Shown: positions 1-33,477 of the stretch, piece after piece
Layout: each line of letters begins with the position of its first letter
Numbering within the stretch: position 1 is the first letter of the stretch
Origin: Synergistaceae bacterium
GTDB lineage: Bacteria > Synergistota > Synergistia > Synergistales > Synergistaceae
Length of the DNA: 33,477 bases
Direction: 5' to 3'
NCBI GenBank assembly: GCA_030533085.1
Contig: JAUNJZ010000030.1
Span: 1-33,477, forward strand
The notes under the pieces: generated by a model
Seen by the model: only the letters and a program-made list of their open reading frames with translations
Told to the model about the DNA's origin: nothing
Database searches by the model: none
Program-made: the position numbers and the translations under genes

Positions 1-38
1 TTAATTGCGCCCATCAATTGTTCAAGATACGTCATCAT
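1..38 (-). CDS. Start of a small phage-type gene, cut by the window edge
   Basis: An ATG at 38 (or a second ATG at 35) opens a frame that stays open to base 1 and reads MMTYLEQLMGAI before the edge. A GGAGG lies at 44-48, five bases before the first ATG and eight before the second, which is why a start is called here. It follows the previous gene in the same leftward series, overlapping its 3' end, so it is probably co-translated with it. Nothing can be said about function. Confidence 0.45.
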   Translation of the reverse strand, partial: MMTYLEQLMGAI

Positions 39-159
39 TCTTGCCTCCTCTTCTGGCCTCGTCGTCATCCTCGTCATCCCAGTCTTTGATGGCTAAAATT
101 ACCTCGCCGGTAATACCTATGATGAGAAGCGCCAGGATGATAAAACTCTCCTGTATCAT
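22..159 (-). CDS. 45-residue single-pass membrane protein, phage-type small gene
   Basis: The frame begins with ATG at 159 and encodes an N-terminal hydrophobic segment (about residues 5-23, IILALLIIGITGEVILAI) followed by a strongly acidic tail (DWDDEDDDE) and a basic patch. The start overlaps the stop of the upstream gene as ATGA and has a GAGGAGG five bases ahead, a good sign of coupled translation. It belongs to a run of tiny genes transcribed leftward from the prophage switch. I do not recognise a family. A membrane-anchored small protein with an acidic cytoplasmic tail is all the sequence shows. Confidence 0.55.
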   Translation of the reverse strand: MIQESFIILALLIIGITGEVILAIKDWDDEDDDEARRGGKNDDVS

Positions 160-320
160 TGTGTCCTCCTCTTATTCCGCTGTTCTTCGACATACAAGGC
201 TTGCCTTATCCTCTTTTCGCGTTCCCTCCGGCGCTCCCTGTACGTAACGACAAGGACGACTCCGAAGAATATCGCCGTGGCAAGAAGCCCTCCGGTGATG
301 CAAGCTAAATAGTCCCACAT
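156..320 (-). CDS. 54-residue small membrane protein
   Basis: Start chosen at ATG 320 (MWDYLACITGG...), because GGGGAGG sits eight bases upstream; an in-frame ATG at 350 lies inside the preceding gene and has no ribosome site. The product has one predicted membrane helix at about residues 5-26 (ACITGGLLATAIFFGVVLVV) and then a highly basic tail (YRERRREREKRIRQ), the arrangement of a tail-in inner-membrane peptide. It begins two bases after the stop of the upstream gene and its TGA overlaps the next ATG. No family recognised; context is a leftward early operon of a prophage-like element. Confidence 0.6.
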   Translation of the reverse strand: MWDYLACITGGLLATAIFFGVVLVVTYRERRREREKRIRQALYVEEQRNKRRTQ

Positions 321-322
321 TG

Positions 323-499
323 TTACAGCCTCCCCGTTTCCCTGCACCATTTGATAACTTCCATAAGCAGGATCTTTTGTAATTCCTTACGCGAGCGATA
401 TTTTCCCTTCGCCTTAAGCATGGACACCACTTCCGGATCAGCGGGATGATGTACCATTCTCGCGCGCAGTTCTTCTATCGATTCTTCGTATCTCGACAT
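323..499 (-). CDS. 58-residue soluble hypothetical protein
   Basis: I translated this frame directly. It starts MSRYEESIEELRARMVHHPA and ends WCRETGRL, with a GAGGTGA placed six bases ahead of the ATG. The composition is charged and helical (EESIEELRARM, SRKELQKILLMEVIKW) without a membrane segment, so it is probably a small soluble, possibly helical-bundle, protein. Spacing is tight on both sides (six bases from the preceding stop, two bases to the next start), which fits a single translated operon. I know no family for it. Confidence 0.55.
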   Translation of the reverse strand: MSRYEESIEELRARMVHHPADPEVVSMLKAKGKYRSRKELQKILLMEVIKWCRETGRL

Positions 500-505
500 A
501 TACAG

Positions 506-697
506 TCACCTCGCTTTATACAAACAAATCGCTACAACAGATAAAAGCGCCACCACCACAGACGTAAGGTTGATTACCATGCGTATCACTCTCCTCTTCT
601 TTTTTTTTGTGTTAAAACTCTTCCAACCCCTTTCTTTCGCAAAACGTTCGAGGCTTTCTCTCGCCGTCTTTGCTGTAGTCTTCGCGGGCCCCCCCAA
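506..697 (-). CDS. Small membrane protein with basic N-terminal region; start uncertain
   Basis: The frame ends at 506 with a hydrophobic C-terminal helix (MVINLTSVVVALLSVVAICL then YKAR). Two starts are possible. A TTG at 697, five bases after the stop of the upstream frame, gives 63 residues with a basic leader (ERFAKERGWKSFNTKKKKRR) but no ribosome site. The ATG at 580 has a GAGGAG about ten bases upstream and gives only the 24-residue membrane peptide. I annotate the long form but cannot exclude the short one. It is part of the leftward small-gene series; no family recognised. Confidence 0.4.
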   Translation of the reverse strand: MGGPAKTTAKTARESLERFAKERGWKSFNTKKKKRRVIRMVINLTSVVVALLSVVAICLYKAR

Positions 698-702
698 ACG
701 GT

Positions 703-846
703 CTAGGGGTACAGCAGGGCTTCTTCTAGTGCGTGGTACAGGCTTGAAGCGCGTTCCGCTGTGTCTGGATCGTCGAAGCAGCCGTCCTCTCCCAAGTCAA
801 GCGCCTCCTCCACCCCGAATCGGAAAGAGGAAAAAGCCTCCTGCAA
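703..846 (-). CDS. Possible 47-residue acidic small protein
   Basis: An open frame between the Cro-like gene and the next small gene reads LQEAFSSFRFGVEEALDLGE and ends SSLYHALEEALLYP. The regular acidic and helical composition looks like coding sequence and it fills the only gap in the leftward series. The start is weak: the TTG at 846 follows a GGAGG with no spacer, and no ATG or GTG lies upstream before a stop. It could start at an internal GTG or be translated by coupling to the upstream gene. Function unknown. Confidence 0.35.
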   Translation of the reverse strand: MQEAFSSFRFGVEEALDLGEDGCFDDPDTAERASSLYHALEEALLYP

Positions 847-860
847 CCTCCGCGCCTCAG

Positions 861-1103
861 CTATTCCGTCGCCCCGTCCCCCTGCTCCTGTTCGGGCAGG
901 GGCGGAGTAGGGTTTGACTCATTACCAATAAGTTCATCAACGGTACAGTTGAAAAACCTTGCCATCTTTTTAAGTTCTGAAGCACGCGGTTCACTTGTTT
1001 TTGCTTCGTACCGGCGAATCGTATCTACTGACACACCAAGCTGCGTTGCCAGTTCATACTGAGTAGTTTTAGCTGCTTCGCGGTATTTCCTGATTTCCGT
1101 CAT
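861..1103 (-). CDS. Cro-like XRE-family DNA-binding protein
   Basis: An 80-residue protein with one helix-turn-helix of the XRE/Cro-CI type at about residues 12-58: TTQYELATQLGVSVDTIRRY is the scanning and recognition helix pair, followed by the conserved PRASELKKMARFF and TVDELIG. The ATG at 1103 is preferred over one at 1118 because GGAGG is eight bases ahead of it. It faces away from the repressor at 1281 across a shared operator region, the classic position of a Cro-type regulator of the early lytic genes. The C-terminal tail (PTPPLPEQEQGD) is probably disordered. It could instead be a general phage transcription regulator, but its role as the opposing regulator of the switch is the simplest reading. 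Confidence 0.8.
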   Translation of the reverse strand: MTEIRKYREAAKTTQYELATQLGVSVDTIRRYEAKTSEPRASELKKMARFFNCTVDELIGNESNPTPPLPEQEQGDGATE

Positions 1104-1120
1104 CCTTTCCACCTCCATTT

Positions 1121-1136
1121 AATGCAATTTTGCTTT
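1121..1136. promoter_or_regulatory. Operator copy 1 of the prophage switch
   Basis: AATGCAATTTTGCTTT, a degenerate dyad of the form TGCA-N4-TGCA (second half TGCT). It lies just downstream of the expected start of the cro-like transcript, so occupancy would block leftward transcription. Confidence 0.55.
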
Positions 1137-1146
1137 TTATATAGAT

Positions 1147-1174
1147 ATATTATCATGCAAAATTGCTTTGTCAA
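1147..1174 (-). promoter_or_regulatory. Leftward promoter of the cro-like operon
   Basis: On the minus strand a perfect -35 TTGACA (1174-1169) is followed after 16 bases by TAATAT (1152-1147). Transcription would start near 1140, leaving a leader of about 37 nt before the ATG at 1103. Operator copy 2 fills the spacer. Confidence 0.7.
1154..1169. promoter_or_regulatory. Operator copy 2 of the prophage switch
   Basis: CATGCAAAATTGCTTT has the same TGCA-N4-TGC layout as the other copies. It lies between the -35 and -10 boxes of the leftward promoter, the position expected for direct repression. Confidence 0.6.
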
Positions 1175-1192
1175 TAGAAAAAATAGAAAATA

Positions 1193-1208
1193 CTTGCAGA
1201 CGTGCATG
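1193..1208. promoter_or_regulatory. Operator copy 3 of the prophage switch
   Basis: CTTGCAGACGTGCATG, a near-perfect dyad (TTGCA and TGCAT arms around GACG). It overlaps the weak rightward -35 TTGCAG (1194-1199), which with TATCAA at 1217-1222 (17-base spacer) is the best candidate promoter for the repressor gene. Confidence 0.6.
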
Positions 1209-1242
1209 GTTTTTTCTATCAAAATTGCTCCTTGCAACAAAA

Positions 1243-1258
1243 CATGCAAAAGTGCATG
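1243..1258. promoter_or_regulatory. Operator copy 4 of the prophage switch
   Basis: CATGCAAAAGTGCATG, a perfect 6-bp dyad with a 4-bp spacer and the best copy of the set. It lies 22 bases ahead of the repressor start codon, in the expected leader of its mRNA, which suggests autoregulation by roadblock. Confidence 0.65.
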
Positions 1259-1280
1259 ATATATAAAAGAGGTGAGGCTC

Positions 1281-2024
1281 GTGACTTTTGCATCCCGATT
1301 GGTGGATTTAAGAAAAGTTAAATGTAAGTATAATCAGGAGGAATTAGCTCGGCAGATAGAAATATCTGTTGATTCCATAAGGCGTTGGGAAAAAGGAAAC
1401 CAAGTCCCGCGCGCTGACGAATTACAAAAACTTGCTGTAGCCCTCAATACCTCCGTTGCCTACCTCATAGGCGAGACAGACGACCCAGCACGTCCAGTTG
1501 CCGGTGCAACCACGCCAAAAGTTCCAGACGGCGTTAGAGTTGATCTTTTGAAAAGTTCAGGCAGAATAATTCAAGTCCCTGTGTATGGGAAAGAACTTTC
1601 CGCCTGTTGCGGCGGCGGCTTCCCCGATTCTGATCAAATCTACTCGGATGCGGAAGAATTTATCGCAATACCTTCCGGTTTCTTAGGGCCGGTATCCAGC
1701 GACCCGAATTACCAGCCGTTTATAATCTACGCCGAAGGCGACAGCATGGTAAATGCCGGGATTCACGACGGGGCACAGGTGATCATAAACCCTTACGACG
1801 ACGTATTAGATGGAGATGCCGCGCTGGTTGAATTTGCGACAAATCCGGTTACAAAAAACATCGCTATAAAACGAGTCTATTGGCTTGACCGTTGCGCAGT
1901 AGAACTTCGTTCCGCCTGCGGCGACGGCTGGAAAAGGACTTTTACCGCCGATGATTTCGAGGAAAAGTCTGTCCGAATAATAGGAAAGGTAGAATGGGTC
2001 GGGAATAAGCCAAAAAGAGGGTAG
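1281..2024 (+). CDS. CI/LexA-like self-cleaving repressor (XRE HTH plus S24 peptidase)
   Basis: A 247-residue repressor. Residues about 4-64 form an XRE helix-turn-helix (NQEELARQIEISVDSIRRWE) and the C-terminal half is an S24/LexA-type peptidase with the catalytic serine in EGDSMVNAG (S155) and the lysine in IAIKRVY (K197). A linker Cys-Gly at 110-111 (ELSACCGGG) is the likely autocleavage bond, as in several phage CI proteins. The GTG at 1281 is chosen because AGAGGTGA is eight bases upstream; a GTG at 1272 lies within that ribosome site. Known members hold the lysogenic state and are cleaved when RecA is activated by DNA damage. Four dyads upstream are the presumed binding sites. Its product would repress the leftward small-gene operon, and the rightward genes behind it may be co-expressed in the lysogen. 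Confidence 0.9.
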   Translation: MTFASRLVDLRKVKCKYNQEELARQIEISVDSIRRWEKGNQVPRADELQKLAVALNTSVAYLIGETDDPARPVAGATTPKVPDGVRVDLLKSSGRIIQVPVYGKELSACCGGGFPDSDQIYSDAEEFIAIPSGFLGPVSSDPNYQPFIIYAEGDSMVNAGIHDGAQVIINPYDDVLDGDAALVEFATNPVTKNIAIKRVYWLDRCAVELRSACGDGWKRTFTADDFEEKSVRIIGKVEWVGNKPKRG

Positions 2025-2038
2025 CCTTAATTTTAAGG
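2025..2038. repeat. Palindrome directly after the repressor stop
   Basis: CCTTAATTTTAAGG is a 6-bp-arm palindrome beginning at the base after the TAG. It is too short and lacks a T-run, so it is not a convincing terminator; a binding site is possible. Confidence 0.3.
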
Positions 2039-2132
2039 ACATCTACACCTGTAGCAGAGACAAGCAAGAGGCTCACTAAATATCAGATTACACCATGCAG
2101 GGCAGGTTATATCTATATAAGGAGGGTAAACC

Positions 2133-3230
2133 ATGGAACTGATTGAAGCTATCAAAATTATTGCTCAGAGGAACAAGAATATGGGAGCAAACATCCAAAC
2201 AGAGGAAGCAGCAAAGACTGCTTTGGTTATGCCATTCATTCAAGCATTAGGCTATGATCTCTTTAATCCTGCCGAGGTTATTCCAGAGTTTGTCGCCGAT
2301 GTCGTAGACCGTAAGGGCGAAAAAATTGATTATGCTATTATGAAGGATAACGAACCCATTATGCTTATCGAATGCAAATGGAACGGAGGCGACCTTACGC
2401 AGGATCACAGGGCACAGCTTGCTAGATATTTCATGGTGGTACCAGCAAGAATAGGCATACTTACCAATGGTGTCGAATATGAATTTTATGCCGACCTTGA
2501 TGAATCAAAACAGTTGGACAACAAACCTTTTTTAAAGTTCAACATCAACGATGTAAATGAAGTCGCCATTCGTGAGCTCAAGAAGTACAGTAAAGGCGCA
2601 TTTCGTATTGACACTATCATCCCCGCAGCCGAAGAGTTGAAGTATACAAATGAGATGAAGAATTATCTGGCCGACATGCTTGCCGATCCCGACGAAGGCT
2701 TTACTCGTTTACTCACTAAGCAGGTATATGATAGAAAGTTAACGGCTCCTTCTTTAGAAAAATTCAAAGCTATTACAAAAAAAGCTCTAACTCAGTTTAT
2801 CAGTGATCGGGTAAGCGACCGGCTTGCTTCGGCGTTGCAGGAGGAAAAGGCATCCACTTCTGTCACATCATCTGGGCCAACACAGGAAACAAACATGCAT
2901 GAAAATGAAAAAGACAATATTGTGACCACTCAGGAAGAAATTGATGCTTTCAACGTGATACGAGCTATATTATGCCGCTGTGTACCAATAGAGAGAGTCG
3001 CAATGCGGGACACACAAAGCTATTGCGGTATTATTTTTGATGATAATAACCGGCTTCCCATTTGTAGACTGTATTTCAATTCAAAAGGCGCAAATATTGG
3101 AATCTTCGATGAAACGAAGAAGGAAACAAAATATCCTTTTGAAGCAGCAAGTGAGTTGTACAAGTATTCGGAACAGTTGTTAGCTGTGACGAAAAAGTAC
3201 TTGAATGCTAAAACGGAAAAAATCGGTTGA
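2133..3230 (+). CDS. HsdR-N-type PD-(D/E)XK protein, candidate defence or accessory gene
   Basis: A 365-residue protein. The N-terminal 150 residues look like the stand-alone HsdR N-terminal (type I restriction) nuclease fold: TALVMPFIQALGYD, then IDYAIM (D66), LIECKW (E80, K82) and QLARYF (Q95), a complete D...E-x-K catalytic pattern. Residues about 150-240 are helical, 245-270 a polar linker, and the C-terminal 100 residues a second small domain (YCGIIFDDNNRLPICRLYFN). There is no helicase or methylase partner, so it is not a classical type I enzyme. Similar proteins are common in prophages. AAGGAGGG six bases ahead of the ATG fixes the start. It lies between repressor and integrase, where exclusion and anti-phage genes tend to sit; that role is inference. 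Confidence 0.75.
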   Translation: MELIEAIKIIAQRNKNMGANIQTEEAAKTALVMPFIQALGYDLFNPAEVIPEFVADVVDRKGEKIDYAIMKDNEPIMLIECKWNGGDLTQDHRAQLARYFMVVPARIGILTNGVEYEFYADLDESKQLDNKPFLKFNINDVNEVAIRELKKYSKGAFRIDTIIPAAEELKYTNEMKNYLADMLADPDEGFTRLLTKQVYDRKLTAPSLEKFKAITKKALTQFISDRVSDRLASALQEEKASTSVTSSGPTQETNMHENEKDNIVTTQEEIDAFNVIRAILCRCVPIERVAMRDTQSYCGIIFDDNNRLPICRLYFNSKGANIGIFDETKKETKYPFEAASELYKYSEQLLAVTKKYLNAKTEKIG

Positions 3231-3271
3231 GATAAGACACTAAAAAAACAGAAACTTTGCCCGCAGGAGGA

Positions 3272-3445
3272 ATGCTGACAGAGACAGGCAAAATTAGAAA
3301 ACGCTTGCGGGAAACACAGAACTGGTTGCGGAAAGAAAGCGGAAAGAGAAGGATACGGAGAGTGAACGATTTGAACGGTAAAGATAATTATATATATCCG
3401 TCCATATTTGATTATGCGGATGACGGGATATCCATTTTCAAATAA
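3272..3445 (+). pseudogene. Short frame ending in a truncated HicB-like N-terminus
   Basis: The open frame from the ATG at 3272 gives 57 residues. Its end, from a GTG at 3362, reads VNDLNGKDNYIYPSIFDYADDGISIFK and then stops. The part YIYPSIFDYADDGIS closely resembles the start of HicB antitoxins (pattern Y-x-P-A-I-F-x-Y-D-E-D-G-I-S-V), but the following F-P-D-L-P-G-C and the DNA-binding domain are absent after the TAA at 3443. No HicA-like toxin is seen next to it. I read this as the remnant of a hicB gene, probably lost during rearrangement of the accessory stretch. The basic stretch before it (KIRKRLRETQNWLRKESG) is unexplained. Confidence 0.4.
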
Positions 3446-3457
3446 TGTCTCATTGTG
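3444..3457 (+). repeat. Left copy of a 14-bp direct repeat flanking the PDZ gene
   Basis: AATGTCTCATTGTG matches AATTTCTCATTGTG at 4279-4292 in 13 of 14 positions. The left copy begins at the stop codon of the HicB-like remnant; the right copy follows the PDZ gene stop. It may mark the ends of an acquired cassette, but a chance match of this length cannot be excluded. Confidence 0.35.
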
Positions 3458-3559
3458 CCTATTCTGAGATTACGAACGAAGGAAACGAGATGTAAATTCC
3501 GCCGGCGTGTTTTTAATGTAAAAGTGATACATTTAAAAAATTGAAAGAAGGTTATCGAG

Positions 3560-4261
3560 ATGAAAAGAACTATTCTATGCACAGCGTTTATCCTGCTTTT
3601 TGCATCATCAGCATTTGCAGCCAATATGTTTACGACAGTCATCAGAGATACGACGATCCCCGTTGTTCAGGAGACGATTATCAATGTCTTTTCTCCAAAG
3701 GGCTTCGCTGTTGCTGATGTCGGAAGCAATAAGGTCGCTCTTAATAAGAGTTTTGGAGATGGATTTTTTACAGCGATAAGAAACCGTACCGTGCTATTTA
3801 CACTGTTGCAGCAAAATGAAGATGTAAAGATGATGGTAAGCCAGAATGAACTTAACAGCGGCTGGATACAGTTGCAAAACAACATAGAACATTTGGTTCC
3901 CCTTATCAAGGAAGTCAGGCACGCCATTGACGGCACTCCGTCTGATCAGATCGTAAACGAAACCCCGGCTCCAGGAGGCGCTTCAACACCAGCGCCTAAA
4001 AAAATAGGACTGGTTCTTGTAAAAGCAGAGGGGCAGGAATATTACATTGCTGAGGTTGAAAAAGGTGGAGAGGCAGAGAAAGCCGGACTCGCCTCTGGTA
4101 TGGTCGTGTATGAAATCAATGGGAAAGTTCTCAATGATATGAAGAATCAAAGAGAAGTAGAGAATTATATTAACACAAAATGGAGTGCGGGTTCTTCATT
4201 GATTTTTCTATACGATAAGGATGGTACAAAAGAAATACTGACACTGAAAAAGACGAATTAA
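3560..4261 (+). CDS. Exported PDZ-domain protein of unknown role
   Basis: A 233-residue protein with a clear Sec signal peptide (MKRTILCTAFILLFASSAFA, predicted cleavage after residue 20), so it acts outside the cytoplasm. Residues about 25-125 form an unrecognised domain, 130-148 a Pro/Ala/Thr-rich linker (ETPAPGGASTPAPKK), and 150-230 a PDZ-like domain with the typical core VEKGGEAEKAGLASGMVVYEINGKVL. No protease triad is present, so this is an adaptor-like PDZ protein and not a DegP-type enzyme. AGAAGG eight bases ahead of the ATG supports the start. It is flanked by 14-bp direct repeats and sits between the broken hicB-like piece and the Abi-like gene. An exported protein in a lysogeny module could be a surface or superinfection-exclusion factor; this is inference. 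Confidence 0.75.
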   Translation: MKRTILCTAFILLFASSAFAANMFTTVIRDTTIPVVQETIINVFSPKGFAVADVGSNKVALNKSFGDGFFTAIRNRTVLFTLLQQNEDVKMMVSQNELNSGWIQLQNNIEHLVPLIKEVRHAIDGTPSDQIVNETPAPGGASTPAPKKIGLVLVKAEGQEYYIAEVEKGGEAEKAGLASGMVVYEINGKVLNDMKNQREVENYINTKWSAGSSLIFLYDKDGTKEILTLKKTN

Positions 4262-4278
4262 CACGGATAAGCTCATCG

Positions 4279-4292
4279 AATTTCTCATTGTG
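4279..4292 (+). repeat. Right copy of a 14-bp direct repeat flanking the PDZ gene
   Basis: AATTTCTCATTGTG, partner of the copy at 3444-3457 and 18 bases past the PDZ gene stop codon. Confidence 0.35.
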
Positions 4293-4341
4293 TGGGTACA
4301 TGCGGAGTAGGGGCAATTTTTTCTTGTGAAACCAGTCGGGC

Positions 4342-4377
4342 AACAAAACGCCCCCTCTCGACTTCAAGAGGGGGCGT
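4342..4377 (-). terminator. Intrinsic terminator, leftward
   Basis: A perfect 11-bp G+C-rich stem (4348-4358 with 4367-4377, arms ACGCCCCCTCT and AGAGGGGGCGT) with an 8-nt loop. On the minus strand it runs into TTTTGTTG; on the plus strand it is followed by ACTAGG, so it works leftward. Confidence 0.7.
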
Positions 4378-4433
4378 ACTAGGCGCAATTCACGGGCATT
4401 TTACCTCGCAAGGCAGCCATCCCCGGTGCTAAC
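4342..4433 (-). ncRNA. Candidate 92-nt small RNA with its own promoter and terminator
   Basis: A leftward promoter (4468-4440) should start transcription at about G4433, and an intrinsic terminator ends it near 4342. No leftward protein gene follows, so the unit would make a free RNA of about 92 nt. Inside it UGCCU-UGCG-AGGUA can form a short hairpin, and a 13-codon frame (MAALRGKMPVNCA) ends next to the terminator stem. It lies between, and antisense to any read-through from, the PDZ gene and the Abi-like gene. An antisense regulator of the Abi-like protein, or an RNA partner of it, is possible. No known RNA family recognised. Confidence 0.5.
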
Positions 4434-4439
4434 AGTTTT

Positions 4440-4468
4440 ATGATACAGAAATTTCAACTTATTGTCAA
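4440..4468 (-). promoter_or_regulatory. Leftward sigma70-type promoter of the candidate small RNA
   Basis: Minus strand -35 TTGACA (4468-4463), exact consensus; 17-base spacer; -10 TATCAT (4445-4440), five of six. It overlaps the leader of the Abi-like gene, so the two transcription units may interfere. Confidence 0.65.
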
Positions 4469-4481
4469 GGTGGGTAAAAAG

Positions 4482-5246
4482 ATGGCAGGTTTAAGCGCAA
4501 AACAACAGGTAAAGGTGTTGAATTGTATTTCAAATGAGCGGCTGGACAGATATAAATCGCTTATACCTTCCTCTGCGAACGGCCCCTTTGTCGCTCTCTA
4601 TTATACGATTCAATCTGCTTCTTCGATGTTTTATCCTACTATTCAGATACTTGAGGTCTGTCTGCGCAATAAAATACACGAAGCGCTGGTTGATTTTTTC
4701 ACAGGGAGAGCAAAGTCAATAACGTTGCCTGGAAAACCAACCGAATGGTATTTATGGCTTCCACGAAACATACATACACAAAAAGAGATAAAGAAAGTTT
4801 TAAGTAGAGCAAGTAAGGAAATACGTAATCGCCAGCTGATACCTGGCGACATAATAAGCAGATTGTCTTTCGGCTCGTGGTGTTCTATTTTAGAAGACCG
4901 ATCTGACAACAAAGACCGCCTGTTTTATTGGACAGGGGTGGAAAAATCTATATTCCCAAATACACAGATGAAGAAAAGGCAGATAATGGCTGAAATAAAA
5001 TGGGCCAATGCTTTGAGAAACAGGCTCTTCCATCATGAACCTATTTGGACAGGCTCTGGAGTAACATCTATAAAAGACGCTTATAAAACACTTAAAAATA
5101 AGCACAAGCGGCTTTTAAATATAATCAAAATGATGTCTCCAGAACTTTATAAGTCCTATGCCCTTGACTATATGTATAAAAGAGATTTTCGCGTTTCCAT
5201 CGATGGCGTTTTTCAGAAATGCAGAGAAATGGTGAATCAGAAATGA
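4482..5246 (+). CDS. Abi-family (AbiD/AbiF-like) HEPN-type protein
   Basis: A 254-residue protein resembling the Abi_2 group of abortive-infection proteins: an N-terminal helical region, then IQILEVCLRNKIHEAL (about residues 54-69), LSFGSWCSILED (128-139), and the signature ALRNRLFHHEPIW (177-189). R179 with H184/H185 fits the R-x4-6-H motif of HEPN ribonucleases, to which many Abi proteins belong. The ATG at 4482 has AAGGTGGG ahead of it; an ATG at 4440 has no ribosome site and lies within the opposing promoter. The stop overlaps the recombinase start as ATGA. Known relatives stop growth of the infected cell, often by RNA cleavage. A defence role here is inferred from family and position. 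Confidence 0.75.
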   Translation: MAGLSAKQQVKVLNCISNERLDRYKSLIPSSANGPFVALYYTIQSASSMFYPTIQILEVCLRNKIHEALVDFFTGRAKSITLPGKPTEWYLWLPRNIHTQKEIKKVLSRASKEIRNRQLIPGDIISRLSFGSWCSILEDRSDNKDRLFYWTGVEKSIFPNTQMKKRQIMAEIKWANALRNRLFHHEPIWTGSGVTSIKDAYKTLKNKHKRLLNIIKMMSPELYKSYALDYMYKRDFRVSIDGVFQKCREMVNQK

Positions 5247-6997
5247 TCCCCGCATACGCTTATGCTCGTTACAGTAGTGATAACCAACGCGAGGAAAGTA
5301 TTGAATCCCAGCTCGCGATGATCTCCGAGTTTGCGGCGCGCAACGGATATAAGATCTCTCAAACTTTTGTAGATGCGGCAATCTCAGGCACTAAAGTGTC
5401 TGGGCGCGAACAGTTTCAGAATATGTTATCTGAAGCAATTCGCAGTAAAACGGTGTCGGCTATCCTTGTACTGGATTTATCCCGTTATGCGCGCAACGCC
5501 GAAGAGGCGATTCACATTGAAAATCAATTGCTGCGGGCCAATATCGAGCTGGTGTCAATTTCTCAGCCAATGCGCACTCGGCTCGAAAACGGCAAGCTCA
5601 ATACCAGCGCGCTCACGTACAGACGCATGATGCACGTGATGAACGAGGCGCAAAGCTTACAGAACTCAGACACAACCTCAGCACATATGATGAGCCAGTC
5701 ACAGCGACCAAACGAGATGGGATATCATCCGCACATGGCTGGCAGTGCGCCATATGGTTATAAGCTAAGCGAACGAAAGCATTACAAGGATCACAGGTAC
5801 CTAGAGGTCAACGAAGACGAAGCTCCAGCGGTTCGTCTTGCATGGCAATGGTGCAGCGAGGGGATCGGGTACCGTGAAATCGCGAAGCGCCTCGGAGAGC
5901 TTGGTTATCGTTCCAGACGCGGCGCTATCCTCTCGCATACCAGCGTATACGAGATGCTGCACAACTCGACATACGCTGGCATATACAGCTATGGAAAAGT
6001 ACGCTATAACCGCCTCACCACAGGGGTGCCTGAAGAAAATCCCGACGCGGTGGTAGTGCCCGGCGGTTGCCCGGCGATAATCCCCATGGCGCTCTATGAA
6101 CAAGTTAGCACTCTGCTTAGTGGACGAAAATACGGGCCGAGGACTTCACGGGGAACGCTATACATTCTTTCCGGCCTTGTGCGTTGCAAGTATTGCGGCT
6201 CGCCAATGTGCGGCGATTCTGGCGGGAAGAACAGGGAAACAACCTATCGGTGTAACGGTAAAGAATGCGATCATCGGCAATGGAGAACCAGCCGACCGCT
6301 GTTAGAGAGAGCCGTGCTCAGGGCGTTGATGGATACTTTTATAATTGGCGCACGCTCTGATGATATCGCCGCTGCGTTGAATGAACTTGACCGACTCGAA
6401 GGGCAAAACATAGAAGGGCAGATACGACGACTTCGCAACGAAATCACAGCTGCGGAACGTAAAATACTGTCGCTGATGGATCTGATGTCCGATCTTGAGC
6501 TGAGGGATATCACAAAGAAAAAAATATTAGAGCTACAGAGCGGAGCAAATGTGCAGAAGTGCAAATTGCGTGAGTTTGAAGAATTGCAGCGCAAAAAAAA
6601 CATCAATAACGACACTCGGCATGTATTTGCAGTGCTTTGTACAGCCCAAAAAGCTTATGCGGAATGGGATGAACCAAAACTAAAGACAATAGCTAATATA
6701 TTCATAGAGAACGTGGAGGTTGCGCACCTTGGCGATATAAAAATCACGTGGTCAGACGGTACGAACCTGTTTTTATCACCCTCGCCGCCTGATCCTAGTA
6801 ATCCCAAAAGAAGAGCTTTAAAGGCGTCACGAAATACGGGTTATTGTTCAATGACCCTAGGGACTGCCAATAAAGTGAAGAGCGGCGATATCCTTTCGGA
6901 TATCGCCGCTCTTCATATAAGCTGGCGTCGCGCTTCGCCGCGCCGTGGATGTTGGCAGAGCTGTACTTCAAGAATGGCGGAAGGAATATTTTTTTGA
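5243..6997 (+). CDS. Large serine recombinase (integrase)
   Basis: A 584-residue large serine recombinase. The catalytic domain opens AYAYARYSSDNQREESIESQ with the nucleophile at S11 or S12, followed by LDLSRYARNAEE with the active-site arginines. The recombinase domain (about 155-300, GSAPYGYKL... YAGIYSYGK) is followed by a zinc ribbon (C315, C318, C337, C342) and a coiled coil (about 380-450). The ATG at 5243 overlaps the stop of the Abi-like gene; an earlier ATG at 5219 lies inside that gene. Family members usually end soon after a VEV...IKITW-type strand, found here near residues 490-503. The further 80 residues, including one end of an 18-bp hairpin, look unlike the family and may be read from DNA beyond the attachment site. 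It would integrate and excise the element. Confidence 0.92.
   Translation: MIPAYAYARYSSDNQREESIESQLAMISEFAARNGYKISQTFVDAAISGTKVSGREQFQNMLSEAIRSKTVSAILVLDLSRYARNAEEAIHIENQLLRANIELVSISQPMRTRLENGKLNTSALTYRRMMHVMNEAQSLQNSDTTSAHMMSQSQRPNEMGYHPHMAGSAPYGYKLSERKHYKDHRYLEVNEDEAPAVRLAWQWCSEGIGYREIAKRLGELGYRSRRGAILSHTSVYEMLHNSTYAGIYSYGKVRYNRLTTGVPEENPDAVVVPGGCPAIIPMALYEQVSTLLSGRKYGPRTSRGTLYILSGLVRCKYCGSPMCGDSGGKNRETTYRCNGKECDHRQWRTSRPLLERAVLRALMDTFIIGARSDDIAAALNELDRLEGQNIEGQIRRLRNEITAAERKILSLMDLMSDLELRDITKKKILELQSGANVQKCKLREFEELQRKKNINNDTRHVFAVLCTAQKAYAEWDEPKLKTIANIFIENVEVAHLGDIKITWSDGTNLFLSPSPPDPSNPKRRALKASRNTGYCSMTLGTANKVKSGDILSDIAALHISWRRASPRRGCWQSCTSRMAEGIFF
6876..6915 (-). terminator. 18-bp perfect hairpin, candidate terminator for the xdh arm or boundary element
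   Basis: Arms 6876-6893 and 6898-6915 (TGAAGAGCGGCGATATCC and its complement) pair perfectly around a 4-nt loop. On the minus strand the stem is followed by CTTTATT, a weak U-run, 112 nt beyond the xdh stop. It lies inside the 3' end of the recombinase frame, where it encodes part of the odd tail. A terminator for xdh or a structural mark near the attachment junction are both possible. Confidence 0.45.
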
Positions 6998-7027
6998 TTC
7001 AGCCGCTGTTTAACATCCTTTCGCTCT

Positions 7028-9610
7028 TTACCTGTCTTTCGAGTAAAAGGTCTTTTCCATCGGCAGCTTTGTTCTTATTATTCCGTCTCTGGCGTAGTAG
7101 GCGCCGGCGGCGGCGGGGGCGGTGGGGATGGCGCTGATTTCTCCGATTCCTTTTGCTCCGTAGGCTACGTCCAGCAGCTCTTTTTTCTCTACGTAGATCG
7201 CGTGTATCTCAGGTATCTGGTCGGCCCGCAGCAGGCCTAGCGTTCCGAATTTGTTCTGCGGCACGCAGTCTTTCAGGTCGAAATGCTCTGTCAGCGCGTA
7301 GCCAAGCCCCATCAGAACGCCTCCCTCTATCTGTCCCTGTATCGCTATCGGGTTTACGACTTTGCCTGAATCGTGCGCCGCGTAGACTTCGCTGACGCGC
7401 CCGTCGTCGTCCAGTATTACGACGTGTGTGGCAAAGCCGTATGCGACGTGGCTTTTGGGGTATGGCTTCGGCGAGCCGAGCGGGTCTGTCGGCTCGAAGT
7501 ATTCGGCGAAGAATTCCCTGCCTTCCAGCTCCGAGATGGAGCCGCCGGCCGCGCGCAGCGCCTCGCCCAGTTCCGCCGCCGCCATGCGCACGGCTTCTCC
7601 GGTGATAAGCGTCTGGCGCGAACCGGAGGTCGTTCCCGAGTCTGGGGCGACTTCGGAGTTGCTGCCGAGATTTTTTATAGCGGCGCGCGGCAGCCCTGTC
7701 GCCTCCGCGACCATTTGGACGAATACCGTGGCGCAGCCCTGTCCTATGTCTGAGGCGGCGGCGTATATTTCGACGGCTCCGCCGCGGACGGCGAGCTTTG
7801 CGCGTCCCTTGTCTGGCAGCCCTACGCCTACGCCCGCGTTTTTCATCGCGCAGGCTATGCCGGCGCGTCCCGCGTTTTTTTCATAGACCTCGCGCACTGC
7901 CTCAAGGGTCTCTTTCAGCGCCGTCGAGCAGTCCGCTATCTGACCGTTGGGCAGAACTTTGCCCGGCTCAATGGCGTTGCGGTAACGTATCTCCCAGGGG
8001 GATAGGCCGGCCTTTTCCGCCAGGAGGTTGATGGTCGATTCCAGAGCGAATTCGCTCTGGCATACGCCGAAGCCGCGAAAGGCTCCCGCCGGAGGGTTGT
8101 TCGTGTAGCAGCCGAATCCGCGTATGTCTGTGTTCTGATAGCAGTACGGCCCGACGGAATGCGTGCACGCGCGCTCGAGCACGGGGCCGCAGAGGGAGGC
8201 GTAGGCTCCTGTGTCAAAGTATATTTCGCAGTCCAGTCCCGTGAATATGCCGTTTTCGTCGCAGCCCAGGGTGAATGTCCCCTCCATCGCGTGGCGTTTT
8301 GGGTGGAAGTCAATGGATTCTTTTCTTGAGAATCTCACCTTCACCGGACGGCCGACTTTGAGCGCCGCCAGCGCCGCTATGTGCTGCGCCGATACGTCCT
8401 CTTTGCCGCCGAAGCCGCCGCCGACAAGTTTGTTTTCGACTACGATTCTTTCCGGCTCCCAGCCGAGCATGATGGAAATTTCCTTGCGCGTGTCGTAGAC
8501 CCCCTGGTCGCTCGTGTAGACTTTGACGCCGCCCTTGTAGGGAAAGGCCAGAGCGCACTCCGGCTCAAGAAAGGCATGTTCGGTGAAGGGCGTGCTGTAG
8601 CTCTGCGTTACGACGTATTTCGATTCGGCGAGCGCCTTTTTCGCGTCGCCGCGCGCGACATGGCGCGACTGGCAGAGATTTCCATTTTCATGAACGCGGG
8701 GGGCATTTTCCGCCATTGCCTCGCGGATGTTCCGCACGACTTCAAGCACTTCGTAATCTACCTTTATCAGCTTTTTCGCTTCGGAGAGTATCTCTTCGTT
8801 TTCCGCGACGACAAGGCATATCGCGTCGCCGACGCAGCGCGTCACGCCGCCTTTTGCTATCATTACGTCCCAGTCCTGCTGGATATGTCCTACTTTGTTG
8901 TTCGGCACGTCCTCCGCAGTGAGCACAGCCAGCACTCCCGGGAGCGAGAGCGCCGCCGAGAAGTCTATATCGAGAACACGGGCGCGCGGATAGGCGGAGC
9001 GGAGGGCGGAGGCGTGAAGCATCCCCTCCATAAGCACGTCGTCAACGTATTCGCCGTATCCGAGAACCTTTTCCCTGACGTCTATACGGATAGCACGCTC
9101 GCCTACGCCGAAGGATTCTCCTTCTTCAAGGGCGCGCTCAATTTTTTCTTCGCCCCTTAATATCGCGGCGGCGAGCGCGATCCCCTCTATTATCTTTTTA
9201 TATCCGGTACAGCGGCAGATGTTTCCCCGGATAGCCTTTTTTATCTCTTCCACGGTCGGGGATGGATTGGCGTCTATCAACGCCTTGCCCGCCATCACCA
9301 TGCCGGGGGTGCAGAAGCCGCACTGGACGGAGCCTGATGCGCCGAAGGCATAGACGAAGGCCTCTTTTTCCCTTTCGCTCAGTCCCTCTGTCGTGATTAT
9401 ATTCTTACCGGCCGCCCTTTTGGTCGAAAGGATACAGGAGCGCACAGCCCTGCCGTCGACTATTATCGTGCATGTGCCGCATGCGCCTTCGCTGCAGCCG
9501 TCCTTTACCGAGCGCAGTCCCAGGTCGTCGCGCAGGTAACGGAGCAGCGGCTTGTTCATCGAAGTCGTGCATTGCTTTCCGTTTACCGTGAAGCTGTATT
9601 CTTCTTTCAT
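7028..9610 (-). CDS. xdh: Selenium-type xanthine dehydrogenase-like molybdenum hydroxylase
   Basis: An 860-residue fusion of a [2Fe-2S] subunit with a molybdopterin subunit and no FAD domain, the layout of the selenium-dependent xanthine dehydrogenase family (TIGR03311) and E. coli XdhD. Plant-type cluster ligands are C39, C44, C47, C59; the second cluster C97, C100, C132, C134 (QCGFCTPG and ICRCTG). Cofactor motifs include GGGFGGKE (near 397) and AFRGFG (near 510); GAKGIGE (818-824) carries the catalytic glutamate. ATG 9610 is preferred to ATG 9625 because GGGAGAG precedes it. It starts 27 bases after ygfK and would hydroxylate a purine such as xanthine or hypoxanthine, passing electrons to a partner, perhaps YgfK. 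Selenium is carried as a cofactor, not selenocysteine; no in-frame TGA is needed. Confidence 0.9.
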   Translation of the reverse strand: MKEEYSFTVNGKQCTTSMNKPLLRYLRDDLGLRSVKDGCSEGACGTCTIIVDGRAVRSCILSTKRAAGKNIITTEGLSEREKEAFVYAFGASGSVQCGFCTPGMVMAGKALIDANPSPTVEEIKKAIRGNICRCTGYKKIIEGIALAAAILRGEEKIERALEEGESFGVGERAIRIDVREKVLGYGEYVDDVLMEGMLHASALRSAYPRARVLDIDFSAALSLPGVLAVLTAEDVPNNKVGHIQQDWDVMIAKGGVTRCVGDAICLVVAENEEILSEAKKLIKVDYEVLEVVRNIREAMAENAPRVHENGNLCQSRHVARGDAKKALAESKYVVTQSYSTPFTEHAFLEPECALAFPYKGGVKVYTSDQGVYDTRKEISIMLGWEPERIVVENKLVGGGFGGKEDVSAQHIAALAALKVGRPVKVRFSRKESIDFHPKRHAMEGTFTLGCDENGIFTGLDCEIYFDTGAYASLCGPVLERACTHSVGPYCYQNTDIRGFGCYTNNPPAGAFRGFGVCQSEFALESTINLLAEKAGLSPWEIRYRNAIEPGKVLPNGQIADCSTALKETLEAVREVYEKNAGRAGIACAMKNAGVGVGLPDKGRAKLAVRGGAVEIYAAASDIGQGCATVFVQMVAEATGLPRAAIKNLGSNSEVAPDSGTTSGSRQTLITGEAVRMAAAELGEALRAAGGSISELEGREFFAEYFEPTDPLGSPKPYPKSHVAYGFATHVVILDDDGRVSEVYAAHDSGKVVNPIAIQGQIEGGVLMGLGYALTEHFDLKDCVPQNKFGTLGLLRADQIPEIHAIYVEKKELLDVAYGAKGIGEISAIPTAPAAAGAYYARDGIIRTKLPMEKTFYSKDR

Positions 9611-9636
9611 CCCGATCTCTCCCATGATGCGGAATT

Positions 9637-12633
9637 TTAGATTCTGGCGCGGCCGGCGAGAGCTATCTGCTCTTCGGCGGCTTTGATGAGCCCTGTTATC
9701 TCAGTCGGAAGCTTTTTCGACAGCTCGGAGAGCCTTCCCTCGTACTCGCTCCCGTTCAGCCTCACTCGTAAGACTCCGCCGTCCAGGCTGACATAGCCTG
9801 AATTGGAGCTGCCGGCAAAATCTTTTTCGTCGGTGAAGAGGGTGAATCTGTCTTTATAGGGGGCTCCCTCCCACGGGCAGAAGCTCTCGCAGTTGCCGCA
9901 TTCGTTGCATATCGCGTCGATATGGATCATCTGCGGACTGCCATTTTCGTCTTTGACTGCGACATTTGCGCGGTTTGGGCATACGTCGGCGCAGTTTTCA
10001 CAGAGCGCGGAGCATTCAAGGCAGCGTTCCGCCTCCTCCTTCGCCTCGCCGGCTCTGATTATGATCCCTTTCTTTTCGCGCGGGCTTTCTGCGTCCGTCT
10101 TCTTTTCACTTTTTCTTGAGTACGGCTGCAATCCCTCTGCGCGCGCTATGGCGTCGGCGGCCGTTCTCGCGTCGGCTATCGCCTCAACTACGCTGGCGGG
10201 GCCGCGCCGGGCGTCGCCTATCACATAGACATTTTCCAGACTGGCAGAGGCGTCCTCTCCGCATACCGCCCGCCCTTTGGCGTCTACCTCGATGCCGTTG
10301 TCCGTGAAAAGTTCGCTTTCGACATCCTCGCCTACAGCCGCGATTACGCTGTCGGCCGGCAGCTCCGCTATTTCATCCGTCTCTACCGGTATCCTGCGGC
10401 CTGAGGCGTCCGCTTCTCCAAGCCTGACTCGCGCGCAGCGGAGCACACCGTCTTTGAAGGATTTGGGGGTCAGCAGCTCGCGGAAGATCACTCCGTCGGA
10501 GAGCGCAAGCTCCAGCTCCTCAGCATCCGCCGGCATATAGGCTTTCGTCCGGCGGTAAACAAGGCTCACCTTCTGAACTCCCTTCACGCGCTTCGCCGCG
10601 CGCGCTGCGTCCATAGCCGTGTTGCCGCCGCCGATAACGGCTACATATTCCCCCAGCCCCGTCGCTTCGCCGTTTTTATATTTTTCAAGGAAATCAAAAA
10701 CGTCCGTGGTCTCTCCTTCGTCGAGCTTCAGCCTGCCGTGTTTCCAGGCGCCGTTGGCCATTATCACATACTTGAAGCCGGCCTTTTTAAGCTCTTCGAC
10801 GCTGCGCTGCGGCGAGTTGGCGACGAATTCCGCGCCGTAGGCCGACGCTATCTTCAAATCTTCCTCGACTGCCTTGCCTGTTATCCTGAAATCAGGGATT
10901 ATCCTGTTGACTACGCCGCCGAAGCTCGAAGCTTTTTCAAAGACCGTCGCTTTGACGCCATTTCGCCCGAGGAAATAGGCGGCGGCCATTCCGGCGGGCC
11001 CTCCGCCGATCACCGCGGCTCTGGCCGTGCTGACGGAGGCGGGGCGCGGCAGGGATTTCATCGCCCCCTCCAGCCCCTTTTCGGCGCTGAGCAGCTTCAC
11101 CGCGCGTATCTCGACCGATTCGTCGTAGAAGTTCCTCGTGCATTTGCTCATGCATCTGTGATTGCATATCGTTCCGGTGATGAATGGAAGCGGATTCTTA
11201 TCCAGTATCACGGAAAGCGCCTCGTCGAACTTTCCCTCGCCAGCCAGCCTGACATATTCAGGCACATCCTGATTTATGGGGCAGCCCTCTTCGCATGGGG
11301 CGATAAAGCAGTTCGTCAGCGGCGCGGCCTTGTCTATTTTCCTGATTGGAGCCGCTTTGGCCGCCTTCCGATATTTTTTGTCCGCGGATACGCTGCCGGA
11401 GAGCTGTTTTATTTTATCTTCGTCCACTCTTTCAAATGGGGGGCAGCCGACCTTTTCATATTCCTCCGCAAGCTGTCTGAGCCTCTGATAGCCGCCCGGT
11501 TTGAGCAGCGTCGTCGCCAGCGTTACGGGCCATATCCCCGCGCCGTAAAGCTGCGAAATATTTTCCGCGTCCGCGCCGCCTGACCATGATATGCGCAGCC
11601 TGCCGCCGAAGTCGGCGGAAAGCCGGCGGGCGGTCTCAAGCGTCAGCGGGAAGAGCGAGCGTCCGGACATATACATCTCATCCCCGGCCATGAAGTCGTT
11701 CGGGTTATCCACAGGAAATGTGTTTGTCAGCTTCACGCCGAAGCCCAGGCCATTTTCATCCGCCTTGCGGCTCAGCCGTTCAAGCATCGGAAGCGCGTCG
11801 GCATATTGCAGATCTTCAAGGAAATGGCGCTCGTCGAATTTTATATAAGAAAAGCCCAGCTCGTCCAGCCTGGCGCGGGCATATTCATAGCCGAGAAGCG
11901 TCGGGTTGCATTTAATGAATGTATTCAGCTTCTTTTCGTCCAGCAGATAGGAGGCGATGCGCTCTATCTCCTGCGGCGGGCAGCCGTGGAGCGTGGAAAG
12001 GGTTATCGAGCCGCAGACGGCCGGTGATATTCCCCTTATATATGTCTCGTCCGCCTTTTGAAAGGAGGATAGGTTATCCAGCGCCCAGCTCTCGCATTCG
12101 CGCCATATCTCCGTGGAAGAGGCATCTTTCAGCCCCTCTATGAAAGAATCTATTTTAGGGGACTTGATTCCTTCAAAGTCGTAGCCGACGCTCATATTGA
12201 AGATGAAGCCGTCCGGCGCGCCCAGCGCAAATTCCTTTGAGAGCAGCTTCAAAGCGTACCATGCCTTGATATATTCCTCCATCGCCTGCCGAACGCGAAG
12301 CTCCGTTGACCATTCCACATTGTAGCACTCGTCGCGAGCGTCGATGCAGGGTTTGGATACCGGCAAGTCCTCTCCGTCAAGTATCTGCACAGTCTTTAAT
12401 TCAAAGAAGCGCGCCCCCGCGAAGTATGCCGCCATTATATTCTGAGCCAGCTGCGTATGAGGCCCCGCCGCCGGGCCGAAGGGCGTTTCGAGCTTTTCTC
12501 CCAGAAAATCCAGCGTCCCCTTTCCGCCGGAGTATGGAAAGCGCACGCCGAAGAGTCCGCGTCCTCCCCTGATATCCTTTAAGGCCCAATTCATCAGCAA
12601 TCCAAAGGGCACAGGCGTCATTCTGTCGCTCAT
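9637..12633 (-). CDS. ygfK: YgfK: putative selenate reductase-type iron-sulfur flavoprotein
   Basis: A 998-residue protein of the YgfK family (TIGR03315). Residues about 1-420 are a dihydropyrimidine-dehydrogenase-like barrel region (GVRFPYSGG, TLSTLHGCPPQEIE). Then come six cysteines near 442-498 (C442, C447, C451, C490, C494, C498), FAD-binding GGGPAG (543-548), NAD(P)H-binding GGGNTA (668-673), and a C-terminal ferredoxin-like domain with C871, C874, C878, C881, C885 and C909, C912, C915, C919. This is a GltD-like electron-transfer chain. ATG 12633 is chosen because GGAGG is eight bases ahead; an upstream in-frame start at 12699 has none. The family was named for selenate reduction but is now linked by genetics to anaerobic purine breakdown. 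Here it is followed at once by the xdh gene, its likely redox partner. Confidence 0.92.
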   Translation of the reverse strand: MSDRMTPVPFGLLMNWALKDIRGGRGLFGVRFPYSGGKGTLDFLGEKLETPFGPAAGPHTQLAQNIMAAYFAGARFFELKTVQILDGEDLPVSKPCIDARDECYNVEWSTELRVRQAMEEYIKAWYALKLLSKEFALGAPDGFIFNMSVGYDFEGIKSPKIDSFIEGLKDASSTEIWRECESWALDNLSSFQKADETYIRGISPAVCGSITLSTLHGCPPQEIERIASYLLDEKKLNTFIKCNPTLLGYEYARARLDELGFSYIKFDERHFLEDLQYADALPMLERLSRKADENGLGFGVKLTNTFPVDNPNDFMAGDEMYMSGRSLFPLTLETARRLSADFGGRLRISWSGGADAENISQLYGAGIWPVTLATTLLKPGGYQRLRQLAEEYEKVGCPPFERVDEDKIKQLSGSVSADKKYRKAAKAAPIRKIDKAAPLTNCFIAPCEEGCPINQDVPEYVRLAGEGKFDEALSVILDKNPLPFITGTICNHRCMSKCTRNFYDESVEIRAVKLLSAEKGLEGAMKSLPRPASVSTARAAVIGGGPAGMAAAYFLGRNGVKATVFEKASSFGGVVNRIIPDFRITGKAVEEDLKIASAYGAEFVANSPQRSVEELKKAGFKYVIMANGAWKHGRLKLDEGETTDVFDFLEKYKNGEATGLGEYVAVIGGGNTAMDAARAAKRVKGVQKVSLVYRRTKAYMPADAEELELALSDGVIFRELLTPKSFKDGVLRCARVRLGEADASGRRIPVETDEIAELPADSVIAAVGEDVESELFTDNGIEVDAKGRAVCGEDASASLENVYVIGDARRGPASVVEAIADARTAADAIARAEGLQPYSRKSEKKTDAESPREKKGIIIRAGEAKEEAERCLECSALCENCADVCPNRANVAVKDENGSPQMIHIDAICNECGNCESFCPWEGAPYKDRFTLFTDEKDFAGSSNSGYVSLDGGVLRVRLNGSEYEGRLSELSKKLPTEITGLIKAAEEQIALAGRARI

Positions 12634-12767
12634 CACGGAAACCTCCACTCGTAAAATTTTATTGACGTTAGCATAAAAATTTTTTTTATATATCCGCAAT
12701 TACTGCGCCGTAAAAATACAGGCTCCGCCGCCGTTGACGTTTCAGCTTTTTATTCTTCTTCAATCTG

Positions 12768-12795
12768 ATTCTAGCACATAAAAAATGAAAAGCAA
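12768..12795 (-). promoter_or_regulatory. Promoter of the ygfK-xdh arm
   Basis: Minus strand TTGCTT (12795-12790), 16-base spacer, TAGAAT (12773-12768) with an extended TGC just upstream of the -10. Transcription would start near 12761, leaving an untranslated leader of about 128 nt. I see no known riboswitch in that leader. Confidence 0.6.
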
Positions 12796-12806
12796 TAGAT
12801 TCGTCA

Positions 12807-12840
12807 AATTTTTTTTTAGAATTTCTAATTTTTTTTTAGA
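12807..12840. promoter_or_regulatory. Shared operator candidate: 14-bp direct repeat between divergent promoters
   Basis: AATTTTTTTTTAGA occurs at 12807-12820 and again at 12827-12840, exactly 20 bp (two helical turns) apart; the junction also forms the dyad TTAGAA-T-TTCTAA (12816-12828). The pair lies between the -35 boxes of the two diverging promoters, the natural place for a regulator that controls both arms. Confidence 0.45.
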
Positions 12841-12847
12841 AAAAGTC

Positions 12848-12875
12848 TTGACTAAGGAAATTATTGTGATATATT
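12848..12875 (+). promoter_or_regulatory. Promoter of the regulator-ygeXYW arm
   Basis: TTGACT (12848-12853), 16-base spacer, TATATT (12870-12875), preceded by TGTGA. The start of transcription would be near 12882, 56 nt before the regulator ATG at 12938. This rules out the earlier in-frame ATG at 12785 as translation start. Confidence 0.7.
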
Positions 12876-12937
12876 CAGTACATACAGGGAACAGGCGTAA
12901 CGGTAAAGGCCGACTTGATTTGGAAACGGGTGATTAC

Positions 12938-13582
12938 ATGCGGGATACATCGACGGTTGATTTCATGAAGCGGCTGGCAAAAGGGCTCGCGGCGCAATTC
13001 GGCGAAGACTGCGAAGTCGTCATCCATGACCTTGAGTCAGAAAATATGGACGACACTATCGTCGCGATAGAGAACGGCCACGTCACTCACCGCGAGATAG
13101 GCAGCGGCCCCTCGCGCATCGTCCTTGAAGCGCTCAAGACCCCGCCGGAAGAGCTGACCGACCATTACGATTATCTGACAAAAAGCTCGGACGGGCGGCT
13201 GATAAAATCCTCGTCCATATATATAAGGAACGACGAGGGAAAGCCGGTCGGCCTCTTTTCCATCAACTACGACATCACAAAATTCGCGATGGCGGAGACG
13301 ACGGTAAAAAATTTTCTGCACGTCGCGCCGCAAAGCAGCGAGCCGGAACGCATACCGCGCAATGTGAACGAGCTGCTTGACGAGCTGATTGAAAACGCTG
13401 TCCGTCACGTAGGCAAGCCCGCGCCGATGATGAAGAAGGCCGACAAGATAAAGGCCGTCCAATATCTGAAAGAGAACGGCGCTTTCCAGATTTTGAAATC
13501 GGGGGACCGCGTCTGCAAGCTCTTTAAAATATCAAAATTTACACTCTACAACTATATGGATTCTGCCGATACGGAAAGCTAA
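12938..13582 (+). CDS. YheO/DauR-like transcriptional regulator (PAS-like plus HTH)
   Basis: A 214-residue regulator of the YheO/DauR family. The N-terminal half is the YheO PAS-like sensor (FGEDCEVVIHDLES, GKPVGLFSINYDIT) and the C-terminal part a helix-turn-helix (AVQYLKENGAFQILKSG... VCKLFKISKFTLYNYM). The ATG at 12938 follows the promoter; the ribosome site is weak (GAAACGGGTG). It leads the ygeX-ygeY-ygeW operon, with ygeX 25 bases downstream, and faces ygfK-xdh across about 300 bp. A job as the local sensor that turns on both arms in response to a pathway compound is inferred from position. Relatives such as DauR control amino-acid use. The ligand is unknown; a purine product or diaminopropionate are obvious guesses. 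Confidence 0.85.
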   Translation: MRDTSTVDFMKRLAKGLAAQFGEDCEVVIHDLESENMDDTIVAIENGHVTHREIGSGPSRIVLEALKTPPEELTDHYDYLTKSSDGRLIKSSSIYIRNDEGKPVGLFSINYDITKFAMAETTVKNFLHVAPQSSEPERIPRNVNELLDELIENAVRHVGKPAPMMKKADKIKAVQYLKENGAFQILKSGDRVCKLFKISKFTLYNYMDSADTES

Positions 13583-13607
13583 ACTACTTTACGAAGGAGC
13601 GGTTGAT

Positions 13608-14816
13608 ATGAGCAATATCAGGTGGATCGAGAACACAATGCCCGCAGCAGAGGACAAGGAGCTCGAAATAATGGCTCTTGACAATGTAAAGGCCGCGCGC
13701 GCCTTTCACGAAAGCTTCCCGCAGTATAAGATAACGCCTCTGGCGGGGCTTGACGAGCTGGCGAAATTTTTCGGAATAAAAAAGTTATTCATCAAAGACG
13801 AATCATACCGCTTCGGCCTCAACGCCTTCAAGGTGCTCGGCGGCTCCTTCGCGATGGCGCGTTACATCGCCGGATTGACAGGACGCCCAATAGAAGAGCT
13901 GAACTACGACAGGCTCACCTCGCAGGAGCTGAAAGAGGAGACGGGGGAGCTCACCTTCTTCAGCGCGACGGACGGGAATCACGGACGCGGCGTCGCGTGG
14001 GCCGCGAACAAGCTGGGGCAGAAATCAGTCATAATGATGCCTAAAGGCTCGCAGAAGGCGCGCTTTGACAATATCCGCAAAGAGGGCGCTGTTACTACTA
14101 TAGAAGAATTCAATTACGACGAATGTGTGCGCAAGGCCGCGAAGGCGGCGGCAGAGACTCCCGGCGGCGTGGTCGTGCAGGATACCGCATGGGACGGCTA
14201 CGAAGAGATACCGGCATGGATAATGCAGGGCTACGGCACGATGGCGATGGAGGCCGACCGGCAGTTTGAGGCCGCCGCCAAAGATAGGCCGACTCACATA
14301 TTCATTCAGGCCGGCGTGGGTTCGCTGGCCGGCGCTGTCGTCGGCTACTTTGCCAACAGATACCCCGATAATCCTCCAACCTTCGTCGTAGTGGAATCAG
14401 ACCAGGCTGACTGCCTCTACCGCTCCGCCTGCGCCGGAGACGGAAGCATCCGCATCGTAGAGGGGGATATGCAGACGATAATGGCCGGGCTGGCCTGCGG
14501 CGAGCCTAACAAAACCTCATGGCAGATATTGAGAGACAAGGTCGCCGTATTCGTCTCTCTTCCGGACTGGGCGGCGGCGAACGGTATGCGGCTGCTTGGC
14601 GCGCCGCTGAAGGGCGACCCGCGCGTCATATCGGGAGAATCCGGCGCGGCTCCTGCCGGTTTCCTCTACTCGCTGATGACGGACGACAGCCTGACTCCAC
14701 TGCGCGAAAAGCTGGCGATAGACGAGAATTCACGCATCCTTCTCTTCTCCACAGAGGGAGACACAGATCCGGAAAACTATCGCCGCGTCGTCTGGGAGGG
14801 CGCATGCGGCAGATAA
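13608..14816 (+). CDS. ygeX: Diaminopropionate ammonia-lyase
   Basis: A 402-residue PLP enzyme of the fold-II type that converts 2,3-diaminopropionate to pyruvate and two ammonia, as shown for E. coli YgeX. The PLP lysine is K75 in GLNAFKVLGG; the acid/base aspartates match D122 (SATDGNHGRG) and D192 (VVQDTAWDGYEEIP), equivalent to D120 and D189 of the E. coli enzyme; the phosphate-binding loop is AGVGSLAG (235-242). Length equals the family norm of about 400. AGGAGCGG upstream supports the start. It sits 25 bases after the regulator and 48 bases before ygeY. In gut bacteria the ygeX/ygeY/ygeW/ygfK/xdh set has been tied to anaerobic purine and urate breakdown, where this lyase would feed pyruvate and ammonia to central metabolism. 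Confidence 0.95.
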   Translation: MSNIRWIENTMPAAEDKELEIMALDNVKAARAFHESFPQYKITPLAGLDELAKFFGIKKLFIKDESYRFGLNAFKVLGGSFAMARYIAGLTGRPIEELNYDRLTSQELKEETGELTFFSATDGNHGRGVAWAANKLGQKSVIMMPKGSQKARFDNIRKEGAVTTIEEFNYDECVRKAAKAAAETPGGVVVQDTAWDGYEEIPAWIMQGYGTMAMEADRQFEAAAKDRPTHIFIQAGVGSLAGAVVGYFANRYPDNPPTFVVVESDQADCLYRSACAGDGSIRIVEGDMQTIMAGLACGEPNKTSWQILRDKVAVFVSLPDWAAANGMRLLGAPLKGDPRVISGESGAAPAGFLYSLMTDDSLTPLREKLAIDENSRILLFSTEGDTDPENYRRVVWEGACGR

Positions 14817-14864
14817 ATTTACAAAGACAATAAGTCAAAAGGATTTAAAAACGGAGGTATTGTA

Positions 14865-16175
14865 ATGGATTTCAACGCTATAAAAAAGGCTTCTATGAGT
14901 TACGAGGCTGATATGACAAGATTCCTGCGCGACCTCATAGCGATCCCCGGCGAAAGCTGCGGGGAAGCGGGCGTTATTAAACGCATCGCAGAGGAAATGG
15001 AGAAGGTCGGATTTGACAGGGTCGAAATAGATCCGATGGGCAATGTCCTCGGCTATATGGGCGGAGGCGAAAGGCTTATCGGCTACGACGCGCACATCGA
15101 CACGGTAGGCCTCGGCGAACTCTCCAACTGGAAATTCGACCCCTACGAGGGCTATGAAAACGAGACGGAAATAGGGGGACGCGGCGCGAGCGACCAGCTA
15201 GGCGGCATCGTATCGGCCGTATACGGCGCGAAGCTCATGAAAGAGCTCGGATTGCTTTCAGAGAAATATCGCGTACTTGTCGCCGGAACAGTTCAGGAAG
15301 AGGACTGCGACGGCCTCTGCTGGCAGTATATAATAAACGAGGACAAGGTCCGCCCTGAATTCGTAGTCTCCACGGAGCCGACGGACGGCGGGATCTACCG
15401 CGGGCAGCGCGGGCGCATGGAAATACGCATAGATGTGAAGGGGATATCCTGTCATGGCTCCGCGCCGGAACGCGGCGATAACGCTATATACAAAATGGCC
15501 GACATCCTACAGGATGTGCGCGCGCTGAACGAAAACGACGCCTGCGGCGAAAGGGCTGTCAAAGGGCTGGTCAAGATGCTCGACGAGAAATACAACCCCG
15601 AATGGCGTGAAGCGCGCTTTCTCGGACGCGGCACAGTCACAGTCTCCGAAATTTTCTTCACCTCCCCCTCGCGCTGCGCCGTGGCCGACTCCTGCTCAGT
15701 GTCGCTCGACCGCCGCATGACCGCCGGCGAGAGTTGGGAAAGCTGCCTCGAAGAGATCCGCGCTCTGCCGTCGGTGAAAAAATACGGCGGCGACGTTACC
15801 GTCTCCATGTACGAATACTCACGCCCCTCCTACAAAGGGCTGGTATACCCCATCGAGTGCTACTTCCCGACATGGGTCATTCCCGAAGAGCACAAGGTCA
15901 CGAAAGCCCTTGAGGAAGCTTACAAAAATCTCTACGGCAGCGGCCGTATCGGCGCGGAAGAGACTCTCGCGATGAGAAAAGCCCGGCCGCTGACAGACAA
16001 ATGGACCTTCTCCACAAACGGCGTCTCCATCATGGGGCGCAACGGAATACCCTGCATTGGCTTCGGTCCGGGGGCGGAAGCTCAGGCTCACGCCCCGAAC
16101 GAAAAAACATGGAAGCAGGACCTTGTGACATGCGCCGCCGTATATGCCGCGCTTCCGACGCTCTATTGCAAATAG
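14865..16175 (+). CDS. ygeY: YgeY: M20-family metallohydrolase
   Basis: A 436-residue hydrolase of the M20 peptidase group, YgeY family (TIGR03526, described as a selenium-metabolism hydrolase). Metal-binding pattern: H77 and D79 in [10 protein letters not shown]110 in [10 protein letters not shown]145-E146 in TVQEED, E171 in STEPTDGG, and a late histidine in [11 protein letters not shown]. The lid domain begins near [15 protein letters not shown] (194-208). GGAGG eight or so bases ahead of the ATG fixes the start. Its neighbours suggest a ureido- or amide-type bond in a purine-derived intermediate as substrate, so that YgeX can act on the product; the exact substrate is inference. No signal peptide, so it acts in the cytoplasm. 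Confidence 0.93.
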
Positions 16176-16200
16176 CAGAAAAAACAGGAGGATGATAAAA

Positions 16201-17394
16201 ATGCCGCTTATGGATAAATATACAGCCGCTCTTGATAAGCTCAATTTCGCGGATATGTACGCGAACGACTTTTTCCTTACATGGGAGAAAAGCCGCGGCG
16301 AACTCGACGCGGTATTCACCGTAGCCGACGCGCTCAGGAGACTGCGCGAAAACAATATTTCGCCGCGCATCTTTGACAGCGGTCTCGCGATATCGCTCTT
16401 CCGCGACAACTCTACCCGCACACGCTTCTCATTCGCCTCGGCGTCAAATCTTCTCGGCCTTGAAGTGCAGGATCTCGACGAGGGCAAGTCTCAGGTGGCG
16501 CACGGCGAGACAGTCCGCGAGACGGCGAACATGATATCATTCATGGCCGACGTTATCGGAATCCGCGACGACATGTACATCGGCAAGGGCAACGCCTACA
16601 TGCATCAGATAGTCGATGCCGTCAAGGAGGGCTACAGGGATGGAATCCTGGAGCAGCGGCCGACGCTGGTCAACCTCCAGTGCGATATCGACCACCCGAC
16701 GCAGACGATGGCCGACGCGCTCCACGTAATACATGAAATGGGCGGCGTTGAAAAGCTCAAAGGCAAAAAGATCGCGATGACTTGGGCTTACTCGCCATCA
16801 TACGGCAAGCCGCTCTCTGTGCCGCAGGGGGTTATAGGGCTGATGACGCGCTTCGGCATGGATGTAGTGCTCGCGCATCCTGAGGGATATGAAGTGATGG
16901 AGGAGGTCGAAGAGGTGGCGAAGAAAAACGCGGCGGCCTCGGGCGGCTCCTTCCGCAAAACAAACAGTATGGCCGAAGCCTTTGAAGGTGCGGACGTCGT
17001 CTATCCCAAGAGCTGGGCCCCCTTCAAAGCAATGGAAAAACGCACGAAGCTCTACGGCGACGGAGACTTCGACGGCATCAACGCTCTTGAAAAAGAGCTG
17101 CTCGCGCAGAACGCGAAGCACAAAGACTGGGAATGCACGGAAGAGCTGATGAAAAGCACGAAAGAGGGCAAAGCGCTCTACCTCCACTGCCTCCCCGCCG
17201 ATATCAGCGGCGTAAGCTGCAAAGAGGGCGAAGTTGCGGCTTCAGTCTTTGACCGTTACCGCGTCCCGCTCTACAAAGAGGCGAGCTTCAAGCCCTACAT
17301 CATCGCCGCGATGATATTCCTCAGCAAAATGAAAAATCCGCAGGCCGCCCTGACGGCGCTCGAAGCCGGCAAACGCCCCCGCCTGATGAAATAA
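16201..17394 (+). CDS. ygeW: YgeW: aspartate/ornithine carbamoyltransferase family protein
   Basis: A 397-residue protein of the knotted carbamoyltransferase superfamily, YgeW branch (TIGR03316). The carbamoyl-phosphate motif is intact as FRDNSTRTRFSF (about 62-73); later motifs are DHPTQTMADAL (about 165-175), and LHCLPADISG near 320, with an insert of about 50 residues relative to ornithine enzymes, as in E. coli YgeW. AGGAGG nine bases ahead picks ATG 16201; ATG 16193 is too near the ribosome site and an earlier frame overlaps ygeY. It is the last gene of the arm, followed by a strong terminator. The E. coli protein does not behave as a standard ornithine or aspartate enzyme. A transfer of a carbamoyl or ureido group from a purine fragment, giving carbamoyl phosphate for ATP, is a reasonable inference. 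Confidence 0.93.
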   Translation: MPLMDKYTAALDKLNFADMYANDFFLTWEKSRGELDAVFTVADALRRLRENNISPRIFDSGLAISLFRDNSTRTRFSFASASNLLGLEVQDLDEGKSQVAHGETVRETANMISFMADVIGIRDDMYIGKGNAYMHQIVDAVKEGYRDGILEQRPTLVNLQCDIDHPTQTMADALHVIHEMGGVEKLKGKKIAMTWAYSPSYGKPLSVPQGVIGLMTRFGMDVVLAHPEGYEVMEEVEEVAKKNAAASGGSFRKTNSMAEAFEGADVVYPKSWAPFKAMEKRTKLYGDGDFDGINALEKELLAQNAKHKDWECTEELMKSTKEGKALYLHCLPADISGVSCKEGEVAASVFDRYRVPLYKEASFKPYIIAAMIFLSKMKNPQAALTALEAGKRPRLMK

Positions 17395-17436
17395 AAGAGA
17401 AGCCGCGAAAGCGCCTCCCGCGCGGCGCGAGACAAA

Positions 17437-17485
17437 GATCGGGCCTTTTCCCTGCTGCGGGAAGAGGCCCGGTCTTTTGCTTTAT
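17437..17485 (+). terminator. Intrinsic terminator of the ygeXYW arm
   Basis: A 16-bp stem (17437-17452 with 17459-17474, two G-U pairs) with the loop TGCTGC, followed by TTTTGCTTT. It lies between the convergent ygeW and V-ATPase subunit D genes. The opposite strand has only TCTTTGTCT after the stem, so leftward action would be weaker. Confidence 0.85.
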
Positions 17486-17498
17486 CGTTTCGTCTTCT

Positions 17499-18125
17499 CT
17501 AGTGGTTTCTGACGATTTCCTTGATGACCATCAGCCGGCTGAGGGTAGAGCGTTCCATTTCTTCGAGCTTCATCGAGATGGAGCGTATCGCCTCGGTAAA
17601 GGATGGTATCATAACGTGCTCAAGGGCGTTTACGCGGCGTCTGGTGCGCTCGATTTCAAGCGCCATCGCGCGAACGGCCTTTTCTTCCGCCGCCAGGTGA
17701 ACGAGACGCGGCATTACCTTGAGGAATTTCTCAAGCGCCACGTCGAGGCTTCCGGGGGAGGTAGCCAGTCCGTAGTTGAGTTCGGCGTGAAGCTCCGGCA
17801 GTCTGTATTCCGGCACGCGCACGCTCATTACGTTCTTGTGCTCAACTTCAACGCGGAGGTCTCCGCCAGCCGCCATAAGCGTCTGTTCAAGCATCTGGGG
17901 CAGCGTCTGCGCCCTCGCCATCAGGAATCCGCCGTAGCAGTCGTCAAGCTCCCGCTCGACGTCGCGTCTCAGATCGTAGACGGCTCTCGCGCGCACAAGG
18001 AATTCCTTCACCAGCGCGTCCTGCTTGTCTTTGAGCAGTTTATGTCCGCGTTTGGCTACGACGAGCTGCCGCTTGAGCCGCGACAGTTCCATTCTGTTGG
18101 GGTTGACATTAAGCGCCTTTGCCAT
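17499..18125 (-). CDS. ntpD: V-type ATPase subunit D (central stalk)
   Basis: A 208-residue subunit D, the coiled-coil shaft that turns inside the A3B3 head. It shows the family pattern: N-terminal NRMELSRLKRQLVVAKRGHKLLKDK and a C-terminal helix with ALEIERTRRRVNALEHVMIPS, which pair to form the rotor hairpin. AAGGGGTGA precedes the ATG. It is the last gene of the operon, 16 bases after subunit B, and meets the ygeW terminator tail to tail. The length is normal for the family (about 205-215). No E. hirae-type ntpH or ntpJ genes follow. Confidence 0.95.
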   Translation of the reverse strand: MAKALNVNPNRMELSRLKRQLVVAKRGHKLLKDKQDALVKEFLVRARAVYDLRRDVERELDDCYGGFLMARAQTLPQMLEQTLMAAGGDLRVEVEHKNVMSVRVPEYRLPELHAELNYGLATSPGSLDVALEKFLKVMPRLVHLAAEEKAVRAMALEIERTRRRVNALEHVMIPSFTEAIRSISMKLEEMERSTLSRLMVIKEIVRNH

Positions 18126-18141
18126 CAGAGGTCACCCCTTT

Positions 18142-19560
18142 CTACGGCTGAGCCAGCTCTTCGAGATCCTCTTTCGCCTCCTGGAGCGGCTTCAGATACT
18201 TCTCTATGTATTCGTCTCTGACGCGCTTCAGTTCGCGGGTCGGGACTATCGTCAGCAGTTCCCAGCCGAGGAGCAGCGTATCCTCTATCGTGCGGTTCTC
18301 ATATTCTCCCTGACGGACATACCTGTTTTCAAAGTCGTCGGAGAATTTAGCGAAGGCTTTGTCTTCTTCGGAGAGCGCGCCTTCGCCGAGGATGACGGCA
18401 AGCTCTTTCGCCTCTTTGCCGCGCGAGTAGGCGGCGAAGAGCTGGTTCATGAGGTCCGCGTGATCTTCGCGGGTCTTGCCTTTGCCTATTCCCTTGTCTT
18501 TGAGTCGCGAGAGCGACGGCATAACGTCAACGGGGGGATATATTCCCTTGCGGTGCAGCGCGCGTGAGAGTATTATCTGTCCCTCCGTGATGTAGCCGGT
18601 GAGGTCGGGGATCGGGTGCGTTTTGTCGTCCTCGGGCATTGTGAGGATAGGTATCTGCGTTATGGAGCCTTTTTTGCCGCGCAGACGTCCGGCGCGCTCG
18701 TACATCGTCGCGAGGTCGGTGTAGAGGTAGCCGGGATAGCCGCGGCGTCCCGGAACTTCCTTACGCGCAGCGGAGATTTCCCGCAGGGCTTCGCTGTAGT
18801 TCGTAAGGTCTGTCATGATGACGAGAACGTGCATTCCTCTCTCAAAGGCGAGGTATTCCGCGGCGGTCAGCGCCAGTCGCGGCGTCGCTATACGCTCTAT
18901 CGCGGGGTCGTCCGCGAGGTTGACGTACATGACGGTACGCTCAAGGGCGCCTGTTTTGCGGAAGTCTTCCATGAAGAATGATGCTTCTTCAAATGTGATG
19001 CCCATCGCGGCGAATACGACGGCAAAGTCTGAGTGGCCGCTGATGACCGTCGCCTGACGCGCTATCTGAGCCGCCATCCTGTTGTGGGGCATTCCGCTTC
19101 CGGAGAAGATCGGGAGCTTCTGTCCGCGGACGAGCGGGTTCATTCCGTCTATCGTGGATATTCCGGTCTGTATGAATTCAGACGGGTAGTCGCGCGAGAA
19201 GGGGTTCATCGGGTTTCCGTTAACGTCAAGGTAGGCGTCCGGTATGATCGCCGGCCCTCCGTCGATCGGGTCTCCGCGCCCGTTGAAGATGCGTCCGAGC
19301 ATGTCTTTGGATACGGGAAGTTTCAGCACGTCTCCGAGGAAGCGAATTTCCGTCGAGTTTACGTCTATGCCGCTGCTTCCCTCGTATACCTGAACGAGCG
19401 CGCGGTCGCGGTCTATTTCGAGCACGCGCCCGCGGCGGTGTTCGCCGTTGCCCAGCGTGATTTCGGCAAGCTCGTCGAAGCTTACGTCTCTCACTCTGTT
19501 GACCATCATAAGAGGGCCGGAAAGGTTGGATATGGTTCTATATTCTTCAGGCAACCTCAT
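18142..19560 (-). CDS. ntpB: V-type ATPase subunit B (non-catalytic)
   Basis: A 472-residue subunit B, with typical segments [38 protein letters not shown] and [21 protein letters not shown], where the P-loop of the catalytic subunit is absent, as expected for B. ATG 19560 is chosen because GGAGGTG lies six bases ahead; a TTG at 19581 is within subunit A. The start lies 14 bases inside the end of subunit A, so the two head subunits are translationally coupled, which helps keep the 3:3 ratio. Located in the cytoplasmic V1 head. Confidence 0.96.
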
Positions 19561-21346
19561 CGTGCTCACCTCCCATTGCAAGCAGTTTGCCGAGTTCGGC
19601 CTTTATCTTTTTCTCAAGTTCGTCAAGCTTGAAAAGATCTCCCTCTTCTATGTAGCGCATACGCGATATTTCCTCACGCACCGGCAGGTCGAATACAGAG
19701 CGCAGCGTTCCGCCGCGTTTCAGCACCTGCATTCCGAGGTCATGGAATGTGAGGATGTTGCGCAGCATTTTAAACTGCTTATCCATCGAGGCGTATGTAT
19801 CTATCTCGTGGAATGAGTTCTGGTGGAGGAAGTCTTCGCGTATTGACTTTGAGGTCTCCAGCACCATGCGCTCTTCTTTCGAGAGGGCGTCCACGCCGAC
19901 GAGGCGGACTATTTCTTTGAGCTTGTCTTCGTCTTCGAGCAGCGCCATTGCCTGGGTGCGGTAGACGCTCCATTCTCCGTCGTAGAAGCCGTCCCAGTAT
20001 TCGCCAAGGGTCTGCGCGTAGAGGGAATAGCTGTTGAGCCAGTTTATCGCCGGGAAGTGGCGCTGGTATGCGAGCTGCGCGTCGAGCCCCCAGAATACTT
20101 TGGTGACGCGGAGCGTGTTCTGCGTTACCGGCTCGGAGAGGTCGCCGCCGGGAGGCGAAACTGCGCCGATTACGGAGACTGCGCCTTCTCTTCCGTCGCT
20201 GCCAAAGCATATCGCGCGTCCGGCTCTTTCGTAGAAGGAGGCGAGGCGCGTACCGAGGTAGGCCGGGTATCCCTCTTCGCCGGGCATTTCTTCAAGCCGT
20301 CCTGACATTTCGCGGAGAGCCTCTGCCCAGCGCGAGGTGGAGTCAGCCATCAGCGCGACGGAGTATCCCATGTCGCGGAAGTATTCCGCAATGGTGATGC
20401 CGGTGTAGACAGAGGCTTCACGGGCGGCGACGGGCATGTTCGAGGTGTTCGCTATCAGCAGCGTCCTTTTCATCAGCGGCTGGCCGGAGCGCGGGTCTTC
20501 AAGCTCAGGGAATTCAAGAAGAACGTCGGTCATTTCGTTTCCGCGTTCGCCGCAGCCGATGTAGACGACGATTTCCGCGTCAGCCCATTTGGCCAGCTGA
20601 TGCTGGATAACCGTCTTGCCAGAGCCGAACGGGCCGGGGACGCAGGCCGTGCCGCCGCGCGCTATGGGGAAGAATGTGTCTACGACGCGCTGCCCTGTTG
20701 TGAGCGGAACTACAGGCGGCAGACGTTTGACGACGGGGCGCGGGGTACGGACGGGCCAGCGCTGGAGCAGTTTCAGCTCGTGCTCTTTGCCCTTCTTGTC
20801 GACCACGACGGCCACTGTCTCATCGACGGTAAATTCTCCGCTTTTTATTTCTTTTATCGTACCGCTTACGCGGTGAGGAACCATTATCTTGTGCTCGACG
20901 AGCACCGTCTCTTTGACCGAACCGATTATATCCCCGGCGGCCACTTCGTCTCCGGCTTTAAGCCACGCCTCAAAGGGCCATTTGCGCGTGCGGCTTACTG
21001 CAGGCACGCTGATGCCTCTGAGGATGTAGGGGCTGTTCGCCCTTTCTTCTATGGCCTCAAGCGGACGCTGTATGCCGTCGAAGAATTCTTCTATCAGTCC
21101 GGGAGCCAGCTCGACAGAAAGCGGCTCGCCGGTGCTGACTACCGGCTCTCCCGGCGCGAGCCCGGAGGTCTCTTCGTAGACCTGGACGGACGCCTTGTCC
21201 TCTTTCAGCTCTATTATTTCACCAACAAGGCCTGCGTTACCAACCTTGACGACATCGAACATGCATGCGCCGGCCATGCCGCCAGCAATTACAAGCGGGC
21301 CGGATATCTTTTCGATGTATCCAGTAACGGCGTTTGGTGTGGTCAA
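19547..21346 (-). CDS. ntpA: V-type ATPase catalytic subunit A, TTG start
   Basis: A 599-residue catalytic subunit. The Walker A motif is [11 protein letters not shown] (238-248); the family-specific insertion domain covers about residues 115-185 ([16 protein letters not shown]); CGERGNEM and [13 protein letters not shown] are also present. Length near 590 shows there is no intein. The start is TTG at 21346: GGAGG is eight bases ahead, and the only nearby ATG is followed at once by a stop. It follows subunit F by 23 bases and overlaps subunit B by 14. It hydrolyses or makes ATP in the head of the complex. Confidence 0.96.
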
Positions 21347-21369
21347 TTACATCGCCTCCATCATTATCA

Positions 21370-21711
21370 TCATTTCTCACCAAATATATCCATGCCGACC
21401 GCGCGTTCGACGTTGCGGCGTATTGATTCAAGGCCGACCCTCATGGATCCCTTCTGGTCAGGTACCGGTATAATGCTGAGATCCGAATATTCGTTTATCT
21501 CGTCAACCTCGTCGCGGAAGCGGGCGAAGAGCTCTTCTTCAAGGAAGAGCACAGCGTAGCCGTCGCGCGAGAATTTATTGAGCGTGAGGGGGGTGCGGTC
21601 GTAGTTTTCCTCCGTCACGACCACCACGTCAAGACCTATCGCCTTGAAGGGCAGTATGCTTTCGTAACTGCCGACGGCCGCCATGGGCGCTTTATGTTCA
21701 GACGTAGACAT
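21370..21711 (-). CDS. ntpG: V-type ATPase subunit F
   Basis: A 113-residue subunit F (NtpG in E. hirae naming), which binds subunit D in the central stalk. The pattern of strands and helices is typical: MAAVGSYESILPFKAIGLDV at the start, YAVLFLEEELF in the middle and SIIPVPDQKGSMRVGLESIRRNVERAVG at the end. The ATG lies 14 bases inside the end of subunit C, so it is co-translated with it. Somewhat long for the family (about 100-105) because of its N-terminal few residues. Confidence 0.92.
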   Translation of the reverse strand: MSTSEHKAPMAAVGSYESILPFKAIGLDVVVVTEENYDRTPLTLNKFSRDGYAVLFLEEELFARFRDEVDEINEYSDLSIIPVPDQKGSMRVGLESIRRNVERAVGMDIFGEK

Positions 21712-22714
21712 GGCGCAGAAGCCTCCTCACCTGATCTTTGTCTTTTTTGTTCGTCTTGGAGACAATGATCATACGAATATTTTTTACCTCCATCTCCTTC
21801 GCCCAGAGATAGGCAATAACGTTGCCGGGGGCGTCGGGGCTGTACTTGCTGTCCGCTATGGAATCGAGATAGAAATCGTCGAGGTCTCTTTCAAGATCCA
21901 TTATTATGTCGTCAAATGACGCCGCGCCGTCTATCGAAGCGAGCATCCTGGAGAAGTCGGAGAAGTCCACTATCCTCCCCCATGTCTCGAACGGCTCGGA
22001 TATCATCGGCACAAGGATATTCAGGTCGATCTTTCCGCCCTCGTGCATAAAGGGCCACGCGCGCGCGGCGTCAAAGCCAAAGCGCTTGAGCCTCAGCAGC
22101 GAGCGTATGTTCTCTCCGTCGATCCTCGTGCGTACCCAGCTCAGTATCTCCGGCATTGCCAGCTTTTCCGCCTCTTTCAACATTACCTCAAACATCTGCC
22201 TGTCAAGCAGCCTCTCCGTTTCCAGAACGTCTCTGTTCTGTTCCCATATAGATATGCATTTAGGGAAAAGAGTATTCAGTCCGAATGGGAGCAGCTGATA
22301 GTCTTCCGATTCGATGTCGGCTATCAGTCTGTCAACCGGATAGGAGGCAAGCGATGTAAGAAGATCCCATCTTTTTTTGCCGCCGTTCCTGACGTTGAAG
22401 ATGCTTTTCAGCATGACCTTTACGTTGCTGAAATCGTATTGCAGACGCAGCAGCGATACAAGCTCCTTATCAGGCACAAATGAATCCAGCTCCTCGTATG
22501 TATCGTGGAGCGCGGTTTCAAGGATTTTGTCAAACGCGGTGTCGCCGGAGACTGATGTCAGTACTGACGCATAGGACGTCTCCCCGAGTATCTTGAGGAT
22601 AGAGGCCGTGTCGTCGGCGTCCAGCAGTCTCGCAAAGACCGCGGCATCAAGAAGGCGCTGTTCCATAGCGCGGATTCGCGCTACGGCATAACCGTAAGCC
22701 TCCTTATTTGACAT
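21698..22714 (-). CDS. ntpC: V-type ATPase subunit C (NtpC, d-type)
   Basis: A 338-residue subunit that caps the membrane rotor and links it to the central stalk. The start reads SNKEAYGYAVARIRAMEQRLLD; the all-helical protein has three repeated units, shown by WEQNRDVLETERLLDRQMF and YLWAKEMEVKNIRMIIVSK, the second being the typical end of the family. GAGGAGG ahead of the ATG supports the start. It is 15 bases after subunit E and overlaps subunit F by 14 bases. Normal length. Confidence 0.93.
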   Translation of the reverse strand: MSNKEAYGYAVARIRAMEQRLLDAAVFARLLDADDTASILKILGETSYASVLTSVSGDTAFDKILETALHDTYEELDSFVPDKELVSLLRLQYDFSNVKVMLKSIFNVRNGGKKRWDLLTSLASYPVDRLIADIESEDYQLLPFGLNTLFPKCISIWEQNRDVLETERLLDRQMFEVMLKEAEKLAMPEILSWVRTRIDGENIRSLLRLKRFGFDAARAWPFMHEGGKIDLNILVPMISEPFETWGRIVDFSDFSRMLASIDGAASFDDIIMDLERDLDDFYLDSIADSKYSPDAPGNVIAYLWAKEMEVKNIRMIIVSKTNKKDKDQVRRLLRHVYV

Positions 22715-22729
22715 CAGACCACCTCCTCA

Positions 22730-23314
22730 TCATTCTGACGGGAACAAACGCTTTACAACGTCAGATTCCTGTTTTTCCTGCAAAACCTTCAGAAGCATAT
22801 CCCACGAACAGTTGATGCTGATCCTGTCTTTCGTGAGAATGAAGCCTCCCGATATGTCCGCCCGCTCTTCCGAAAGTTCTAATCTCGTGTCATGATCGCG
22901 GTTGTAAACTTCGAGCCATTCGCGGTCAAGATATTTTTCGTCCGCGCCGACGATCACCTTCTCGTCGCGGGATGAGACGCCTTCATCGAGCAGGCGGGCG
23001 CAGAAGTCAAGATACTTATCTTTTGGAAGTGCCTTCATGCCCTCCAGCGCTTCGCTGTAGACGTCGACTATCAAGGCTCTTTTGGAACGCAGCAGCATCT
23101 TTTCAACGTCAAGGTTGGCCACTATCTCCCTGCGTCTTATGATCTCGGGACGCTCAGCTTCAAAGCGGGCGTCGAAGTCCGCCTTTATTTCATCGCATTC
23201 CTGTCCTGCCTTCTGAGTGATGAAATCCGCCTGTCCTTTAGCCTTTGAGAGAATCTCATCAGCCTCTTTCTGAGCGTCATTTCTGATCTTTTCTGTAATC
23301 TGGGCTAAAGACAT
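22730..23314 (-). CDS. ntpE: V-type ATPase subunit E (peripheral stalk)
   Basis: A 194-residue subunit E. The first 80 residues are a long, charged helix (SLAQITEKIRNDAQKEADEI... RRREIVANLDVEKMLLRSKR) that forms a coiled coil with the partner at 25876-26202. The C-terminal part is the globular domain that holds the head (VGADEKYLDREW, ADISGGFILTKDRISINCSW). The ribosome site is weak (AAGAAGACGTGATC), the poorest of the operon, placed 19 bases after subunit K. Confidence 0.93.
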   Translation of the reverse strand: MSLAQITEKIRNDAQKEADEILSKAKGQADFITQKAGQECDEIKADFDARFEAERPEIIRRREIVANLDVEKMLLRSKRALIVDVYSEALEGMKALPKDKYLDFCARLLDEGVSSRDEKVIVGADEKYLDREWLEVYNRDHDTRLELSEERADISGGFILTKDRISINCSWDMLLKVLQEKQESDVVKRLFPSE

Positions 23315-23333
23315 GAGATCACGTCTTCTTTAC

Positions 23334-23834
23334 TTAAAGTCTGATTCCGTTCAGCATCAGGATGCTGACAAGAAGCCCGAAGACGGCGTAGGTTTCGCAC
23401 ATGGCAGGAAGGATGACGGCCTTACCGATCTGTTCCGGGCGCTTCGCGATCATCAGAATAGTAGCGGCCGAGGATTTACCCTGCCAGATAGCCGAATAGA
23501 AGCCCGAAATAGCTATCGGAAGGCAGGCGAAGCAGATGCCCAGCCCCTGCCATACGGTGAGAACCGCTCCGCCTGCGCCGAGAAGTCCAGACTTCTGCAT
23601 CGCAAGAACGGCGACAAGCAGCCCGTAGATACCCTGTGTTCCCGGCAGCGCGAGCAGGACGAGCGCATACCCGAATTTTCTTGGATCTTCGGTCATAACG
23701 CCCGCGGCGGCCTCGTTGGCGATACCGATGCCCCAGGCGGAACCCGAACCAGCAAAACCGACGGCGAGAGCCGCGCCGAGAATAACTAGCATCTGTCCAA
23801 GCTGATCAGCCATTGTTGCAAGAATTGTTTCCAT
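23334..23834 (-). CDS. ntpK: V-type ATPase rotor subunit K, predicted Na+-binding
   Basis: A 166-residue proteolipid with four membrane helices, a tandem of two hairpins. Only the second has the ion-binding carboxylate, E147 in AMCETYAVFG; the first has Q67 in LPGTQGIYG. All five Na+-binding positions of E. hirae NtpK (L61, T64, Q65, Q110, E139) are matched here by L63, T66, Q67, Q118 and E147, with a constant offset for each half (2, then 8). AAGGAGGT ahead of the ATG is the strongest ribosome site of the operon, as expected for a subunit needed in many copies. Together with subunit I it moves ions through the membrane. Confidence 0.95.
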   Translation of the reverse strand: METILATMADQLGQMLVILGAALAVGFAGSGSAWGIGIANEAAAGVMTEDPRKFGYALVLLALPGTQGIYGLLVAVLAMQKSGLLGAGGAVLTVWQGLGICFACLPIAISGFYSAIWQGKSSAATILMIAKRPEQIGKAVILPAMCETYAVFGLLVSILMLNGIRL

Positions 23835-23870
23835 GATGAACTTTACCTCCTTAAGTGAGTGTGCTGCTTT

Positions 23871-25889
23871 TTAATTTATTACAGTTGAATCTTCCTGAAT
23901 ACGGGAATACTGCGCCGCGTTGTTGAGCGGCGTAAAGTCGCGTCCCGAAGCGTTGTAGAACTTGCCGAAGAACTCTACATACTGGAGACGCAGCGAGTGT
24001 ATAAAGGCTCCCAGAAGGTTCACCACTATACTGAATGTGTGTCCCAGTATGAATATGAGCGCCGCCAGCAGGATACCGACGTACGGAACGCCCGCGACGA
24101 GGTTCGCAAGCAGGTTGATGACCATTCCAACCGCCGCGGAGCCGAGTCCCAGCGCCAGCAGACGGCTGTAGCTGAGAACGTCGCCGAGGAAGCCGGTCAC
24201 GTTGTACAGGCTGAGGAGGCCGGAGAAGAGCTTGCTGAATATCCCCTGCTTTTCCCTTCCCTGCGTCGCGACCAGCAGAAGCGCGCCGCCTATGGCCATC
24301 GCCTTTGACGGCAGCGCCCATACGTCCGCCAGATAGCCGGACATCGAGCAGCCCGTCAGCACGAGGCCGCAGAGGAATATTATCCAGCCGCCCTGGTCGG
24401 ATACGGCGGCCATTTTATTTCCCTCTTTCCAGTTTTCCTTAAAGGCTATCAGCAGGCCGAATATGACCTGTATGAATCCCAGCGCCAGCGATATCATAAG
24501 CAGCGTCATGGGGTCGTTCATCGGGTCGAGCAGGCGCAGCTTCATGAATAAGGGTTCTATGCCGCTGAGGAATGGGAAGGCGGTCAGGGCGTCGCCGAAC
24601 CACGATCCGGTAAGCGCTCCCATTATCACCGACATCACCATGCCCACAGTCATCATCACGAAGAATTTGCGCAGCGTCGGCGAAAGCTGATGCTTTACAA
24701 GGAAGTATCCCAGAATGCCCGCTACGACGAGGCCGTAGCCTCCGTCTCCGAAGCACATGCCGAGGAAGACGAAGAAGAAGGGCGCCATCAGCGCGGTCGG
24801 ATCGACCTTTCCGTAGGTCGGCGTTCCGTACATGATCGTCAGCGGCTCAATGCACGAGGCCCACGGGGCGTTTTTAAGAAGCGTCGGCGCTTCCTCGTCC
24901 TCTTCCGGCGCGACTTCGGCAAATTCCGTGTAGGCGTCGTAAAGCCCGACTGTCGCCTTGACCTTTCTCAGCCAGGAGCGCGGGAGCCAGAATTCCCAGA
25001 TAAGCACCTCTTCCGTCGGTACTCCTGTCTCCATCGCCTCCATGCGGTTGCGAAGGATCGTCCAGTAGTCCCCGTAGTTTCGCGCCATATCCAGCCCTTC
25101 GTCGGCGGAGGCGGCCAACTCTTTTATCAGCGCGGCCTCTCTCTCCTCGCATTCGGATATCCTTTTGCAGAGCTCTTCTTTCTCCGCCGCGGCGGTAAGC
25201 GAGAAGTCTTTGGGAACCTCAACTCGCCCAGCGCCGAATTCGGAGGCTATTTCCTGTACCTTTTCAAATTCGCTTTTCTGATAGAGCAGGGCAAAGGTCT
25301 CGTTGGGATCCTTTTCCGAGCCGGAAAGCTGCTGGAACTCCACCATATCCCCAAGATCCTTCGTGATGCGCGCGGCCATCGCCGGAGCATAGACCTTTGG
25401 AACGCTGTAGACGGCGCCTCCTACCAGTTCGGTGCCGGTGGTGAAGAATTCAAGCGGATACTTGATACTTTCAAGCAGGACTATCTGCGCAAGCAGCCCC
25501 TTCAAGCGGGAAATGTCCGAGCGCGTCTCCGTCAGAGCGCGTTCGGCCTCCCTCATCGACCAGGTAAATTCCGTAAATTTCTTTTCGTCTACCCGCGCGG
25601 CAAGCTGATCAAAGGTGAGCGTGGGAACTTCCCCGAGCATTTTCCCCAGAGAACTCTCTTTTTTCGTTTCGTACGGTTCCAGAAGACGCTGGAGGAATCT
25701 GACGTCGCTTATAAGCTCGTCGATATGACGCCGCTTTTCGCGCAGGCGAAACATCGCTTCACTGTGTCCCCAGTCACCGCTTCTGTTTATAAATTCGCAG
25801 CAGCCGAGCGCCTGCAGCTTCGCCGCAAGCTCGTCAGCCACAAATCTATGAACAGCTATCCGCGCCTTACACATCTCAGCGAGAGCCAT
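23871..25889 (-). CDS. ntpI: V-type ATPase subunit I (membrane stator)
   Basis: A 672-residue subunit I (a-type). The first 340 residues are cytosolic and rich in coiled coil (SDISRLKGLLAQIVLLES, ERISECEEREAAL-like stretches) and brace the stalks. From about 365 on there are seven or eight membrane helices, with GMCFGDGGYG, MGALTGSWFG, and GDVLSYSRLLALGL, whose arginine faces the rotor carboxylate, and the closing HSLRLQYVEFFGKFYNASG. The ATG at 25889 overlaps the upstream gene by 14 bases. Normal length. Confidence 0.95.
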   Translation of the reverse strand: MALAEMCKARIAVHRFVADELAAKLQALGCCEFINRSGDWGHSEAMFRLREKRRHIDELISDVRFLQRLLEPYETKKESSLGKMLGEVPTLTFDQLAARVDEKKFTEFTWSMREAERALTETRSDISRLKGLLAQIVLLESIKYPLEFFTTGTELVGGAVYSVPKVYAPAMAARITKDLGDMVEFQQLSGSEKDPNETFALLYQKSEFEKVQEIASEFGAGRVEVPKDFSLTAAAEKEELCKRISECEEREAALIKELAASADEGLDMARNYGDYWTILRNRMEAMETGVPTEEVLIWEFWLPRSWLRKVKATVGLYDAYTEFAEVAPEEDEEAPTLLKNAPWASCIEPLTIMYGTPTYGKVDPTALMAPFFFVFLGMCFGDGGYGLVVAGILGYFLVKHQLSPTLRKFFVMMTVGMVMSVIMGALTGSWFGDALTAFPFLSGIEPLFMKLRLLDPMNDPMTLLMISLALGFIQVIFGLLIAFKENWKEGNKMAAVSDQGGWIIFLCGLVLTGCSMSGYLADVWALPSKAMAIGGALLLVATQGREKQGIFSKLFSGLLSLYNVTGFLGDVLSYSRLLALGLGSAAVGMVINLLANLVAGVPYVGILLAALIFILGHTFSIVVNLLGAFIHSLRLQYVEFFGKFYNASGRDFTPLNNAAQYSRIQEDSTVIN

Positions 25890-26202
25890 AAGCCGCCATC
25901 ACCTCTCTTACCAGCCAGTCTGCTACTTCTTTTGTTTCGTTTTTCTTTTTTTCGTAGAATAGTTTCGCGTCGGCTTCGCCTTTCGCGGTTATTTCGCCCG
26001 CTCTGGCTTCGGCCTCCTGATCCGCGGCGGCGACTCGTTCGCGCCATTGTCTGTGACACTGCTGTTTTGTGCTTTTGACGGACTGTTCCGCCTCCGTCTG
26101 CGCGGCTGCTAACATCTTAGCGGCCTCCGCTTTGGCGTTTGCGACAATACTCTTTGCAAGAGCTTCCTGATCTCTGATCTCCTGTGCGAGATTTTCTGCC
26201 AA
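25876..26202 (-). CDS. ntpF: V-type ATPase peripheral stalk subunit G/H (NtpF-like), TTG start
   Basis: A 108-residue, nearly all-helical, charged protein (AENLAQEIRDQEALAKSIVA, then KAEAAKMLAAAQTEAEQ) ending in VADWLVREVMAAYGSR, the pattern of the peripheral-stalk partner of subunit E. TTG at 26202 is preferred over an in-frame GTG at 26211. GGAGGTGATC, a near-complete match to the 16S rRNA end, is eight bases ahead of the TTG but runs through the GTG. It is the first gene of the operon and ends 14 bases within subunit I. Weak sequence conservation is usual for this subunit; position decides the call. Confidence 0.85.
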   Translation of the reverse strand: MAENLAQEIRDQEALAKSIVANAKAEAAKMLAAAQTEAEQSVKSTKQQCHRQWRERVAAADQEAEARAGEITAKGEADAKLFYEKKKNETKEVADWLVREVMAAYGSR

Positions 26203-26252
26203 TGAGATCACCTCCCTCCATAATCATAGGGTCATCCACAATACAGATTTAA

Positions 26253-26281
26253 ATTCTACCTGCAACTTTGAAATGCGTCAA
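26253..26281 (-). promoter_or_regulatory. Promoter of the V-ATPase operon
   Basis: Minus strand TTGACG (26281-26276), 17-base spacer, TAGAAT (26258-26253). Transcription would start near 26246, with a leader of about 44 nt to the TTG at 26202. Upstream bases 26282-26460 are very A+T rich and may act as an UP element. Confidence 0.7.
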
Positions 26282-26631
26282 TTTTCACACATTAACGAAA
26301 AAATACCATAATTTTATAAAATGAATACGTTTATATTCTCTCTATCATCAAATTCTCGATAAAACCAAAAATAATTAATTTTACAGATAAATCCGTAAAA
26401 GCGTGTTTTATTTAGTCGCGAGAACTTTTTTTTTATATTTTTACCATTTGCCCTCTATGCCGCTTATTTTATTAAGTTTTGCGCTCGCGGCCACAGCGAT
26501 AATAGCAGCTGCCGCTTCGCCGACCCATGGAAAAAGTATGGTTTTTATCCGCGCCGAATTTCCGTTGCGGCTGAATTTTCCACCCGCGCGTTCAGAAAAT
26601 CTGTTTTGGTCGAGAGAATAAAAGTAGAAGA
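26282..26631. other. A+T-rich intergenic stretch without a supported gene
   Basis: Between the V-ATPase promoter and the addA terminator I see no gene. The part up to about 26460 is strongly A+T rich with long T- and A-runs; the rest has the base mix of coding DNA, but a 72-residue frame at 26403-26621 lacks a ribosome site and any family likeness. Confidence 0.5.
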
Positions 26632-26686
26632 TGTAAAAAATCAACGCCGCGCGATGGGGCAAGCCTCCGCAGCCTTGCGCAGCGTT
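26632..26686 (-). terminator. Intrinsic terminator of the addBA operon
   Basis: On the minus strand AACGCTGCGC (26686-26677) pairs with GCGCGGCGTT (26652-26643), one mismatch, with a short inner stem in the loop, followed by GATTTTTTAC. It begins 8 bases after the addA stop. Confidence 0.65.
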
Positions 26687-26693
26687 AGGATGA

Positions 26694-29600
26694 TCAGCTT
26701 TTTCCGCAGGCGGAGCGCCATGGGCAGACGGGGCATCTTTGTGGCCTTTCGCCAAAGCTGTCCGCGAGCGCCGTTACGGCGGCTTCGTCTATGGAGGCGG
26801 CTATGGCTTCAAAATCTTCGCCGCTGTAGCCTCTGATTTCGCCGCTCCCCTCCTCCGCGCGAAGGTAGATCAGCGCGGAGTCGATCGGTATGTTTCGCTC
26901 CGCCCCGCCGTTTCTGAATATATTCAGCGCGCAGGCGTAAAATTCAAGCTGTTTCTCATAGTAAAGGGCGGGGGCGAATTCTTCCGCCGCGCTTTTCCAG
27001 TCTCTCAAATGAAGTCCTTTTTCGTCCTGCCAGAAGAGGTCGGTCGTTCCTACCAGCACTGTGCCGTTAAGCGGCACGCGGAAGGGCGTTTCGCGAAAGA
27101 GCGCGCCGCCGGCAGCGGCCAGCTTCGCGAGCAGAGGAAACTCCCCGCCGCCGCAGCGGCCTCTCAGCATCGCGGCTATCCGCGCGCGGTTCGCCTCTGA
27201 AGCATATTCGGCGCGCAGAACGGCCGGCATAAGGCGGGAGACGGAGCGCCATTCTTCGCTTTCCGAGTCGGCCGGGAGCAGCCTATCCAGACTCTCGGGG
27301 CGGAAGTCCCAGCGCGCCAGCAGCCAGTGAACGAGTGAGCCGAATGCCGCCCCTCCGCCGTCGCCCCCCTTTACCATCCAGGAGGCGGCCCTTCCCTGGC
27401 GGTAGACGATCCTATAGGCGGCGGGACACCACGAGAGCAGCGCGTAGGCTGAGGCGGAGATGCGTCCCAGTCTCGCCGGGTGAACGACGTTCAGCGTCAG
27501 CCCGGGAAGCGCCTTCCTCGCCCTGTATTCAGCGCGGCGCGGCAGCTCTTCCTCATCCTCCGTCAGTCTCGTAATATTTTCTTCTTTCATATTGTCGATC
27601 AAAAGCCCCAAAAGCCCAAGCTTGCCTTCTTCTTCATCGCTTTCAGTGAAGACGGAACAGAGGATAAGCTTATCCTGAGCGCGGGTAAAGCCGACGTACC
27701 ATAATCTTTCGCGCTCCGCATCTTCCGCTCTCTTTTCATCTTTTTTCTCCCAGAGGACGGCGACCCCATTTTCAGTCTCTCCGCCGGAGAGAAATTCCGG
27801 CGTCTCCTTCGCGGCGACGCCGTATTTTTTTGATACGCGAATGGGGGGGCAGCCGCCGACGCCGCCTTTTTGGGAATATACAAGCGCCACGACCGGAAAT
27901 TCCAGCCCTTTTGAGGCGTGGACGGTCATTACCTGTATAGCGTCCGTCTCGTCGCCGACCGCGTCAGGCTCTTCCGTCGCCCCCTGCGACGCGGCGGCGG
28001 AGAGCAGATATTCCGCGCAGCCTTTCAGCGAAATGCCCTGCGACCTTTCATATTCTTCGGCCAGCCGCGCAAGGTGGATAATGTTCGCGTTCACGCGCCG
28101 CCGCCTCAGTCCGGCGTAGCTTTCAAGGAATGACGGCTCTTTCAGAATTTCAAGTATCACGGAGGATACGCCGTAAAGCAGCGCGCGGCGTCGCAGCGAC
28201 AGGATACGCCGCCACAGATCGGGACGCCTCTCGCGCAGCGCGGCGGCGAGCGGCAGCGCCTTCCTCTTCTCTTTGGCGGCAAGGGCGCGCGCGATCAGCG
28301 CCTCTGCCTCTTCCCCGCTTATTCCGCTGAATGGCGAGGAGAGCCAGCCTGCCAGAAATAGCGGCTCATCCGGCTCCGCGAGCAGCGATATCAGATTTAC
28401 GAGGTCGCCGGTCTCTCCGCGCGCGAAGTAGCTTTTGCTGGTCGAGAGGATATATGGCACTCCAAGCCGTTCAAAGGCTTTTTCAACGGCCGGGTATTCA
28501 GAGCGGGTAGGCGTAAGAACGGCGAAGTCCCGCCAGCGCACGGCGCGGAACTCTCTTTTATCTTTATCCCATATCAGCCGCCCCTCCTCGCGCATCGAGG
28601 ATATTTTGCGCCCGAGCGCGGCGTAGAGGCGCATACGAAGCTGCTCTTTATTGACGGCCTCCTTTCCCCTGGCACTTTTGCCGACAGAGCAGAGCAGTTC
28701 AAGCTGAGGCTCTTCAACAGAGCGGTTGCGCCTGAGGCGCATGTCATCGTCCGCCGGAGGCAGCAGCGCTTCGTAGAATATATCCGAGCCTTTGCCCCAG
28801 AGCCTGCCAAAGAGGGCGTTAAATTTTTCCAGCAGCCCGCTCGCCGTCCGGAAGTTCTGGTCAAGCGAAACATAGCGGCTGTATTTTTCCGCCCCAGGCC
28901 TGCGGCAGCGTTCCATATAGCCGCGGAAGAGTGTGAGATCCGCGTGACGGAAACGATAGATAGACTGTTTCTGGTCGCCGACGAGAAAAAGGGTGTTGTG
29001 AAAATCCGGTTCACTCTCCGGGTCGGCCCAGAGCGCCCCCGTCAGGCTATCCTGCAATGGGTCCGTATCCTGAAATTCATCTATCATAATGTGTCTGAAT
29101 CTCTTTTTATAATCGGATGATGAGCGCAGCAGCTCCGATGCGCGCGATACCAGGTCGGAGAGCGACAGAAGATTTTCCCTGCGGCGGAACTCGTCCCAGC
29201 AGGCCCAGCCGACGGCGCAGAGGCGGTTGAGAAGGGCGTTCGTCCTCTTTTCCGCCTCGGAGGGGGGAGAGGCGAGCGGAAAAAGCTCTTTCATCTCATT
29301 GCGCCATTCCGTCACGTTCTTCCCAAGCGCGTCGCTGACTGCATCCTTTATACGGCCTCGGGAGGGGGAGCTTGAGAGGACTTTTTCAAATAGCTCTGTA
29401 CAGAAGCGGCTGTAATCCTCTTCCGAGGCGGCGCGCACGCCGAGCCACTCTCTGAGAAACGGCTCAAGCTTATCCTTAAAAGCAGACGACTTCTTTTTCA
29501 CGCCCGGCTGAAAGTCGGGAGTTGAAAGTACCGCGGGGAAAACATCCCGCTGCCAAAGCTCGAAAATCTCTTTTTTCAAATCCTTCAGCGAGGCTATTGA

Positions 29601-30281
29601 GGCCAGCAGCTCCGAATCGTCGTGAGACCACAGCTGCTCCGCGCTCTGTCCGGCGCAGTAGAGCTTTTCGGCGCATACCCTGGCGGCTGCCGCGACCGCC
29701 TCCGCCCCGAAGGCGTTCAGCATATCGGCGGTTTCCGGCTCACGCAGCAGCGCTGCCGCGCGCTCCTGCCAGCCTTCCGGCAGTGCGGCGATTATCCTCT
29801 CTTCGGAGAGAGAGGATAGCATAGACTCAAATTCGCGCCACCATATTTCAGCCTCCGGCTCCGGCATGATTGACGCGGTGGGGTCTATGTCAAGCGACAG
29901 CCCGGATTCACGTATCATCTTCATAGCAAAGGAGTGTATCGTGGATATTGGAGCGTCGTCTATAGCCTCTATCGCGCCTTTTAAGTGGGACAGTTCGCGC
30001 GGGTATTCGGCGTACCAGCTTTTCAGCGTCTTTTTTATACGGTCGCGCATCTCTCGCGCCGCCTTTTTTGTGAAGGTGAGCACAAGAATCTCTTCGACGC
30101 GGCAGTCAGGCTCCGAAGCGAGCAGCCAGGCGAAACGCTGGGCGAGGGTCTGAGTCTTTCCCGTTCCCGCGCCGGCGCTGACCACAGTCAGATATTTATC
30201 GCTTGTCAGCGCCTCTATCTGCGCCTCTGTGCCCTTTATGAGAGAATGCCAGCGCGGCGTATCCTCTTTATTCGCCGTCAT
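26694..30281 (-). CDS. addA: AddA-like helicase-nuclease with an AddB-type Fe-S cysteine set
   Basis: A 1195-residue UvrD/Rep-type helicase fused to a RecB-family nuclease, the catalytic half of AddAB that resects double-strand breaks for RecA. Walker A is SAGAGTGKTQTL (K42); Walker B is MIDEFQDTDPLQ; further motifs are LVGDQKQSIYRFR and VMTVHASKGLEFPVV. The nuclease shows VGTTDLF (D1081), RDWKS (D1094, K1096) and KQLEFYA (Q1111). Unusually it also has four cysteines, C952 (LLSWCPAAYR) and C1183, C1186, C1192 at the very end, in the C...C-x2-C-x5-C form known from AddB. The ATG overlaps the addB stop by 14 bases. The gene could also be called a PD-(D/E)XK UvrD-family helicase; the partner makes AddA the best name. 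Confidence 0.9.
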   Translation of the reverse strand: MTANKEDTPRWHSLIKGTEAQIEALTSDKYLTVVSAGAGTGKTQTLAQRFAWLLASEPDCRVEEILVLTFTKKAAREMRDRIKKTLKSWYAEYPRELSHLKGAIEAIDDAPISTIHSFAMKMIRESGLSLDIDPTASIMPEPEAEIWWREFESMLSSLSEERIIAALPEGWQERAAALLREPETADMLNAFGAEAVAAAARVCAEKLYCAGQSAEQLWSHDDSELLASIASLKDLKKEIFELWQRDVFPAVLSTPDFQPGVKKKSSAFKDKLEPFLREWLGVRAASEEDYSRFCTELFEKVLSSSPSRGRIKDAVSDALGKNVTEWRNEMKELFPLASPPSEAEKRTNALLNRLCAVGWACWDEFRRRENLLSLSDLVSRASELLRSSSDYKKRFRHIMIDEFQDTDPLQDSLTGALWADPESEPDFHNTLFLVGDQKQSIYRFRHADLTLFRGYMERCRRPGAEKYSRYVSLDQNFRTASGLLEKFNALFGRLWGKGSDIFYEALLPPADDDMRLRRNRSVEEPQLELLCSVGKSARGKEAVNKEQLRMRLYAALGRKISSMREEGRLIWDKDKREFRAVRWRDFAVLTPTRSEYPAVEKAFERLGVPYILSTSKSYFARGETGDLVNLISLLAEPDEPLFLAGWLSSPFSGISGEEAEALIARALAAKEKRKALPLAAALRERRPDLWRRILSLRRRALLYGVSSVILEILKEPSFLESYAGLRRRRVNANIIHLARLAEEYERSQGISLKGCAEYLLSAAASQGATEEPDAVGDETDAIQVMTVHASKGLEFPVVALVYSQKGGVGGCPPIRVSKKYGVAAKETPEFLSGGETENGVAVLWEKKDEKRAEDAERERLWYVGFTRAQDKLILCSVFTESDEEEGKLGLLGLLIDNMKEENITRLTEDEEELPRRAEYRARKALPGLTLNVVHPARLGRISASAYALLSWCPAAYRIVYRQGRAASWMVKGGDGGGAAFGSLVHWLLARWDFRPESLDRLLPADSESEEWRSVSRLMPAVLRAEYASEANRARIAAMLRGRCGGGEFPLLAKLAAAGGALFRETPFRVPLNGTVLVGTTDLFWQDEKGLHLRDWKSAAEEFAPALYYEKQLEFYACALNIFRNGGAERNIPIDSALIYLRAEEGSGEIRGYSGEDFEAIAASIDEAAVTALADSFGERPQRCPVCPWRSACGKS

Positions 30282-33150
30282 TTCCGTCGTCTCCCTCCTC
30301 CGTGATATAACCCGCCATCTCGCGCTTGCGGCAAAGCGCGTAGAAGGCGCATCTTCTACAGGGTGAAGATGATTTATCGTTATATTTCGGCTTGTATATT
30401 CCGCCTTTTACAGATTCCGCCATTTCCTCCATCAGCAAACGCGCTTCCTCTATCCGCTCCGCCGCGCTCTTCTCTTTATTTTTAGCGGAAGCGCTCTTCG
30501 CCCTGTAGATATTGGAATAGCCTCCGTTGAAATAGCCTGACACAGAGCAATCCAGCTGGCCGAACCAACCCAGCCCCTGTATATCGACCCCGGCTTCGCG
30601 CAATATCACGCCGTATGCCGGCACTTGCAGCTCACTTTTGTGAGCAGCGCCTTTGCCCAGCTTATAATCCATCACGACGACGCCGTCGCCGTAATAGTCC
30701 AGCCTGTCCGCCTGCCCTCTGAAAATGACTCCGTTAAGCTCGAAGCCCTCCAGAGCGCGTTCCGTCTCTATTCTCAGGCGCGCTCCGGCCGGAATGCGCG
30801 ATTCGATTTCATCCTGCATGGCCGCCATGGAGAATATCTCCCTGCGCAGTTTTTTTTCGTAACGCGCCAGCCTCGGCTCTGAGTCAAGCTGCGGGTAGCA
30901 CTCATCCTTGAAGCGGGGCCAGTTTTCCATTACGTAGCAGTGCAGGGAGAGTCCTGCCTCTGCCGACCTGGCTTTCAGCGCCTCCTCCCAGACGCGGTGC
31001 GAGAGCGTACCTGCGGCGCGCTTGTCATACAGCTCAGCGCGCGGCCGCTCAAAGCACAGGCAACGTTCGCACCAGTAAAGATAGGGGCAGATATTCCATC
31101 TGTCGATATCGCTGACGCGCACGACCGGCCTCTCCCCAGCCTCGCCGCGCCCCTCGGGGGCTTTTCTTTCGACCCCGGAGTTCAGCGGCGTACATAGTAT
31201 CTCAGCCTGAGGAAACCACGCACCGCCGCCATCCGGAAGAGCCTCCTCCAATGTATAGCGCACGATGCCGGCGTCGTGGCAGCCTCTTTTATTTTTTTCG
31301 TCTTTCCCGATAAGAAGCGGCGCAAGGAACTGCGATTCAGCCGTCTCGTCGCCGCTTTCTTCTCTCAGGGAGCGCGCTATGACGACTCCCCTCTCCCCTG
31401 TGGCGATCAGACGGCGAAATATCGCCTCCCTCTGCTCCCGCTCTTCGCGTATCTCCGGCAGGTGCGGGCGTTCTTCCTCATCCGCCGCGCTGCCGTTGAA
31501 TTTGATCTTGCTCTCATTGCGCAGCAGCGGCGACTCCCGAAGCATACCGGGCCAGCTGCTGCCGTCGATATCGGTCATCAGCCAGAAGGGATGGCTTGTC
31601 AGCGTCGGGGGCATACCGGCGTACAGCGTGAGGGAATGGCTCTGCGGCAGCTGTATCGGCAATGTCGCGGTGCGCCCCCAGTCGCGGATAAAGGCTGCTG
31701 CTTCCGCGCCGCGAAGCTCTACGCGCGAGGCCGGCCCCGTCTCTTTCGCCGCGTCGTCGAAATTTTTTATCTTCTTTTTAAGCTCGGCGACGGCGAAGGC
31801 GACCTCCTTCACACTTTCGTCAAGGGGGGCGTCGTCGGCAGCCGCCAGCGCGGCAGTCTCGGCCGCCTTCGTATTTTCAAGAAAATCGCGCCAGAGAGAG
31901 AGTATATCAGAGGGGGTGCCTCCCCTTTGGAGCGCGGCGCAGAGCAGGCGGATATCTTTCAGCCTCTCCGCATGTTCCGCCGGCAGAGCCGCCAGCCACC
32001 CATCGTAATCGTCTGGGAAGGTGTCCTCCCTATAAAGCGCCTCGCCTCCGCTCGGAAAAAGCAGCGGGTTTGAAAGCAATATCGCCGTGTTGTAATTGTC
32101 CCAACCGGACTGAAAGGCGCGCCATATCAGCGGCGGCAGCTCTCCGACAAGCGTTTCATCCACAACGCCGCGAATCTGCACATTGTACGGTATTTTATAG
32201 CGAGAAAGCGCATATTCCATGACCGCGAGACGCTTCGGACTTACCAGCAGCCCTATATCGCCGTAGTCGGAAAGCTCCCCCAGCGCGGTCAGCGCACCCT
32301 CTCCGTTCCGCCACAGCGCGATCTCGCGCGCAAGCGCCTCAAGCTCAAGGTGCGGGTTGCCAGCCTCCAGCCTTATCAGCGGAATATTCCAGCAGGGCCT
32401 TGAAGCGTATTCCATATCAAGCTGGCGTATGCCGTCGTGGAAGGCGTCAAGCCCAGTCTCCGGCTGCACCATCAGCAGCTCCGTAAGCTCCCCCAGCGCG
32501 CGGACGAGCTTCAGCTGCGCCCCTGTGAAGGAGAGGAAGCCAACGACGGCGATCTTCTTGCCCTTTATAAAGTCCATGGCCTTTTCCGAATTGAGAGCCT
32601 TTCGCGCGAGCGTGTGTATCTGCGCCGCGTCCGCCAGACGGTATTCCTCAAGATAATCGACATATCTCTGATAGAGCGTGATAAGAATCGCTTCCGGCTG
32701 CGATGGCTCCATTTCTTCCCCGCCGTCGAAAAGAGCCGCCGAAAGCCTTTCGCAGGAGACCTCCTCCGCCAGCAGGTCTTTGATATTTTCGCCGAGAACT
32801 GAAACGAAGCCCCTGTGATAAAGGCCGGGGGCAAGCGCGACGCCGCCTTTTTCCATCTCTTCGCGGAAGTTTTTCAGCAGCCAGCTCAATATGAGCTTAT
32901 GATCCGGCGGGTCGATGACACGCAGCGACGAAGCGGAGATATGCTGCAGCTCCCTGTAAAGATCTCCGACCGTCCACACCGCGGGGGAGGGGCCAAAAAA
33001 CGGCCCGCCGCAAAGAAGCTCAAGCAGCGCCTCTCTGTCCAGCCCGGATGGGACAAGAAAGAGCGCCCTTTCGCCGTGCCTCTTATAATAGTCCCGCAGC
33101 TTCTCTTTCTTTTCAGTGATATTGTAATAACTTTCTACCGTGACGGACAT
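30268..33150 (-). CDS. addB: AddB-like nuclease subunit
   Basis: A 960-residue AddB-type protein: an inactive helicase-like N-terminal two thirds with no Walker A (RALFLVPSGLDREALLELL stands in its place) and a C-terminal RecB-family nuclease. The catalytic set is FRGQADRLD (D815), VVMDYKLGKG (D828, K830) and LQVPAYG (Q842). The Fe-S cysteines are C688 (WNICPYLYW) and C931, C934, C940 (PCRRCAFYALC), the AddB spacing. ATG 33150 is chosen because GGTGATC precedes it; an ATG at 33165 has no ribosome site. It works with AddA to unwind and cut DNA ends at break sites and phage or foreign linear DNA. It lies first in the two-gene operon. Confidence 0.88.
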   Translation of the reverse strand: MSVTVESYYNITEKKEKLRDYYKRHGERALFLVPSGLDREALLELLCGGPFFGPSPAVWTVGDLYRELQHISASSLRVIDPPDHKLILSWLLKNFREEMEKGGVALAPGLYHRGFVSVLGENIKDLLAEEVSCERLSAALFDGGEEMEPSQPEAILITLYQRYVDYLEEYRLADAAQIHTLARKALNSEKAMDFIKGKKIAVVGFLSFTGAQLKLVRALGELTELLMVQPETGLDAFHDGIRQLDMEYASRPCWNIPLIRLEAGNPHLELEALAREIALWRNGEGALTALGELSDYGDIGLLVSPKRLAVMEYALSRYKIPYNVQIRGVVDETLVGELPPLIWRAFQSGWDNYNTAILLSNPLLFPSGGEALYREDTFPDDYDGWLAALPAEHAERLKDIRLLCAALQRGGTPSDILSLWRDFLENTKAAETAALAAADDAPLDESVKEVAFAVAELKKKIKNFDDAAKETGPASRVELRGAEAAAFIRDWGRTATLPIQLPQSHSLTLYAGMPPTLTSHPFWLMTDIDGSSWPGMLRESPLLRNESKIKFNGSAADEEERPHLPEIREEREQREAIFRRLIATGERGVVIARSLREESGDETAESQFLAPLLIGKDEKNKRGCHDAGIVRYTLEEALPDGGGAWFPQAEILCTPLNSGVERKAPEGRGEAGERPVVRVSDIDRWNICPYLYWCERCLCFERPRAELYDKRAAGTLSHRVWEEALKARSAEAGLSLHCYVMENWPRFKDECYPQLDSEPRLARYEKKLRREIFSMAAMQDEIESRIPAGARLRIETERALEGFELNGVIFRGQADRLDYYGDGVVVMDYKLGKGAAHKSELQVPAYGVILREAGVDIQGLGWFGQLDCSVSGYFNGGYSNIYRAKSASAKNKEKSAAERIEEARLLMEEMAESVKGGIYKPKYNDKSSSPCRRCAFYALCRKREMAGYITEEGDDGNDGE

Positions 33151-33188
33151 GAGATCACCGCTCATTCATAATGGATGGCTACAGAACA

Positions 33189-33194
33189 ATTATA
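33189..33194 (-). promoter_or_regulatory. Possible -10 box of the addBA promoter
   Basis: Minus strand TATAAT, exact consensus, preceded directly by TG; transcription would start near 33182, 32 nt before the addB ATG. There is no good -35 box, so the site is tentative. Confidence 0.35.
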
Positions 33195-33290
33195 CATCAC
33201 AGTCCCATCCGGCGGCGCTCATCTCCCACGCCCATTCAGGCGCTTCTGTATGAACGTTAATTGCCAAGTAACCGCTGTCGAAGAACAGCG

Positions 33291-33334
33291 CGCGAAAATC
33301 TGCCGAAGCTCTCTGCTCCGGGCAGGTTTTCGCG
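33291..33334. repeat. 14-bp inverted repeat in the addB upstream region
   Basis: CGCGAAAATCTGCC (33291-33304) pairs with GGCAGGTTTTCGCG (33321-33334), 13 Watson-Crick pairs and one T-G pair, with a 16-nt loop. There is no T-run, so it is not a clear terminator. It lies in the 300-bp stretch between addB and the next rightward gene; otherwise I see nothing sure there. Confidence 0.5.
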
Positions 33335-33455
33335 TTACTTTTACGCTTCCTCAGCGCAAGCGGAAGCAGCGCGGGCATAGCCGCCGCGCCGGGAAGCGGA
33401 ATGTCTGATAAGAAGTGCACTAGTCAACTAAAACTGTACACGGAGGGGGTATAAA

Positions 33456-33477
33456 TTGGACACGGAAGATGTAGAAT
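33456..33477 (+). CDS. Start of a rightward gene, TTG start, cut by the window edge
   Basis: A TTG at 33456 opens a frame reading MDTEDVE to the edge. GGAGGGGG at 33442-33449 is placed nine bases or so ahead, and no ATG or GTG competes with it. Too little is visible for any function. Confidence 0.5.

Follow-up and report, generated by a model that had tools for sequence, protein, structure and literature searches.

A contig of 33,477 nt from a Synergistaceae bacterium (hereafter the window, meaning the whole stretch of DNA that was analysed) carries a gene for an Abi/HEPN protein and, on the opposite strand directly upstream, a promoter followed closely by a terminator-like hairpin. This arrangement raises the question of whether the unit is a small-RNA gene that belongs to the protein gene and, if so, what the RNA does. 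An initial annotation, made from sequence alone, had read it as an independent RNA unit transcribed divergently from the Abi/HEPN gene. This reading is supported by conservation across the protein family, with expression remaining inferred, and we consider the divergent RNA likely to be a cognate antitoxin that cages the adjacent PD-T4-5-type HEPN protein. Transcription and binding are both inferred, without RNA-seq or binding data.

The protein was classified by its best PADLOC match, the PD-T4-5 model (E 3.4e-23), which identifies it as a PD-T4-5-type protein and a distant relative of AbiF/AbiD; its RNase activity, toxicity, and role in phage defence are inferred. It scores 19 bits against Pfam Abi_2 (PF07751), under the cut-off of 25.6, and 13 of 17 relatives match Abi_2. 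The AlphaFold model is all helical (mean pLDDT 86.6), and R179, N180, and H184 are invariant across the PD-T4-5 family. Single-sequence protein scans for close relatives found none, and Foldseek searches of PDB and BFVD with the AlphaFold model gave no meaningful match (TM ~0.2), so structural kinship to PbAbiF is not shown. The gene, abi, had been annotated as starting at 4440, which is probably wrong. Because a good Shine-Dalgarno sequence (AAGGTGG, 4467-4473) is present, ATG 4482 is the likely start, and the RNA promoter is then intergenic, with its -35 element overlapping the abi Shine-Dalgarno sequence. To the left of abi lie genes for a CI-like repressor (1272-2024) and a member of a phage nuclease family (2133-3230; phrog_4225, E 2e-115). 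The gene order from 1272 to 6997 is CI-like repressor, phrog_4225 nuclease, PDZ protein, RNA unit, PD-T4-5 gene, and large serine integrase, and this region reads as the left arm of a prophage-like element whose other end is off the contig. Host molybdenum hydroxylase genes are found from 7028, where the element gives way to host genes.

The features of the unit and its surroundings are collected in Table 1. Direct reading and a scan both confirmed the annotated TTGACA and TATCAT boxes, their 17-nt spacer, the perfect 11-bp stem, and the U-run, all on the minus strand. The stem had been placed 92 nt downstream, which is true only of its end; it begins ~62 nt and ends ~92 nt past the -10 element. 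With 11 of 12 matches, the promoter is the top-scoring one between 3000 and 6500. The terminator has the layout ACGCCCCCTCT-TGAAGTCG-AGAGGGGGCGT, with TTTTG directly after the 3' arm, and its 11 perfect pairs become 13 if two extra pairs are counted. The predicted RNA (4433-4340) has a folding energy of -41.9 kcal/mol (z -3.2), equalled by 1 of 200 shuffles, and much of this stability is owed to the terminator. If a unit is defined as a promoter with at least 10 of 12 matches and a strong terminator within 160 nt downstream, the 33-kb window contains one, the RNA unit at 4468-4344, and 60 simulated windows contain none. A DNA similarity search found the unit as a single copy in its own genome; in 60 relatives' genomes no DNA match of its length was found, only weak hairpin matches. 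An Rfam scan of the window unit and of the relatives scanned yielded no credible match, RF03085 included.

Table 1. Features of the RNA unit, the adjacent gene, and the flanking integrase, in window coordinates.
Feature	Position	Strand	Remarks
-35 element TTGACA	4468-4463	minus	direct reading and scan
-10 element TATCAT	4445-4440	minus	17-nt spacer from -35; direct reading and scan
Intrinsic terminator hairpin ACGCCCCCTCT-tgaagtcg-AGAGGGGGCGT	4377-4348	minus	U-run 4347-4344; reading and scan
Predicted small RNA, ~90 nt	4340..4433	minus	start ~4433, 3' end ~4344-4340; inferred from promoter and terminator, no transcript data
Structured domain homologous to L014 RNA	4382..4433	minus	R2 match, 65 bits; three compensatory pairs vs L014
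Outer stem CGGG/CCCG	4425-4422 with 4396-4393	minus	followed by G.G mismatch
A-U pairs of the domain	4420-4419 with 4399-4398	minus	
3-nt bulge GGC opposite AA	4418-4416	minus	
Inner stem UGCCU/AGGUA	4415-4411 with 4406-4402	minus	
PD-T4-5-type Abi_2/HEPN putative toxin gene (abi)	4482..5246	plus	254 aa from ATG 4482, 268 aa if from ATG 4440
Probable abi Shine-Dalgarno AAGGTGG	4467..4473	plus	overlaps RNA -35; read from sequence
HEPN motif RNRLFH (R-x4-H active site; R179 N180 R181 ... H184)	5016..5033	plus	motif invariant in family
Large serine recombinase (integrase)	5219..6997	plus	overlaps abi 3' end; Pfam Resolvase/Recombinase, phrog_95 9e-82

Conservation of the unit was assessed in PD-T4-5 relatives drawn from plasmids, phages, GTDB genomes, and IMG/VR, with the start codons of the homologous genes assigned by rule. 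After near-identical upstream regions and genes with less than 120 nt of free sequence upstream had been removed, a hairpin resembling an intrinsic terminator was identified on the divergent strand of 40 of 80 PD-T4-5 relatives; among control genes from these loci the count was 3 of 164 (Fisher p = 5e-20). These terminators sit 40-270 nt upstream. On the same strand, terminator-like hairpins were found for 10 of the 80 relatives and 5 of the 164 controls. Once hand-listed domains and model matches were added, a divergent unit was present in 81 of 110 loci; the other 29 have none by automatic criteria, and several of them show one by eye. The divergent-strand promoter score averages 8.5 of 12, against 6.6 in shuffled sequence and 6.9 on the other strand (p = 4e-10 and 4e-7), and the distance from the -10 element to the RNA domain is 12-13 nt in most compact-class loci and 11 nt in the window. 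The motif CCTCT occurs within the first 150 nt of the divergent strand in 53 of 110 loci, versus 10 of 110 on the other strand and 18 in shuffles. The window itself meets the criterion for the divergent group, namely a promoter, a structured domain, and a terminator within 300 nt of the toxin start, and a viral scan with the Synergistota alignment matched two distant loci. The promoter-RNA-terminator unit and its divergent linkage to the PD-T4-5 gene are thus conserved across the family, transcription being inferred.

Two further arrangements were noted among these loci. Seven of them (L031, L068, L108, L113, L116, L134, and L144) carry another type of divergent RNA, with a terminator like CCTCGGACAGGC...GCCCCTCCGAGG-TTTCGCTTTTT that escaped the automatic terminator rule. 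In tiny RNAI-bearing plasmids of E. coli and Salmonella (L021; CP055629.1, 3.1 kb), the PD-T4-5 gene takes up a quarter of the length and has a bidirectional terminator-like hairpin upstream; this locus could be an addiction module.

The RNAs share an architecture of an outer stem, a short loop, two or three pairs, a 5' bulge opposite 1-3 nt, an inner stem, and a loop, with the bulge reading CTC in class 1 and GGC in the window RNA and its homolog L014. Class 1 comprises 19 sequences from Actinomycetota, Alphaproteobacteria, a cyanobacterium, and others. In its alignment 92% of cells are paired, compared with 25-49% in slid controls, 9 of 15 pairs show changes on both sides, and double-changed cells number 28 against 9.6+-2.5. 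Class 2 (12 sequences from Bacteroidota, Chlorobiota, and some Proteobacteria) is 95% paired, with 18 double-changed cells against 5.6+-2.5. A covarying fold is therefore conserved in two classes of the family's RNAs. The domains of both classes were seeded by eye; the resulting bias of choice is offset by the matches of R1, a covariance model of class 1, beyond its training set and by a whole-genome test. R1 finds the RNA just 5' of and opposite the Abi gene, also at loci outside the training set. Of the 25 matches that it gave in 21 whole genomes (~109 Mb), 23 adjoin an Abi ORF on the opposite strand, one is at a contig edge, and one is 2.7 kb from an Abi ORF. E-values of such small models are rough.

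Some class-1 RNAs occur in unusual settings. Extra copies at L079:227-269 and L074:5993-6035 are not adjoined by an intact Abi ORF, an RNA-Abi pair being ~2.7-3 kb away; they may be solitary RNA antitoxins. The Acidimicrobiales genome G205 (L066, L164, L173, L175) contains three RNA-Abi pairs, two sharing one contig, which hints that several pairs might coexist without mutual interference.

These data bear on a purely cis-regulatory explanation, according to which the divergent promoter and terminator tune abi transcription by promoter occlusion or insulation and the RNA has no function. The overlap of the -35 element with the abi Shine-Dalgarno sequence is in its favour, as the promoter could interfere with abi. 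Against it, compensatory changes fall within the transcribed RNA in every class tested, and we regard this explanation as very unlikely.

The window RNA was tried as a member of class 1 and rejected: a search of the window with R1 gave no match, and the RNA was assigned to a class of its own with L014, which consists of these two sequences only. L014, its one close homolog, is the divergent RNA that accompanies a PD-T4-5 gene in a second genome from the same order. When the two are compared (GTTAGCACCGGGGATGGCTGCCT-TGCG-AGGTAAAATGCCCG in the window against GTGAGCTTCGGGGTTGGCTGCTCATC-TGAGAG-GATGAGTAAAAAGCCCG in L014), all 11 pairs are kept, 3 of them by changes on both sides, and slid controls show none; a shuffle test (55/500) is weak with only two sequences. 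When 188 genomes of the phylum were searched with R2, a model built from this pair, only the window and L014 sites matched. A divergent hairpin built along similar lines, with a terminator after it, is also present in two more relatives from the phylum, L016 and L019.

The same homolog bears on the most deflationary explanation, that promoter and terminator coincide by chance or belong to an orphan leader encoding a 13-codon peptide. A minus-strand frame of that length, ATG...TAG, does exist between promoter and stem, as the initial annotation had pointed out. The frame is not conserved: in L014, the only close homolog, TTG stands in place of its ATG and a stop codon follows after 7 codons. 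This weakens the proposal, and the leader peptide was rejected. Chance is countered by the absence of such units from the 60 simulated windows and by the family-wide conservation. This explanation can be all but ruled out.

We therefore return to an RNA antitoxin. The RNA is probably an antidote that keeps the toxin quiet, because a similar folded RNA is found at the same place in relatives of the toxin across many phyla. In the mechanism we propose, a small-RNA gene would be transcribed away from the toxin gene, and in the resting lysogen its strong divergent promoter would yield an excess of RNA that binds the HEPN dimer and blocks the RNase site. If a phage infects or the element is lost, supply of the RNA would fail or the RNA would be displaced, and the freed HEPN RNase would arrest growth or phage replication. 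Computation has shown the promoter-RNA-terminator unit, its family-wide divergent linkage, the covarying fold, and the distant homology to AbiF. That the protein is a toxic RNase, that the RNA binds and neutralises it, and what triggers its release are inferred from AbiF.

One rival is an antisense regulator resembling those of type I systems, in which the RNA would pair with abi mRNA produced by read-through, whether from the PDZ gene or from some other promoter upstream, and thereby cut its translation or stability. Any abi transcript that begins to the left of the RNA (4433-4340) would be complementary to it over its full length, and no good plus-strand promoter was found by scanning between PDZ and abi (plus-strand best 7/12). 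The annotated antisense relation to a transcript from the PDZ gene accordingly holds only if abi mRNA starts left of 4433. However, the RNA overlaps neither the abi coding sequence nor its Shine-Dalgarno sequence, upstream genes and read-through differ among loci, and pure antisense action needs none of the covarying fold, fixed spacing from the -10 element to the domain, and conserved unpaired bases that are observed. The fold, the spacing, and the conserved bulge are better suited to a protein-bound antitoxin than to a pure antisense RNA. We consider this rival unlikely; antisense action on a read-through abi transcript is possible as an additional layer.

Less likely still is a sensor or effector RNA, which would serve the HEPN protein as an activating or phage-sensing cofactor instead of an inhibitor, or as both, inhibiting until a phage trigger arrives. 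Reviews trace RNA-guided Cas13 to the AbiF lineage (PMC12737573), and the strong divergence of the RNA between subgroups is as expected of a sensing part. On the other hand, no spacer-like variable segment was noticed within classes, and the known AbiF RNAs are inhibitors (PMC12373285).

The antitoxin reading can be extended to the family. On balance, with modest confidence, we favour the bolder view that PD-T4-5 defence proteins are two-part RNA-protein systems, their second component being a divergent structured antitoxin RNA that evolves fast. On this view, RNA-caged HEPN toxins would include a large branch reaching from Synergistota to Actinomycetota, Bacteroidota, Cyanobacteria, and Pseudomonadota; it would have escaped existing RNA libraries, and its gene orientation would set it apart from AbiF. 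Genes of the PD-T4-5 type, which annotation treats as single-gene defence, are widespread on prophages and on plasmids, among them plasmids of Klebsiella and Acinetobacter. Should every one of them be paired with an RNA antitoxin, tolerance of a toxic HEPN RNase would be explained, phage sensing would gain a testable activation switch, the divergent RNA would have to be included when PD-T4-5 is cloned, and a separate RNA-caged HEPN branch would be added to the lineage thought to have given Cas13. No description of a divergent PD-T4-5 RNA was found in the literature searched; the AbiF/Cas13 work of Zilberzwige-Tal et al. was not covered, so an earlier description is not fully excluded.

Among known systems, the closest comparison is AbiF of C. 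difficile, which is toxic and is neutralised by the protein-binding RNA RCd22; this RNA lies upstream of abiF on the same strand, has its own promoter and terminator, and contains Rfam RF03085 (PMC12373285). The AbiF/AbiD group also includes PbAbiF with its RNA AbiFr (PDB 8VZ6). In phage phiC2, used as a positive control, RF03085 was located at L177:7066-7101 on the same strand as the AbiF gene. The AbiF/AbiD systems and the window have in common a HEPN protein related to the Abi_2 superfamily (a sub-threshold match in the window), next to which lies a short structured RNA, predicted in the window, equipped with a sigma-70 promoter and a terminator of its own, as well as a location on mobile elements. 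RF03085 resembles class 1 in its outer stem and GC-CUCU-like bulge (P1-A-AGC-CUCU... vs P1-nn-nGC-CUCU...), and the RF03085 model matched neither the window unit nor the relatives' RNAs scanned. One difference lies in orientation: the AbiF/AbiD RNA is upstream on the same strand, whereas that of the window and the PD-T4-5 family is divergent. In 8 AbiD/F loci from the window's phylum and phiC2, same-strand hairpins with U-runs were found in 7 and divergent ones in none. The published AbiF RNA antitoxins thus support the antitoxin suggestion of the initial annotation, differing in being same-strand, and antitoxin activity in the window is inferred.

At the protein level, BLAST detected no similarity between PD-T4-5-type proteins and phiC2 AbiF. 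Comparison of PD-T4-5 and AbiF profiles with hhalign gave 95.6% over 49 columns, identifying the PD-T4-5 proteins as remote AbiF relatives. PbAbiF (8VZ6) was found neither by the PD-T4-5 family profile search nor by Foldseek, so transfer from AbiF rests on remote homology; phiC2 AbiF, unlike PD-T4-5 proteins, does find 8VZ6. A second Abi_2 protein in the window's genome, L209 (G000:C2:640-1257), is of the AbiD/F type (PADLOC AbiD, 1e-26), with no RF03085 RNA detected; it and phiC2 AbiF match PADLOC AbiD, not PD-T4-5. At other AbiD/F loci of the phylum (L205, L206, L207, L208, L211), RF03085 missed leader hairpins on the same strand, several of which contain CCTCT-like motifs and U-runs, and the RF03085 family appears to be under-modelled.

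A functional screen had recovered PD-T4-5 itself as a single gene, carried by a plasmid, that acts abortively and resembles a toxin-antitoxin system; it was described there as a 'distant relative of AbiF/D' (Vassallo et al. 2022, PMC9519451). The passages on PD-T4-5 in the few papers found, including PMC9519451, mention no RNA component. The window protein belongs to the same family (PADLOC E 3e-23), and the difference is that a divergent RNA is here a regular neighbour of the family. By analogy, type III toxin-antitoxin systems (ToxIN and kin) are similar in having an RNA antitoxin that acts on an RNase toxin. They differ in that ToxI, a pseudoknot array of tandem repeats, is co-transcribed with a toxin that is not a HEPN protein, whereas the window unit has a single domain without repeats, on the strand opposite a HEPN toxin. 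Type I systems likewise place a small RNA gene next to the toxin gene on the opposite strand, but their RNAs pair with the mRNA of toxins that are small membrane peptides, whereas the window RNA has a fold supported by covariation and is located beyond the coding region.
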